This document shows positions 1 to 64,000 of a stretch of DNA of 64,000 nucleotides, piece after piece; the stretch's first letter is position 1; every line of letters starts with the position of its first letter. The stretch comes from Comamonas badia DSM 17552 (GTDB lineage Bacteria > Pseudomonadota > Gammaproteobacteria > Burkholderiales > Burkholderiaceae_C), in assembly GCF_000484635.1 (NCBI RefSeq), contig NZ_AXVM01000002.1, positions 372,001 to 436,000 on the forward strand, written 5' to 3'. The notes beneath the pieces were generated by a model that did not search any database, had not been told where the DNA came from, and was given only the letters and a program-made list of their open reading frames with translations. The translations under genes were made by a program, and so were the position numbers.

Positions 1-378
1 CAGCAGCTCGATCTGCAGCTGCGGGTTCATGCGCATGAATTCCAGCACCAGCGGCGCCATCACGCGCCGCCCGAAGGCGACCGATGAGCTGATGCGCATG
101 CTGCCCTCGGCCTGGGTCTGCAGCAGCGTGCCCACGGAGCTCGCCTCATCGGCATGCAGGCAGATGAGCTTGCATTTTTCGTAGTACAGCAGGCCGATTT
201 CCGTAGCACTCACGCCATGCGTGGTGCGGTGCAGCAACCGCGCGCCCAGCTGCTGCTCCATGCGGTTGATCTGCTTGGTGGCGGCCGGCTGGCCTATGCC
301 CAGCTCCTGCGCGGCCTTGCTGAACGAGCCAAGGTCAACGATGCGGATGAAAAGGCGGATGTCCTGGATGCGGTCCAT
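1..378 (-). CDS. LysR-family transcriptional regulator (partial, N-terminal part)
   Basis: The first 126 codons are in the window; the gene runs off the left edge. The reverse-strand translation begins [20 protein letters not shown] and continues into [17 protein letters not shown], a typical LysR winged helix-turn-helix (residues about 1-60), followed by the linker helix and the start of the effector domain. It is divergent from the gcl operon with a 112-bp intergenic region holding a LysR-type palindrome, so it probably senses a glyoxylate-pathway intermediate and regulates gcl. The effector is inference; the family assignment is secure. Confidence 0.93.
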
Positions 379-383
379 CGCTC

Positions 384-400
384 TATTCCATCACGGAATA
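384..400. promoter_or_regulatory. LysR-type box between the regulator and gcl
   Basis: The palindrome TATTCC-N5-GGAATA contains a T-N11-A core, the standard LysR recognition pattern. It lies only 5 bp upstream of the regulator's start codon and about 90 bp upstream of gcl, a layout that fits autorepression plus activation of the divergent operon. Which protein binds is inferred from position. Confidence 0.7.
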
Positions 401-490
401 AGCGTCATGCGCAATAGCCACCTTCCCTCCGATGGCCCGCGAAACGACGATAGCCGCCAACGCAATCCAAGTTTCCAAGGAGTAATGGCA

Positions 491-2272
491 ATGGCAAAAA
501 TGAAAGCCGCAATGGCCGCGGTGCTGGTGATGGAAAAGGAAGGCATCACGCAAGCCTTCGGCGTGCCCGGTGCCGCCATCAACCCGCTGTACGCCCAGCT
601 CAAGGAGCGCGGCACCATCGCCCATGTGCTCGCGCGCCATGTGGAAGGCGCCTCGCACATGGCCGAGGGCTATACCCGCGCAGTCGCCGGCAACATCGGC
701 GTGTGCCTGGGCACCTCGGGGCCGGCCGGCACCGACATGCTGACGGGGCTGTATTCCGCCAGCGCGGATTCGATTCCGATTCTGTGCATCACCGGCCAGG
801 CGCCGCGCGCCCGGCTGCACAAGGAAGACTTCCAGGCGGTGGACATCGCCAGCATCGCCAGGCCCGTGACCAAGATGGCCACCACGGTGCTGGAACCCGC
901 CCAGGTGCCGCGCGTGTTCCAGCAGGCGTTTCACCTGATGCGCTCCGGTCGCCCCGGGCCGGTGCTGATCGATTTGCCGTTTGACGTGCAGATGGCCGAG
1001 ATCGAGTTCGACATCGAGACCTACGAGCCACTGCCAGCCTACAAGCCGGCGGCCACGCGCAAGCAGGTGGAGAAGGCGCTCGCCATCCTGAACGAATGCG
1101 CCAGGCCGCTGATCGTCGCAGGCGGCGGCGTCATCAACGCCGATGCGGCCGATCTGCTGGTGCAGTTTGCCGAGCTCACCGGCGTGCCCGTGGTGCCGAC
1201 GCTGATGGGCTGGGGCGCCATGGCGGACGACCACCCGCTGATGGCCGGCATGGTGGGCCTGCAGACCGCGCACCGCTATGGCAACGCCAACATGCTTGCC
1301 AGCGACTTTGTGCTCGGCATAGGCAACCGCTGGGCGAATCGCCATACCGGCTCGACCGACGTGTACTGCAAGGGCAGGCGCTTCGTGCATGTGGATATCG
1401 AACCGACGCAGATCGGCCGCATCTTCGCGCCCGAGCTCGGCATCGTCTCCGACGCCAGGGCCGCGCTGGAGCTCTTCGTGCAGGTCGCCAAGGAATGGAA
1501 GCAGGCGGGCAAGCTGCGCGACTTCAGCGGCTGGGCGGATGAATGCCAGGCGCGCAAGAAGGACCTCCAGTACCTGCGCAAGACCAATTTCGACACCGTG
1601 CCGCTCAAGCCCCAGCGCGTGTACCAGTGCATGAACAATGCGTTCGACCGCGACACCTGCTATGTCTCCACCATCGGTCTGTCGCAGATCGCGGGCGGCC
1701 AGTTCCTGCATGTGTTCAAGCCGCGCCACTGGATCAACGCCGGCCAGGCCGGGCCACTGGGCTGGACGCTGCCCGCCGCTTTGGGCGTGCGCGTGGCCGA
1801 TCCCAAGCGCAAGATCGTTGCCCTCTCGGGCGATTACGACTTCCAGTTCCTGGTGGAAGAGCTCGCCGTCGGCGCGCAATTCAAGCTGCCCTACATCCAC
1901 ATCGTGGTGAACAACAGCTACCTCGGGCTGATCCGCCAGAGCCAGCGCGGTTTCGACATGGATTACTGCGTGCAGCTGGCCTACGAGAACATCAATTCGC
2001 CCGAGGTCAAGGGCTACGGCATAGACCATGTGAAGGTCGCCGAAGGCCTGGGCTGCAAGGCGATCCGCGTGCACGAGCAAAAGGAGATTGCCCCCGCCAT
2101 CCAGCAGGCCGAGGCCTGGATGGAGCAATTCCGGGTGCCGGTGGTGATCGAAGTGATCCTCGAGCGCGTGACCAACATCGCGATGGGCACGGAGATCGAC
2201 AATGTGAACGAATTCGAAGAACTCGCCGGCAGCGGCGCCGATGCCCCCACTGCCCTGGCCCTGCTGGATTGA
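491..2272 (+). CDS. gcl: Glyoxylate carboligase (tartronate-semialdehyde synthase)
   Basis: A ThDP- and FAD-binding cytosolic enzyme that condenses two glyoxylate molecules to tartronate semialdehyde and CO2. The protein is 593 aa, the length I recall for E. coli Gcl. Residue 51 is Val in RHVEGASHM, where almost all other ThDP enzymes have the catalytic Glu; this substitution is the hallmark of glyoxylate carboligases. The ThDP/Mg motif starts near Gly447 (GDYDFQF). I chose the ATG at 491 because AAGGAG at 477-482 sits 8 bp away; the in-frame ATG at 485 is only 2 bp from it. First gene of the gcl-hyi-glxR-kinase operon, 10 bp before hyi. Confidence 0.97.
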
Positions 2273-2282
2273 AAGGATCGCC

Positions 2283-3062
2283 ATGCCGACATTTGCCGCC
2301 AACCTCACCATGCTCTTCACCGAGCGCCCGTTCCTCGAGCGCTTTGGCGCCGCGCGCGCGGCCGGGTTTGATGCCGTGGAGTTCCTCTTTCCCTATGCCT
2401 ACAAGCCAGAGGAAATCAAGGCGCTGCTCGAGGAATACCGCCTCCAACTCGCGCTGCACAACCTGCCCGCGGGCGACTGGGATGCGGGCGATCGCGGCAT
2501 GGCCTGCGACCCGGCCCGCACCGCCGAATTCCGCGACGGCGTGGCCAAAGCCATCGCCTACGCCAAGGCGCTGGGCGCGCCGCAGCTCAACTGCCTGGCC
2601 GGCAAGGTGCCCGCGGGCGCCGATGCGCACCAGGTGCAGCAGACCTTCGTCGAAAACCTGCGCTTTGCCGCGGGCGAGCTCAAGGCCGCCGGCCTGCGCC
2701 TGGTGATGGAGCCGATCAACACCTTCGATATTCCGGGCTTCTACCTGAACCGCACCGCGCAGGCACTGGAGGTCATCGAGCAGGTGGGCTCGGACAACCT
2801 CTTCATCCAGTACGACATCTACCACATGCAGCGCATGGAAGGCGAGATCGCCGCCACGCTGCAAAAGCAGCTCAAGCACATCGCCCACATCCAGCTCGCC
2901 GACAACCCGGGGCGCAACGAGCCGGGCACGGGCGAGCTCAACTACCGCTTCCTGTTCCAGCACCTGGACCGCATCGGCTACGACGGCTGGATCGGCTGCG
3001 AATACAAGCCGGCGGGCACCACCGAAGCCGGCCTGGGCTGGATCAAGGCCCTCACCGCATGA
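2283..3062 (+). CDS. hyi: Hydroxypyruvate isomerase
   Basis: A 259-aa TIM-barrel protein of the AP-endonuclease/xylose isomerase-like superfamily that interconverts hydroxypyruvate and tartronate semialdehyde. Visible family segments are MPTFAANLTMLFTERPFLERF at the N-terminus (21 residues of which the first 10 are the most diagnostic), MEPINTFDIPGFYL in the middle and IGCEYKP near the end; the two Glu residues in these last segments match the expected metal or catalytic carboxylates. It follows gcl by 10 bp and precedes glxR by 32 bp, so it belongs to the same transcript. Length matches E. coli Hyi. Confidence 0.95.
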   Translation: MPTFAANLTMLFTERPFLERFGAARAAGFDAVEFLFPYAYKPEEIKALLEEYRLQLALHNLPAGDWDAGDRGMACDPARTAEFRDGVAKAIAYAKALGAPQLNCLAGKVPAGADAHQVQQTFVENLRFAAGELKAAGLRLVMEPINTFDIPGFYLNRTAQALEVIEQVGSDNLFIQYDIYHMQRMEGEIAATLQKQLKHIAHIQLADNPGRNEPGTGELNYRFLFQHLDRIGYDGWIGCEYKPAGTTEAGLGWIKALTA

Positions 3063-3094
3063 CATCCGCCGCATAACCAAAGGGAATCTGCACC

Positions 3095-4000
3095 ATGGGT
3101 ACACAGCAAATCAACATCGGCTTCATCGGCCTGGGCATCATGGGCACGCCCATGGCGGGGCATCTGATCAAGGCCGGGCACAAGGTCTTTCTGCACAGCC
3201 GCGGCACGGTGCCGGGTGAACTGATGGAAGCCGGCGGCAGCGCCTGCGCCAGCGGCAAGGAGGTGGCGCAGAAGGCCGACATCGTCATCATCATGGTGCC
3301 GGACACGCCTGACGTGGGCAAGGTGCTGTTTGATGAAAACGGCGTGGCCGAAGGGCTTTCCAAAGGCAAGGTGGTCATAGACATGTCATCGATCTCGCCC
3401 GTGGAAACCAAGGAATACGCCGCAAAAATCGAAGCACTGGGCTGCGACTACATCGACGCCCCGGTCTCCGGCGGCGACGTGGGCGCGAAGAACGCCACGC
3501 TCTCCATCATGTGCGGCGGCAAGCCCGAGGTGTTCGAGCGCGTGCAGCCGGTGCTTGCCTGCATGGGCAGGAACATCACGCGCGTGGGCGGCACGGGCGA
3601 CGGCCAGACCTGCAAGGTCGCCAACCAGATCGTGGTGGCGCTGACCATCAACGCCGTCTCCGAAGGCCTGCTGTTTGCCGCGCGCGCCGGTGCCGACCCG
3701 GCCAAGGTGCGCGAGGCGCTGCTGGGGGGCCTGGCCACCTCGCGCATTCTGGAAATTTTGGGCGAACGCATGATCAAGCGCACCTTCAACCCGGGGTTCC
3801 GCATCAAGCTGCACCAGAAGGATTTGAACCTTGCGCTCACCGCCGCGCGCCAGCTCGGCCTGGCGCTGCCTGCCACCGGTACGGCGCAGCAGCTCTTTTC
3901 CGCCTGCGTGGCCCACGGCGGCGAAGGCTGGGACCACTCCGGCATGGTGCGCGCGCTGGAAAAGCTCTCCAACTTCGAGATCGGCCAGCAGGCCGGATGA
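3095..4000 (+). CDS. glxR: Tartronate semialdehyde (2-hydroxy-3-oxopropionate) reductase
   Basis: A 301-aa beta-hydroxyacid dehydrogenase reducing tartronate semialdehyde to D-glycerate with NAD(P)H. It has the Rossmann dinucleotide motif GLGIMGTPMAG near residue 11, the family signature IDAPVSGGDVGA near residue 120 and the catalytic lysine in CKVANQI near residue 170. A purine-rich AAGGGAA precedes the ATG. The last codons overlap the next gene start (ATGA at 3997-4000), implying translational coupling. The operon context favours the GlxR/GarR role over other members of the family. Confidence 0.95.
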   Translation: MGTQQINIGFIGLGIMGTPMAGHLIKAGHKVFLHSRGTVPGELMEAGGSACASGKEVAQKADIVIIMVPDTPDVGKVLFDENGVAEGLSKGKVVIDMSSISPVETKEYAAKIEALGCDYIDAPVSGGDVGAKNATLSIMCGGKPEVFERVQPVLACMGRNITRVGGTGDGQTCKVANQIVVALTINAVSEGLLFAARAGADPAKVREALLGGLATSRILEILGERMIKRTFNPGFRIKLHQKDLNLALTAARQLGLALPATGTAQQLFSACVAHGGEGWDHSGMVRALEKLSNFEIGQQAG

Positions 4001-5271
4001 GCACCATGACCGAGCGTGCGCTGATGCGTGCCATGTTCGATGCGGCCATCGCATCGGCCCAGCCGGCGCTGTGCGTGCCGCCGCACCTGCCACGGCCCGA
4101 GGACGTCAAGGGCCGGCTCGTGGTCCTGGGCGCGGGCAAGGCATCGGCGGCGATGGCGCGCGCGGTCGAGGACCACTGGCCGGGCGCGCTCACCGGCCTG
4201 GTCGTCACGCGCTACGGCTACAGCGTGCCCTGCGAGCGCATCGAAATCGTGGAGGCCGCGCACCCGGTGCCCGATGCCGCCGGGCTTGCGGCGGCAGAGC
4301 GCATGCTGGCGCTGGCGCAGAGCCTCGCGGCGGACGACGTGGTGCTGTGCCTGATCTCCGGCGGCGGCTCCTCGCTGCTGCCCCTGCCGCTGCCGGGGCT
4401 CACGCTGGAAGACAAACAGCAGGTCAGCCGCGCGCTGCTCGCCAGCGGCGCCAGCATCAGCGAGATGAACACCGTGCGCCGTCATCTTTCGGCCATCAAG
4501 GGCGGGCGTCTTGCCGCGGCCTGCCACCCGGCGCGCGTCATCACGCTGCTGCTCTCGGACGTGCCGGGCGACGCGCCGCGCGACATCGCCTCCGGCCCCA
4601 CGGTGGGCGATGCAAGCACCTGCCAGGATGCGCAGGGCATCGTGCAGCGCTACGGCATTGAGCTCCCCGCGCAGGTGCGCCAGGTGCTGGAGAGCGGCGC
4701 CGGTGAATCGGTCAAACCCGAAGATCCGCGCCTGGCAAACATCACCACCCACATCGTCGCCGCGCCGCAGCAGGCGCTGCAGGCCGCCGCCACGGTGGCC
4801 AGCCAGCACGGCTATACGCCCCACATCCTGAGCGACGCCATCGAAGGCGAGGCGCGCGATGTGGGTAAGGTACTGGCGGCGCTGGCGCTGCAGGTGGCCG
4901 AACGCGGCGAACCGTTCAAGACGCCCTGCGCCATCCTGTCGGGTGGCGAGACCACCGTGACCTTGCGGGGCAAAGGCCGCGGCGGGCGCAATGTCGAATG
5001 CCTGCTGTCGTTCGCCATCGCCGCCCGCGGCCACGCCCGCATCCACGCGCTGATGGGAGACACCGATGGTGTCGATGGCATGGAGGAAATCGCGGGCGCC
5101 GTGGCCAGCCCCGACACGCTCGCACGCGCTTTCGCCCAGGGCATCCATCCACAGCGCAGCCTGGACGCCAACGACGGCCACGGCTTCTTCGAGGCGCTGG
5201 GGGATTCGGTCATCACCGGCCCCACGCTCACCAACGTCAATGACTTTCGCGTCGTGCTCATCACCGCCTGA
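3997..5271 (+). CDS. Glycerate 2-kinase, MOFRL/TtuD family
   Basis: A 424-aa protein of the GckA/TtuD (MOFRL) family, often annotated as hydroxypyruvate reductase but in characterised cases an ATP-dependent glycerate 2-kinase. Visible are GAGKASAAMA near residue 46, the ISGGGSSLLPLPLPGLTLED segment near residue 118 and the C-terminal MOFRL motif region with GGRNVECLLSFA and GDTDGVDG. It overlaps glxR by 4 bp. A second in-frame ATG lies at 4006. Being last in the gcl operon, it would convert glycerate to 2-phosphoglycerate, just upstream of the pyruvate kinase gene that follows. Confidence 0.9.
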   Translation: MSTMTERALMRAMFDAAIASAQPALCVPPHLPRPEDVKGRLVVLGAGKASAAMARAVEDHWPGALTGLVVTRYGYSVPCERIEIVEAAHPVPDAAGLAAAERMLALAQSLAADDVVLCLISGGGSSLLPLPLPGLTLEDKQQVSRALLASGASISEMNTVRRHLSAIKGGRLAAACHPARVITLLLSDVPGDAPRDIASGPTVGDASTCQDAQGIVQRYGIELPAQVRQVLESGAGESVKPEDPRLANITTHIVAAPQQALQAAATVASQHGYTPHILSDAIEGEARDVGKVLAALALQVAERGEPFKTPCAILSGGETTVTLRGKGRGGRNVECLLSFAIAARGHARIHALMGDTDGVDGMEEIAGAVASPDTLARAFAQGIHPQRSLDANDGHGFFEALGDSVITGPTLTNVNDFRVVLITA

Positions 5272-5283
5272 GCACGATGCACC

Positions 5284-5304
5284 GCCTCACGCCTCACGCT
5301 CAAC
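5284..5304. repeat. Heptamer repeats in the pyk leader
   Basis: Three successive 7-mers, GCCTCAC, GCCTCAC and GCTCAAC, fill nearly half of the 48-bp gap between the glycerate kinase gene and pyk. The same 7-mer unit occurs, on the other strand, in the array at 37150-37214. Function unknown. Confidence 0.75.
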
Positions 5305-5319
5305 CATCACCACACCGCC

Positions 5320-6741
5320 ATGCACCGTACCCGCCGCGCCAAGATCGTCGCCACCCTCGGCCCCGCCAGCTCCAGCCCAGACATGATCCGCAAGCTGTTT
5401 CTTGCCGGAGCCGATGTGTTCCGCATGAATTTCAGCCACGGCACCAAGGAAGACCACGCCGCGCGCTTTGCCGCCGTGCGCGCGGTGGAACGTGAAACCG
5501 GCCGCCCCATCGGCATCCTGGCCGACCTGCAAGGTCCCAAGCTGCGCGTGGGCGTGTTCGAGAGCGGCCCGGTGCAGCTGCAGGCAGGCCAGAAATTCCG
5601 CTTTGACCTGGACAAGGCAGCGGGCACGGCAGAGCGCGTCAACCTGCCCCACCCCGAGATCTTTGCCGCGCTGGTGCCCGGCGCCGAGCTGCTGCTCGAT
5701 GACGGCAAGCTGCGCGTGCGCGTCGAGCGCTGCGACGCGGCATCGGCCGATACCACGGTGCTGGTCGGCGGGCGTCTTTCCGAACGCAAGGGCGTGAACG
5801 TGCCCGGCGTGGTGCTGCCCATCTCGGCGCTCACCGCCAAGGACCGCACCGACCTGGAAACCGCGCTGGAACTGGGCGCCGACTGGGTCGCGCTGTCCTT
5901 CGTGCAGCGGCCCGAAGATCTGATGGAGGCACGCCAGCTCATCAACGGCCGCGCCGGTTTGCTCGCCAAGCTGGAAAAGCCTTCCGCCATCGAACGCCTG
6001 GAAGATGTGGTGGCCGCCACCGATGCGGTGATGGTGGCGCGCGGCGACCTGGGCGTGGAGATGCCGGCCGAGCAGGTGCCGGCCATCCAGAAGCGCATCG
6101 TCAAGCTCTGCCGCAAGCTCGGCAAGCCGGTGATCGTCGCCACGCAGATGCTCGAATCCATGATCGAAAGCCCCGTGCCGACGCGCGCCGAGGCCTCCGA
6201 CGTGGCCACCGCCATCTACGACGGCGCCGACGCGGTGATGCTCTCGGCCGAATCGGCGGCCGGCAAGTACCCGGTCGAGGCCGTGACCATGATGAACCGC
6301 ATCATCGAGGGCACCGAGGCCGACACGCAGTACCGCCAGCTCATCGAAGCCTCGCAGGCCGCCGCCGAAGCGAACGCCCGCGACGTGACGCAGGCCGTGT
6401 GCTGCGCCATGCGGCGCGCCGCAGAGCTGCTGCAGGCCGACGCCATCGTGAGCTACACCAGCAGCGGCCGCACCAGCCTGCGCGCTGCGCGCGAGCGGCC
6501 CGGCTCCGCCATCCTCAGTCTGTCGCCGCACCTGGGCACCGCGCGCAAGCTGGCGCTGGCCTGGGGCGTGCATTCGGTGCACGTGGCCGACCCGGCATCG
6601 CTCGACCAGCTCGCGCCCATGGCCACCGAAGTCGCGCGCAGCCAGGGTTTCGCGCAGCCCGGCCACCCCATCGTGATCCTCGCGGGCCTGCCGTTCGGCG
6701 AAAGCGGCTCCACCAACATGATGCGCGTGGCGATCGCCTGA
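5320..6741 (+). CDS. pyk: Pyruvate kinase
   Basis: A 473-aa glycolytic enzyme that makes pyruvate and ATP from phosphoenolpyruvate and ADP. The substrate-binding segments ADLQGPKLRVG (near residue 68), LAKLEKPSAIERL with the catalytic Lys (near residue 216) and MVARGDLGVEMP (near 240) are intact, and the C-terminal allosteric domain is present. No clear Shine-Dalgarno precedes the ATG. It lies 48 bp after the glycerate kinase gene on the same strand and may be co-transcribed, which would link glyoxylate assimilation to lower glycolysis. Convergent with rarA, only 7 bp apart. Confidence 0.96.
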   Translation: MHRTRRAKIVATLGPASSSPDMIRKLFLAGADVFRMNFSHGTKEDHAARFAAVRAVERETGRPIGILADLQGPKLRVGVFESGPVQLQAGQKFRFDLDKAAGTAERVNLPHPEIFAALVPGAELLLDDGKLRVRVERCDAASADTTVLVGGRLSERKGVNVPGVVLPISALTAKDRTDLETALELGADWVALSFVQRPEDLMEARQLINGRAGLLAKLEKPSAIERLEDVVAATDAVMVARGDLGVEMPAEQVPAIQKRIVKLCRKLGKPVIVATQMLESMIESPVPTRAEASDVATAIYDGADAVMLSAESAAGKYPVEAVTMMNRIIEGTEADTQYRQLIEASQAAAEANARDVTQAVCCAMRRAAELLQADAIVSYTSSGRTSLRAARERPGSAILSLSPHLGTARKLALAWGVHSVHVADPASLDQLAPMATEVARSQGFAQPGHPIVILAGLPFGESGSTNMMRVAIA

Positions 6742-6748
6742 ACCACCA

Positions 6749-8062
6749 TCAATCGGATTCGCGCGGCGCTGCATTGGCGGCTCCTGCATTGCGGGCGCGC
6801 AGCTCCCGCAGCTTCTCGCCGATTTTGATCTCCAGCCCGCGCGGCACCGGTTCGTAAAACCCGGGCGGCGCCATGCCCTCGGGCAGGTAGGTCTCGCCCG
6901 CCGCAAATCCACCCTCCTCGTCGTGCGCGTAGCGGTAGCCCTTGCCGTAATCGAGCTGCTTCATGAGCCTGGTCGGGGCATTCCTCAGCTGCAGCGGCAC
7001 CGGCCGCGTGCCCTCTTGGGCCACCAGGGCGCGCGCCTTCTTGTAGGCGGTGTAGCCGGCGTTGCTCTTGGGCGCGACGGCGAGGTAAATCACCGCCTGC
7101 GCCAGCGCGAGTTCCCCCTCGGGGCTGCCCAGGCGCTCGTAGGTCTGCGCCGCTTCATTGGTGATCTGCATCGCGCGCGGGTCGGCCAGGCCGATGTCCT
7201 CCCAGGCCATGCGCACGATGCGCCGCGCCAGATAGCGCGGATCGGCCCCGCCGTCGAGCATGCGCACCAGCCAGTACAGCGCGGCGTCGGGGTCGCTGCC
7301 GCGCACCGATTTGTGCAGCGCGCTGATGGTGTCGTAGAACTGCTCGCCGCCCTTGTCGTAGCGGCGCATCTGCTGGCCCAGCACCTGCAGCAGCCAGGCA
7401 TCGGTGATCGTTTCCACCCGCGTCTGCTGCGCGGTGACGGCGAGCTGCTCCAGCGTATTGAGAAGCCGCCGCGCATCGCCGTCGGCATAGGCCACCAGGT
7501 GTTCGATTGCATCGTTTTCGATAGCTGGCAGCGCTTGCTGTGCCTGCGCTCGGACCACTATTTCCTTTAAATCCTCTGGCGTGAGCGGCTGCAGCACGTA
7601 CACCGTGGCGCGCGAGAGCAGCGCGCCGTTCACCTCGAACGAGGGGTTCTCCGTGGTCGCGCCGACAAAGGTGAACAGGCCGCTTTCCACATGCGGTAGA
7701 AAGGCATCCTGCTGGCTCTTGTTGAAGCGGTGCACCTCATCGACGAAGACGATGGTGCGCTGCGGCGCCAGGCCATCGCGTGCGGCTTCGGCCTGCTGCA
7801 CCGCCTCGCGGATGTCCTTCACGCCGCCCAGCACCGCGCTGATCGCGATGAACTGCGCATCAAACGCCCGCGCCATCAGCCGCGCAATGGTGGTCTTGCC
7901 GGTGCCCGGCGGCCCCCAGAGGATGCAGGAATGCGGCTGCCCCGATTCAAACGCCAGGCGCAGCGGCTTGCCCGGCCCCAGCACCTGCTGCTGGCCTATC
8001 ACCTCGGCCAGCGTGTGCGGGCGCAGGCGTTCGGCCAAAGGAACATGCGGGCTCGAATTCAT
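6749..8062 (-). CDS. rarA: Replication-associated recombination protein A (AAA+ ATPase)
   Basis: A 437-aa cytosolic AAA+ protein of the RarA/MgsA/WRNIP1 family acting at stalled replication forks. Walker A is GPPGTGKTT (near residue 50), Walker B VFVDEVHRFNKSQQD (near 105), sensor 1 ATTENPSFEVN, and the C-terminal tetramerisation region ends with PVPLQLRNAPTRLMKQLDYG. The linker between AAA+ core and lid contains a copy of a dispersed ~48-bp repeat (7513-7561) encoding the stretch QAQQALPAIEN, tolerated in frame. Divergent from the neighbouring UDG-like gene. Confidence 0.95.
   Translation of the reverse strand: MNSSPHVPLAERLRPHTLAEVIGQQQVLGPGKPLRLAFESGQPHSCILWGPPGTGKTTIARLMARAFDAQFIAISAVLGGVKDIREAVQQAEAARDGLAPQRTIVFVDEVHRFNKSQQDAFLPHVESGLFTFVGATTENPSFEVNGALLSRATVYVLQPLTPEDLKEIVVRAQAQQALPAIENDAIEHLVAYADGDARRLLNTLEQLAVTAQQTRVETITDAWLLQVLGQQMRRYDKGGEQFYDTISALHKSVRGSDPDAALYWLVRMLDGGADPRYLARRIVRMAWEDIGLADPRAMQITNEAAQTYERLGSPEGELALAQAVIYLAVAPKSNAGYTAYKKARALVAQEGTRPVPLQLRNAPTRLMKQLDYGKGYRYAHDEEGGFAAGETYLPEGMAPPGFYEPVPRGLEIKIGEKLRELRARNAGAANAAPRESD
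7513..7561 (-). repeat. Dispersed ~48-bp repeat, copy 1 (inside rarA)
   Basis: On the plus strand this copy reads TTTTCGATAGCTGGCAGCGC followed by TTGCTGTGCCTGCGCT and a CACT-ATTT tail. It aligns without gaps to copies at 13530-13577, 31340-31388 (reverse) and 35845-35892 (reverse). The shared core is ATAGCTG-N4-CGCTTG-N8-GCGCT. It is read in frame within rarA at a position that varies between RarA proteins. Confidence 0.75.
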
Positions 8063-8136
8063 GGCTGCTGGATAAGCAAGTAGTGGTGTGCACGATGGTA
8101 GCGGCCCGCTGCCTTTGCGGGCGGGACAATGCGCGC

Positions 8137-8730
8137 ATGGCTTCCCAACGATCTCTCAACCAGCTGTTGCGCGAAATCCGCGCCTGCACCGTCTGCGCCC
8201 CCTTTCTGCCGCTGGGCCCCCGGCCCGTGCTGCAGGCCGGGCATGGCGCGCGCATCCTGCTGGCCAGCCAGGCGCCCGGCATCAAGGTGCACCAGAGCGG
8301 CATCCCTTTCGACGACGCCAGCGGCCGGCGCCTGCGCCAGTGGCTGGGCATGAGCGACGCGGTTTTCTACGACCGCGAGAAAGTGGCCATCGTGCCCATG
8401 GGCTTTTGCTACCCCGGCCGCGCCGCCCAGGGCTCGGGCGACGCGCCGCCTCGCCCCGAATGCGCGCCGCTGTGGCGCAAGCGCGTGATGACCCAGCTGC
8501 CAAACATCGAGCTGACCGTGCTCATCGGCCAGTACGCCCTGGCCTGGCACCTGCCCGAGGCGCGCAAGCTGGGCGTGACCCGCGCCGTGCAGGAATGGCA
8601 GCGCTGGTGGCCGCACACCCTGGTGCTGCCGCACCCCAGCCCGCGCAACAACGGCTGGTTCAAGCACAACCCGTGGTTCGAGGCCGAGTTGCTGCCCAGG
8701 GTGCGCGAACGTGTCAGTTTGTTGCTTTGA
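8137..8730 (+). CDS. Uracil-DNA glycosylase superfamily protein
   Basis: A 197-aa protein of the COG1573-like uracil-DNA glycosylase superfamily. It has an N-terminal CTVC pair (residues about 13-16), the nucleotide-pocket segment LLASQAPGIKVHQSG where classical family 4/5 enzymes have GEAPG-type sequence, and a C-terminal HPSPRNNGW motif matching the HPSPR/HPS region of UDGs. The Ala-Pro-Gly in place of the usual acidic motif I residue suggests altered chemistry or binding only. I chose the ATG at 8137; an upstream in-frame ATG at 8083 would add 18 unconserved residues and lie inside the rarA promoter area. Confidence 0.8.
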   Translation: MASQRSLNQLLREIRACTVCAPFLPLGPRPVLQAGHGARILLASQAPGIKVHQSGIPFDDASGRRLRQWLGMSDAVFYDREKVAIVPMGFCYPGRAAQGSGDAPPRPECAPLWRKRVMTQLPNIELTVLIGQYALAWHLPEARKLGVTRAVQEWQRWWPHTLVLPHPSPRNNGWFKHNPWFEAELLPRVRERVSLLL

Positions 8731-8971
8731 GCATTTTCATTGCCGGCCGGTAATTCAAGCGTAACAACGGTCACGCGTGCAGCAGGCGGCTTTACAGGTC
8801 TTTTCACAGCCATCGAAGGCACGACCAGCCGGCAAGGCTGCTGTTACACGCCGCGTTGCTGCCGCGCAGGCGCGTTTTGATAATGGAAACGCAGCGCCGC
8901 AGCCAAACGGGAGCCGGGTGCCGCCAGGGGGTTGAGGGCTCAGCCCGCCTGCAACCACCGGGAGACTATTC
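8731..8971. other. Intergenic region upstream of the quinoprotein dehydrogenase
   Basis: This 241-bp non-coding stretch should hold the promoter of the alcohol dehydrogenase gene. A GGGAG ribosome binding site lies 8-9 bp before its ATG. I see no strong terminator for the UDG-like gene and no clear long palindrome or sigma-54 site. Confidence 0.5.
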
Positions 8972-10669
8972 ATGCTTAACAGAACGATGAAGCGAAGCGC
9001 TTTTGCTCTGACGGCGGCAGCATCGGCGCTTCTCTTTGCCGCCAGCCTGGCGAACGCCCAGGAATGGGGCACGTATGGCGGCGACGCCGGCAACACACGC
9101 TTCAGCAAGGCCGCGCAGGTCACGGTCAGGAACGTCGGCAACCTGCATGTCAAATGGACGCTGCAGCTCGGCTCGCTGCGTTCGCAGGAATCCACGCCCA
9201 TCGTCATCGGCGACACCATGTACGTGACCTCCTCGTTCGGCCCCGCCACGGTGTTTGCCGTGGATGCCAGGACCGGCACGCTCAAATGGCGCTACCAGCC
9301 GGACGTGCCCAAGGGCATAGACCAGTACGCCTGCTGCGACGTCGGCAACCGCGGCGTGACCTACAGCGATGGCAAGATTTTCGTCGGTCGCCTGGATGCC
9401 AACGTCGTCGCACTCGATGCCAAGACGGGCAAGGAACTCTGGAAGACGGCCATCACCGACTACAAGAACGGCTCGGTCATCACCTCGCCGCCCACCGCGG
9501 TGAAAAACCTCGTGATTTCCGGCTACGGCGGCGGCGAGTATGGCGCGCGCGGCTCCATCGTCGCGCTCGACCAGGCAACCGGCAAGGAGGTCTGGCGCAC
9601 CTACACCGTGCCGTTGCCCGATGAGCCCAACGGCAACACCTGGAAGGGCGATTCGGCCAAGAACGGCGGCGGCGCCGCCTGGTATGTCGGCTCCTACGAT
9701 CCCCAGCTCAATCTGGTGTACTACGGCACCAGCAACCCCTCGCCCTGGGCGGCGGTGGTGCGCGGCAGCGACACCTCCGACATCGGCGAGCAGACCAACC
9801 TGTACACCGCGTCCGTGGTGGCACTGGATGCGGGCACGGGCCAGATCAAGTGGCACTACCAGTTCACGCCGCACGACGCCTGGGACTATGACGGCGTGAA
9901 CGAAATGGTGCTGGGCGACCTGAGCATAGCCGGCAAGAAGACGCCGGTGCTGATGCACGCCAACCGCAACGGCTTCTTCTATGTGCTCAACCGCGCCGAC
10001 GGCAAGCTGATTTCAGCCGAACCTTTCGTTGACATGAACTGGGCCAGCAAGGTGGATCTGGCGACGGGCCGGCCGGTGGAAACCCCGGGCAACAAGATGC
10101 GCCCCGGCATGGACCGCAAGGCGGTGGACATCTGCCCCAGCCTGCTGGGTGGCAAGAACTGGATGCCCATGACCTACGACCAGTCCACGGGCCTGGTCTA
10201 CATCCCGACCAACAACCTGTGCATGGACATGGTCGACACGCAGCCGGAGTACAAGCGCGGCGCCTTCTACCTGGGCAATGATTTCCAGGTCAAGAAGCCG
10301 GTGAAGGGCGACTACATGGGCGGGCTGACGGCATGGAACCCGGTGACGCACAAGCAGGCCTGGCTGGACAAGAACCCGCTGCCATGGACGGGCGGGACGA
10401 TGTCCACGGCCGGCGGCATCGTCTTCCAGGGCAATGTGCAAGGCTGGTTCAACGCCTATGACGCCAAGAGCGGCAAGCAGCTCTGGGGCTTCAACACCGG
10501 CTCCGGCATCTCGGCCGCACCGATGACCTACACCCTGGACGGCAAGCAGTATGTCGCCGTGGTCTCGGGCCGCACCGAAAGCATCCCGGCCTTCATGGGA
10601 GACATCGGCGCGGACGTGGTCAACGCGAGCTCCGAAGGCGGCACCCTGTTCGTCTTTGCCCTGAACTGA
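8972..10669 (+). CDS. PQQ-dependent alcohol dehydrogenase, lanthanide type (XoxF/PedH-like)
   Basis: A 565-aa periplasmic quinoprotein: signal peptide to about residue 29 (ASLANA/QEWG), then an eight-bladed PQQ propeller with W-motif repeats. The vicinal disulfide is Cys121-Cys122 (YACCDVGNRG), GGEYGARG carries the PQQ-contacting Glu, and HANRNGFFYVLNR the conserved Arg. The catalytic Asp305 in WDYDG is followed two residues later by Asp307; that extra Asp is the known marker of rare-earth-dependent XoxF/ExaF/PedH enzymes, whereas Ca enzymes usually have Ala or Ser there. No haem domain is fused. The next gene, 18 bp away, is its probable electron-acceptor/assembly partner. Substrate (methanol, ethanol or another alcohol) is not decidable from sequence. 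Confidence 0.92.
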   Translation: MLNRTMKRSAFALTAAASALLFAASLANAQEWGTYGGDAGNTRFSKAAQVTVRNVGNLHVKWTLQLGSLRSQESTPIVIGDTMYVTSSFGPATVFAVDARTGTLKWRYQPDVPKGIDQYACCDVGNRGVTYSDGKIFVGRLDANVVALDAKTGKELWKTAITDYKNGSVITSPPTAVKNLVISGYGGGEYGARGSIVALDQATGKEVWRTYTVPLPDEPNGNTWKGDSAKNGGGAAWYVGSYDPQLNLVYYGTSNPSPWAAVVRGSDTSDIGEQTNLYTASVVALDAGTGQIKWHYQFTPHDAWDYDGVNEMVLGDLSIAGKKTPVLMHANRNGFFYVLNRADGKLISAEPFVDMNWASKVDLATGRPVETPGNKMRPGMDRKAVDICPSLLGGKNWMPMTYDQSTGLVYIPTNNLCMDMVDTQPEYKRGAFYLGNDFQVKKPVKGDYMGGLTAWNPVTHKQAWLDKNPLPWTGGTMSTAGGIVFQGNVQGWFNAYDAKSGKQLWGFNTGSGISAAPMTYTLDGKQYVAVVSGRTESIPAFMGDIGADVVNASSEGGTLFVFALN

Positions 10670-10687
10670 TGAAGAAAGTGTGAAACC

Positions 10688-11827
10688 ATGAACCTCAAGA
10701 CAGCATGGATCTGGGGTCTGGTTTCTGCAGTGCTGGCAGCTGGCGCCCTGGCGGCGCCGGCTGCATCCGCCGAAACCTTGCGCATCTGCAGCGACCCGGA
10801 CAATCTCCCCTACAGCAAGGCCGAAGGCGCCGAGCATGGCCTGTACGTGGATCTGGCCAACCTGGTGGCGCAGAAGCTCGGCGCGCAGCCGCGATACGTC
10901 TGGTGGCTTTCGATGAACCAGCGCAAGGCGCTGCGCAACACCATCCTCGCCGGCAAGTGCGATGCCTATTTCGCCCTGCCGGCCGACAAGGACTACGGCA
11001 CGCGCGGCATGAAGCGCACCCAGGCCTTCCTGGATGTCGCCTACGCCGTGGTGGCGCCGCCATCATTCAGCTTCTCGCGGCTGGCCGACCTCAAGGGCAA
11101 GCGCATCGGCGTCGGATTTGCGTCCACCCCGCAGATCGTCCTGGCGGCGCAGGGTGGCTACACCACCGTCACCTACCGCACCGACGCCGAGATCCTCGCG
11201 GCGCTGGACAAGGGTGAAATCGATGTCGCCTTCATGTGGGGGCCCGCCGCGGGCTACGACAACCTCACCCGCTATCACGGCCGCTGGCGCGTGACGCCGG
11301 TCGCGGGTGAACACATGGACCACCAGGTCGCGGTCGCCGTGCCGGCAAAAGATGCCGCGCTGCTGGCACGCATCGACGCCGCACTGACCGAACTGCGCCC
11401 CCAGATCACGGCACTCGCTGATAAATACGGCTTTCCGCAAGGCCAACCCGTGGCGGTAGGCATGGCACAGGTCCAGGCCGGGCCCGCCGACGTCGCACTG
11501 GTGCCGACGGCTGCCGGTGGTACACCCTACGGGCAGCCCTCGCCCTACCGGATGATGGCAGTGGCTGCCGCCGACCCGGCGGCAGCCGGGCGCGAGCTGT
11601 TCAACAGCACCTGTTCACACTGCCATTCGCCCAACGGCGCCAGCCCCATCCGCGCGCGCGACCTGCGCCGGCTCAAGGGCAAGTACGGCGACGACTGGCT
11701 GAAAGAGGCCAAGCAAACCATCGAGGAAGGCCGCCCCGACGCCGGCATGCCGACCTGGGGCGGTACGCTGAAGGAAGACCAGATCAACGACATTCTGGCG
11801 TTCTTCAAGACCATCCAGAACAACTGA
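10688..11827 (+). CDS. XoxJ-like periplasmic binding domain fused to a cytochrome c domain
   Basis: A 379-aa exported protein: signal peptide to about residue 28 (AASA/ETLRI), a periplasmic solute-binding fold of the MxaJ/XoxJ type (residues about 30-250; starts ETLRICSDPDNLPYSK and contains WWLSMNQRKALRNTILAGKC), a linker with Pro/Ala/Gly, then a mono-haem cytochrome c domain with C309-S-H-C312-H313 and a likely axial Met354 in AGMPTWGG. In methylotrophs xoxJ and the cytochrome xoxG are separate genes next to xoxF; here the two parts appear joined. It lies 18 bp after the dehydrogenase and is presumably co-expressed with it, taking electrons from the reduced PQQ. Domain calls are firm, the fused-function reading is inference. 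Confidence 0.88.
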   Translation: MNLKTAWIWGLVSAVLAAGALAAPAASAETLRICSDPDNLPYSKAEGAEHGLYVDLANLVAQKLGAQPRYVWWLSMNQRKALRNTILAGKCDAYFALPADKDYGTRGMKRTQAFLDVAYAVVAPPSFSFSRLADLKGKRIGVGFASTPQIVLAAQGGYTTVTYRTDAEILAALDKGEIDVAFMWGPAAGYDNLTRYHGRWRVTPVAGEHMDHQVAVAVPAKDAALLARIDAALTELRPQITALADKYGFPQGQPVAVGMAQVQAGPADVALVPTAAGGTPYGQPSPYRMMAVAAADPAAAGRELFNSTCSHCHSPNGASPIRARDLRRLKGKYGDDWLKEAKQTIEEGRPDAGMPTWGGTLKEDQINDILAFFKTIQNN

Positions 11828-11839
11828 CAGGCCGCGGGC

Positions 11840-12946
11840 TCAGGGTGCTGCGCCGAAATAACGCCGCTTCAGCGCTTCCACCCGCCCTCGGTCCAGTGCG
11901 CCCAGCACGTCCAGGGTCAGCGGCACGGTGAGCGCGCTGCCGCGCGGCAGGGCAAAACCGTAGCGGTCGCGGTTGAACACCCGCCCCACGACCGCCAAGC
12001 CGCTACCCGGGTTGGCGTGCACGTGGTATTCCAGCACCGGCGCATCGGCAATCACCGCGCGCACCTGGCCATCGCTCAGGGCGCGGCTGGCCTGCGCCAA
12101 ATCCGGATAGGTCCGCACCGCCAAGCCTTGGTCGCGGGCATAGGATTCCTCCACGGTGCCAGCGAGCACGCCCACCGGTTCACCGCGCAGATCGTTCACG
12201 CCGCTGATCTGGCTGCGCAGCGTCTGCGCCGTCATCACACTGGTGACCGACGAGGTGACGAAGGCCGCCACCGCAATGCCGCACAAAAGCAGCAGCGCCT
12301 GCCAGATGCGCCCCAGCCAGCCAAACCAGTTCTTGCGCACCGGCGTCTGGCCGCTGACGGCAAATTTCATCGCGGTATAGAAACTCTCGGCCAGGCCGTC
12401 AGGCCAGCGGCGCGGAAATGCCTTGTCGAAGCGCCGATCGAACAGCGTGAACAGCAAGGTAGCCACCAGCAACGCCAACGCAATCCATGCATACGCCCTG
12501 GCATAGCCCGCGCGCTGCATGCCACGCACAAACCCCAGCCAGCCGCTACCTTGTTCGGTGCTGACCATGATGCGCATGCCGCCATCGAACCACGGCTGGG
12601 TGAAGTCCATGCGCCGCGCGCGCTCCTGGTTGATCGTCAGGCTGCTGATCGCCAGATCCACCTGGCCGGCGCTCACGGCATCCAGCAGCTCGCCGAAGCT
12701 GGCGTAGCGGCGGTATTCAAAGGCACGGCCGTCACGCGCCGCCAGTTCTTCCCACAGTTCGATCGCCAGGCCCGTGGTGCGCCCGCCCTCCTCCATCACG
12801 AAAGGCGGGGCGATGGCGACGCCCACCGCCAGCGTTTTGCCAGACGCCGTTTGCGCCCCTGCCGCCCCCGCGGCCAGCACCAGCAAGGCCAGCCAGATGC
12901 CCGCGAGCCATGCAGCAGGGCGGCGGCGCCGAGGCGGATGCATCAT
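11840..12946 (-). CDS. Prokaryotic glutamate-receptor-like channel protein (SBP domain split by a two-helix pore)
   Basis: A 368-aa protein with an N-terminal signal/anchor (LAGIWLALLVLAAGAAGA), the first lobe of an amino-acid-type solute-binding domain (KTLAVGVAIAPPFVMEEGG, QVDLAISSLTINQERARRMD), a transmembrane helix (AYAWIALALLVATLLFTLF, near residue 155), a re-entrant pore region (ESFYTAMKFAVSGQTP), a second transmembrane helix (IWQALLLLCGIAVAAFVTSS) and then the second lobe (LRGEPVGVLAGT to the end). This order is that of GluR0-type bacterial ionotropic receptors. The potassium filter TVGYGD is absent, replaced by AVSGQTP. The ATG at 12946 overlaps the stop of the upstream LprI-like gene (ATGA), so the two are translationally coupled. 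Ligand and ion selectivity are unknown. Confidence 0.82.
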   Translation of the reverse strand: MMHPPRRRRPAAWLAGIWLALLVLAAGAAGAQTASGKTLAVGVAIAPPFVMEEGGRTTGLAIELWEELAARDGRAFEYRRYASFGELLDAVSAGQVDLAISSLTINQERARRMDFTQPWFDGGMRIMVSTEQGSGWLGFVRGMQRAGYARAYAWIALALLVATLLFTLFDRRFDKAFPRRWPDGLAESFYTAMKFAVSGQTPVRKNWFGWLGRIWQALLLLCGIAVAAFVTSSVTSVMTAQTLRSQISGVNDLRGEPVGVLAGTVEESYARDQGLAVRTYPDLAQASRALSDGQVRAVIADAPVLEYHVHANPGSGLAVVGRVFNRDRYGFALPRGSALTVPLTLDVLGALDRGRVEALKRRYFGAAP

Positions 12947-13389
12947 TTCATCGCAGGCCCGGGCACCGCGCACTGGGCCGCCGCCTGCTCACCGCCCTTG
13001 TAGCAGGCCAGATGGTCCTGCAGTTCGATGTTGCGCGTCCGCGTCAGCCCGGCCATGCAGTCGTTCATCATCATCGGGTAGATGCTGCCATCCGCCACAC
13101 GCATCGCGGTGAAGCTGCAGGCACTGCCGCGAAACCGCAACCAGTCGCGCTCGGCATGCGTCAGCAGGTCGCGCGCCTTTTGGTCCGCGCCCAGACGATC
13201 CATGATCTGCCGGTAGAGCTGGTTGAGCTGATCGTCCTCGCGCTTGAGCGCGGCCGAGGCGCAGGCGTTCAGCTGGGCCTGGGTTTGCGCCTTCTGGTAG
13301 CACGCATCATCCGCCGCCCGCGCGGCCAGCGCCGACCCCGCCAGACCCAGCACCGCCGTCGCTACGGCGGCAAGACAGGACACACGCAT
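12943..13389 (-). CDS. LprI-like (DUF1311) exported protein
   Basis: A 148-aa protein with a signal peptide (MRVSCLAAVATAVLGLAGSA, cleavage near residue 26) followed by a cysteine-containing domain of the lysozyme-inhibitor LprI/DUF1311 type: QTQAQLNACASAALKREDDQ, LNQLYRQIMDRLG and LLTHAERDWLRFRGSAC are the characteristic segments. Members are periplasmic; lysozyme inhibition has been shown only for some. I chose the ATG at 13389 because it starts the signal peptide; the reading frame extends 49 codons upstream without matching features. Overlaps the next gene by 4 bp. Confidence 0.85.
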   Translation of the reverse strand: MRVSCLAAVATAVLGLAGSALAARAADDACYQKAQTQAQLNACASAALKREDDQLNQLYRQIMDRLGADQKARDLLTHAERDWLRFRGSACSFTAMRVADGSIYPMMMNDCMAGLTRTRNIELQDHLACYKGGEQAAAQCAVPGPAMK

Positions 13390-13659
13390 CACGGAACTCC
13401 CCGGTTGGCTGATGAGCGGAAAAAACGTGTAAATCCTAATGCAAGCCAAGTCCCGCGCGACCGACGCCGGGTGTGCACATTGCCCGCGCGCCGCGTTGGG
13501 TGCGGGCACCCAGCCCAGCCTGCCATTTATTTTCAATAGCTGACTACGCTTGCTCTATATGCGCTGGAGGCACTTTTCGCCCCGAATCAGCGAAACAAGA
13601 GTGCGACGGGGAAGCTGTCCCAGACAGTGGCGGCGCAATGGCGGCGCAGTGGCGGGAAT
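13390..13659. other. Intergenic region between the LprI-like gene and gph
   Basis: A 270-bp stretch between the start of the LprI-like gene and the stop of gph (both on the minus strand). Apart from the dispersed repeat copy at 13530-13577 and the presumed promoter of the LprI-like gene near 13400-13450 (locally AT-richer), I see nothing recognisable in it. Confidence 0.6.
13530..13577 (+). repeat. Dispersed ~48-bp repeat, copy 2 (intergenic)
   Basis: Reads TTTTCAATAGCTGACTACGC, TTGCTCTATATGCGCT and GGAGGCACTTTT. It matches the rarA copy position by position over the ATAGCTG, CGCTTGCT and TGCGCT blocks, and the reverse complements of the copies at 31340 and 35845, including the GGAGGC block. 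Confidence 0.8.
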
Positions 13660-14331
13660 CTAACCGAGCAAGTCCAGGCACTGCATCGGGTGTTCCACGC
13701 TGGCATCCGCGCCCCAGCCCTGCGCATTCGCATCGACGCCAAGGTAGCCATAGAGCGCCGCCACCGTCCCCATGCCCGCCGAACGCCCAGCCAGCATGTC
13801 GCGCTCGTCATCACCCACGTAGATGCAGTCTGACGGCGCAAGCTGCAGCCGCCCGCAGGCCTCCAGCAGCGAAGCGGGATGCGGCTTCATGTGCGCCGTG
13901 GTATCGCCGCTCACAAACGCGCTGCTGGTCGCAAAAAGGGGCAGGCGCGCAGCAATCAGGCGGGTGAACCGCTCGTATTTATTGGTGACCACACCCCATG
14001 GCAAGCTCCGCGCCTGCAGCGCTTCAATGAGTGGCAGCACCCCCTCGAACACCTGCGTGCGGTGGTGGATGCAGGCCTCGTAGCGGTCGAAGAATTCCTC
14101 GCGCAGCGCGGCAAACGCTGGCTGATCGGGCGCCACGCCAAACGCCACGCCCATCATGCCGCGCGCGCCCATGCCGGCATAAGCCCGATAGGCGGCCAGC
14201 CCCAGCGGCTGCAGCCCCCGCGCCAGGCGCATCTGCTCGGCGGCGGCGCCCAGATCCGGCGCACTGTCGATCAAGGTGCCATCCAGATCAAACAGCACCG
14301 CCCGGATGCCGTGAAACACCGCGCCGCTCAT
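13660..14331 (-). CDS. gph: Phosphoglycolate phosphatase-like HAD hydrolase
   Basis: A 223-aa HAD-superfamily phosphatase: motif I is FDLDGTLID (nucleophile Asp near residue 13), motif II the TNK in [11 protein letters not shown], motif III the Lys in [12 protein letters not shown] and motif [11 protein letters not shown]. An alpha-helical cap follows motif I. Its ATG overlaps the ubiG stop codon (ATGA at 14328-14331), so it is coupled to ubiG, the usual ubiG-gph order of beta- and gammaproteobacteria. Substrate is 2-phosphoglycolate by family inference; the related MupP (MurNAc-6-P phosphatase) role, which also occurs next to ubiG, cannot be excluded. Confidence 0.9.
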
Positions 14332-15041
14332 GCCGCCGGCCGCTGCGTGGCAACGAGGTAGTTCACGCTGGTATCGCCATCGAGCCAATAGCGGCGCGTG
14401 AGCGGGTTGTACTGCATGCCGCGGGTGTGCAGCACGTCCAGACCGGCCGCGCGGCAGGCGCTGGCCAGTTCACTGGGGGTGATGAATTTGTTCCACTCGT
14501 GCGTGCCGCGCGGCAGAAGTTTGAGCACGTACTCCGCGCCCACGATGGCGAATGCGAACGACTTCGGATTGCGGTTGATGGTGGAAAAAAACACCCAGCC
14601 GCCAGGCTTGACCAAGCGTGCGCAGGCGGCAACGACCGAGGCCGGGTCGGGCACATGCTCCAGCATTTCCATGCAGGTTACGACATCAAAGCCAGCCGGG
14701 CTTTCCTCCGCCAGCGCCTCGGCGCTCACCTCGCGGTACGCCAGGTTGGTCATGCCCGCCTCCAGCGCATGCAGCTGCGCCACCCGCAGCGGCTTGGTGG
14801 CGAGATCGATCCCCGTCACCTGCACCGCCTTGCCGGCCATGGATTCCGCCAGAATGCCGCCGCCGCAGCCCACGTCCAGCACCTGCCTGCCCGCCAAGGG
14901 CGCAATGCCATCGATCCACGCCAGGCGCAGCGGGTTGATCTGGTGCAGCGGGCGAAATTCGCCGTCGGCATCCCACCAGCGGTGGGCAAGCTCAGAAAAT
15001 TTTTCGAGTTCGGCCGGATCGGCGTTCACGGAGGTCGTCAT
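14328..15041 (-). CDS. ubiG: Ubiquinone biosynthesis O-methyltransferase
   Basis: A 237-aa SAM-dependent methyltransferase catalysing both O-methylations in ubiquinone synthesis, associated with the inner membrane. N-terminal [19 protein letters not shown] and INPLRLAWI are diagnostic UbiG segments; SAM motif I is [13 protein letters not shown] (near residue 52) and post-motifs [15 protein letters not shown] and [15 protein letters not shown] follow. I chose the ATG at 15041; an ATG 33 bp upstream adds unconserved residues. Downstream gph overlaps it by 4 bp. Divergent from carA with 205 bp between. Confidence 0.95.
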
Positions 15042-15117
15042 GTCCCGATTGTCCCATTCACAATCATGCTGCATTGCATCAAATTTCGCCAGAAGCCAAC
15101 GGTCTGGGCTGCAACCG

Positions 15118-15125
15118 TTTAAAAT
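15118..15125 (+). promoter_or_regulatory. Candidate -10 element for carAB
   Basis: TTTAAAAT is the only AT-rich hexamer-like block in the right position of the ubiG-carA gap, and would give a leader of roughly 115 nt before carA that contains the hairpins described separately. The -35 is poor (no clear TTGACA), so the assignment is tentative. Confidence 0.45.
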
Positions 15126-15240
15126 GGGCGGCTTTCACACACAACAGTCGCCCGGCAGCATCCCAAGCAAGCTTCACGAAACCGCGCTCAGGATGCCATC
15201 CATTCCGAGCGCGACCGGGCGACCCGAGCTTTTTTCGGAG
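15126..15240 (+). promoter_or_regulatory. Possible attenuator in the carA leader
   Basis: TCGCCCGG (15148-15155) pairs perfectly with CCGGGCGA (15215-15222), enclosing an inner 7-bp stem CGCGCTC (15183-15189)/GAGCGCG (15207-15213). The long stem is followed within 8 nt by six T residues (15230-15235), a terminator-like end, and then directly by the ribosome binding site GGAG (15237-15240). Upstream GGGCGGC (15126-15132) can pair 6 of 7 with GTCGCCC (15147-15153), which would exclude the terminator stem. This mutual exclusion is what transcription attenuators show; pyrimidine control of carAB makes such a device plausible. Confidence 0.55.
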
Positions 15241-15246
15241 AACCCC

Positions 15247-16419
15247 GTGCTTTCGTCACTCAAGCAAACCTTCCCGCCCGCGATCCTCGCGCTGGCCGAT
15301 GGAACGGTCTTCACAGGCAACTCAGTGGGCAGCCCAGGCAGCACCAGCGGCGAGGTGGTGTTCAACACCGCGATGACCGGCTACCAGGAGATCCTCACCG
15401 ATCCCAGCTATTGCCGGCAACTCGTCACCCTCACCTACCCGCACATCGGCAACACCGGCACCAACGAAGAAGACAACGAAGCCGGACAAGTCTGGGCCGC
15501 CGGACTCATCATCAAGGATCTGCCGCTGCTGGCGAGCAACTGGCGCATGATCGAAACACTGCCCGCCTACCTCACGCACCACCGCACGGTGGCGATCGCC
15601 AACATCGATACGCGCCGCCTCACGCGCCACTTGCGCGAGCACGGCGCGCAAAACGGCGCCATCCTGGCGCTGGCCGCGGATGAAACCATCACCAGGGAAC
15701 GGATTGCCGAGACCATCGCCGCCGCCAAGGCCGTGCCCGACATGACCGGCATGGACCTGGCCAAGGTGGTCAGCACCAAGGAGCCTTACGTCTGGAACCA
15801 GACCAAGTGGCGACTGGGCACGGGCTATGGCACGCTCGATGAGCCGCGCTACCGCGTGGTGGCCTACGATTTCGGCATCAAACGCAACATCCTGCGCCTG
15901 CTGGCCGAACGCGGCTGCAGCGTCACGGTGGTGCCCGCGCAGACGCCCGCCGCCGAGGTGTTCGCGATGAAGCCCGACGGCATCTTCCTCTCCAACGGCC
16001 CTGGTGACCCCGCCGCCTGCGACTACGCGGTGACTGCCGTGCGCTCCATCATGGCGGGCGACATTCCGGTGTTCGGCATCTGCCTGGGCCACCAGATCAT
16101 GGCGCTGGCCAGTGGCGCCAAAACCTTCAAGATGACGCACGGCCACCACGGAGCCAACCACCCGGTGAAGGACCTGGACAGCGGCCGCGTGGCCATCACC
16201 AGCCAGAACCACGGCTTCGCGGTAGACATGCAGCAGCTGCCGGACAACCTGCGCGCCACGCACATCAGCCTGTTCGACAACACGCTGCAGGGCATGCAGT
16301 GCAAGGCCAAGCCGATGTTCAGCTTCCAGGGCCACCCCGAAGCCTCGCCCGGCCTGCACGACGTGGACTACCTGTTCGACCGCTTCGCCGACCTGCTGCA
16401 CGCGGCCAAGGCACAGTGA
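15247..16419 (+). CDS. carA: Carbamoyl-phosphate synthase small (glutaminase) subunit
   Basis: A 390-aa protein that hydrolyses glutamine and passes ammonia to CarB for carbamoyl phosphate synthesis (arginine and pyrimidines). N-terminal CarA domain ([20 protein letters not shown] near residue 40) and C-terminal class I glutamine amidotransferase with the nucleophile Cys279 in FGICLGHQ and His/Glu in [11 protein letters not shown] chose GTG at 15247 because GGAG (15237-15240) is 6 bp upstream and the following [20 protein letters not shown] matches the usual N-terminus; the open frame upstream is the leader. Confidence 0.95.
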
Positions 16420-16441
16420 ACGGCCGCCGCGCAGCAGCACG

Positions 16442-16819
16442 ATGAAACTCTTCAGCTTCCCGCAGGCCATGCTGGAAAAAGCGATCGCCAAACGCATCCT
16501 CTCGCTGCAGGGTGAGGAGCGCACATGGTTCACCGCCCACTGGCAGCAAAAGCCCTACAAGAAGGCCTTTATCGAACGCAAGGCCATGCCGCTGGTCACC
16601 CTGGTGGCGAAGGGCAAGACCTGGGACGTCGCCACGTTTGATGAAGCGCTTGCCGAGTGGGACGTGAGCTTTCACGAAGCCGAAGCCGCCGTGCTGCGCC
16701 CGCTGATAGAAGGCGACGGCCTGCTGCAACTGATGCAGAAAAACCTGCCGCCCGAGCGCGCCGAAAAACTCCTGCAGCACCTGGCCCGCCGCCCCGCCAG
16801 CCTGCCCATTACCGAATAA
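16442..16819 (+). CDS. Conserved-looking hypothetical protein between carA and carB
   Basis: A 125-aa soluble protein that I do not recognise. It has no signal peptide, membrane segment or cysteine; the C-terminal half is predicted helical and acidic (FDEALAEWDVSFHEAEAAVL, LLQLMQKNLPPERAEKLLQH). Codon use and GC match the neighbours, and it is spaced 22 bp after carA and 12 bp before carB, so it must be made from the same transcript. The location suggests a link to carbamoyl phosphate synthesis or just a stable operon insertion; nothing in the sequence decides. Confidence 0.8.
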   Translation: MKLFSFPQAMLEKAIAKRILSLQGEERTWFTAHWQQKPYKKAFIERKAMPLVTLVAKGKTWDVATFDEALAEWDVSFHEAEAAVLRPLIEGDGLLQLMQKNLPPERAEKLLQHLARRPASLPITE

Positions 16820-16831
16820 AGCAAGAACACC

Positions 16832-20113
<3,282 letters not shown>

Positions 20114-20137
20114 ACCCGCGCCACGCAGTACAACGCA

Positions 20138-20164
20138 ACGGCCACCCGCGGGTGGCCGTTTTTT
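20138..20164 (+). terminator. Intrinsic terminator after carB
   Basis: A perfect 11-bp inverted repeat, ACGGCCACCCG/CGGGTGGCCGT (20138-20159), runs into six T residues. It separates the convergent carB and carbonic anhydrase genes and could serve both strands, although the A-tract on the other side is weak. Confidence 0.88.
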
Positions 20165-20170
20165 GCCGAT

Positions 20171-20878
20171 TCAGAACCAGCGGATCACTCCCGTGGCCAC
20201 ATCGTGCATGGCGCCCACCACCTTGAGCTGCCCCGCCTGAAGGCGCGCGGCCAGCACGGGGGCCGCAGCCACCCGCGCCACGTTGTCGTGCACATTGCGC
20301 TCGGCCACGCGCTGCACCAGCGCCTTGTCCTTGGAGCTGGGCACGCCTTCGTATTTCAGCGCCGTGAGCGCGGGGCGGATCTGCGCCAACAGCCCGGTGA
20401 GATGGCCCAGCCTGGCGTCGTCCACCGCACCCTTGATGGCGCCGCACTCGGTGTGGCCCAGCACCACGATGAGCCGCGCACCGGCCAGCTGCGTGGCGAA
20501 TTCCAGGCTGCCGAGGATGTCGTCGTTCACGATGTTGCCCGCCACGCGCGCGGCGAAGATATCGCCTATGCGCTGATCGAATACCAGCTCGGGCGGCACG
20601 CGGCTGTCGATGCAGCCGACCACGGCGGCAAACGGCGCCTGGCCACCCGCGGTCTCGCGCACCTGCCGGCGCAGGTCGCAGTGCACCGTTTCACCGGCCA
20701 CAAAGCGCGCATTGCCCTCCTGCAGCCGCTTGAGTGCGGCATCGGGTGCTACCTGCTCCTGCGTTTCGCGGGTGAATACGGCGCAATCGCTGCGCGCCAA
20801 GGCCGGGCCTGCAATGGCGCCGGCTGCCGCGCAAGCGGCCACCTGCAGGACACGCCTGCGATGAAGATTGCTGTGCAC
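20171..20878 (-). CDS. Beta-class carbonic anhydrase with export signal
   Basis: A 235-aa zinc enzyme interconverting CO2 and bicarbonate. Zinc ligands are in VVGCIDSRVPPE (Cys, Asp/Arg dyad) and LGHTECGAIKGA (His, Cys). The N-terminus has a twin-arginine-type signal (HRRRVLQVAACAAAGAIAGPALA), so the enzyme is predicted periplasmic. Adjacent to, and divergent from, the Sox cluster; a periplasmic carbonic anhydrase would suit an organism fixing or scavenging CO2 while oxidising sulfur, but that is inference. No CO2-fixation genes are visible in the window. Confidence 0.92.
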   Translation of the reverse strand: MHSNLHRRRVLQVAACAAAGAIAGPALARSDCAVFTRETQEQVAPDAALKRLQEGNARFVAGETVHCDLRRQVRETAGGQAPFAAVVGCIDSRVPPELVFDQRIGDIFAARVAGNIVNDDILGSLEFATQLAGARLIVVLGHTECGAIKGAVDDARLGHLTGLLAQIRPALTALKYEGVPSSKDKALVQRVAERNVHDNVARVAAAPVLAARLQAGQLKVVGAMHDVATGVIRWF

Positions 20879-21032
20879 GCTTGTCTCCTGTCTTGGGGTT
20901 GCATGAAGGCGCGACGGTACAGGCCTGTCCCCGGATGGTCAATCACGGGGGGCACACGCACGGGCATCTATCGACGGATTGCTGTGTGCGGCGGGCTTTG
21001 CCAAACGCGGTCACAATGTAGATAATCAATTC

Positions 21033-21042
21033 AGCAATTGCT
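21033..21042. promoter_or_regulatory. AT-rich palindrome upstream of the sox-linked operon
   Basis: AGCAATTGCT is a perfect 10-bp palindrome inside an AT-rich island (about 21010-21055), 17 bp before the MBL gene start. Read on the minus strand the surrounding sequence TATAAGCAATTGCTGAAT resembles TATAAGCAAATTCGAAT at 22934-22950 ahead of soxC, so a common regulator (for example an ArsR-type SoxR) may bind both. Confidence 0.45.
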
Positions 21043-21061
21043 TATACAAATGGGGTGAATG

Positions 21062-22024
21062 ATGGTCGAGAGACTGAATCGGCGAAGGTTGCTGCAATGG
21101 TCGCTGCTGACGGCGGCGGGCACGGGTTTTGCCCGCCACAGCCTGGCGGCATTGCCGGAGATGAAGGCCCGCGAGGCCTCGCCAGGCTGCTGGTATGTCG
21201 AAGGAGTGTCCGAGATGGGCTCCTCGTCCAATCAGAATTTCATCTCCAACGCCGGTTTCATCGTCACCAGCGACAGCGTGGTGGTGGTGGATGCACTGGG
21301 CTCTCCCGCGGCGGCCGAACGCTTCGTCGCGGAAATCCGCAAGGTCACGCCCAGGAAAATTTCCACGGTCATCCTCACGCACTATCACGCGGACCATATT
21401 TACGGCCTGCAGGTCTTCAAGGCGCTGGGAGCGAAGATCATCGCGCAGCAAGCAGCGCGGGAATACCTTTACTCCGAAACCGCCCGGCTGCGCCTGCAGG
21501 CCTCGCGCACCGAGCTCGCGCCCTGGATCGATGAAAAGACCGAACTGGTGCCCGCGGACCAATGGATCACCGGGCCCACCAAGCTGACGGTGGGAGATAC
21601 CGAGATCCAGCTCCTGCCGGTGGGGCCGGCGCACACCGCGGACGATGTCGCCGTCTGGCTGCCGCAGCGCAAGACGCTGTATTGCGGCGACCTGGTGTTT
21701 CGCGGCCGCATTCCCTACGTCGGCGACGCCGACAGCGGGCACTGGATCCAGTCGCTCGATGAACTGCTGAAACTCGGTGTCCAGGTCGTGGTCCCGGGGC
21801 ATGGCGACATCTCCACCGACGCCGCCAGGGACATGCAGTTCACGCGCGACTACCTGCGGTACCTGCGCAAGACCATGGGCCAGGCCGCCGAGGACATGAC
21901 GCCGTTCGACGAGGCCTACAAGGCAACGGACTGGAGCCAGTATGAACACATGCCGCTCTTCGGCGCCGCCAACCGCATGAACGCTTACAACACCTACCTG
22001 CTGATGGAGCACGAAGCCCAATGA
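21062..22024 (+). CDS. Exported metallo-beta-lactamase-fold hydrolase (SoxH-like)
   Basis: A 320-aa protein with an RRR-containing signal (ERLNRRRLLQWSLLTAAGTG) suggesting Tat export, then an MBL fold: zinc motif THYHADH (near residue 113), AHTADDV (His), GDLVF (Asp) and PGHGD (His). Related proteins are called SoxH or quinoprotein-relay zinc metallohydrolases and lie in sox or PQQ-dehydrogenase clusters; their substrate is not established. The start could be 21059 or 21062 (two consecutive ATG codons). It overlaps the next gene by 4 bp and opens the sox-linked operon. Confidence 0.85.
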   Translation: MVERLNRRRLLQWSLLTAAGTGFARHSLAALPEMKAREASPGCWYVEGVSEMGSSSNQNFISNAGFIVTSDSVVVVDALGSPAAAERFVAEIRKVTPRKISTVILTHYHADHIYGLQVFKALGAKIIAQQAAREYLYSETARLRLQASRTELAPWIDEKTELVPADQWITGPTKLTVGDTEIQLLPVGPAHTADDVAVWLPQRKTLYCGDLVFRGRIPYVGDADSGHWIQSLDELLKLGVQVVVPGHGDISTDAARDMQFTRDYLRYLRKTMGQAAEDMTPFDEAYKATDWSQYEHMPLFGAANRMNAYNTYLLMEHEAQ

Positions 22025-22509
22025 AACCCCTGGGTGTGCAGGCGATGGTGAACCGGCGCCATCTGCTGCTGGCCTGCATGGCCAGCGTCGTTCCGCTGCA
22101 AAACGCCCTGGCTGCGGGCCGCACCCTGCCCGCGTCCGCCAACCTGCCGCAGGAGCTGAAACAAGCCTTGGCGAAGCACGAGCCACTGGTGGTCATGGTG
22201 AGCCTGCATGGCTGCCCGTTTTGCGAAGTGGTGCGCAACAACTATCTCGGCCCCATGCACGAGCGCGAAGGCCTGCAGGTGGTGCAGATCGACATGCTGG
22301 AACAGCGCGCCACCGTCGATCTGGCGGGCCAGGCGACGACGCACGCGGCGCTGGCACGCGCCTGGGACATCAAGGTGGCGCCTACGGTGCTCTTCTTCGG
22401 CCAAGGGGGCAGGGAAGTGGCGCCCCGCCTGGCAGGCGGCGACAACGATTTCTATTCCGGCCTGCTCGATCGGCGCCTGGAAACCGCACGCAGGGAGCTC
22501 AATGGCTGA
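22021..22509 (+). CDS. SoxW-like exported thioredoxin-fold protein
   Basis: A 162-aa protein with an N-terminal signal (VNRRHLLLACMASVVPLQNA) and a thioredoxin fold whose redox motif is CPFC (near residue 65, SLHGCPFCEVVRNN), plus the cis-Pro segment KVAPTVLFF. In Sox clusters such periplasmic thioredoxins keep SoxY or other cysteine proteins reduced. The gene starts with a 4-bp overlap with the MBL gene and ends 34 bp before the cytochrome gene. An alternative start at the internal ATG (MVNRR) would still keep the signal peptide. Confidence 0.85.
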   Translation: MKPLGVQAMVNRRHLLLACMASVVPLQNALAAGRTLPASANLPQELKQALAKHEPLVVMVSLHGCPFCEVVRNNYLGPMHEREGLQVVQIDMLEQRATVDLAGQATTHAALARAWDIKVAPTVLFFGQGGREVAPRLAGGDNDFYSGLLDRRLETARRELNG

Positions 22510-22543
22510 TACTGCGGCATTCCAGATCCAGGAGACATCCACC

Positions 22544-22873
22544 ATGCACCCCGCACCCCGCACACTGGCCTTCATGTTCGGAATGCTGCTGGCCACAGCT
22601 TCGCATGCACAGGTGCCGGCACTCTTCAAGGACGCGAAACCCGTCGACGGCGGCAAGCTCGTGGCCGCGCACCAGTGCGATGCATGCCATGCCATGAAAT
22701 GGGCGCGCGACGGCAAGGACATCTACCGCCCGGGGCAGGCCATCAAGAACGCCAGCCAGTTGCAGAGCAAGGTGGAGCAGTGCAATGCAGGCACCAATGC
22801 CAATCTGTTTCCGGAAGAAGTGACGGACATCGCCGCATGGCTGAACGAAACGTACTACCACTTCAAGAACTGA
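22544..22873 (+). CDS. Small periplasmic mono-haem cytochrome c
   Basis: A 109-aa protein: signal peptide to about residue 22 (TASHA/QVPALF), then a single haem motif CDACH (near residue 43) and Cys-containing C-terminal helix. No paralogue of it can be named with confidence; it is too short for SoxX and lacks its N-terminal extension. AGGAG at 22530-22534 supports the chosen start. Probably an electron carrier associated with the preceding thioredoxin/MBL proteins or with SoxCD. Confidence 0.85.
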   Translation: MHPAPRTLAFMFGMLLATASHAQVPALFKDAKPVDGGKLVAAHQCDACHAMKWARDGKDIYRPGQAIKNASQLQSKVEQCNAGTNANLFPEEVTDIAAWLNETYYHFKN

Positions 22874-22932
22874 CGGGCAGTGCCCGATCCGGGCGGGGAA
22901 ACCCCAATGCGAAAAGAGTCTGTTAGCATTTA

Positions 22933-22952
22933 ATATAAGCAAATTCGAATAT
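22933..22952. promoter_or_regulatory. Imperfect palindrome upstream of soxC
   Basis: ATAT and ATAT bracket a 20-bp segment containing the perfect 8-bp palindrome ATTCGAAT (22943-22950), in the only AT-rich part of the 100-bp gap before soxC. ArsR-family sulfur regulators (SoxR/SqrR type) bind ATAT-flanked dyads; no such regulator is encoded in the window. Candidate operator or promoter. Confidence 0.45.
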
Positions 22953-22973
22953 CGACCTATCGACCAACGGACC

Positions 22974-24353
22974 ATGACAGACCTCCAACCCCAGCCCGCG
23001 CCGGCCAGCCAACCCCGTGGGCTGGTGCGCAAGGCGCCCGAAAACTTCCTGGACCGTGCCAGCGTGCGTGACGTCGAATCCCACGGCATTCAGGGGCGAC
23101 GCGGCTTCATTCGTGGCGCGTTCGCCGCCGCGATGGCTGGTGGCGCGGCCCTGCACGCGACAGCCCAGCCGGCCGATAGCGGCGACGGCGACCCGGCCAT
23201 CCTCAAGCTGCCCAAGCACAGCACCAGCCTGGGTCAGCCCGTGGCCGCACACCCCTACGGTCTGCCCTCCAAGTACGAAGGCAATGTGCAGCGCCGCCAA
23301 AGCCCGGGCCTGACGCAGACCAACCAGGCATCCGTGTCATTCGCGCCGATCCAGTCGCTGCTGGGCATCGTCACGCCCAGCGGCCTGCATTTCGAGCGCC
23401 ACCACCAGGGCTGGTGGGACATCGATCCACAGCAGCACCGCTTCATGATCAACGGCCTGGTCAAGACCCCCAAGGTCTTCACCATGGATGATCTGATGCG
23501 CCTGCCCGCCGTCTCGCGCTTTCACTTCATCGAATGCGGCGCCAACACCGGCATGAACTGGGGCAACGTGGCCGTGCCCACCGCGCAGTACACCCACGGC
23601 ATGCTCTCGTGCTGCGAGTACACCGGCGTGCCGCTGATCACGCTGCTGGAGATGGCGGGGGCCGACCTCAAGAAAGGCAAATTCATCCTCGCCGAAGGAG
23701 CCGATGGCTCGTCCATGACGCGTACCATCCCAATCGAGCTCGTCACCAGCGGCCAGGTACTCGTGGCCTACGGACAGAACGGAGAAATGCTCCGGCCCGA
23801 GAACGGCTACCCGCTGCGCCTGGTGGTTCCGGGCGTGCAGGGCGTGAGCTGGGTCAAGTACCTGCGCCGTGTGGAACTGGGCGACATGCCCTACGCCACC
23901 AAGGATGAAGCGGTGCACTACATCGACCTCATGCCCGACGGCCAGCACCGCCAGTACACCAGCATCCAGGAATGCAAGAGCGTGATCAGCACGCCGTCGG
24001 GCGGCCAGGTGCTGCTGGACAAGGGCTTCTACAGCATCTCGGGGCTGGCCTGGTCCGGGCGCGGCAAGATCAAGCGCGTCGACGTGTCGGTGGATGGCGG
24101 GCGCAACTGGCGCACCGCCCGGCTCGAAACGCCGGTGCTCGACAAGTGCCTGACACGCTTCAACATCGACTGGGTCTGGGATGGCAAGTCCACCATCGTG
24201 CAGAGCCGCGCCATGGACGAAACCGGCTACGTTCAGCCCACCTACAAGCAGCTGCGCGCGGTGCGCGGTTCACGCTCGATTTACCACAACAACGCGGTCC
24301 AGTCGTGGCTGGTGCAGGAAAACGGCGAGGTGAAGAATGTCCAGGTTGCTTGA
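22974..24353 (+). CDS. soxC: Sulfane dehydrogenase molybdenum subunit SoxC
   Basis: A 459-aa periplasmic molybdopterin protein of the sulfite oxidase family which, with SoxD, oxidises the sulfane sulfur bound to SoxY. The signal has a twin-arginine motif (RRGFIRGAFAAAM, near residue 43). The Mo-ligating Cys188 is in HFIECGANTGMNW, followed by the dimerisation domain (SISGLAWSGRGKIKRVDVSV onward). Its 3-prime end overlaps soxD by 17 bp. Presence of soxCD predicts complete oxidation of thiosulfate to sulfate without sulfur globules. Confidence 0.96.
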   Translation: MTDLQPQPAPASQPRGLVRKAPENFLDRASVRDVESHGIQGRRGFIRGAFAAAMAGGAALHATAQPADSGDGDPAILKLPKHSTSLGQPVAAHPYGLPSKYEGNVQRRQSPGLTQTNQASVSFAPIQSLLGIVTPSGLHFERHHQGWWDIDPQQHRFMINGLVKTPKVFTMDDLMRLPAVSRFHFIECGANTGMNWGNVAVPTAQYTHGMLSCCEYTGVPLITLLEMAGADLKKGKFILAEGADGSSMTRTIPIELVTSGQVLVAYGQNGEMLRPENGYPLRLVVPGVQGVSWVKYLRRVELGDMPYATKDEAVHYIDLMPDGQHRQYTSIQECKSVISTPSGGQVLLDKGFYSISGLAWSGRGKIKRVDVSVDGGRNWRTARLETPVLDKCLTRFNIDWVWDGKSTIVQSRAMDETGYVQPTYKQLRAVRGSRSIYHNNAVQSWLVQENGEVKNVQVA

Positions 24354-25410
24354 GGCCCTCGCCATCGGCGCGCTGACCGCCACCCTCGGCCTGCCCGCAT
24401 GGTCACAAGGCAAATTTCCCAGCGTCGGGCGTGATGCCACCCCCAAGGAAGTCGCCGCCTGGGATATCGACGTGCGCCCGGATTTCAAGGGCCTGCCCGC
24501 AGGCAGCGGCTCGGTGGACCAGGGCCAGGATCTGTGGGAGGCGCACTGCGCCACCTGCCACGGCATCTTCGGGGAGTCCAACGCCGTCTTCAACCCGCTG
24601 GTGGGCGGCACCACCGCCGACGACATCAAGACCGGCCATGTGGCCACCCTCAAGCGTCTGGATTTCCCCGGGCGTACCACCTTCATGAAGGTGCCGACGA
24701 TCTCCACCATCTGGGATTACATCCACCGCGCCATGCCCTGGGACAACCCCAAGTCGCTGGCCCCCAACGATGTCTACGCGCTCACCGCCTATCTGCTGAA
24801 CCTGGCCAACATCGTCCCGGCGGATTTCACGCTGTCGGACAAGAACATCGGCGAAGTACAGCAGAAGATGCCCAACCGCAACGGCATGACCACGCAGCAT
24901 GCGATGTGGCCGGGCAACGAATTCGGCGCCGGCAAGGTCAAGCCCGACACCCAGGCCACCGCCTGCATGAAGGACTGCGGCCCCACGCCCGAGATCACCT
25001 CCGAGCTGCCGGAGCACGCGCGCAACGTCTGGGGCAATCTGCGGGAACAGAACCGTACCGTCGGCCCGCAGCGCGGCGCCGATACCTCCAAGCCCGAGGG
25101 CAAGCTGGGCGACGCCGCCGGGCCGGTCAACGTCGTCGGCCCTGCAGGCAACGACAGCCCCAACGCCAAGGCCTTCGCGCTCACGCAGGAGCTGGGCTGC
25201 ACGGGCTGCCACAATATGGATGGCAAGCTGGTGGGTCCCGGCTTCACCGACGTGGCCAAGAAGTACGCCGGCAAGACCGATTACCTTGAGGGCAAGATCA
25301 AGGCCGGCGGCTCCGGCGTCTGGGGCGAAACCCCGATGCCGCCGCAGAACATCCCGGATGCCGACCTCAAGACCATTGCCGAATGGCTTGCGGCCGGGGC
25401 CGGCAAGTGA
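24337..25410 (+). CDS. soxD: SoxD, dihaem cytochrome c subunit of sulfane dehydrogenase
   Basis: A 357-aa exported cytochrome with a signal peptide (cleavage near residue 23, PAWSQ/GKF) and two haem motifs: CATCH (near residue 67, EAHCATCHGIFGES) and CTGCH (near residue 288, LGCTGCHNMDGKLVGPGF). It accepts electrons from SoxC. The start lies inside soxC (17-bp overlap), so the two are translationally coupled. The linker between the haem domains contains four further Cys-poor, Pro-rich segments typical of the family. Confidence 0.95.
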   Translation: MSRLLEALAIGALTATLGLPAWSQGKFPSVGRDATPKEVAAWDIDVRPDFKGLPAGSGSVDQGQDLWEAHCATCHGIFGESNAVFNPLVGGTTADDIKTGHVATLKRLDFPGRTTFMKVPTISTIWDYIHRAMPWDNPKSLAPNDVYALTAYLLNLANIVPADFTLSDKNIGEVQQKMPNRNGMTTQHAMWPGNEFGAGKVKPDTQATACMKDCGPTPEITSELPEHARNVWGNLREQNRTVGPQRGADTSKPEGKLGDAAGPVNVVGPAGNDSPNAKAFALTQELGCTGCHNMDGKLVGPGFTDVAKKYAGKTDYLEGKIKAGGSGVWGETPMPPQNIPDADLKTIAEWLAAGAGK

Positions 25411-25502
25411 CGGGCAGGCGGGCCGGACATACCCAGACACGCCTATAGCGCCGATACGACAGACATTCCATTACCATCCAACCTTTGAAGGAGAAGACGA
25501 CC

Positions 25503-25967
25503 ATGCAAACCCGCAGGCAAACCCTCAAGCAGAGCGCCGCCGTGGCCACCCTGGCCGCTGGCGCCGGTCTGCTGCCCACCAGCGTGATGGCTGCTGAATT
25601 CAACAAGGCTGCGTTCGAGGCCAAAGGCATCAAGGACACGCTCAAGGCCTTGGGCATCAACGGCGACCCAACGGCCAGCCCTGACGTGACGCTGACCGCG
25701 CCGGACATCGCCGAAAACGGCGCCGTCGTGCCTTTCGCGCTGTCCACCAAGCTGCCCGACGTCAAGGAGCTGATCCTGATGGTCGAGAAGAACCCGAACG
25801 CGCTCGTCGCGGTGTTCAACGTCACGCCGGAAGTCGAAGCCAAGTTTGCCACCCGCAGCAAGATGGGCGAGACCTCGGACGTCTACGCCATCGCGCTGAC
25901 CAAGGACGGCAAGGCCCTCTTCAGCAAGAAGGAAGTCAAGGTCACCCTTGGCGGCTGCGGCGGCTGA
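25503..25967 (+). CDS. soxY: SoxY, sulfur-carrier subunit
   Basis: A 154-aa periplasmic carrier protein ending in the swinging-arm motif GGCGG, whose cysteine carries the thiosulfate-derived adduct. The N-terminus has a Tat signal (TRRQTLKQSAAVATLAAGAG). AAGGAG at 25488-25493 is 9 bp before the ATG at 25503, so the upstream in-frame ATG at 25485 is rejected. SoxY pairs with SoxZ, encoded 53 bp downstream, and is exported as the complex because SoxZ has no signal. Confidence 0.96.
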   Translation: MQTRRQTLKQSAAVATLAAGAGLLPTSVMAAEFNKAAFEAKGIKDTLKALGINGDPTASPDVTLTAPDIAENGAVVPFALSTKLPDVKELILMVEKNPNALVAVFNVTPEVEAKFATRSKMGETSDVYAIALTKDGKALFSKKEVKVTLGGCGG

Positions 25968-26020
25968 ACCCGCCGACCCCGCCACGAACACATTCACAGC
26001 AATTGACAAGGAGTTGAACC

Positions 26021-26332
26021 ATGGGTGATCCGATGCGAATCCGCGCGCAGGCCAAGGACGGCAATGTCCTGGTGCGCATTTTGATGAGCCACGAGATGGA
26101 GTCCGGCCAGCGCAAGGACGCCAGCGGCAAGATCGTTCCCGCCTGGTGGATCCAGGAAGTGACGGCCAAACTGAACGACAAGCAGGTGTTCTCCTGCGAA
26201 TGGGGCCCCGCCGTCTCCAAGAACCCTTTTCTGGAGTTCACCGTCAAGGGTGGCAAGGCCGGCGACAAGGTCAGCGTGAGCTGGAAGGACAGCAAGGGCG
26301 ACACCCGCACCGACGAAGCCACGGTATCCTGA
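26021..26332 (+). CDS. soxZ: SoxZ, sulfur-carrier partner protein
   Basis: A 103-aa all-beta protein without signal peptide that forms the SoxYZ complex. Typical segments are DGNVLVRILMSHEMESGQRK, the central ASGKIVPAWWIQEV and the final VSVSWKDSKGDTRTDEATV. A good AAGGAG lies before the ATG. Its export depends on the Tat signal of SoxY. Followed after 85 bp by soxA. Confidence 0.95.
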   Translation: MGDPMRIRAQAKDGNVLVRILMSHEMESGQRKDASGKIVPAWWIQEVTAKLNDKQVFSCEWGPAVSKNPFLEFTVKGGKAGDKVSVSWKDSKGDTRTDEATVS

Positions 26333-26417
26333 GCGGCAACCCGCCACACGGATACAGGCAGGGGCGCCACCAGACGAACCTGCCTTTTTTCTTTTGCACA
26401 GAACAGGAGACAACACA

Positions 26418-27227
26418 ATGACCGTGCACAAGCTGGCCGCCGCGGCAGCGGCGCTGGGCCTGATCGCTGCCACCACCGTGGCCATCGCCCAGAAAACCTC
26501 GACAGAAGCCATCGAGGAATACCGGGAAATGCTGCAGGACGGCAATCCCGCCGATCTGTACGAGATGAAGGGCGAGGAGCTCTGGAAAAAGGCCCGCGGC
26601 CCGAAGAATGCCTCGCTCGAAAAATGCGATCTGGGCTTGGGCGCCGGTGTGACCAAGGGCGTCTTCGTCCAGTTGCCGCGCTACTTTGCCGACACCAACC
26701 AGGTGCAGGATCTGGAATCGCGCCTCGTCACCTGCATGAGCACACTGCAGGGCATAGACCCCAAGGAAGTCATCAACGGCCAGTGGGGCAAGGGCGAGCG
26801 CGCCAACGCCACGGCACTCGCCACCTGGGTGGCGGCGCAGTCCAAGGGCATGCAATTCCACCTGCCGCAGTCACAGCCGCAGGAACGCATTGCCTATGAA
26901 ATGGGCAAGCGCGCGTTCTTCCAGAGCGGCGGCTCGCATGATTTTTCCTGCGCCACCTGCCACGGTGAGGAAGGCAAGCGCATCCGCCTGCAAGATCTGC
27001 CCAATCTCACCAGGAACCCGGGCGATGGCATCGGCTTTGCCGCCTGGCCCGCCTACCGCGTTTCCAACGGCCAGATGTGGACCATGCAGCACCGCCTGAA
27101 CGACTGCTACCGCCAGCAGCGCTTCCCCGAGCCCACCTACGGCAGCGCCATCACCATCGCGCTGGGCGTGTACATGGGCGTGAACGCGCAGGGCGCCAAG
27201 TCCGCCGTACCCACCATCAAGCGCTGA
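26418..27227 (+). CDS. soxA: SoxA, mono-haem type
   Basis: A 269-aa periplasmic cytochrome subunit of SoxXA, which couples thiosulfate to SoxY. Signal peptide ends near residue 24 (TTVAIAQ). Only one haem motif is present, CATCH (near residue 178, HDFSCATCHGEEG); the N-terminal domain has isolated cysteines (EKCDLGLG and LVTCMSTLQG) that would form a disulfide in place of haem 1, as in the mono-haem SoxA class. The axial Cys is in RLNDCYRQQRFPEP. AGGAGA is 8 bp before the chosen ATG. Confidence 0.95.
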   Translation: MTVHKLAAAAAALGLIAATTVAIAQKTSTEAIEEYREMLQDGNPADLYEMKGEELWKKARGPKNASLEKCDLGLGAGVTKGVFVQLPRYFADTNQVQDLESRLVTCMSTLQGIDPKEVINGQWGKGERANATALATWVAAQSKGMQFHLPQSQPQERIAYEMGKRAFFQSGGSHDFSCATCHGEEGKRIRLQDLPNLTRNPGDGIGFAAWPAYRVSNGQMWTMQHRLNDCYRQQRFPEPTYGSAITIALGVYMGVNAQGAKSAVPTIKR

Positions 27228-27244
27228 GCAGGAGGCACAACACC

Positions 27245-27919
27245 ATGAAAAAATCCACCCTGTTCACCGCAGGCCTGAGCACACTGGCCGTCGCCGTACT
27301 CGCCGGCTGTGCCGGCAACAGCAGTTCCAATCTGCCCAGCAACGCCGAACTGGACGCCATGGCCTTGAAGATGGAGCAATCGAGTTTCCACGACAAGGGC
27401 ATCGTCAAGGTCAAGGAAGCCCTGACGCTGGACGACACGCTGCGCGCCTGCGACGCCGCCGCCGTGGCCGGCCACCCGCTGGACCCGGCCACCGCCAAGA
27501 AGCTGGAAGCGGAAAACCTCAAGGCCATCCAGTGGCCCACCGACGGCAAGTACCTGGGCGACTGGAAATCCGGCGAGAAGATCGCCCAGAGCGGCAGAGG
27601 CCGCACCTGGAACGACAAGGCTGACGCCGCCAACGGCGGCAACTGCTACAACTGCCACCAGATCGACCCCAAGGAAATTTCCTACGGCACCATCGGTCCC
27701 AGCCTCTACCACTACGGCAAGCTGCGCGGCGTGACCGACCCGGCCAGCCCGCAGGCGCAGGAAGTCGTGAAATACACTTGGGGCAAGATCTGGAACGCCA
27801 AGGCCTACAACGCCTGCTCCAACATGCCGCGCGCGGGCTACAAAGGCATCCTCACGCAAAAGCAGGTGGCCGACATCATGGCGCTGCTGCTCGATCCCAA
27901 GTCCCCCGTCAACCAATAA
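27245..27919 (+). CDS. soxX: SoxX, extended type, predicted lipoprotein
   Basis: A 224-aa cytochrome c with one haem motif (CYNCH, near residue 136). The N-terminus (TLAVAVLAGCAGNSSS) contains a lipobox LAGC, so it is predicted to be lipid-anchored rather than free in the periplasm. Like long SoxX proteins it has an N-terminal domain (about residues 30-120) before the haem domain. It forms SoxXA with the preceding gene product (17-bp gap). The remaining residues around MPRAGYKG supply the probable axial Met. Confidence 0.93.
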   Translation: MKKSTLFTAGLSTLAVAVLAGCAGNSSSNLPSNAELDAMALKMEQSSFHDKGIVKVKEALTLDDTLRACDAAAVAGHPLDPATAKKLEAENLKAIQWPTDGKYLGDWKSGEKIAQSGRGRTWNDKADAANGGNCYNCHQIDPKEISYGTIGPSLYHYGKLRGVTDPASPQAQEVVKYTWGKIWNAKAYNACSNMPRAGYKGILTQKQVADIMALLLDPKSPVNQ

Positions 27920-28028
27920 CCAGCGCACATTCCAAACCCGGCGGCCCTGGCCGCGATGGATGCGGCGGCACCCTCGCCTGCGCCATTGCCGCCCGGGCCG
28001 TTGTCATTGCAGCTTCAAGAGAACCCCC

Positions 28029-29762
28029 ATGAACCTCACCAAACGCGAATTTCTTCAAGTGCTGGGCGCCGCCAGCGCAGCCGGCATGAGCCTGGGCAGC
28101 TATGCAAATGCGAGCGCCGCCACCGCCGCCGAAGGGCTGTACGACATCCCCAAATTCGGCAACGTCTCGCTGCTGCACATGACGGATTGCCATGCGCAGC
28201 TCAAGCCCGTCTATTTCCGCGAACCCAGCGTCAACCTGGGCCTCGGCGACATGAAGGGGCGCCTGCCGCACCGGGTGGGCGAGGAACTGCTGAAGGCTGT
28301 CGGCGTGAGTGCCGGCACGCCCACCGCGCACGCCCTGACCTACCTCGACTTCGACCAGGCCGCTCAGCGCTACGGCAAGGTCGGCGGCTTCGCGCACCTG
28401 TCCACGCTGGTCAAGCGCATGCGCGCCAGCCGCCCCGGCTCTCTGCTGCTCGATGGCGGCGACACCTGGCAGGGCTCGGGCACGGCACTGTGGACCAAGG
28501 GCCAGGACATGGTCGACGCCTGCAAGCTGCTGGGCGTGGATGTGATGACCGGGCACTTTGAATTCACGCTCGGCATGGACCGCGTCAAGGAAATCATCGA
28601 GAAGGACTTCGCCGGCAAGGTGGACTTCATCGCGCAGAACGTCAAGACCACCGACTTTGGCGACCCGGTGTTCAAGCCCTACGTCATCAAGCAGATCAAC
28701 GGCGTGCCCGTGGCCATCATCGGCCAGGCCTTCCCCTACACCCCGATCGCCAACCCGCGCTACATGGTGGCCGACTGGGAATTCGGCATCCAGGACGAGA
28801 ACCTGCAGAAGATGGTTCATGAAGCGCGCGGCAAGGGCGCGCAGGTGGTCGTGGTGCTGAGCCACAACGGCATGGACGTGGACCTGAAGATGGCCAGCCG
28901 GGTGACGGGCGTGGACGCCATCCTGGGCGGCCATACGCACGACGGCATGCCCGTGCCCACCATCGTCAAGAACCAATCCGGGCAAACCATCGTCACCAAC
29001 GCGGGCAGCAACGGCAAATTCCTCGGCGTCATCGACTTCGACGTGAAGAACGGCAAGGTCGCCGACTTCAAATACCACCTGCTGCCCATCTTCGCCAACA
29101 TGCTGCCGGCCGACAAGGAGATGGACGCGCTCATCACCAAGATCCGCGCGCCCTACGAGGGCAAGCTCGCCGAGCAGCTCGCCATCACCGAAGGGCTGCT
29201 GTACCGCCGCGGCAACTTCAACGGCACCGGCGACCAGCTCATCGTCGATGCGCTCATGGACGTGCAGGGCGCCGACCTCGCCTTCTCGCCCGGTTTCCGC
29301 TGGGGCACCACGCTGCTGCCCGGCCAGCCCATCACGCGCGAATGGCTGCTGGACATGACCGCCACCACCTACAGCTACGCCACGCTCACCGAGATGAAGG
29401 GCGAAATGATCAAGACCGTGCTGGAAGACGTGTGCGACAACCTCTTCAACCCCGACCCCTACTACCAGCAAGGCGGCGACATGGTGCGCGTGGGCGGTCT
29501 CGCCTACGCCTGCGACCCGACCGCGGACATGGGCAAGCGCATCAGCGACATGCGCCTCAAGGGCGAGCTGATCGACCCGAGCAAAACCTACAAAGTGGCC
29601 GGCTGGGCGCCCGTGGCCGAAGAGGCCAGCAAGGCCGGAAACCCCATGGTGTGGGACCAGGTGGAGCAGTGGCTCAAGGCCCGGGGTGGCAAGGTGGCGC
29701 CGCGCAAGCTCAATACACCAAAGCTGACGGGAGGGCTGCCCAATCCGGGGTATGCCGCGTAA
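28029..29762 (+). CDS. soxB: SoxB, thiosulfohydrolase
   Basis: A 577-aa periplasmic dimanganese enzyme of the 5-nucleotidase/calcineurin-like superfamily that releases sulfate from SoxY-bound thiosulfonate. The signal has KR in place of the twin-arginine pair (LTKREFLQVLGAASAAG). Metal-binding segments are LLHMTDCHAQLKP (near residue 49), LLDGGDTWQGSG (near 140), TGHFEFTLG, LSHNGMDVD and GGHTHDG, followed by the C-terminal domain. Last gene of the cluster, 109 bp after soxX; no terminator is obvious before tex. Confidence 0.96.
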   Translation: MNLTKREFLQVLGAASAAGMSLGSYANASAATAAEGLYDIPKFGNVSLLHMTDCHAQLKPVYFREPSVNLGLGDMKGRLPHRVGEELLKAVGVSAGTPTAHALTYLDFDQAAQRYGKVGGFAHLSTLVKRMRASRPGSLLLDGGDTWQGSGTALWTKGQDMVDACKLLGVDVMTGHFEFTLGMDRVKEIIEKDFAGKVDFIAQNVKTTDFGDPVFKPYVIKQINGVPVAIIGQAFPYTPIANPRYMVADWEFGIQDENLQKMVHEARGKGAQVVVVLSHNGMDVDLKMASRVTGVDAILGGHTHDGMPVPTIVKNQSGQTIVTNAGSNGKFLGVIDFDVKNGKVADFKYHLLPIFANMLPADKEMDALITKIRAPYEGKLAEQLAITEGLLYRRGNFNGTGDQLIVDALMDVQGADLAFSPGFRWGTTLLPGQPITREWLLDMTATTYSYATLTEMKGEMIKTVLEDVCDNLFNPDPYYQQGGDMVRVGGLAYACDPTADMGKRISDMRLKGELIDPSKTYKVAGWAPVAEEASKAGNPMVWDQVEQWLKARGGKVAPRKLNTPKLTGGLPNPGYAA

Positions 29763-29937
29763 ACTGCCTTGCAATCAATGCGCAGCGGCGATGGCGGGCC
29801 TTTGGATCATGGCCAGTTCCTCGTCCGTCACGATTTCCCTGCGCCTCTCCCTTGGGATGTACTGGCAAGGCAATGTGTTCGCCAAGTCGCCGCGTGGCAC
29901 ACTTGCCGGCTTTTCCGCTTGAGCCTTTCCCTTCCCC

Positions 29938-32460
29938 ATGCAACAGATCCTGCGGCAGATCGCCGCTGAAATCCACGCCTCCGAATCCCAGGTCAAGGCC
30001 GCCGTCGAATTGCTCGACGGCGGCGCCACCGTGCCCTTCATCGCCCGCTACCGCAAAGAGGTGACTGGCGGACTGGACGACGCGCAACTGCGCGCGCTGG
30101 AGACGCGCCTTGGCTACCTGCGCGAACTGACCGAGCGCCGCGAAGCCGTGCTCAAAAGCATAGAGGAACAGGGTAGGCTCACGCCCGAACTGCGCACCGC
30201 GATCGCAGCGGCGCCGACCAAGCAGGAGCTCGAGGACCTCTACCTGCCCTACAAGCCCAGGCGCCGCACCAAGGGCCAGATCGCGCGCGAGTTCGGCATC
30301 GAACCCCTGGCCGATGCGCTGTTTGCCGACCCTGGCCTCGATCCGCAGCAGGCCGCCACGCCCTACGTGAAGGCGGAAAAAGGCGAAGGCGGTGAAGACT
30401 TCACCAGCGTGGCCGCGGTGCTCGATGGCGTGCGCGACATCCTGAGCGAGCGCTGGGCCGAGGACGCCGCGCTGGTGCAGCACCTGCGCGAATGGCTCTG
30501 GGCCGAGGGGCTGCTGCAAAGCAAGCTGGTGGCGGGCAAGAACGAAAACGATGCGGAAGTGGCCAAATTCCGCGATTACTTCGATTACGACGAGCCGATC
30601 GCCCGCGTGCCCAGCCACCGGGCGTTGGCGGTATTTCGTGGGCGGCAACTGGAAATTCTGGACGCCAAGCTGGTGCTGCCCGATTCCACCCCCTCCCCCC
30701 TTGGGGCTGAAGGCCGCGGCTCCAGTTCCGCCAATGCGGAACTGGACGGCCGGAAGAGCGGCGGCGTCTCGCCGCCAGCACCGGGGTCAGGGTGGGGGCA
30801 CGCAGCGCCCGCCAACAGCGCAACGCCCCCATCCCAGCCTTCCCCCAATGGGGGAAGGAGCAACAGCCCCAGCCTCGCCGAAGGCCGTATCGCGCTGCAC
30901 CTGGGCTGGAGCCACCAAAACCGCCCAGCGGATGACCTGCTGCGCAAATGCGTAGCGTGGACCTGGCGCGTGAAGCTCAGCCTGTCGCTGGAACGCGACC
31001 TCTTCGCCCGCCTGCGCGAAGGCGCGGAAGCCGTGGCGATCAAGGTCTTTGCCGACAACCTGCGCGATCTGCTGCTGGCCGCGCCCGCCGGGCAGAAGGT
31101 GGTGATGGGGCTCGATCCCGGCATCCGCACCGGCGTGAAGGTCGCGGTGGTGGACGCCACCGGCAAGCTGCTGGAGACCGCCACCATCTACCCGCACGAA
31201 CCGCGGCGCGACTGGGATGGGAGCCTGGCGACGCTGGGGCGTCTGGTGACCAAACACGGCGTCCAGCTGATCGCCATTGGCAACGGCACCGCCAGCCGCG
31301 AAACCGACAAGCTCGCGGGCGATTTGATCAAATTAATACGAAAAACGCCTCAAACGCAAACAGAACAAGCGCAGGCAGCTATTACAAAGGTAGTAGTAAG
31401 CGAAGCCGGCGCCTCGGTCTATTCCGCCAGCGAATACGCCTCGCAAGAGCTGCCCGACGTGGACGTGAGCCTGCGCGGCGCGGCCAGCATCGCGCGGCGC
31501 CTGCAGGACCCACTGGCCGAACTGGTGAAGATAGACCCCAAGAGCATAGGCGTGGGCCAGTACCAGCACGACGTGAACCAGGGCCAGCTGGCCCACACGC
31601 TGGGCGCTGTGGTGGAAGACTGCGTGAACGGCGTGGGCGTGGACCTGAACACCGCCAGCGCCCCGCTGCTGGCGCGCGTATCAGGCCTCACGGGCACCAC
31701 GGCCAAGGCCATCGTGCGCTGGCGCGAGCAGCACGGCGCGTTCGCCAACCGCCAGCAACTGCTCAAAGTCACCGGCCTCGGCCCCAAGACCTTCGAGCAA
31801 TCGGCGGGCTTTCTGCGCATCCGCGGTGGCGACAACCCGCTGGACGTGACCGGCGTGCACCCGGAAACCTACCCGGTGGTGGAGCAGATCCTCGTCCAGA
31901 CCGGCAAGCCGATAGACCAGCTCATGGGCAGGAGCGATGCGCTCAAGGTCCTCAAGCCCGATCAGTTCATCACGCCGCAGTTCGGCGCGATCACGGTCAA
32001 GGACATCCTCGCGGAACTGGAAAAGCCCGGCCGCGACCCACGCCCGGATTTTCAGGTGGCGCGCTTCAGCGAAGGGGTGGAAGACATCACGGATCTGAAG
32101 GAAGGCATGGTGCTGGAGGGCACGGTAAGCAACGTCGCCCAGTTCGGCGCCTTCGTCGATCTGGGCGTGCACCAGGACGGCCTGGTGCACGTGAGCCAGC
32201 TCTCCAACAAGTTCGTGCAGGACGCGCGCGAGGTGGTGAAGACCGGCCAGATCGTGAAGGTGAAGGTGCTGGAGGTGGACACGGCGCGCAAGCGCATCAG
32301 CCTGACGATGAAGCTGGACGCGGCGCCTGCGCGGCGCGACGCTCCGCGCGAGAACCGGTTTGAAGCCGCAGGACGCAGCCAGCAGCGCTCGCGCGCGCAC
32401 GAGGCGCAGGCCCCGTCGGCCATGGCGGCCGCGTTTGCCAAGCTGCAGGGGCGCGGCTGA
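29938..32460 (+). CDS. tex: Tex-type RNA-binding transcription accessory protein with an inserted repeat
   Basis: An 840-aa cytosolic nucleic-acid-binding protein (Tex/YhgF): N-terminal helix-rich region, YqgF/RuvC-like domain ([20 protein letters not shown] near residue 390), helix-hairpin-helix repeats and a C-terminal S1 domain ([19 protein letters not shown] near residue 725). It is about 60-70 aa longer than usual because residues 249-316 come from a hairpin-rich repetitive insertion (30682-30885), and a second repeat supplies the [13 protein letters not shown] stretch near residue 480. Both lie in loops of the family alignment, so the protein is probably functional. Followed by a good terminator. 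Confidence 0.93.
30682..30885 (+). repeat. 204-bp hairpin-rich insertion read in frame within tex
   Basis: The insertion separates residues LVLP and RIALHLGW that are contiguous in other Tex proteins. It contains a perfect 10-bp stem CCAGTTCCGC/GCGGAACTGG (30722-30731/30736-30745), a GGCGGCG-tctc-CGCCGCC type stem just after it, and TTCCCCC-aat-GGGGGAA (30840-30856), with CCCCTCCCCCCTTGGGG at its left end. Such CCCCC/GGGGG-flanked modules are normally intergenic. The translated product is low-complexity (Ser, Pro, Gly, Ala). Confidence 0.8.
31340..31388 (-). repeat. Dispersed ~48-bp repeat, copy 3 (inside tex)
   Basis: On the minus strand it reads TTTGTAATAGCTGCCTGCGC, TTGTTCTGTTTGCGTTTGAG and GCGTTTTT, matching the ATAGCTG, CGCTTG, TGCG and TTGAGGC/GGAGGC blocks of the copy at 13530. 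It encodes [15 protein letters not shown] in tex. The strand relation to the gene is the same as in rarA. Confidence 0.75.
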
Positions 32461-32491
32461 GCCCAAAGCCGGTCGGAGAAAGCCACAAAGG

Positions 32492-32518
32492 AACGGGCGC
32501 CTTGCCGGCGCCCGTTTT
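32492..32518 (+). terminator. Intrinsic terminator after tex
   Basis: AACGGGCGCC (32492-32501) pairs perfectly with GGCGCCCGTT (32507-32516) around a 5-nt loop TTGCC, followed by TT and then GCTT. It lies 31 bp after the tex stop. Confidence 0.85.
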
Positions 32519-32569
32519 GCTTCATTGTTTGCCGAATTTCCCTACCATCCAGGTCATGGTGCGTCCGAC

Positions 32570-32845
32570 TCAGGCCGCGTCACATCGGTGTTCAAGGTAG
32601 CCTGAACCGCAGCCCATGAGCTCCATCAGCGCATGCTGCAGGTGCTCGGCTTCGATGGTTTCCGGTTTGCCGTCGCCGCCCAGCGCCTGCTCGCGCTCGG
32701 CATAAGCACGCACGGCGCCAATCATGCGATGCGCCATCTGATCGGCATCGATTTCACCGCGCAGAAACGGCGGCGCTGCCGCCACCGCCTCGCCAATCGC
32801 GGAGCGCATCCGCGCCACCTGCCCGCTTCCAGAATCCGCCGTCAT
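32570..32845 (-). CDS. Small hypothetical protein
   Basis: A 91-aa protein that I do not recognise, starting MTADSGSGQVARMRSAIGEA. No signal peptide or membrane segment; middle part predicted helical (ADQMAHRMIGAVRAYAEREQ), C-terminal part contains two Cys (ELMGCGSGYLEHRCDAA). Codon use fits the genome. It lies between tex and the HpaB-like gene, on the strand of the latter, 111 bp downstream of that gene's stop, and may be co-transcribed with it. Confidence 0.55.
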   Translation of the reverse strand: MTADSGSGQVARMRSAIGEAVAAAPPFLRGEIDADQMAHRMIGAVRAYAEREQALGGDGKPETIEAEHLQHALMELMGCGSGYLEHRCDAA

Positions 32846-32956
32846 TGCACACGCTCCTCGCATCGCTTCAGCACCAGGGCATTGTGCGCCCCAAGAGCGC
32901 TGGTCGGCAGCGCAGCCATGAAACCTGCGAAGGCCGCATTGTCTTGCCCTGCAAAA

Positions 32957-34570
32957 TCAGTGCCGGTGGCGCTGCACCGAGAGCGGCGCCATGATGCCCT
33001 GCCCCGGCGCCGTGCAGCCATTGTCGCAGCACTTGCCGGGTTCGCGGTTCTGCGTGATCGGGCGCTTGGGGTCGTGCAGCACGCCGCGCTCCAGCAGGCG
33101 CTCGACCAGTTCGACCTTGCTGCCCACCGGGTAGTTGCGCCAGATCTCCTGCTTCATCGCCGCCGGCGAGCCGCCGCCGTGCAGGCTGATGAGCGAGTAC
33201 CAGCCGCCCTGGTAGGACGCGGTGAGATCTTCGATCAGGCGCGCGGCCTCGATGCGCTTGTCGTAGGGCACGGCCGGGTTGGCGCGCAGCACGTCCGAGA
33301 GCTTGGCCGCCGTCTCCGGGTTGTGGTCTTCATCGGGCCCCGGCAGCGCCACGATCAGGCCGCCCGAGACCTCGTGCGCCAGCCGGTGCATGTCGTAGAT
33401 CTGCGTGGCCAGCAGCAGCTTGCCGATGTTGGCGAACACCGGTTCGGGCATGAAGGTCTGGCTGTATTTATCGGGCGCGGCATAGACGCTCGCGGCCACG
33501 CCGCAGGCATAGAAGCCTTCGACGATCTTGATGAGCTCAACCATGGGCTCGCGCAGGCTGCCGACCTTGCCCGGGTCGGACACGCCATTGGCCTCGCACA
33601 TCAGTGCCCCGGCACCGATCAACAGGTCGCCAAAACCCGCGCGCGCGGCGATGCAGCTGTGGCGGTGGTGCGTGGCGTAGCTGTAGGTGAGGATGTGGCT
33701 GCGCTCCCAGTCATTGGCGTAGAACACGCGCTCCCACGGCACGAAGACTTCCTCGAACAGCACCACGGCGGTAGCTTGCCCATACTTGCGCGAGAACAGC
33801 GGCGCGCCATGCTCGGGCGTCTCGCCCGGACGCCCCGCCACGCGCGAGACCATGGTCAACCCCGGTGCATCCACCGGCACCGCGCAGCACACGGCAAACG
33901 CCGCATCCTGCGGTCCCATGTTGCGGCTGGGCATCACCAAGAGCTCGTGCATGTAGGGCGCGCCGGTGACGATGGCCTTGGCGCCGCTGATCCACACGCC
34001 CTTGCCGCTTTGGCGCACCACGTGCACGTAAGCGTCAGGATTCGCCTGCTCGTGCGGCTTCTTCGTGCGGTCGCCCTTGGCATCGGTCATCGCGATGCCG
34101 ATGGCAAGGTCGTTGTCCTGCGCATGCACCAGGTAGTTGCGAAACCGGTCGCCCGCCGCGTTCGTTCCCGTGGCATCGTCGATCGCCGCGCAGGCCTGCG
34201 CCAGGCCGTTCAGCGCGTCGTGCGCCAGGTAGCGCTGGGCGCAGCCGGTCTCCTGGCAGAGCACGCGCACGGCTTCGAGCTTGTTGAGCAGATCGCCCGC
34301 CGCCTCGTTCACATGCAGCATGCGCGGCACCATCTTGCCGCGGCTGGTCTGCGTGGCCAGCGCGATCGGCGCCAGTTCCTCGCGCAAGGCAAAGTCGTAG
34401 GTGTAGGCCAGCGCGTTCACGCCGGGCGCGAGCTGCGGCGCGTCGGCCACGCTCTCGATCCGCTGGCCATCGACGAACACGCGGGGTGCAAGCCGCCTGA
34501 GCGACTCGCGGTAGGCATCGCCGGACATCAGCGGCACGCGCGCCGGCCCAGGGGTTGCGGTGGTGTCCAT
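32957..34570 (-). CDS. 4-hydroxyphenylacetate 3-hydroxylase (HpaB) family flavoprotein, possibly annotated as 4-hydroxybutyryl-CoA dehydratase
   Basis: A 537-aa acyl-CoA-dehydrogenase-fold flavoprotein. Segments such as HEQANPDAYVHVVRQSGKG, WISGAKAIVTGAPYMHE and RAGFGDLLIGAGALMCEANG place it in the HpaB/AbfD family. The Fe-S ligands that define true 4-hydroxybutyryl-CoA dehydratase are not conserved: in the HRHSCIAAR segment the His is present (H302), but the dehydratase Cys is Ala309, its catalytic Tyr is Cys306 and its Lys is Arg310. A hydroxylase or other flavin chemistry is more likely. TTGGAG is 6 bp before the ATG at 34570. Divergent from a TetR gene with a palindromic operator. Confidence 0.82.
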   Translation of the reverse strand: MDTTATPGPARVPLMSGDAYRESLRRLAPRVFVDGQRIESVADAPQLAPGVNALAYTYDFALREELAPIALATQTSRGKMVPRMLHVNEAAGDLLNKLEAVRVLCQETGCAQRYLAHDALNGLAQACAAIDDATGTNAAGDRFRNYLVHAQDNDLAIGIAMTDAKGDRTKKPHEQANPDAYVHVVRQSGKGVWISGAKAIVTGAPYMHELLVMPSRNMGPQDAAFAVCCAVPVDAPGLTMVSRVAGRPGETPEHGAPLFSRKYGQATAVVLFEEVFVPWERVFYANDWERSHILTYSYATHHRHSCIAARAGFGDLLIGAGALMCEANGVSDPGKVGSLREPMVELIKIVEGFYACGVAASVYAAPDKYSQTFMPEPVFANIGKLLLATQIYDMHRLAHEVSGGLIVALPGPDEDHNPETAAKLSDVLRANPAVPYDKRIEAARLIEDLTASYQGGWYSLISLHGGGSPAAMKQEIWRNYPVGSKVELVERLLERGVLHDPKRPITQNREPGKCCDNGCTAPGQGIMAPLSVQRHRH

Positions 34571-34599
34571 TTGCTTCTCCAAAACAATCGTGTCGTTAT

Positions 34600-34614
34600 T
34601 TGAACACTGTTCAA
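34600..34614. promoter_or_regulatory. TetR-type operator in the divergent promoter
   Basis: TTGAACA-C-TGTTCAA is a perfect 15-bp palindrome in the 60-bp gap between the HpaB-like gene and tetR, 29 bp from the first start codon and 16 bp from the second. Its length, symmetry and place are those of TetR-family autoregulatory operators. Confidence 0.8.
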
Positions 34615-34630
34615 TTTTTTAGTCAACGCT

Positions 34631-35314
34631 ATGATGCGGCCCATGACAGCCATGACGGAGAACGCCGCTTCGGCCGGCACGCGCGCCAGCACGCCGCGCG
34701 CCGCGCGCCGCCGCAAACTGGCGGACGTGCGCCAGGAGCTGGTGCTGCAGGCCGCACGCTCGGCGTTCGTCGAACTCGGCATGGAAAAGGCCAGCCTGCG
34801 CGAGATCGCGCGGCGCGCCGGCTACACCCCCGGCGCGCTCTACAGCTACTTTCCGAGCAAGGAGCACATCTATGGCGCGCTGCTCGGCGAATCGCTCGAA
34901 CGCCTGAACGCGCAGGTGGCGCAGGCCCTCGCGGCCGAACCGGGCCATGGCGCACGGCTGCGCGCCGCGGCCACCGCCTTCTTCGAGTTCTACCGCGCCA
35001 ACCCGCGCGATCTCGACCTGGGCTTCTACCTCTTCCAGGGAATGGCGCCGCGCGGCCTCACGCCCGAGCTGGACGCCAGCCTCAACCTTCGCCTGCGCGA
35101 CGCCTTGCTGCCGTGCCATGCCGCGCTGCAGGGCCTGGGGAAGGATGACGCAACCGCCACCCGGGAGGTCGCGGCCCTGTTCGCGCACATCGTCGGCCTG
35201 CTGGTGCTACGCCACACCGGGCGCATACGCATGTTCGGACAATCGTCGCGGGAACTGTTTTCCGCCTACCTGGCGCAGCTGCTCGAACGCGCGCAGCGTG
35301 AGACGGCCGGATGA
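34631..35314 (+). CDS. TetR-family transcriptional regulator
   Basis: A 227-aa repressor with an N-terminal helix-turn-helix (ASLREIARRAGYTPGALYSY, FPSKEHIYGALLGE; about residues 53-90) and a helical ligand-binding domain. Basic N-terminal tail RAARRRK. It is divergent from the HpaB-like gene with a shared palindrome, and 86 bp upstream of a thioesterase gene, so it probably controls both. The start is uncertain: ATG at 34631, 34634 or 34646. Confidence 0.9.
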   Translation: MMRPMTAMTENAASAGTRASTPRAARRRKLADVRQELVLQAARSAFVELGMEKASLREIARRAGYTPGALYSYFPSKEHIYGALLGESLERLNAQVAQALAAEPGHGARLRAAATAFFEFYRANPRDLDLGFYLFQGMAPRGLTPELDASLNLRLRDALLPCHAALQGLGKDDATATREVAALFAHIVGLLVLRHTGRIRMFGQSSRELFSAYLAQLLERAQRETAG

Positions 35315-35400
35315 CGCCTGAACGAACTGCTGCGCGCAGCGCTCCATGCGGCCGCGTCGCAAGGCCCGGCGCCTGCCTATCCACCTTCACTGGGAACGCC

Positions 35401-35841
35401 ATGAACCAACCCAAGCCTTTGCAACCCGGCCTGCGCCACACCGAGCGCATGGTCGTCACACCGGCCCACACCGTGCCCCAGGTGGGCGGCTGGCCGGGCT
35501 TTGCCGACATGCCGCCGGTCTTCGCCACCGCCATGATGATCGGCTTCATGGAGCAGACCTGCATCCAGGCGCTGCGCCCCTATCTGGCACCGGGCCAGCA
35601 CACGGTGGGAACGCAGGTGGACATGAACCACGTGGCCGCCACGCCGGTGGGCATGGCGGTGCAGGCAGAGGTGGAACTGGTCGCCGTCGAAGGCCAGTCG
35701 CTGACGTTCAAGGTGACCTGCTCGGACGACGCCGGGCTCATCGGCGAAGGCACGCACCGGCGCGCCATCATCGACCCGCGGCGCTTCGAGGAGCGCCTGG
35801 CGGCGAAGGCGGCGGCGCATTCGGGCGCTTCCGGGATTTAA
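35401..35841 (+). CDS. Hotdog-fold acyl-CoA thioesterase (FlK-like)
   Basis: A 146-aa thioesterase of the fluoroacetyl-CoA thioesterase-like group. It keeps the triad seen in FlK: Thr in FATAMMIG, Glu in GFMEQTC and His in DMNHVAATPVGM. The latter segment is the best recognised feature. No signal peptide. Downstream of tetR on the same strand; acyl-CoA chemistry in the neighbouring flavoprotein, thiolase and multifunctional protein genes suggests its substrate is a CoA ester of that pathway. Fluoroacetate detoxification itself is not implied. Confidence 0.85.
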   Translation: MNQPKPLQPGLRHTERMVVTPAHTVPQVGGWPGFADMPPVFATAMMIGFMEQTCIQALRPYLAPGQHTVGTQVDMNHVAATPVGMAVQAEVELVAVEGQSLTFKVTCSDDAGLIGEGTHRRAIIDPRRFEERLAAKAAAHSGASGI

Positions 35842-35844
35842 GCC

Positions 35845-35892
35845 AAATTGACCTCCAGCGCCCGGCCAGCAAGCGCTGACAGCTATCACAAT
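35845..35892 (-). repeat. Dispersed ~48-bp repeat, copy 4 (intergenic)
   Basis: On the minus strand: TATTGTGATAGCTGTCAGCG, CTTGCTGGCCGGGCGCTGGA and GGTCAATTT. It aligns closely with the copy at 13530. It starts 4 bp after the thioesterase stop codon and abuts the terminator hairpin at 35894. Confidence 0.8.
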
Positions 35893-35893
35893 A

Positions 35894-35937
35894 AAAGCAA
35901 AGTCCCTGCAGGCCACAGACCTGCAGGGGCTTGCTTT
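35894..35937. terminator. Bidirectional terminator between thioesterase and thiolase genes
   Basis: An outer 7-bp stem AAAGCAA/TTGCTTT encloses a 9-bp stem CCCTGCAGG/CCTGCAGGG around a 7-nt loop (35913-35919). It stands between convergent genes, and the A- and T-rich ends fit termination on both strands. Confidence 0.82.
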
Positions 35938-35949
35938 CGAGCCGCTGGC

Positions 35950-37125
35950 TCAGAGCACTTCGAAGACGCCCGCGGCGCCCATGCCGCCGCCGATGCACAT
36001 CGTGACGCACACGCGCTTGGCGCCACGGCGCTTGCCTTCGATGAGGGCGTGCCCCGTCAGGCGCTGGCCGGTCACGCCGTAGGGGTGGCCCACCGCGATC
36101 GCGCCGCCGTTGACGTTCAGGCGATCGGCCGGGATGCCCAGCTTGTCGCGGCAATAGATGACCTGCACGGCAAAGGCTTCGTTCAGCTCCCACAGGTCGA
36201 TGTCATCCACCTTCAGGCCAAGTTTGGAGAGCACCTTGGGAATGGCGAACACCGGGCCAATGCCCATTTCGTCGGGCTCGCAGCCCGCCACCGCAAAGCC
36301 GAGGAAGCGGCCCAGGGGCTTGAGGTTCTTGCGGCTGGCATAGTCTTCGCTCACCACCACGCAGGCACCCGCGCCGTCTGAAAACTGGCTGGCATTGCCG
36401 GCCGAGACCAGGCCGCCGGGCAGCGCCGGCTTGATGCCGCTGATGCCCGCCGCCGTCGTGCCCTCGCGCAGGCCCTCGTCCTTGGTCACCGTCACCTGTT
36501 TGGTGATCAGCCCCAGGGTCTTGTCGGCGATGCCCGCGGTGACGGTGATGGGCACCATTTCCGCATCGAACAGGCCCGCCGCCTGCGCCGCGCAGGCCTT
36601 CTGCTGGCTGGCGGCGCCGTACTCGTCCATCACCTCGCGGCCTATGCCGTAGCGCTTGGCGACCTGCTCGGCGGTCTGCAGCATGCTCCAGTAGATCTCG
36701 GGCTTTTTCTTCTGCAAGGCCGGGTCGAAGATCATGTGCATGTTCATCTCCTGCTGCACGCAGGAGATGCTTTCCACGCCGCCAGCCACGTACACCTCGC
36801 CCTCGCCCGCGATGATGCGCTGGCTGGCCAGGGCAATGGTCTGCAGGCCCGAGGAGCAGAAGCGGTTCACCGTCATGCCGGCGGCGGTGACGGGCAGATC
36901 GGCCATCAGCGCGATCTGGCGCGCGATGTTCATGCCGGTCGCGCCCTCGGGATTCGCGCAGCCCATGAGGACGTCCTCGACGGCGGCGGCCTCGATGCCC
37001 GCGCGCTCGACGGCGGCGCGCACCACATGGCCACCGAGCGTGGCGCCATGGGTCATGTTGAAGGCGCCCTTCCAGCTCTTGGCAAGCGGGGTGCGGGCGG
37101 TGGAAACAATCAATGCGGAAGTCAT
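35950..37125 (-). CDS. Acetyl-CoA acetyltransferase (thiolase)
   Basis: A 391-aa thiolase II fold enzyme acting on beta-ketoacyl-CoA. The nucleophile Cys is in [15 protein letters not shown] (near residue 88), the second active-site segments are [21 protein letters not shown] (His) and [10 protein letters not shown] (Cys). The ATG at 37125 gives the usual N-terminus [14 protein letters not shown]. It lies downstream of the FadB/FadJ-type gene on the same strand with a repeat-filled 90-bp gap. Beta-oxidation (FadA-like) or acetoacetyl-CoA role; the pairing with the next gene favours beta-oxidation. Confidence 0.93.
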
Positions 37126-37149
37126 GTTCAAAATCCTGTTGTGTTGCAT

Positions 37150-37214
37150 GTGAGGAGCGAGGCGTGAGGCGTGAGGCATCGGGTTCGCTCAACGCTCAAC
37201 GCCGAACGCTCGAC
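37150..37214. repeat. Two heptamer repeat arrays between the thiolase and FadJ-type genes
   Basis: Array one, 37150-37177: GTGAGGA, GCGAGGC, GTGAGGC, GTGAGGC. Array two, 37187-37214: GCTCAAC, GCTCAAC, GCCGAAC, GCTCGAC. They are separated by 9 bp and occupy almost the whole gap between the FadJ-type stop codon (37216-37218) and the thiolase start. The units GCCTCAC (complement of GTGAGGC) and GCTCAAC are the same as in the pyk leader at 5284-5304. Confidence 0.85.
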
Positions 37215-37215
37215 C

Positions 37216-39312
37216 TCAAAACTGCCTGCCCTCTGCCGCCAACCTGGCCAGCAGCGGCGCCGGCTGCCAGAACGCGGCATCGTCCAGCGGGTTCTGCGCA
37301 AAGCGCTGCATTGCCTGCACCACATTGAACAGGCCGACCTCGTTGGCGTAGTTCAGCGGCCCGCCGCGGTACACCGGGAAGCCGTAGCCGAAGATGTAGA
37401 CGATGTCGATATCGCTCGCCTTGTTGGCGATGCCTTCCTCAAGAATGCGCGCGGCTTCGTTGACCAGGCTGAACACCAGGCGCTGCACGATTTCTTCGTC
37501 GCCGATCTTGCGCGGCGTGATGCCCAGCGCCTTGCGGTGCTCGGCCACCATCTGCTCGACCTCGGCGTTCGGGATGGCGTCGCGCTTGCCGGGCAGGTAG
37601 TCGTACCAGCCCTTGCCCACCTTCTGGCCGAAGCGACCCTTCTCGCACAGCAGGTCGGCGGTCTTGCTGTATTTCATGCCGGGCTTTTCCACATAACGGC
37701 GCTTCCTGATGGCCCAACCGATGTCGTTGCCTGCCAGATCGCCCATGCGGAACGGCCCCATGGCAAAGCCGAATTTCTCGATCGCCTTGTCCACCTGGCT
37801 GGGCGTGCAGCCTTCGTCCAGCAGAAAGCCGGCCTGGCGGCCGTACTGCTCGATCATGCGGTTGCCGATGAAGCCGTCGCACACGCCGGCGACCACCGCG
37901 GTCTTGCGGATTTTCTTGGCCACCTGCATCACGGTGGCGAGCACGTCCTTGGCGGTCTTCTCGCCGCGCACCACTTCCAGCAGCTTCATCACGTTGGCCG
38001 GGCTGAAGAAGTGCAGGCCCACCACATCCTGCGGGCGCTGGGTGAAACCGGCAATCTTGTTCACGTCCAGCGTGGAGGTATTGCTGGCCAGGATGGCGCC
38101 GGGCTTGGCGACGGCATCGAGCTGCTTGAACACCGCCTCCTTCACGCCGAGCTCCTCGAACACCGCTTCGATGATGAGATCGGCATCCTTCAGGTCGTCG
38201 TACTTGAGCGTGGTCTTGAGCAGCGCCATGCGCTCTTCGTACTTCTGCTGCTTGAGCTTGCCCTTCTTGACCTGCGCCTCGTAGTTGCGGCTCATCACCT
38301 CCACGCCGTGGTTGATCGCCTCCTGCTTCATCTCCAGGATGGTGACCGGGATACCGGCATTGAGGAAGTTCATCGCGATGCCGCCGCCCATGGTGCCGGC
38401 GCCTATGACCGCCACCTTGGCGATGCTGCGCAGCGGCGTGTCCGAAGGCACATCGGGGATTTTGCTCGCGGCGCGCTCGGCAACGAACAGATGGCGCAGC
38501 GCGCGCGATTCGCTGGTCCACATCAGGTTGATGAAGTGCTCGCGTTCGTACGCCATGCCGTCGGCAAATTTCTTCTTCGTCGCCGCTTCCACCGCATCCA
38601 CGCACTGCAGCGGCGCGGGGAAGTTCTTCGCCATGCCGCGTACCATGTTGCGCGCGAACTGGAAGTAGGCATCGCCCTGCGGGTGTTTGGCCGGCAGGTT
38701 GCGCACCAGCGGCAAGGGACGCACGTCGGCCACGCCGCGCGCATAGGCCAGCGCCTCGTCCATCAGCGATTCAGTGGATGCGGCCACCTTGTCGAACAGC
38801 TTCTGGCCCGGCAGCATGGCCAGCATCTCGCTCTTCACCGGCTCGCCGCTCACGATCATGTTGAGCGCCGCCTCCACGCCGACGACGCGCGGCAAACGCT
38901 GCGTGCCGCCGGCGCCGGGGATGAGCCCGAGCTTGACCTCGGGCAGCGCAATCTTGGTGCCCGGCGCGGCGATGCGGTAATGGCAGCCCAGCGAGAGCTC
39001 CAGCCCGCCGCCCATGGCCACGCTGTGGATGGCGGCCACCACCGGCTTGCTGCAGTTTTCCACCGCCAGAATGACCGAGAGCAGATTCGGTTCCTGGATG
39101 GCCTTGGGCGTGCCGAACTCCTTGATGTCGGCGCCGCCGGAAAAGGCCTTGCCCGCGCCGGTCATGACGACGGCCTTCACCGCCGCATCCGCCTGCGCCT
39201 GCGCAAGGCCTGCAACGATGCCCTGGCGCGTGGCCAGGCCGAGGCCGTTGACCGGAGGGTTGTCGAGCGTGATCACGGCCACATCGCCGTGCACCTGGTA
39301 GCTTGCCGTCAT
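37216..39312 (-). CDS. Bifunctional enoyl-CoA hydratase / 3-hydroxyacyl-CoA dehydrogenase (FadB/FadJ type)
   Basis: A 698-aa cytosolic multifunctional beta-oxidation enzyme. N-terminal crotonase domain: oxyanion-hole segment [14 protein letters not shown] (near residue 54) and catalytic Glu segments [15 protein letters not shown] and [19 protein letters not shown]. From about residue 295 the NAD-binding domain [20 protein letters not shown] and the catalytic His in [22 protein letters not shown] precedes the start. It heads the fadJ-thiolase operon; a palindromic operator lies 21 bp upstream. The gene could serve fatty acid or aromatic acyl-CoA degradation. Confidence 0.94.
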
Positions 39313-39332
39313 GCTGTCTTCCTTGTGAAATT

Positions 39333-39356
39333 AAAAAAGTACGATCGTGCTTTTTT
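39333..39356. promoter_or_regulatory. Palindromic operator upstream of the FadJ-type gene
   Basis: A 24-bp dyad made of six A, G-T-ACGATCGT-G-C and six T, with only the T/G pair flanking the central 8-mer mismatched. It lies 21 bp from the start codon where a TetR-family fatty-acid regulator would be expected to act. No regulator gene for it is in the window (the TetR at 34631 has its own different palindrome). Confidence 0.7.
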
Positions 39357-39447
39357 ATGGAGTCTAAGCGTCCTGTCTGCCAGTGTTTGTCTCTTGTGGG
39401 ACAAAACAGCACCGGATCCATTGCGGCATGCCCCGGCGCCGCACCCG

Positions 39448-39464
39448 CGCACCAAATCAGTGCG
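39448..39464. promoter_or_regulatory. NtrC-binding site upstream of glnA
   Basis: CGCACC-AAATC-AGTGCG fits the NtrC consensus (TGCACY-N5-RGTGCA) with symmetric half sites. It lies 64 bp upstream of the sigma-54 promoter, the usual enhancer distance. A lone half-site like TGGTGCA follows at 39481-39486. Confidence 0.65.
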
Positions 39465-39527
39465 TCGCGCCTCCCCATTGTGGTGCAAAAACTGCGTTGT
39501 CCGCCCTGTCTCTCGGTGATGCCGGGC

Positions 39528-39542
39528 TGGCACGGTTTCTGC
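39528..39542 (+). promoter_or_regulatory. Sigma-54 (-24/-12) promoter of glnA
   Basis: TGGCAC-GGTTT-CTGC has the invariant GG and GC 10 bp apart, deviating from consensus only in CTGC for TTGC. The transcript would start near 39554, 30 bp before the glnA ATG. NtrC encoded at 44222 is the obvious activator. Confidence 0.82.
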
Positions 39543-39583
39543 GATGACACGGCATACACCTCACCCTCCAATGGAGTCTCGCC

Positions 39584-40999
39584 ATGGCAAAAAAAGTTTC
39601 CGACGTGATGAAGATGGTGGCCGACAAGGCCGTCAAGTTTGTCGATCTGCGCTTCACCGATACGCGCGGCAAGGAGCAGCACGTGACCGTGCCGGTCTCG
39701 CATTTCGACGAAGACAAGTTCAGCGCCGGGCATGCGTTTGACGGTTCGTCGATCGCCGGCTGGAAGGGCATCGAGTCTTCAGACATGCTGCTCATGCCCG
39801 ACCCCAACACCGCCAACATCGACCCCTTCTTTGAAGACCCCACGCTCATCCTGCAGTGCGACGTGCACGACCCGCTGGACGGCAAGCCCTATGAGCGCGA
39901 TCCGCGCTCGCTCGCCCGCCGCGCCGAGGCCTACCTCAAGGCCAGCGGCCTGGGCGATACCGCCTACTTCGGCCCCGAGCCCGAGTTCTTCGTGTTCGAC
40001 AGCGTGCGCTGGCAGTCCGACATGTCCGGCTGCTTCGTCAAGATCGAATCCGAGGAAGCCGCTTGGAACAGCGGCACCGAATACGCGCACGGCAACAGCG
40101 GCCACCGCCCGGCGGTGAAGGGCGGCTACTTCCCGGTGCCGCCGGTCGATGCGACGCAGGACATGCGCTCCGAAATGTGCCTGCTGCTGGAAGAGCTGGG
40201 CGTGCCCGTGGAAGTGCACCACCACGAGGTGGCCACTGCCGGCCAGATGGAACTGGGTACCAAGTTCTCCACCCTGGTGCAGCGCGCCGACTGGCTGCAG
40301 CTGCAGAAGTACGTGATCCAGAACGTCGCGCACCGCCACGGCAAGACCGCCACCTTCATGCCCAAGCCCATCGTCGGCGACAACGGCAGCGGCATGCACG
40401 TGCACCAGTCGATCTGGAAGGACGGCAAGAACCTGTTCGCGGGCGACGGCTATGCCGGCCTGTCGGAATTCGCGCTGTACTACATCGGCGGCATCATCAA
40501 GCACGCGCGCGCGCTCAACGCCATCACCAACCCCGGCACCAACAGCTACAAGCGCCTGGTGCCGCACTTCGAAGCGCCGGTCAAGCTCGCCTACAGCGCG
40601 AGGAACCGCTCGGCCTCGATCCGCATCCCGTATGTGGCCAACCCCAAGGGCCGGCGCATAGAGGCGCGCTTCCCCGATCCGCTGATGAACCCCTACATGG
40701 GCTTTGCCGCGCTGATGATGGCGGGGCTGGACGGCGTCGAAAACCGGATCCACCCCGGCGAGGCCGCCACCAAGGACCTCTACCACCTGCCGCCCGAGGA
40801 AGACGCCAAGATACCCACCGTCTGCCACAGCCTGGAGCAGGCGCTCGATTACCTCGACGAAGACCGCGCCTTTCTCACGCGCGGCGGCGTGTTCTCGGAT
40901 GCGCTGATCGACGCCTACATGGAACTCAAGATGGGCGAGCTCACGCGCTTTCGCATGACCACGCACCCGATCGAGTTCGACATGTACTACAGCCTCTGA
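39584..40999 (+). CDS. glnA: Glutamine synthetase, type I
   Basis: A 471-aa cytosolic enzyme making glutamine from glutamate, ammonia and ATP; dodecamer. Beta-grasp N-terminus ([20 protein letters not shown]), the ATP/metal segments [23 protein letters not shown] and the adenylylation loop [10 protein letters not shown] with the target Tyr indicate the adenylylation-controlled GSI-beta form. GGAG at 39573-39576 precedes the ATG. Sigma-54 promoter and NtrC site upstream; dapF starts 12 bp after its stop, so glnA, dapF and dapL appear to be one transcription unit. Confidence 0.97.
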
Positions 41000-41011
41000 G
41001 CACGTTGAACC

Positions 41012-41848
41012 ATGCGTTTCACCAAGATGCACGGCATCGGCAACGACTACGTGTACGTCAACACCTTCGAAGAGCAGGTGCCTGACCCGGCGGCCCTGGC
41101 CGTGGCGATGAGCCGCCCGCACTTCGGCATAGGCGCCGACGGGCTGGTGCTGATCGGCCCATCAAGCGAGGCCGACTTCCGCATGCGCATGTTCAACGCC
41201 GATGGCTCCGAAGGCGAGATGTGCGGCAACGCGGTGCGCTGCATCGCCAAATACGTCTACGAGCGCGGCCTGACCACCGCATCGACGGTGAAACTCGCCA
41301 CCGCCAGCGGCATCAAGACGCTTGAGCTGCAGATCGACGCCGGGCGCGTGCGCCAGGTCACCGTCGATTTGGGCGAGCCGCAGCTCGCGCCCCAGGCCAT
41401 CCCGGTGAACCTGCCCGGCGCCAGGGTGCTGAATCACCCGATCACCATCCAGGGCCTGACGCTGCAGATGAGCTGCGTCGGCATGGGCAACCCGCACGCG
41501 GTGATCTTCGTCGATGACCCGGAGCACTTCGACGTGCACGGCATCGGCCGGCAGATCGAACACGATGCGCTGTTTCCGAAGCGCACCAACGTGGAATTCG
41601 CGCGCGTGCGGGCGCGCGACCGGATCGAGATGCGCGTCTGGGAGCGCGGCAGCGGCGAAACCCTGGCCTGCGGCACCGGCGCCGCGGCGGTGCTGGTGGC
41701 CGCCGTGCTCAACGGCTTGACAGAGCGCAGCGCGCGCGTGAAGCTTTCCGGCGGGGAACTGCAGGTTGCCTGGAACCCCGACGACAACCATATTTACCAG
41801 AGCGGCCCGGCGAGCTTCGTGTTCGACGGCGTCTGGCTTGAAGACTGA
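41012..41848 (+). CDS. dapF: Diaminopimelate epimerase
   Basis: A 278-aa PLP-independent racemase converting LL- to meso-diaminopimelate for peptidoglycan and lysine. The two active-site cysteines are in EMCGNAVRCIAKY (near residue 71) and LACGTGAAA (near residue 220). MRFTKMHGIGNDYVYV is the canonical N-terminus. It sits between glnA and a DapL gene; the next start is only 1 bp after its stop. Confidence 0.96.
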   Translation: MRFTKMHGIGNDYVYVNTFEEQVPDPAALAVAMSRPHFGIGADGLVLIGPSSEADFRMRMFNADGSEGEMCGNAVRCIAKYVYERGLTTASTVKLATASGIKTLELQIDAGRVRQVTVDLGEPQLAPQAIPVNLPGARVLNHPITIQGLTLQMSCVGMGNPHAVIFVDDPEHFDVHGIGRQIEHDALFPKRTNVEFARVRARDRIEMRVWERGSGETLACGTGAAAVLVAAVLNGLTERSARVKLSGGELQVAWNPDDNHIYQSGPASFVFDGVWLED

Positions 41849-41849
41849 C

Positions 41850-43067
41850 ATGCACCTCAACACCCACCTCATCCACATGCCCGGCAACTATCTGTTTGCC
41901 GAAATCGCGCGCCGCGTGAGCGCCTATGCGCCCAGCGCGCCGCGCCCGCTGATCCGCCTGGGCATAGGCGACGTGACGCAGCCGCTCGCGCCCGCCATCA
42001 CGCAGGCCATGGCGGCGGCTTCGCTCGAAATGGGCACGCCCGAAGGCTTTCACGGCTACCCGCCGGACCAGGGCTACGACTTCCTGCGCCAGGCCATCCT
42101 GGACGCCGACTACGCGCCGCTGGGCGTGCAGCTGGCGCTGGACGATGTCTTCATCACCGACGGCGCCAAGACCGACACCTCGGCGCTGCAGGAGCTGCTG
42201 GCACCCGACGCACGCATTGCGCTGACCGACCCGGTGTACCCGGTCTACGTCGATTCCAACGCCATGGCGGGGCGCCTCGGTAACTATGAAAATGATAGTT
42301 GGAGCCGCTTGGCCACCCTGCCCTGCAACGCGGAAAATGCCTTCGTCCCCGAGCTGCCGACGGAGCCGGTGGACATGCTCTACCTGTGCTACCCCAACAA
42401 CCCCACGGGCACGGTGCTCACGCGCGCGCAGCTCAAGCGCTTCGTCGATTACGCGCTCCAGACGCAGACGCTGATCCTGTTTGACGCCGCCTACAAGGCC
42501 TACATCACCGACGACGCCATTCCCCGCTCGATCTATGAAATCGAGGGCGCCGAGAAGATCGCGATCGAGTGCTGCTCGTTCTCCAAGTCCGCCGGCTTCA
42601 CCGGCACGCGCTGCGCCTACACCATCATTCCGCAGGCGCTGACGGCGCAGGTGGACGGCCAGGCGGTGTCGCTCAACGCCTTGTGGCGCAGGCGCGTGGC
42701 GAGCCGCCAGAACGGCGTGTCCTACCCGATCCAGCGCGCGGCTGCGGCGGCGCTCTCGCCCGACGGCCGGGCGCAGGTGGATGCCCAGGTGCGCGGCTAC
42801 ATGGACAACGCGCGCCAGATCGTCACCGCCTTCACCAGTGCCGGCCTGCAGGTGTTCGGCGGCGTGCACGCGCCCTATGTGTGGCTGCGGATTCCCGGCG
42901 GGCAGAGCTCGTGGGATTTCTTCGACCGGCTGCTGCACGAGGCGCAGGTCGTCGGCACACCCGGCTCGGGCTTTGGCCCGTCGGGCGAAGGCTATCTGCG
43001 CCTGACCGCCTTCAACACGGCCGAGGCGACGCGCGAGGCGCTGGCCCGCATTCTGGCCATCCTCTGA
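41850..43067 (+). CDS. dapL: LL-diaminopimelate aminotransferase
   Basis: A 405-aa fold-type I PLP enzyme that makes LL-diaminopimelate directly from tetrahydrodipicolinate and glutamate, replacing the succinylase steps (DapD, DapC, DapE). Recognised by YPPDQGYDFLRQAI, DPVYPVYVDSN, PNNPTGTVLT, the PLP lysine in ECCSFSKSAGFTGTRC, GVHAPYVWLRIP and GTPGSGFGPSGEGYLRLTAF, all DapL-type. The start at 41850 is 1 bp after dapF. DapL is uncommon in betaproteobacteria; pairing with dapF makes the function convincing. Confidence 0.93.
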   Translation: MHLNTHLIHMPGNYLFAEIARRVSAYAPSAPRPLIRLGIGDVTQPLAPAITQAMAAASLEMGTPEGFHGYPPDQGYDFLRQAILDADYAPLGVQLALDDVFITDGAKTDTSALQELLAPDARIALTDPVYPVYVDSNAMAGRLGNYENDSWSRLATLPCNAENAFVPELPTEPVDMLYLCYPNNPTGTVLTRAQLKRFVDYALQTQTLILFDAAYKAYITDDAIPRSIYEIEGAEKIAIECCSFSKSAGFTGTRCAYTIIPQALTAQVDGQAVSLNALWRRRVASRQNGVSYPIQRAAAAALSPDGRAQVDAQVRGYMDNARQIVTAFTSAGLQVFGGVHAPYVWLRIPGGQSSWDFFDRLLHEAQVVGTPGSGFGPSGEGYLRLTAFNTAEATREALARILAIL

Positions 43068-43118
43068 TCCGTCCGCCGACAGGCCGAGCCTCCGGGTGAC
43101 AATCCTTCCCGCACACCC

Positions 43119-44210
43119 ATGGCTCTCGCGTCCGATCCCCACGCCCAGGAGGCCTATGACCGGCTCGCCACGCTGGTGGCGCTGGTGCGCGCGGACGGCA
43201 CCTGCCTGATGGTGAACATGGCGCTGGAAAACACCCTGCGGCTGCCGCGCAGCCGGCTGGTGCACAGCCAGGCGGCGCACTGGTTCAACGAACCGGCGCT
43301 GCTGCGGGACGCGCTGCGCCGCGTGATCGAGGACGGCGTGGTCGTCAGCCGTTTTGCCGGCAGCCTGCGCTGCGTGCCGCCGGGGCCGCAAACACTCGCG
43401 GTGCATGTGGCCGTCAGCCCGCTCGCGCGCGATGCCGGCGAGGCCCGCGCACTGGTGGAAATGACCGAAGTCGAGCAGCAGTCGCGGCTGGACCGCGAAC
43501 GGCGCGCGCGCGACCTCGCCGCCGCCCACAAGGAGCTGCTGCGCAACCTGGCGCACGAAGTCAAGAACCCGCTGGGCGGCATCCGCGGCGCGGCTCAGCT
43601 GCTGGCGCTGGACCATCCCGGCGGCAGCGCGGGCGAATACACCGGCGTGATCGTGCGCGAGGTGGACCGCCTGCAGGCGCTGGTCGATCGCCTGCTGGCG
43701 CCGCACCAGGCCGCACCCCGCTGGGCGGCGGTGAACATCCACGAGGTCTGCGAGCATGTGCGCACGCTGGTGCTGGCCGAATTCCCGCAGGGGCTGGCGA
43801 TCCAGCGCGACTACGACGCCTCGCTACCCGAGCTGCGCGCCGACCGCGAGCGGCTCATCCAGGCCCTGCTCAACATCGTACGCAACGCGGCGCAGGCCCT
43901 CGCCGAACGCATGGCAGTGGGCGACGCCCGCATCGTGCTGCGCACCCGCATCGCCCACCAGGCCACGCTGGCCGGGCGGCGCCACCGGCTGGCGCTGGAG
44001 CTGGAGGTGGAGGACAACGGCCCCGGCGTGCCGCCGCCGCTGCGCGAGCGCATCTTCCAGCCGCTGGTCACCGGCCGCCCCGAGGGCACCGGGCTGGGCC
44101 TGACGCTGGCGCAAACCCTGGTGCAGCAGCATGGCGGCAGCATCGCCTGCGACAGCCTGCCCGGCGCCACCCGCTTCACGCTGGTGCTGCCGCTGCCCGA
44201 AAAACCCTAG
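43119..44210 (+). CDS. ntrB: Nitrogen regulation sensor histidine kinase NtrB
   Basis: A 363-aa soluble two-component kinase: PAS-like N-terminal domain (residues about 10-130), dimerisation/phosphotransfer helix with His146 in LRNLAHEVKNPLGGIRGAA, and ATPase domain with N box LLNIVRNAAQAL, G1 VEDNGPGVP and G2 GTGLGLTLAQTLV. It phosphorylates NtrC under nitrogen limitation and is controlled by PII. ntrC follows after 11 bp. Confidence 0.95.
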   Translation: MALASDPHAQEAYDRLATLVALVRADGTCLMVNMALENTLRLPRSRLVHSQAAHWFNEPALLRDALRRVIEDGVVVSRFAGSLRCVPPGPQTLAVHVAVSPLARDAGEARALVEMTEVEQQSRLDRERRARDLAAAHKELLRNLAHEVKNPLGGIRGAAQLLALDHPGGSAGEYTGVIVREVDRLQALVDRLLAPHQAAPRWAAVNIHEVCEHVRTLVLAEFPQGLAIQRDYDASLPELRADRERLIQALLNIVRNAAQALAERMAVGDARIVLRTRIAHQATLAGRRHRLALELEVEDNGPGVPPPLRERIFQPLVTGRPEGTGLGLTLAQTLVQQHGGSIACDSLPGATRFTLVLPLPEKP

Positions 44211-44221
44211 ACTGCCCACGC

Positions 44222-45649
<1,428 letters not shown>

Positions 45650-45694
45650 CCTTGGCGTGAACGCACCGCGCGCCGCATAGCCCCAACGCCCGCC

Positions 45695-46363
45695 ATGGCC
45701 CGTTTGCCCCGCCTCGTTCTGCCCGGACAAGCGCACCTGCTGATCCAGCGCGCGATCGACCGGCAGCCGATCTTCGAGGACGCCGAAGACCTGGCCCTGC
45801 TCACCGAAGTGCTGCGCCTGGCGCTGGTGGATGAGCAGGTGCAACTGCACGCCTACGCGCTGCGCACGCAGGAACTGCTGCTGCTGGCCACCCCGGCGCA
45901 GCCGCAGTCGCTGGCCCGCCTGATGCAAACCATAGGCCGGCGCTACGTGAGTGCCTTCAACCGCAGGCACGGGCGCGGCGGCACGCTCTGGAACGGGCGG
46001 TTTCGCGCAGCCCCCGTGGAACCGGGCGAACCCTTGCTGGCCGCCATGGCCTGGATCGAGCAGGACGCCGAGCCCGGCGCCGCCACCAGCGCCGCGCACC
46101 ACCTGGGCAGCGGCCGCGACCCGCTCGTTACCGACCCGCCTGCCTACTGGAGCCTGGGCAACACGCCTTTTGCGCGTGAAGCCGCCTGGCGCGAGCGGCT
46201 GAGCCGGGGCAGCACCAGCGCGCAGGACGCCCGCCTGCGCCGCGCCGCCCGCGGCGGCTGGGCGCTGGGCTCGGCAGGCTTCATCGCGGTTGCGGGTGCC
46301 GGCGGCCGCCCCGCGGCGCCGCGCGCGCCTGGCCGGCCAGCGCGGTGCGACGCGGACAGCTGA
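45695..46363 (+). CDS. RAYT/TnpA-REP-like protein with lost HUH motif
   Basis: A 222-aa protein related to REP-associated tyrosine transposases (IS200-like Y1 family). The hallmark parts are MARLPRLVLPGQAHLLIQRA, the RRYVSAFNRRHGRGGTLWNG region with Tyr84, and RFRAAPVEPG. The catalytic HUH motif, normally in NHVHLL, is here QELLLL (Glu60 and Leu62 replace the two His) with no gap in the surrounding LHAY-L-ATP frame. Nuclease activity is therefore improbable although the fold remains. The C-terminal 60 residues are Ala/Arg-rich. Located between ntrC and gltB; no flanking inverted repeats of an IS are seen. Confidence 0.85.
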   Translation: MARLPRLVLPGQAHLLIQRAIDRQPIFEDAEDLALLTEVLRLALVDEQVQLHAYALRTQELLLLATPAQPQSLARLMQTIGRRYVSAFNRRHGRGGTLWNGRFRAAPVEPGEPLLAAMAWIEQDAEPGAATSAAHHLGSGRDPLVTDPPAYWSLGNTPFAREAAWRERLSRGSTSAQDARLRRAARGGWALGSAGFIAVAGAGGRPAAPRAPGRPARCDADS

Positions 46364-46517
46364 CAGCCGGAACACGGGCAGTCAATTTGTTTCAACCCGT
46401 TGAATGGATTGCATTTTGATATGTCCCCTATTTGATGAGCCAATTGTTTTTTCTAATTTAATAATGGTCTGACCCCGTTTTATTTCTATTGAAGACTGTC
46501 TTGGTCGGTGCTAATCT
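46364..46517. other. AT-rich region upstream of gltB with RAYT-associated motif
   Basis: The 154 bp are much more AT-rich than the rest of the window and should hold the gltB promoter. They contain TGATATGTCCCCTATTTGAT (46417-46436) and AATGGTCTGACCCCGTTTTA (46463-46482), sequences of the kind I have seen near RAYT genes. No sigma-54 promoter is visible. Confidence 0.6.
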
Positions 46518-51356
<4,839 letters not shown>

Positions 51357-51409
51357 GCCACGCCTCGTACTTTGCCAAACCAAGCGACCCACCACAGGAC
51401 ACCAACACC

Positions 51410-52891
<1,482 letters not shown>

Positions 52892-52898
52892 ACCAAAC

Positions 52899-52996
52899 GG
52901 CTTTGCATTCAAGCGTAGAACAAGGCGGGAAGCCGCAGGCAGTGCTTGTCGCACGACAAGGCGAACCAACGCAGTTATACGTTTGAAGGCGAAGCC
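52899..52996. repeat. 98-bp intergenic element with terminal inverted repeats
   Basis: Its ends, TTCAAGCGTAGAAC (52908-52921) and GTTATACGTTTGAA (52974-52987), are imperfect inverse copies (12 of 14), and the match extends outward with GGCTT-GC/GC-AAGCC to about 23 bp. Inside are AAGGCGGGAAGCCGC and a GTGC-TTGT-CGCAC hairpin. It fills the gap between the gltD stop and the convergent livF stop and may act as a terminator. Related sequences seem to recur in Comamonadaceae (memory, not verified). Confidence 0.75.
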
Positions 52997-52999
52997 GTA

Positions 53000-53695
53000 T
53001 CAGACTTCGAGCCACTCCTTGCGCACCTGCGCATCGGCGCGCAGCGCGTCGGGCGTACCTTCGAACACGATGCGGCCGTGCCCCATGACCAGCACCCGGT
53101 TGGAAATGTGCATCGCAATCGTGAGCTTTTGCTCGATGAGCAGCACGGCAATGCCGCGTTCCTGCAGACGCTGCAGATACTGCCCGACCTGTTCGACGAT
53201 CTTGGGTGCGAGGCCCTCGGTGGGCTCGTCGATGAGGATGCAATCCGGGTCACCCATCAGCGTGCGGCACAGCGTCAGCATCTGCTGCTCGCCGCCGGAG
53301 AGCAGCCCGGCCTCGACGCTGCAGCGCTCTTTCAGGCGCGGGAACATCGCGTACATGTCGTCGAAGTTCCAGCGGCTGGCGCGCCCGCTGCCCTTCTGGC
53401 CCAGCATCAGGTTCTGGTGCACCGTCAGGCGCGGAAAGATGTCACGGCTCTCGGGCACGTAGCCCAGGCCCAGGTGGGCAATCTCGAAGGGCTTTTTGCC
53501 CAGCAAGTCCTGCTCTTTGAAGCGCAGCTGCCCGGCAGCGTGCACCATGCCCATGATGGCCTTGGCGCAGGTGGAACGGCCCGAGCCGTTGCGTCCGAGC
53601 AGGGCAACGATCTCGCCCGGCTGCACCGCAAGGTTCACGCCATGCAGCACATGGCTTTTGCCGTACCAGGCCTGCAGATCGGTCACTTGCAGCAT
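53000..53695 (-). CDS. livF: Branched-chain-type ABC transporter ATPase LivF
   Basis: A 231-aa ATPase of the HAAT/Liv uptake system. The Walker A is GRNGSGRST with Arg40 in place of the invariant Lys; Walker B is CILIDEPTEGL, signature LLSGGEQQ and His-loop segment follow. Its ATG overlaps the livG stop (TGATG). It forms a heterodimer with LivG under the LivHM permease. Last gene of the minus-strand operon. Confidence 0.93.
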   Translation of the reverse strand: MLQVTDLQAWYGKSHVLHGVNLAVQPGEIVALLGRNGSGRSTCAKAIMGMVHAAGQLRFKEQDLLGKKPFEIAHLGLGYVPESRDIFPRLTVHQNLMLGQKGSGRASRWNFDDMYAMFPRLKERCSVEAGLLSGGEQQMLTLCRTLMGDPDCILIDEPTEGLAPKIVEQVGQYLQRLQERGIAVLLIEQKLTIAMHISNRVLVMGHGRIVFEGTPDALRADAQVRKEWLEV

Positions 53696-54465
53696 CAGTG
53701 CGCCCCTCCCTGCGCCTCGGCGACGGGCGAGCCCAGGTAGGCTTCCTGCACGCGCGGGTTGGCGCGTATGGCCTCCGGGGTGTCGAAGGCGATCACCTCG
53801 CCATAGACCACCACGGCGATCCGGTCCGCCAGGCCGAACACCACGCCCATGTCGTGCTCCACGGTCAGCAGCGTCTTGCCTTCGGTCACCTCGCGGATCA
53901 ATTTGATGAAGTGCGCCGTCTCCGTCGTGCTCATGCCGGCAGTGGGTTCGTCCAGCAGGATGACCTGCGCGCCGCCGGCAATGGTCACGCCGATCTCCAG
54001 CGCACGCTGCTCGGCATAGGTGAGGTTGACGGCCTGCACATCGCGCTTGGCGGCCAGGCCCACCTGCGCCAGCAACTGGTCGGCGCGCGCATTCGCATCG
54101 TGCAGGCCCGAGAGAAAGCGCAGAAAGGTGTAGCGGTAGCCCAGGCTCCAGAGCACCGCGCAGCGCAGGTTCTCGAACACCGACAGGTGCGGGAAGATGT
54201 TGGTGATCTGAAAGCTGCGGGACAGCCCCAGGCGGTTGATTTCGTGCGGCTTCTTGCCGTCGATGCGCTGGGCATTGAGGTGCACCTCGCCACTCGTGGG
54301 CTGCAGCCGCCCGCTGACGAGATTGAACAGCGTGGACTTGCCGGCGCCGTTGGGCCCGATGATGGCCACGCGCTCTCCCGGGCGCACCGCGAGGTTGGCG
54401 CCGCGGATGATCTCCGTCCTGCCAAAGCTTTTGCAGAGGTTTTTCAATTCCAGTGCGTAGGTCAT
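53695..54465 (-). CDS. livG: Branched-chain-type ABC transporter ATPase LivG
   Basis: A 256-aa ATPase with normal Walker A (GPNGAGKST, near residue 37), the long LivG insertion, signature LTYAEQRALEIGVTIAGG (near residue 148; LTYAEQ in place of LSGGQ is normal here) and Walker B VILLDEPTAGMST. Its start overlaps the livM stop (ATGA), and its stop overlaps the livF start. Cytosolic, paired with LivF. Confidence 0.94.
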   Translation of the reverse strand: MTYALELKNLCKSFGRTEIIRGANLAVRPGERVAIIGPNGAGKSTLFNLVSGRLQPTSGEVHLNAQRIDGKKPHEINRLGLSRSFQITNIFPHLSVFENLRCAVLWSLGYRYTFLRFLSGLHDANARADQLLAQVGLAAKRDVQAVNLTYAEQRALEIGVTIAGGAQVILLDEPTAGMSTTETAHFIKLIREVTEGKTLLTVEHDMGVVFGLADRIAVVVYGEVIAFDTPEAIRANPRVQEAYLGSPVAEAQGGAH

Positions 54466-55739
54466 GCCGCCGCTCCCGCGCGCTGGAGCTCTGCCTGGAT
54501 TTCCTCCTGCGCCCTGCCCCAGGCCAGCGCAAAGCGCCTGCCGGCCCGATGCACCGCCAGCGCGCCCAGCAGCGCCACCACCGCGCTGCCCACCCACGGG
54601 CCCGCGGTGGCGGCATCGAGCGGCATGCCGAAGAAGGTGATGGTGCTGCCCGCGCCCACATTGAGCTGCAGGTGATAGACCATTTCGATCAGCGGCGCGA
54701 CGCCCAGAAACAGCAGCGCGCAGGCCAGCGCCAGCGCGCCGTACGGCCCGGCAAACCGGCCCAGCCTGCCGGTACGCGCCATCTGCACGTTCATCATTAC
54801 GAGGCTGGCGATGCCCCCGGGGGCGTACATGATCATCAGCACGAAGACCAGCCCCAGATACAGCAGCCAGGCGGCGGTCAGCTCCGACAGCAGCACCATG
54901 GCCAGCACCATCAGCACCGCGCCGATGATGGGCCCGAAGAAAAACGTGACGCCCCCCAGGAAGGTGAACAGCAGGTAGGCGCCGGAGCGCAGGCCGCTGA
55001 GCGAATCCGCGGCGTTGAAGATTTCGAAATTGATGGTGCCCAGCGCGCCGCCGATGCCGGCAAAGAAGCCCGCGATGATGAAGCTGTACCAGCGCACCAG
55101 CTGGGTGTTGTAGCCCACGAACTGCGCCCGCTCCGGGTTGTCGCGCACGGCGTTGAGCATGCGCCCCAGCGGCGTGGCGGTGAAGGCATACATCAGCGCG
55201 GTGCAGACGAAGCACCAGGCCGCTATCAGGTAATAAAGCTGCAATTGCGGGCCGAAGCTGATGCCCGCCAACGGCTTGCCATAGGTGCGGTTGATCGAAA
55301 TGCCGCCATCCCCGCCGAAGAGATCCGGCAGCATGATGGCAAACGCCACCACCAGCTCGCCAATGCCCAGCGAGATCATCGCGAACGTGAGCCCCGCCTT
55401 GCGCGTGGAGACGTAGCCCAGCGGCACCGCGATCAGCGCGCCCATGAGGCCGCCCGCCAGCGGCATCAGCACCAGCGGGACCGCGATGCCGTGCGCATCC
55501 ACGTAGCTGATCGCCGCCACCGCCGCATAGCCGCCCAGCCCCGTGTAGACCGCATGCCCGAAGCTCAGCATGCCGCCCTGCCCCAGCAGCAGGTTGTACG
55601 AGAGGCAGATGACGATGAGAAAGCCCATCTGCGAAAGCATGTTCACCGCCAGGCTGCTGCGGAACACCAGCGGCGCGGCGATCAGCACCGCGGCATAGCC
55701 GCCCCAGGCAAGCCACTTGCGGCGCGAAGAAGACACCAT
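54462..55739 (-). CDS. livM: Branched-chain-type ABC transporter permease LivM
   Basis: A 425-aa inner membrane protein with about ten hydrophobic segments and the permease motif region around FNAADSLSGLRSGAYLLFTF. It is longer than usual because of a hydrophobic/Ala-rich C-terminus ending near ELQRAGAAA. I chose the ATG at 55739 (MVSSSRRK) preceded by GAGGTGG; a GTG at 55751, 1 bp after livH, is possible. Overlaps livG by 4 bp. Confidence 0.92.
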   Translation of the reverse strand: MVSSSRRKWLAWGGYAAVLIAAPLVFRSSLAVNMLSQMGFLIVICLSYNLLLGQGGMLSFGHAVYTGLGGYAAVAAISYVDAHGIAVPLVLMPLAGGLMGALIAVPLGYVSTRKAGLTFAMISLGIGELVVAFAIMLPDLFGGDGGISINRTYGKPLAGISFGPQLQLYYLIAAWCFVCTALMYAFTATPLGRMLNAVRDNPERAQFVGYNTQLVRWYSFIIAGFFAGIGGALGTINFEIFNAADSLSGLRSGAYLLFTFLGGVTFFFGPIIGAVLMVLAMVLLSELTAAWLLYLGLVFVLMIMYAPGGIASLVMMNVQMARTGRLGRFAGPYGALALACALLFLGVAPLIEMVYHLQLNVGAGSTITFFGMPLDAATAGPWVGSAVVALLGALAVHRAGRRFALAWGRAQEEIQAELQRAGAAA

Positions 55740-55752
55740 GGAAGCACCCACC

Positions 55753-56700
55753 TCAATCCTCCCGCGTGCCCATGAGTCCGCGCGGGCGGAAGATCAGGAT
55801 CAGCACCATGAAGAGATAGGGCAGCATGGGTGCAATCTGCGACACCGTCAGGCGCAGCGCCTGTTCCAGCGGGTTGCCGCTGGCCACCTGCACGCCGACC
55901 ACGCGCAGCAGGTCGGCCAGCGAGGTATCGATGGCCACCGCGAAAGTCTGCACCACGCCGATGAGGAGGGATGCCAGGAAGGCGCCCGCCAGCGAGCCCA
56001 TGCCGCCCACCACCACCACCACGAAGATGATGGAACCCACGGCATAGGCCATGGCCGGTTCGGTCACGTAGGTGTTGCCCGCCACCACGCCCGCCAGCGC
56101 CGCCAGCGCCGCGCCGCCGCCGAACACCAGCATGAACACGCGCGGCACGTTGTGGCCCAGCGCCTGCACCGTGTCCGGGTGCGTGAGCGCCGCCTGGATG
56201 ATGAGGCCGATGCGCGTGCGCGTGAGCACCAGCCAGATGCCGCCCAGCATCAGCACCGCCACCAGCATGATGAAGGCGCGCGACCTGGGAAACTGCGTGC
56301 CGTAGAGCGTGAACAGCGGCCCCTGCAGCTGCTCCGGCAGCCCGTAGGGCACCACATTGCGCCCCCAGACGAGCTGCACCACCTCCAGCACCAGGTAGGA
56401 AAGACCGAAGGTGATCAGCAGCTCGGGCACATTGCCGAAGCGGTGCACGCGCCGCAGGCAGACCTGCTCGAACAGCGCGCCCAGCAGGCCCGCCGCCAGC
56501 GGCGCGATGAAGAGCGCCGGCCAGTAGCCTATGGAGGTGGACAGCGCATACGCAAAGTAGGCGCCCAGCATGTAGAAGCTCGCGTGCGCGAAGTTGAGCA
56601 CGCCCATCATGCTGAAGATCAGCGTCAGCCCCGAGCTGAGCATGAACAGCATCAGCCCGTAGCTCAGGCCGTTGAGCAGCGAGATCGAGAAAAATTCCAT
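55753..56700 (-). CDS. livH: Branched-chain-type ABC transporter permease LivH
   Basis: A 315-aa inner membrane protein with about eight hydrophobic helices. Characteristic parts are NGLSYGLMLFMLSSGLTLIF (N-terminal helix), GVLNFAHASFYMLGAYFA and the central VGSIIFVVVVVGGMGSLAGA loop-helix with the typical permease-ATPase contact. I chose ATG at 56700 (MEFFSISLL). 68 bp after the livK stop. Confidence 0.92.
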   Translation of the reverse strand: MEFFSISLLNGLSYGLMLFMLSSGLTLIFSMMGVLNFAHASFYMLGAYFAYALSTSIGYWPALFIAPLAAGLLGALFEQVCLRRVHRFGNVPELLITFGLSYLVLEVVQLVWGRNVVPYGLPEQLQGPLFTLYGTQFPRSRAFIMLVAVLMLGGIWLVLTRTRIGLIIQAALTHPDTVQALGHNVPRVFMLVFGGGAALAALAGVVAGNTYVTEPAMAYAVGSIIFVVVVVGGMGSLAGAFLASLLIGVVQTFAVAIDTSLADLLRVVGVQVASGNPLEQALRLTVSQIAPMLPYLFMVLILIFRPRGLMGTRED

Positions 56701-56768
56701 TGTTTGGCGCGGCAACAGACCACGCCGGGCGCAGACGCCCGGCGTGTTTCAGACAAGGTGCATTCGAA

Positions 56769-58007
56769 TCAGGAAGGCCGCTTCATCTGGCAGCTGGTGG
56801 GCGTGCTGGCGACGAAGGGCTCCAGGTATTTCACCGGCGCGAAGGTATAGCCCGTGTTCTCCACGTTGTAGGTGTTCTTGGCGTCCACCTTCTGCCACTT
56901 GGAAATCCACATGCCCATCTGCAGCTGGTGGTCGGTCGCGCGCATCTGCGCATCCTCGCCGTTGAAGCCCTTGAAGCGCAGGCCCTGCAGCGCCGCCGCC
57001 ACCTTCACCGGGTCGGTCGACTTGGCCTTGGCCATGGCGTCCGACAAGGCCATCATCGCGTTGTAGATCGAGAGGGTGTAGAGGTCGTCGTTGTACTTGG
57101 CCTTGAAGCCATCGGCCAATTCACGCGTGCGCCCGCTGTAGTTGGAATGGCCGTAGGCAATCTGATAGACGTCGGTTTCCTTGCCCTGCGCCAGCGCCGT
57201 GGGCGTGCCCGATACGCTGGGGTAATAGGCGTAGATGGGAATGTTGAAACCCGCGTCGTTCATGGCCTTGACCAGCAGGGTGAAGTCCTGGCCCCAGCTG
57301 CCGGTCACCAGCGTGTCGGCGCCGGCGGCCTTGATCTTGGCCACGTAGGGCGCGAAATCCTTGACCTGGCCCAGCGCGACGAAGTCGTCGCCGACGATCT
57401 TGACGTCGGGCCGGTTGCGCTCGATGCCCTCCTTGAAGTATTTGCTGACCTGGTGGCCATGCGAGTAGTTCTGGTTGACCAGGTACACCTTGTGGATGTT
57501 CTTCTGGTCCTTCATGAAGCTGGTCAGCGCCGCCATCTTCATCGAAGTGTCGGCGTCAAAGCGGAAGTGCCAGTAGTTGCACTTCTCGTTGGTCAGGGCC
57601 GGATCGACCGCGGCGTAGTTGATGTAGACCACCTCCTTGCCGGGGTTGCGCTCGTTGCTCTTGCCCACCGCGTCGGACAGCGGCACCCCCACGTTCGAAC
57701 CGTTGCCCTGCGCGACGTAGCGGATGCCCTGGTCCACGGCCGACTTCAGCAGGTTCAGCGCCTCCTGCGGCGAGCTCTTGCTGTCCATGGGCACGACCTC
57801 GAACTTGATGCCGGCGGGGTTCTCGGCGGCATTCAGATGCTCGGCCACGTACTGCCAGCTCTTGAGCTGGTTGGTGCCCACCGGGCCCATGGGGCCGGAC
57901 AGGCCCTCGATCATGGCGATCTTGACGGTTTGCCCGCTTTGAGCAAAAGCCGCGCCAGCGCACGCCAGCGCTGCGCAAGCAGCCATCATCTTGATAGTGA
58001 AATGCAT
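56769..58007 (-). CDS. livK: Branched-chain-type ABC transporter substrate-binding protein
   Basis: A 412-aa periplasmic binding protein of the Leu/Ile/Val-BP type. Signal peptide to about residue 22 (CAGAAFA/QSGQTV); then two Rossmann-like lobes with VGTNQLKSWQYVAEHLNAAE, GNGSNVGVPLSDAV and YSHGHQVSKYFKEGIER. AGGAGA 4-9 bp before the ATG at 58007 is locked in a 12-bp stem (feature at 58011-58053). The substrate is not determined; acyl-CoA ligase upstream hints at a carboxylic acid. First gene of livKHMGF. Confidence 0.92.
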   Translation of the reverse strand: MHFTIKMMAACAALACAGAAFAQSGQTVKIAMIEGLSGPMGPVGTNQLKSWQYVAEHLNAAENPAGIKFEVVPMDSKSSPQEALNLLKSAVDQGIRYVAQGNGSNVGVPLSDAVGKSNERNPGKEVVYINYAAVDPALTNEKCNYWHFRFDADTSMKMAALTSFMKDQKNIHKVYLVNQNYSHGHQVSKYFKEGIERNRPDVKIVGDDFVALGQVKDFAPYVAKIKAAGADTLVTGSWGQDFTLLVKAMNDAGFNIPIYAYYPSVSGTPTALAQGKETDVYQIAYGHSNYSGRTRELADGFKAKYNDDLYTLSIYNAMMALSDAMAKAKSTDPVKVAAALQGLRFKGFNGEDAQMRATDHQLQMGMWISKWQKVDAKNTYNVENTGYTFAPVKYLEPFVASTPTSCQMKRPS

Positions 58008-58010
58008 AGT

Positions 58011-58053
58011 GTCTCCTGCAGGGGTTGGCATGGCGCCATAGCCTACAGGAGAC
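58011..58053 (-). promoter_or_regulatory. Ribosome-binding-site-sequestering hairpin upstream of livK
   Basis: In the minus-strand mRNA GTCTCCTGTAGG (from 58053 to 58042) pairs with CCTGCAGGAGAC (58022 to 58011) over 12 bp with one G-U wobble; the loop of 19 nt contains the palindrome ATGGCGCCAT. The 3-prime arm contains the AGGAG Shine-Dalgarno of livK, so the stem should block translation unless opened. Confidence 0.7.
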
Positions 58054-58138
58054 CTCCGCTCCGGCATTTCAGGGTTTGCCCGGGTTTTGAACCGATTCAG
58101 TCACATGGATGACTGCAGGGCCGGGCAGGCCGCGCGCA

Positions 58139-59782
58139 TCAAAGCCCCGGCAGCTTGTAATCCTTGAGCTGTTCGCGCAGCTTGCTCTTCTGCATCTTGC
58201 CGGTGGCGCCCAGCGGGATCGCCTCGACGAACACCACGTCGTCCGGAATCTGCCACTTGGCGATCTTGCCTTCGTAGAAGGCGATGAGCTCGTCGCGCGT
58301 CACCTGCGCATCGGGCTTCTTGACCACGGCGATGATGGGGCGCTCGTCCCACTTGGGGTGCGGCATGCCCACGCAGGCCGCCATCGCCACCGCGGGGTGC
58401 GCCATCGCGACGTTCTCGATGTCGATCGAGCTGATCCACTCGCCGCCGGACTTGATCACGTCCTTGCTGCGGTCGGTGATCTGCATGAAGCCATCGGCAT
58501 CGATGGTGGCCACGTCGCCCGTGGGGAACCAGCCGCGGCCCTGCGCGTCCTTGACCAGCGGGCTGCCCTCCATCTTGAAGTAGTGGTCCATGATCCACGG
58601 CCCGCGCACCAGCAGGTCGCCATAGGTCTTGCCGTCCCAGGGCTGGTCCTCGCCGTTGTCGCCCACGATCTTCATGTCCACGCCAAAGATCGCGCGGCCC
58701 TGCTTGGTGCGGATGTGCAGCTGCTCGGCCGCGGGCAGATGCAGCTGCTTGTTCTTGAGCGTGCAGACCGTGCCCAGCGGGCTGGTCTCCGTCATGCCCC
58801 AGGCGTGCAGCACGTCCACGCCGTATTGCTCGCGGAAGGTGTCGATCATCGCCGGCGGGCAGGCCGAGCCGCCGATGACGGTGCGCGTGAGCGTGCTGAA
58901 CCTGAGCTTGTTGGCGCCCAAGTGCCCCAGCAGCATCTGCCAGATGGTGGGCACGCCGGCCGCCATCGTCACCTGCTCGGATTCCATCAGCTCGTAGATC
59001 GATTTGCCATCCATCGCCGGGCCGGGAAAGACCACCTTGCAGCCGGTGAGCGCCGCGCCATACGGCAGGCCCCAGGCGTTGACGTGGAACATCGGCACCA
59101 CCGGCATCATCGAATCGCGCGCCGACAGGTTCAAGGCATCGGGCAGCGCGCCGCCGTAGGCGTGCAGCACGGTGGAGCGGTGGCTGTAGAGCGCGCCCTT
59201 GGGGTCGCCCGTGGTGCCGCTGGTGTAGCACAGGCCGGCGGCGGTGTTCTCGTCCAGCTGCGGCCAGGCGTATTGGTCGGACTGCCCGGCAATCCAGGCC
59301 TCGTAGCTCAGCAGGCCCGGAATGCCGCTGTCCGCGGGCAGCTTGTCGGCGTCGCACAGCAGCACCCAGGTCTTCACCGTCGGGCACTTGGCATGCACCG
59401 CCTGCACCAGCGGCAGGAAGGTGGCGTCAAAGCACACCACCTTGTCCTCGGCGTGGTTCACGATCCACACCAGCTGCGTGGGGTGCAGGCGCGGGTTGAG
59501 CGTGTGCATCACGCGCCCCGAGCCCGCCACGCCGAAGTACAGCTCCATGTGGCGGTAGCCATTCCACGCGATGGACGCAATGCGGTCGCCCTGCTGCGTG
59601 CCGCTGGCCTCCAGCGCATTGGCCAATTGCTTCGAGCGCCTGGCCAGATCGGCATAGGTATAGCGGTGAATGTCGCCCTCGACGCGGCGCGAGACGATTT
59701 CGCCGTCGCCGTGGTGGCGCGCCGCGAAATCCAGCAGCATCGACGTCAAAAGGGGTTGGTTCTGCATCTGGCCCAGCAACAT
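58139..59782 (-). CDS. AMP-dependent acyl-CoA synthetase
   Basis: A 547-aa ANL-superfamily ligase. ATP motif A3 is [11 protein letters not shown] (near residue 183), A5 [13 protein letters not shown]7/A8 [20 protein letters not shown] and the catalytic Lys is in [14 protein letters not shown] at the C-terminus. The sequence resembles medium-chain and methylmercaptopropionyl-CoA ligases (DmdB/FadD-type), but the substrate cannot be fixed. AAGGAG lies 9 bp before the ATG at 59782. It precedes livK on the same strand with 131 bp between, so uptake and activation of the same carboxylic acid is possible. Confidence 0.92.
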
Positions 59783-59930
59783 GGTGTCTCCTTGTAGGCT
59801 CGTTGGGTGGAATGAACGGCGCAATGGTAGCGCCGCGTCCGCGGCGCCGTGCGCGCAAACGCCCCTGTTGTCACCCACAGGACAAAATCCGCCCTCTGCG
59901 CCACGCCGCGTGGTGAAGGACAATGCATCC

Positions 59931-61421
59931 ATGTCCAGCACCATCGCCGCCCCCGCCCGCCCCAGTGACGCCGGCGCCGTCCTGCATTGGCAGCAAGGCT
60001 TTGCCGCGCTGGGCGAGGCCTTCTTCACGCGCCTGGCGCCCACGCCGCTGGAAGACCCGCATTGGGTGGCGGCGGACCCCGACGTGGCCGCGCTGCTGGG
60101 CCTCTCGCCCGCGTGGATGGGCAGCGAGGCGGCGCTGGCCGCCTTCAGCGGCAATGCACTGCTGCCGGGCAGCGCGCCACTGGCCAGCGTCTACAGCGGC
60201 CACCAGTTCGGCACCTGGGCCGGACAGCTGGGCGACGGCCGCGCGCTGCTGCTGGGCGAGACGGCAGAGGGGCAGGAGATCCAGCTCAAGGGCAGCGGGC
60301 GCACGCCGTATTCACGCGGCGCCGATGGCCGCGCGGTGCTGCGCTCCTCCATCCGCGAATACCTGGCCGGCATCGCGCTGCATGGGCTTGGCGTGCCGAC
60401 CACGCGGGCGCTGGCGCTGGTCGGCTCGCCCACGCCGGTGCTGCGCGAAGAAATCGAGACCGCCGCCGTCGTCACGCGCGTGGCGCCCAGCTTCATCCGC
60501 TTCGGCCACTTCGAGCACTTCGCCGCGCGCGGGCAGATCGAAGAACTGCGCCGGCTGGCCGATTACGTCGTTCAGCGCCACTACCCCGAATGCCGCGCCG
60601 GCGAAGGCTTCGGCGGCAATGCCCATGCCGCCCTGCTGCACGCCGTGAGCGAACGCACCGCGCGCCTCATGGCGCAATGGCAGGCGGTGGGTTTCATGCA
60701 CGGCGTGATGAACACCGACAACATGAGCATCCTGGGGCTGACGCTCGATTTCGGGCCGTTCCAGTTCATGGATGCGTTCGAGCCGCGGCACATCTGCAAC
60801 CACACGGACCGCCTGGGGCGCTACGCCTTCGACCAGCAGCCCTTGGCCGCCCACTGGAACCTGCGCTGCCTGGCGCAGGCGCTGGTGCCGCTGATCGGCG
60901 ACATGGCAAGCGCGCAGGCGGCGCTGCAATCGTATGCCGACACCTTCAATGCCCAGTACCTGCAGTGCATGCGCGCCAAGCTCGGCCTGCGCCAGCCGCA
61001 TGCGGACGACGAGGCGCTGCTGGCCGAGCTGCTGCGGCTGATGGCGCAGGACGCGGTGGACTACCCGCTCTTCTGGCGCCGGCTGTCGGAGATGGTGGCC
61101 ACCGGCAACCCTGCGCCGGTGCTCGCCCTGTTCAAGGGCCGTGATGCCTTCCAGCACTGGCTGCTCTCGTATCAGAAGCTTCTGGCGCAAGACAGCCGTG
61201 CCCTGCAGGCTGATTTGATGCTGAAAACCAACCCCAAATTCGTGCTGCGCAACCACCTGGCCGAGCAGGCGATACGCGCTGCGAAACTTGGCGACTTCCA
61301 GCCACTCCAAACCCTGCAGACGCTGCTGGCGCGCCCGTTCGACGAACACCCGCGGCACGCTGCCTGGGCCGGGCTGCCGCCCGACTGGGCTTCCTCCCTC
61401 GTATTGAGCTGTTCCTCATGA
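59931..61421 (+). CDS. selO: SelO-family protein adenylyltransferase (YdiU)
   Basis: A 496-aa pseudokinase-fold enzyme that AMPylates proteins in redox homeostasis. Recognised by the [52 protein letters not shown] and [14 protein letters not shown] segments. The C-terminus ends SLVLSCSS, with Cys at the place where eukaryotic SelO has selenocysteine. The ATG at 59931 follows a weak RBS; the frame stays open upstream without family similarity. Its end overlaps msrB (ATGA). Confidence 0.95.
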
Positions 61422-61825
61422 CCTACCCCATCCAGAAATCCGAAGACGCATGGCGCGCCGCGCTGGCCGCCAAGCAGGCCGAGCCGGGCGCCTTCCAGAT
61501 CACGCGCCATGCCGCCACCGAGCGGCCCTTCAGCGGCAAATACGAGCGCCACTGGGCCGACGGCAGCTACCACTGCATCTGCTGCGGCGCCAGGCTGTTT
61601 GAATCCGGCACCAAATTCGACGCCGGCTGCGGCTGGCCCAGCTTCTCCGAGGCCATCCCCGGCACCATCCGCGAAACCGTGGACCGCAGCCACGGCATGC
61701 TGCGCACCGAGACCACCTGCGCCCAATGCGGCGCCCACCTGGGCCATGTGTTCAACGACGGGCCCGGGCCCACCGGCCTGCGCTACTGCATGAACTCCGC
61801 CTCGCTGGACTTCGAGCCGCAATAA
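61418..61825 (+). CDS. msrB: Peptide methionine-R-sulfoxide reductase
   Basis: A 135-aa cytosolic enzyme repairing methionine-R-sulfoxide. Zn cysteines are in CICCGARLF (near residue 52) and [12 protein letters not shown] (near 97), and the catalytic Cys in [13 protein letters not shown] near the C-terminus. It overlaps selO by 4 bp; both are redox repair/control genes and are probably translated together. Confidence 0.96.
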
Positions 61826-61864
61826 GCCGCAATAAGCAAGAACGCGCCACTACACTAGCCCGCC

Positions 61865-62422
61865 ATGCGCCTGCTGCTCGACTTCGTCCCCATCCTGCTG
61901 TTCTTCATCGCCTACAAATGGCACGGCATTTACGCCGGCACCGCCGTGCTGATGGCCGCCACCTGCGTGCAGATGGCCATCGTCTGGTGGCTGGACAGAA
62001 AGCTCAGCACCATGCACAAGGCCACGCTAGTGCTGATCCTGCTCTTCGGCGCGCTGACGCTCGTCCTGCAGGACGAGCGCTTCATCAAATGGAAGCCCAC
62101 CGTGCTCTACGCCGCCATGGCGCTGGCGCTGGCCATCGCGCTCTGGGTCTACCACAAGAACTTTCTCAAGATCATGCTGGGCAGCCAGATCGCGCTGCCG
62201 GAGGCCATCTGGGGGCACCTCAGCGTGGCCTGGATAGGCTACTGCCTGTTCATGGCCGCCCTCAACGGCTACGTGGCCGCCTATTTCTCCACCGATGCCT
62301 GGATGGACTTCAAGCTCTGGGGCTATGTCTTCCCCGTCGTATTCATCATTGGCCAAGGCCTTTACATTGCACGCCACATGAGTGAATCGCCTGAAGTGCC
62401 CTCGCCCGGAGCCTCCGAATGA
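61865..62422 (+). CDS. yciB: Inner membrane-spanning protein YciB (septation protein A)
   Basis: A 185-aa inner membrane protein with five hydrophobic segments, starting [37 protein letters not shown] and the following [11 protein letters not shown]-type segment are family marks (here [14 protein letters not shown]). Involved in cell envelope organisation and elongation/division. Upstream of bolA, overlapping it by 4 bp. Confidence 0.94.
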
Positions 62423-62712
62423 GCATCCCCCCCGCACCGGCGGATACCGGCAACGCGGTGACCGCCCAAGCCATGGACGCCGCCTTGCGGCAATCCCTCG
62501 CCCCCAGCCAGCTGGAGGTACTGGACGAAAGCTGGCAGCACGAAGGCCATGCGGGCGCCAATGGCACCGGTTTCGGCACGCACTTTCGCGTGCGCATCGC
62601 GGCGCCGCGGCTCGCCGGCCTGCGCCGCGTGGCGCAGCACCGGCTTGTGTATGATGCGCTGCGCCCATTCATCGACCAGGGCGCCCACGCGATCGCCATT
62701 GAAGTTCTCTGA
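62419..62712 (+). CDS. bolA: BolA-family protein
   Basis: A 97-aa protein with the BolA fold: [20 protein letters not shown] (with the loop Gly residues) and [20 protein letters not shown], the conserved C-terminal helix with HR. BolA proteins work with monothiol glutaredoxins in Fe-S trafficking and affect cell morphology. Overlaps yciB by 4 bp; 64 bp before the parvulin gene. Confidence 0.93.
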
Positions 62713-62776
62713 TCCGTCCTTACCCCCGAGCGGCCCGCGCCGCTTTCTCCCTCTTTTCCCTCCTCGCATCATTTCC

Positions 62777-63562
62777 ATGCACCACAAGCTCCTGTCCGGC
62801 CTGCTGGCCGTTGCTCTCGTTGGCGCCACGGCACTGCCGGCGGCCGCCCAGAACCTCGCCATCGTCAATGGCAAAGCGGTTCCCACGACCCGCGCCGATC
62901 AACTGCAAAAGCAGGTTGAGCAGTCCGGGCGCCCGATCACGCCCGAACTCAAGAACCAGATCAAGGAAGAAGTCATCGCGCGCGAAGTCTTCATGCAGGA
63001 AGCCCAGAAGCGTGGCCTGCAGAACAGCCAGGACTTCAAGGACCAGATGGAACTGGCGCGCCAGGCCCTGCTGATCCGCGAGCTGTTCGCCGATTACCAG
63101 AAGAAGAACCCGGTGACGGATGCCGACGTCAAGGCCGAGTACGACAAATTCGCCGCCGCCAGCGCCGGCAAGGAATACGAGGCCAGCCACATCCTGGTCG
63201 AGAAGGAAGACCAGGCCAGGGACATCATCGCGCAGCTCGACAAGGGCGCGAAATTCGAAGACATCGCCAAGAAGGAATCCAAGGACCCCGGCTCCGGCGC
63301 CAAGGGCGGCGATCTGGGCTGGGCCAACCCGAGCAGCTACGTGCCCGAATTCACCGAAGCCATGATCAAGCTCGAAAAAGGCAAGATCACGCAGGAGCCC
63401 GTCAAGAGCCAGTTCGGCTGGCACATCATCCGCCTGAACGACATCCGCGACGCACAGCTGCCCAAGCTCGACGACGTGAAAGGCCAGATCCGCCAGCAGC
63501 TGGAACAGCAGAAACTCGGGCAATTCCAGCAGGATCTGCGCTCCAAGGCCAAGGTCGAGTAA
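62777..63562 (+). CDS. Parvulin-type peptidyl-prolyl isomerase, exported
   Basis: A 261-aa periplasmic foldase: signal peptide to about residue 25 (ALPAAA/QNLAIV), SurA-like helical N-terminal domain and a parvulin domain (YEASHILVEKEDQARDII to KSQFGWHIIRLND, about residues 135-235). Related to PrsA/PpiC-type chaperones for outer membrane protein folding. The bolA-ppi order is common in Burkholderiales. A hairpin follows its stop. Confidence 0.93.
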   Translation: MHHKLLSGLLAVALVGATALPAAAQNLAIVNGKAVPTTRADQLQKQVEQSGRPITPELKNQIKEEVIAREVFMQEAQKRGLQNSQDFKDQMELARQALLIRELFADYQKKNPVTDADVKAEYDKFAAASAGKEYEASHILVEKEDQARDIIAQLDKGAKFEDIAKKESKDPGSGAKGGDLGWANPSSYVPEFTEAMIKLEKGKITQEPVKSQFGWHIIRLNDIRDAQLPKLDDVKGQIRQQLEQQKLGQFQQDLRSKAKVE

Positions 63563-63563
63563 A

Positions 63564-63596
63564 ACCGGCCGGCGGCAGGGCCGCCGCCTTCCCGGT
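63564..63596 (+). terminator. Hairpin after the parvulin gene
   Basis: CGGCGGC (63570-63576)/GCCGCCG (63580-63586) with a 3-nt loop, flanked by ACCGG (63564-63568)/CCGGT (63592-63596). T-richness afterwards is modest (CTTCTTGTT), so it may be a weak terminator. It overlaps the end of the antitoxin remnant on the other strand. Confidence 0.6.
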
Positions 63597-63841
63597 CTTC
63601 TTGTTCACCACGTCCGATACGCGTGGACGGGGCAGCATCAGGATTTCTGCCGCTTCAAGTGGTGCTGTTCGATCCACCCCGCCAGTTCGGTCATGAGCTG
63701 CTCCCTGAGCTGCCTGGTGTCATTGATCTGCTGTTGCGATGCCAGATGCAGCCGCTGGGCTTCTTCGTGCGGGAATCCCAACTCCAGGAACAGATTTGCT
63801 CCGGGTTTGGTCACGCGGCGGATTTCAGTGTCGATCTTCAT
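63588..63841 (-). pseudogene. Frameshifted HigA/XRE-type antitoxin remnant
   Basis: The frame starting at 63841 gives a HigA-like N-terminus (VTKPGANLFLELGFPHEEAQ) and ends prematurely after WIEQHHLKRQKS. Directly beyond, a shifted frame reads EAAEILMLPRPRVSDVVNKK, the expected helix-turn-helix, and then loses similarity. So the gene is broken by a small indel near 63650 and lacks its C-terminus. The 67-aa intact part lacks the helix-turn-helix. A 27-residue frame ending in ATGA overlap lies just upstream and may be what is left of the toxin. Confidence 0.75.
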
Positions 63842-63921
63842 GGTTTGCCTTTCCTTGCATTGGCGATGGCCCGGTAGCGAGCCTCGGCGATGCGCTTATC
63901 CTGTTGGCTTGTCGCCTCCAT
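63838..63921 (-). pseudogene. Possible remnant of the paired toxin C-terminus
   Basis: A 27-codon reading frame, MEATSQQDKRIAEARYRAIA followed by NARKGKP, whose stop overlaps the antitoxin start as ATGA. The frame is closed by TGA only a few codons upstream, so no complete toxin precedes the antitoxin. Helical, basic C-terminus fits small RelE/HigB-like toxins, but the assignment is weak. Confidence 0.35.
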
Positions 63922-63952
63922 ATAGACGAATACGGGTCAAGAGCGCAGCCTG

Positions 63953-64000
63953 CTAGCCTGTCGGCGGCACCAACCCCGCCACCTGCTCCCGCGCCAGCAC
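63953..64000 (-). CDS. Possible 3-prime end of a gene entering from the right
   Basis: The last 15 codons of a minus-strand frame reading VLAREQVAGLVPPTG and a TAG stop. Too short to name; it might be a gene end or simply open sequence. Confidence 0.3.
   Translation of the reverse strand: MLAREQVAGLVPPTG

Follow-up and report, generated by a model that had tools for sequence, protein, structure and literature searches.

A lanthanide-type PQQ dehydrogenase and a J-cytochrome c fusion in Comamonas badia: an apparently undescribed variation on a rare-earth enzyme system

The function of the J proteins that accompany PQQ dehydrogenases is unsettled, with apo-enzyme loading, regulation and mediation of the enzyme–cytochrome contact all having been proposed (PMC12997753). 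A locus of Comamonas badia DSM 17552 bears on this question through a single chain that joins a J-type domain to a cytochrome c, encoded just downstream of a PQQ-dependent alcohol dehydrogenase. What might J do when it is built into the same polypeptide as a cytochrome? The window analysed here is the whole stretch of 64,000 nucleotides that contains the two genes. The leading reading, to which we assign a probability of roughly 0.65, is that they form a periplasmic alcohol-oxidation cassette in which a J-tethered cytochrome docks on, and is reduced by, a probably lanthanide-dependent enzyme.

The dehydrogenase and its predicted metal site

The first open reading frame (8972-10669, +) encodes a PQQ-dependent alcohol dehydrogenase (ADH) of the methanol/ethanol family, which scores 655 bits against the NCBIfam profile TIGR03075 ("PQQ-dependent dehydrogenase, methanol/ethanol family"), above the curated cut-off of 480. 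Its features are the following.

8972..10669, + strand: PQQ alcohol dehydrogenase with a D-x-D (lanthanide-type) metal site, 565 aa, from profile matches and trees
About residues 1-29, + strand: dehydrogenase Sec signal peptide, predicted by eye
9332..9337, + strand: adjacent Cys121-Cys122, the vicinal Cys pair of the enzyme family, aligned with all reference ADHs
9536..9538, + strand: Glu189, predicted metal ligand, from alignment to XoxF 4mae/6dam and PedH 6zcw
9734..9736, + strand: Asn255, predicted metal ligand, from alignment with solved enzymes
9884..9886, + strand: Asp305, predicted catalytic base and metal ligand, from alignment with solved enzymes
9890..9892, + strand: Asp307, additional Asp that marks lanthanide-type enzymes, from alignment; S/T in calcium-type references

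The WDYDG motif begins at residue 304, and the initial annotation was therefore right in numbering the extra Asp as 307, two residues past Asp305. Its further claim, that this Asp is a lanthanide-type ligand, is borne out by alignment with the XoxF and PedH structures, in which Glu189, Asn255, Asp305 and Asp307 coincide with the lanthanide ligands. Specifically, position 307 is D in XoxF (4mae, 6dam) and PedH (6zcw), S in ExaA (1flg), T in the type II quinohaemoprotein ADH (1kv9) and likewise S/T in the host's own quinohaemoprotein ADH. D-x-D is an accepted sequence predictor of lanthanide use, and the structurally characterised XoxF and PedH enzymes that carry it use lanthanides (PMC11996626). 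In the present dehydrogenase the motif likewise predicts lanthanide use and is no proof of lanthanide dependence.

In the ADH tree, the 20 enzymes at least 51% identical to that of the window form one clade (support 100/99), which stands apart from XoxF, PedH/ExaA and the quinohaemoprotein ADHs. The initial annotation set the enzyme beside those of the XoxF/PedH type; its place in the tree is in the separate 20-member clade, and both specific candidates are ruled out, XoxF because the enzyme falls outside the XoxF clade and PedH/ExaF because it does not group with the PedH/ExaA references. All four lanthanide ligands are present in the alignment in 20/20 clade members. An enzyme that depends on calcium, or is promiscuous for its metal, in spite of D-x-D is quite unlikely in view of this complete ligand set, which contrasts with S/T in the calcium-type references, and of the lanthanide use of characterised XoxF and PedH. 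Such a reading would draw on the motif being a sequence predictor, on the facultative metal use that a recent survey predicts for part of the D-x-D enzymes, membrane glucose dehydrogenases among them (PMC11996626), and on the fact that no lanthanide uptake gene was identified in this analysis.

Separately, the near-invariant Trp before the catalytic Asp is aligned as His/Phe/Glu/Tyr in the D-x-D ADHs of five other loci (L096, L097, L107, L129 and L130), which also contain J and cytochrome genes.

The J-cytochrome polypeptide and its distribution

Eighteen nucleotides separate the dehydrogenase stop codon from the ATG of the second open reading frame (10688-11827, +), whose 379-residue product consists of a signal peptide, an MxaJ/XoxJ-type domain, a linker and a CSHCH/Met cytochrome c. 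The reading frame and profile matches thus confirm the domain composition first noted for this neighbouring gene. Its features are as follows.

10688..11827, + strand: J-cytochrome fusion protein, 379 aa, from profile and PDB matches
10688..10771, + strand: predicted Sec signal peptide of the fusion, residues 1-28, by eye
10772..11443, + strand: full-length MxaJ/XoxJ-type periplasmic binding domain, residues 29-252, from TIGR03871, 6onp and motifs
11237..11245, + strand: WGP motif, common to other J proteins, residues 184-186
11444..11569, + strand: fast-evolving linker rich in Ala, Gly and Pro, about residues 253-294
11570..11824, + strand: class I cytochrome c domain, residues 295-379, from Pfam PF13442 and PF00034
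11612..11626, + strand: haem-binding motif CSHCH, residues 309-313
11747..11749, + strand: Met354 (MPTWG), predicted axial haem ligand, conserved in 8/8 fusions

The top NCBIfam match of the N-terminal domain is TIGR03871, the "quinoprotein dehydrogenase-associated putative ABC transporter substrate-binding protein" of the MxaJ/XoxJ group (E 1.5e-33, profile 2-230/232); the score of 116 bits lies under the curated cut-off of 212, though the alignment is full-length. Among the PDB matches listed, the top one for this domain is XoxJ 6onp (E 7e-13), and the motifs R-[IVL]-C-x-D-P-x-N-L-P and W-G-P are present in 8/8 fusions. Together, profile, structure match and motifs uphold the proposed relationship to XoxJ/MxaJ. 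Pfam places the domain in the SBP_bac_3 superfamily; an ordinary amino-acid SBP is ruled out by the relative scores (1.5e-33 for the XoxJ/MxaJ family vs 3.6e-13 for the amino-acid SBP match) and by the WGP motif.

The C-terminal domain matches Pfam Cytochrome_CBB3 (E 8e-11) and Cytochrom_C (E 2.5e-9). XoxG, the cytochrome named for comparison in the initial annotation, is ruled out as a candidate: the domain has no match to the MoxG/XoxG profile TIGR03872, which was searchable, as its weak matches to other cytochromes attest, and XoxG is absent from the best 60 of the 69 PDB matches to the fusion. Against TIGR04494, the PedF cytochrome c550 profile, the fusion cytochrome scores 26.7 bits and an unfused sister cytochrome 54 bits (E 1e-14), both below the cut-off of 122; by this comparison the unfused sisters appear weakly PedF/c550-like. 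A PHROGs search gave no useful match, and an AlphaFold model of the fusion built from a two-row alignment was unusable (mean pLDDT 37).

A search for other proteins with the same XoxJ-cytochrome order, suggested at the outset, found them beside homologous dehydrogenases; the same fusion adjoins the same enzyme type in 8 genomes from two classes, the window's included. The nearest named relative at the locus is Comamonas sp. SCN 65-56 (Comamonadaceae), with 89% identity in the fusion and 94% in the enzyme. Further fusions occur in a second member of that family (G318, 56% identical), in a different family within the order (G188, 48%) and in another class of the same phylum (G529, G607, G426 and G480, 35-38%), where the linkers are longer. 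Since the genomes sampled were an even draw from larger groups, with few candidates scored in each, the fusion and clade counts are lower bounds. A scan of genome contigs for the fusion returned the 89% relative as its sole match, and the plasmid collection held no fusion, just J alone, PedH-type clusters or other ADHs. A frame-shift, an assembly artefact or a chance joining is ruled out, because the fusion is intact in 8 genomes.

Both fusion domains are under purifying selection, with a dN/dS of 0.05-0.10 in each between the window and Comamonas sp. SCN 65-56; the linker is 69% identical between these two, against 91-94% for the domains. This selection, together with retention at 35-56% identity across two classes and the lack of any split version in the fused branches of the sample, makes it unlikely that the fusion is neutral, that is, that J and cytochrome genes just lost a stop codon with no mechanistic consequence. 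As for a route to such a loss, operons of Methylocella tundrae and Sinorhizobium medicae have the order ADH-J-cytochrome with a 4-bp overlap between J and cytochrome, from which one small deletion could yield a fusion of this kind. ADH-J-cytochrome operons are a plausible raw material for the fusion, though their ADH and cytochrome types are others.

The gene immediately downstream encodes a cytochrome related to that of the window in 19/19 assessable clade members, namely those with enough flanking DNA; 8 of these partner cytochromes are fused to J, as the C-terminal part, and 11 are without J, the latter being 41-47% identical to that of the window. The fused cytochrome is 40-47% identical to its solo sisters and 28-39% identical to cytochromes beside other ADH types. 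As the cytochrome adjoins the enzyme throughout the clade and J does so in just 8 members, the cytochrome is probably the ancestral partner, and we infer from this distribution that J was added to its N-terminus. In the J tree, the fused Js form one group (support 84/80), distinct from XoxJ and from most other sampled Js. A single origin of the fusion is likely but not proven, because the J tree joins the two fused branches and the ADH tree leaves open the order of both and of the solo branch.

Host context and the proposed role of J

The host genome (3.68 Mb, 24 contigs) contains the PQQ synthesis genes that were expected elsewhere in it: pqqBCDE lie at locus L030 (C6:126001-146000), together with a TonB receptor and a PedH-like WDFDG dehydrogenase that scores 795 bits against PedH 6zcv. 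The same locus also holds a SoxH-like hydrolase, a SoxYZ-like carrier and a flavocytochrome-c-sulphide-dehydrogenase-like flavoprotein. The PQQ ADHs found in the host are the window's enzyme, this PedH-like one and, away from the PQQ locus, a quinohaemoprotein ADH with WDYT; neither XoxF nor MxaF was found, in keeping with the original characterisation of the genome as non-methylotroph-like. The fused J is the sole J-family protein detected in the host genome.

In the window and in Comamonas sp. SCN 65-56, the dehydrogenase and fusion genes sit between the uracil-DNA-glycosylase (UDG) gene and gph, and in 6 congeneric genomes UDG is followed by gph at the same place with the cassette absent; gain or loss therefore affected both genes together. 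On its way from the cassette to gph, the window also carries a gene (11840-12973, -) that was not found there in Comamonas sp. SCN 65-56; its product resembles a prokaryotic glutamate-receptor channel, in that two stretches matching a glutamine-binding-type SBP domain flank a weak Lig_chan ion-channel-like segment. An LprI-type (lysozyme inhibitor) protein is encoded close to the cassette (12943-13536, -).

Among the 19 cassette-clade carriers, 17 have pqqC. The one complete genome of the other two is G318 (rated 100%); both pqqC and pqqE are missing from it, but a gene for a PqqU-like TonB receptor lies directly downstream of its ADH/J-cytochrome pair (L088, G318:C22:448001-463000, 8442-10637); the protein is full-length (E 3e-212), below the equivalog cut-off. 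This combination suggests that the G318 enzyme runs on scavenged PQQ. A second TonB receptor is encoded upstream of the pair at L088. Additionally, a CoxG-family (SRPBCC) gene lies near the cassette in two distant genomes (L088 2281-2865 and L090 9342-9800), which may point to a common substrate context.

PQQ capture beside the PqqU-like receptor of G318 would also fit a J domain that acts as a genuine sensor or carrier and binds the alcohol, its product or PQQ as solute, devoted to substrate or cofactor capture and not to enzyme maturation, and the SBP_bac_3 membership of J agrees with such a function. It is nonetheless improbable, given that no ABC permease lies next to the window's fusion and that no amino-acid SBP match comes near the XoxJ/MxaJ match in strength.

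In the favoured reading of a J-tethered, docking cytochrome, the dehydrogenase would carry PQQ, and the metal held by Glu189/Asn255/Asp305/Asp307 would most likely be a light lanthanide; the enzyme would oxidise an alcohol or aldehyde in the periplasm, reducing PQQ. The second gene would yield one exported polypeptide composed of an MxaJ/XoxJ-type domain, a flexible linker and a class I cytochrome c dedicated to the enzyme. Bound to the dehydrogenase, the J domain would first aid uptake of PQQ and metal by the apo-enzyme, as proposed for XoxJ (PMC12997753), and then hold the tethered cytochrome at the enzyme. The fusion haem would reoxidise PQQ one electron at a time, and the cytochrome would hand the electrons to the respiratory chain. 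We infer the metal identity, the enzyme-to-fusion electron flow and the activation role of J from sequence, the electron transfer specifically from the invariable enzyme–cytochrome pairing.

Alternatively, J could be a docking adaptor alone, which loads neither PQQ nor metal and raises the effective concentration of the electron acceptor to which it is covalently tied. An adaptor role is among the proposals for J-type proteins (PMC12997753) and has been put forward for the truncated J of XoxG:J, a fusion known from Methylacidiphilum (PMC6688271); moreover, the solo-cytochrome sisters have no J at the locus. One solo-cytochrome genome, G165, contains no J-family protein at E 1e-15, and together with these sisters it indicates that the enzyme type probably does not require J. 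The adaptor-only role is a possible, if tentative, alternative to the favoured reading, since the fused J has its full length and every family motif, in contrast to the truncated J of XoxG:J, and is the only J-family protein found in 4 fusion genomes, which agrees with the full J role having been kept.

Collectively, the fused and solo sister systems provide a controlled comparison, in which enzyme clade and cytochrome type stay constant while J is present or absent at the locus. They also point to a branch of lanthanide-type dehydrogenases that is distinct from XoxF and PedH/ExaF and occurs in heterotrophs lacking XoxF/MxaF. A bolder and rather doubtful extension is that this branch is a third lanthanide-dependent lineage, alongside XoxF and PedH/ExaF, with a cytochrome of its own that gained a full-length J independently; a single polypeptide would then both mature the enzyme, by insertion of PQQ and metal, and drain its electrons. 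If so, J would be a persistent docking subunit, not a transient chaperone, and in one carrier the J-cytochrome would serve an enzyme living on scavenged PQQ. The compact two-gene cassette could also be of use in expression or bioelectrochemical work.

Comparison with known systems

The XoxF-XoxG-XoxJ system of Methylorubrum extorquens AM1 unites the same three functions in one cluster and shares the J homology (6onp) and the D-x-D site, but it differs from the window in its three separate genes, XoxF-clade enzyme and XoxG-type cytochrome. In M. extorquens, loss of XoxJ or of XoxG each amounts to loss of XoxF1 and XoxF2 (PMC7391723). PedH/ExaF with PedF and PedG/ExaJ likewise combines a lanthanide-type ethanol dehydrogenase, a c550-type cytochrome and a J-like protein, also in non-methylotrophs (PMC12997753), whereas PedH/ExaA forms another clade than the window enzyme and pedF and pedG are separate genes. 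In the Methylocella, Methylocystis and Sinorhizobium plasmid operons (L128-L130; ADH-J-cytochrome(-cox)), the gene order equals the domain order of the fusion and the enzymes are of the D-x-D type; here, however, J and cytochrome are separate, and the ADHs are 39-40% identical to the window's and lie near XoxF in the tree.

A literature search of limited coverage found neither a description of a J-cytochrome fusion of the window type nor biochemical work on a member of the dehydrogenase clade, and the cassette is apparently a variation, hitherto undescribed, on a rare-earth enzyme system that is itself known. The statement in the initial annotation that XoxG and XoxJ are normally separate needs correction, as a XoxG:J fusion has been published in Methylacidiphilum (PMC6688271, PMC8498564, PMC8170126). 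This protein (cytochrome cGJ) of Methylacidiphilum fumariolicum SolV and relatives likewise combines a cytochrome c and a J-type domain in one polypeptide and takes electrons from an adjoining lanthanide-type PQQ dehydrogenase (PMC8498564, PMC6688271), as may the window fusion. In XoxG:J, the cytochrome comes first and J is truncated, whereas in the window J comes first and is full-length. Methylacidiphilum keeps a separate xoxJ beside XoxG:J, whereas no second J was found in the host genome, and the Methylacidiphilum cytochrome and enzyme are XoxG and XoxF, whereas those of the window are neither. With its reversed order, full-length J, non-XoxG cytochrome and other enzyme clade, the window fusion looks like a solution independent of XoxG:J.
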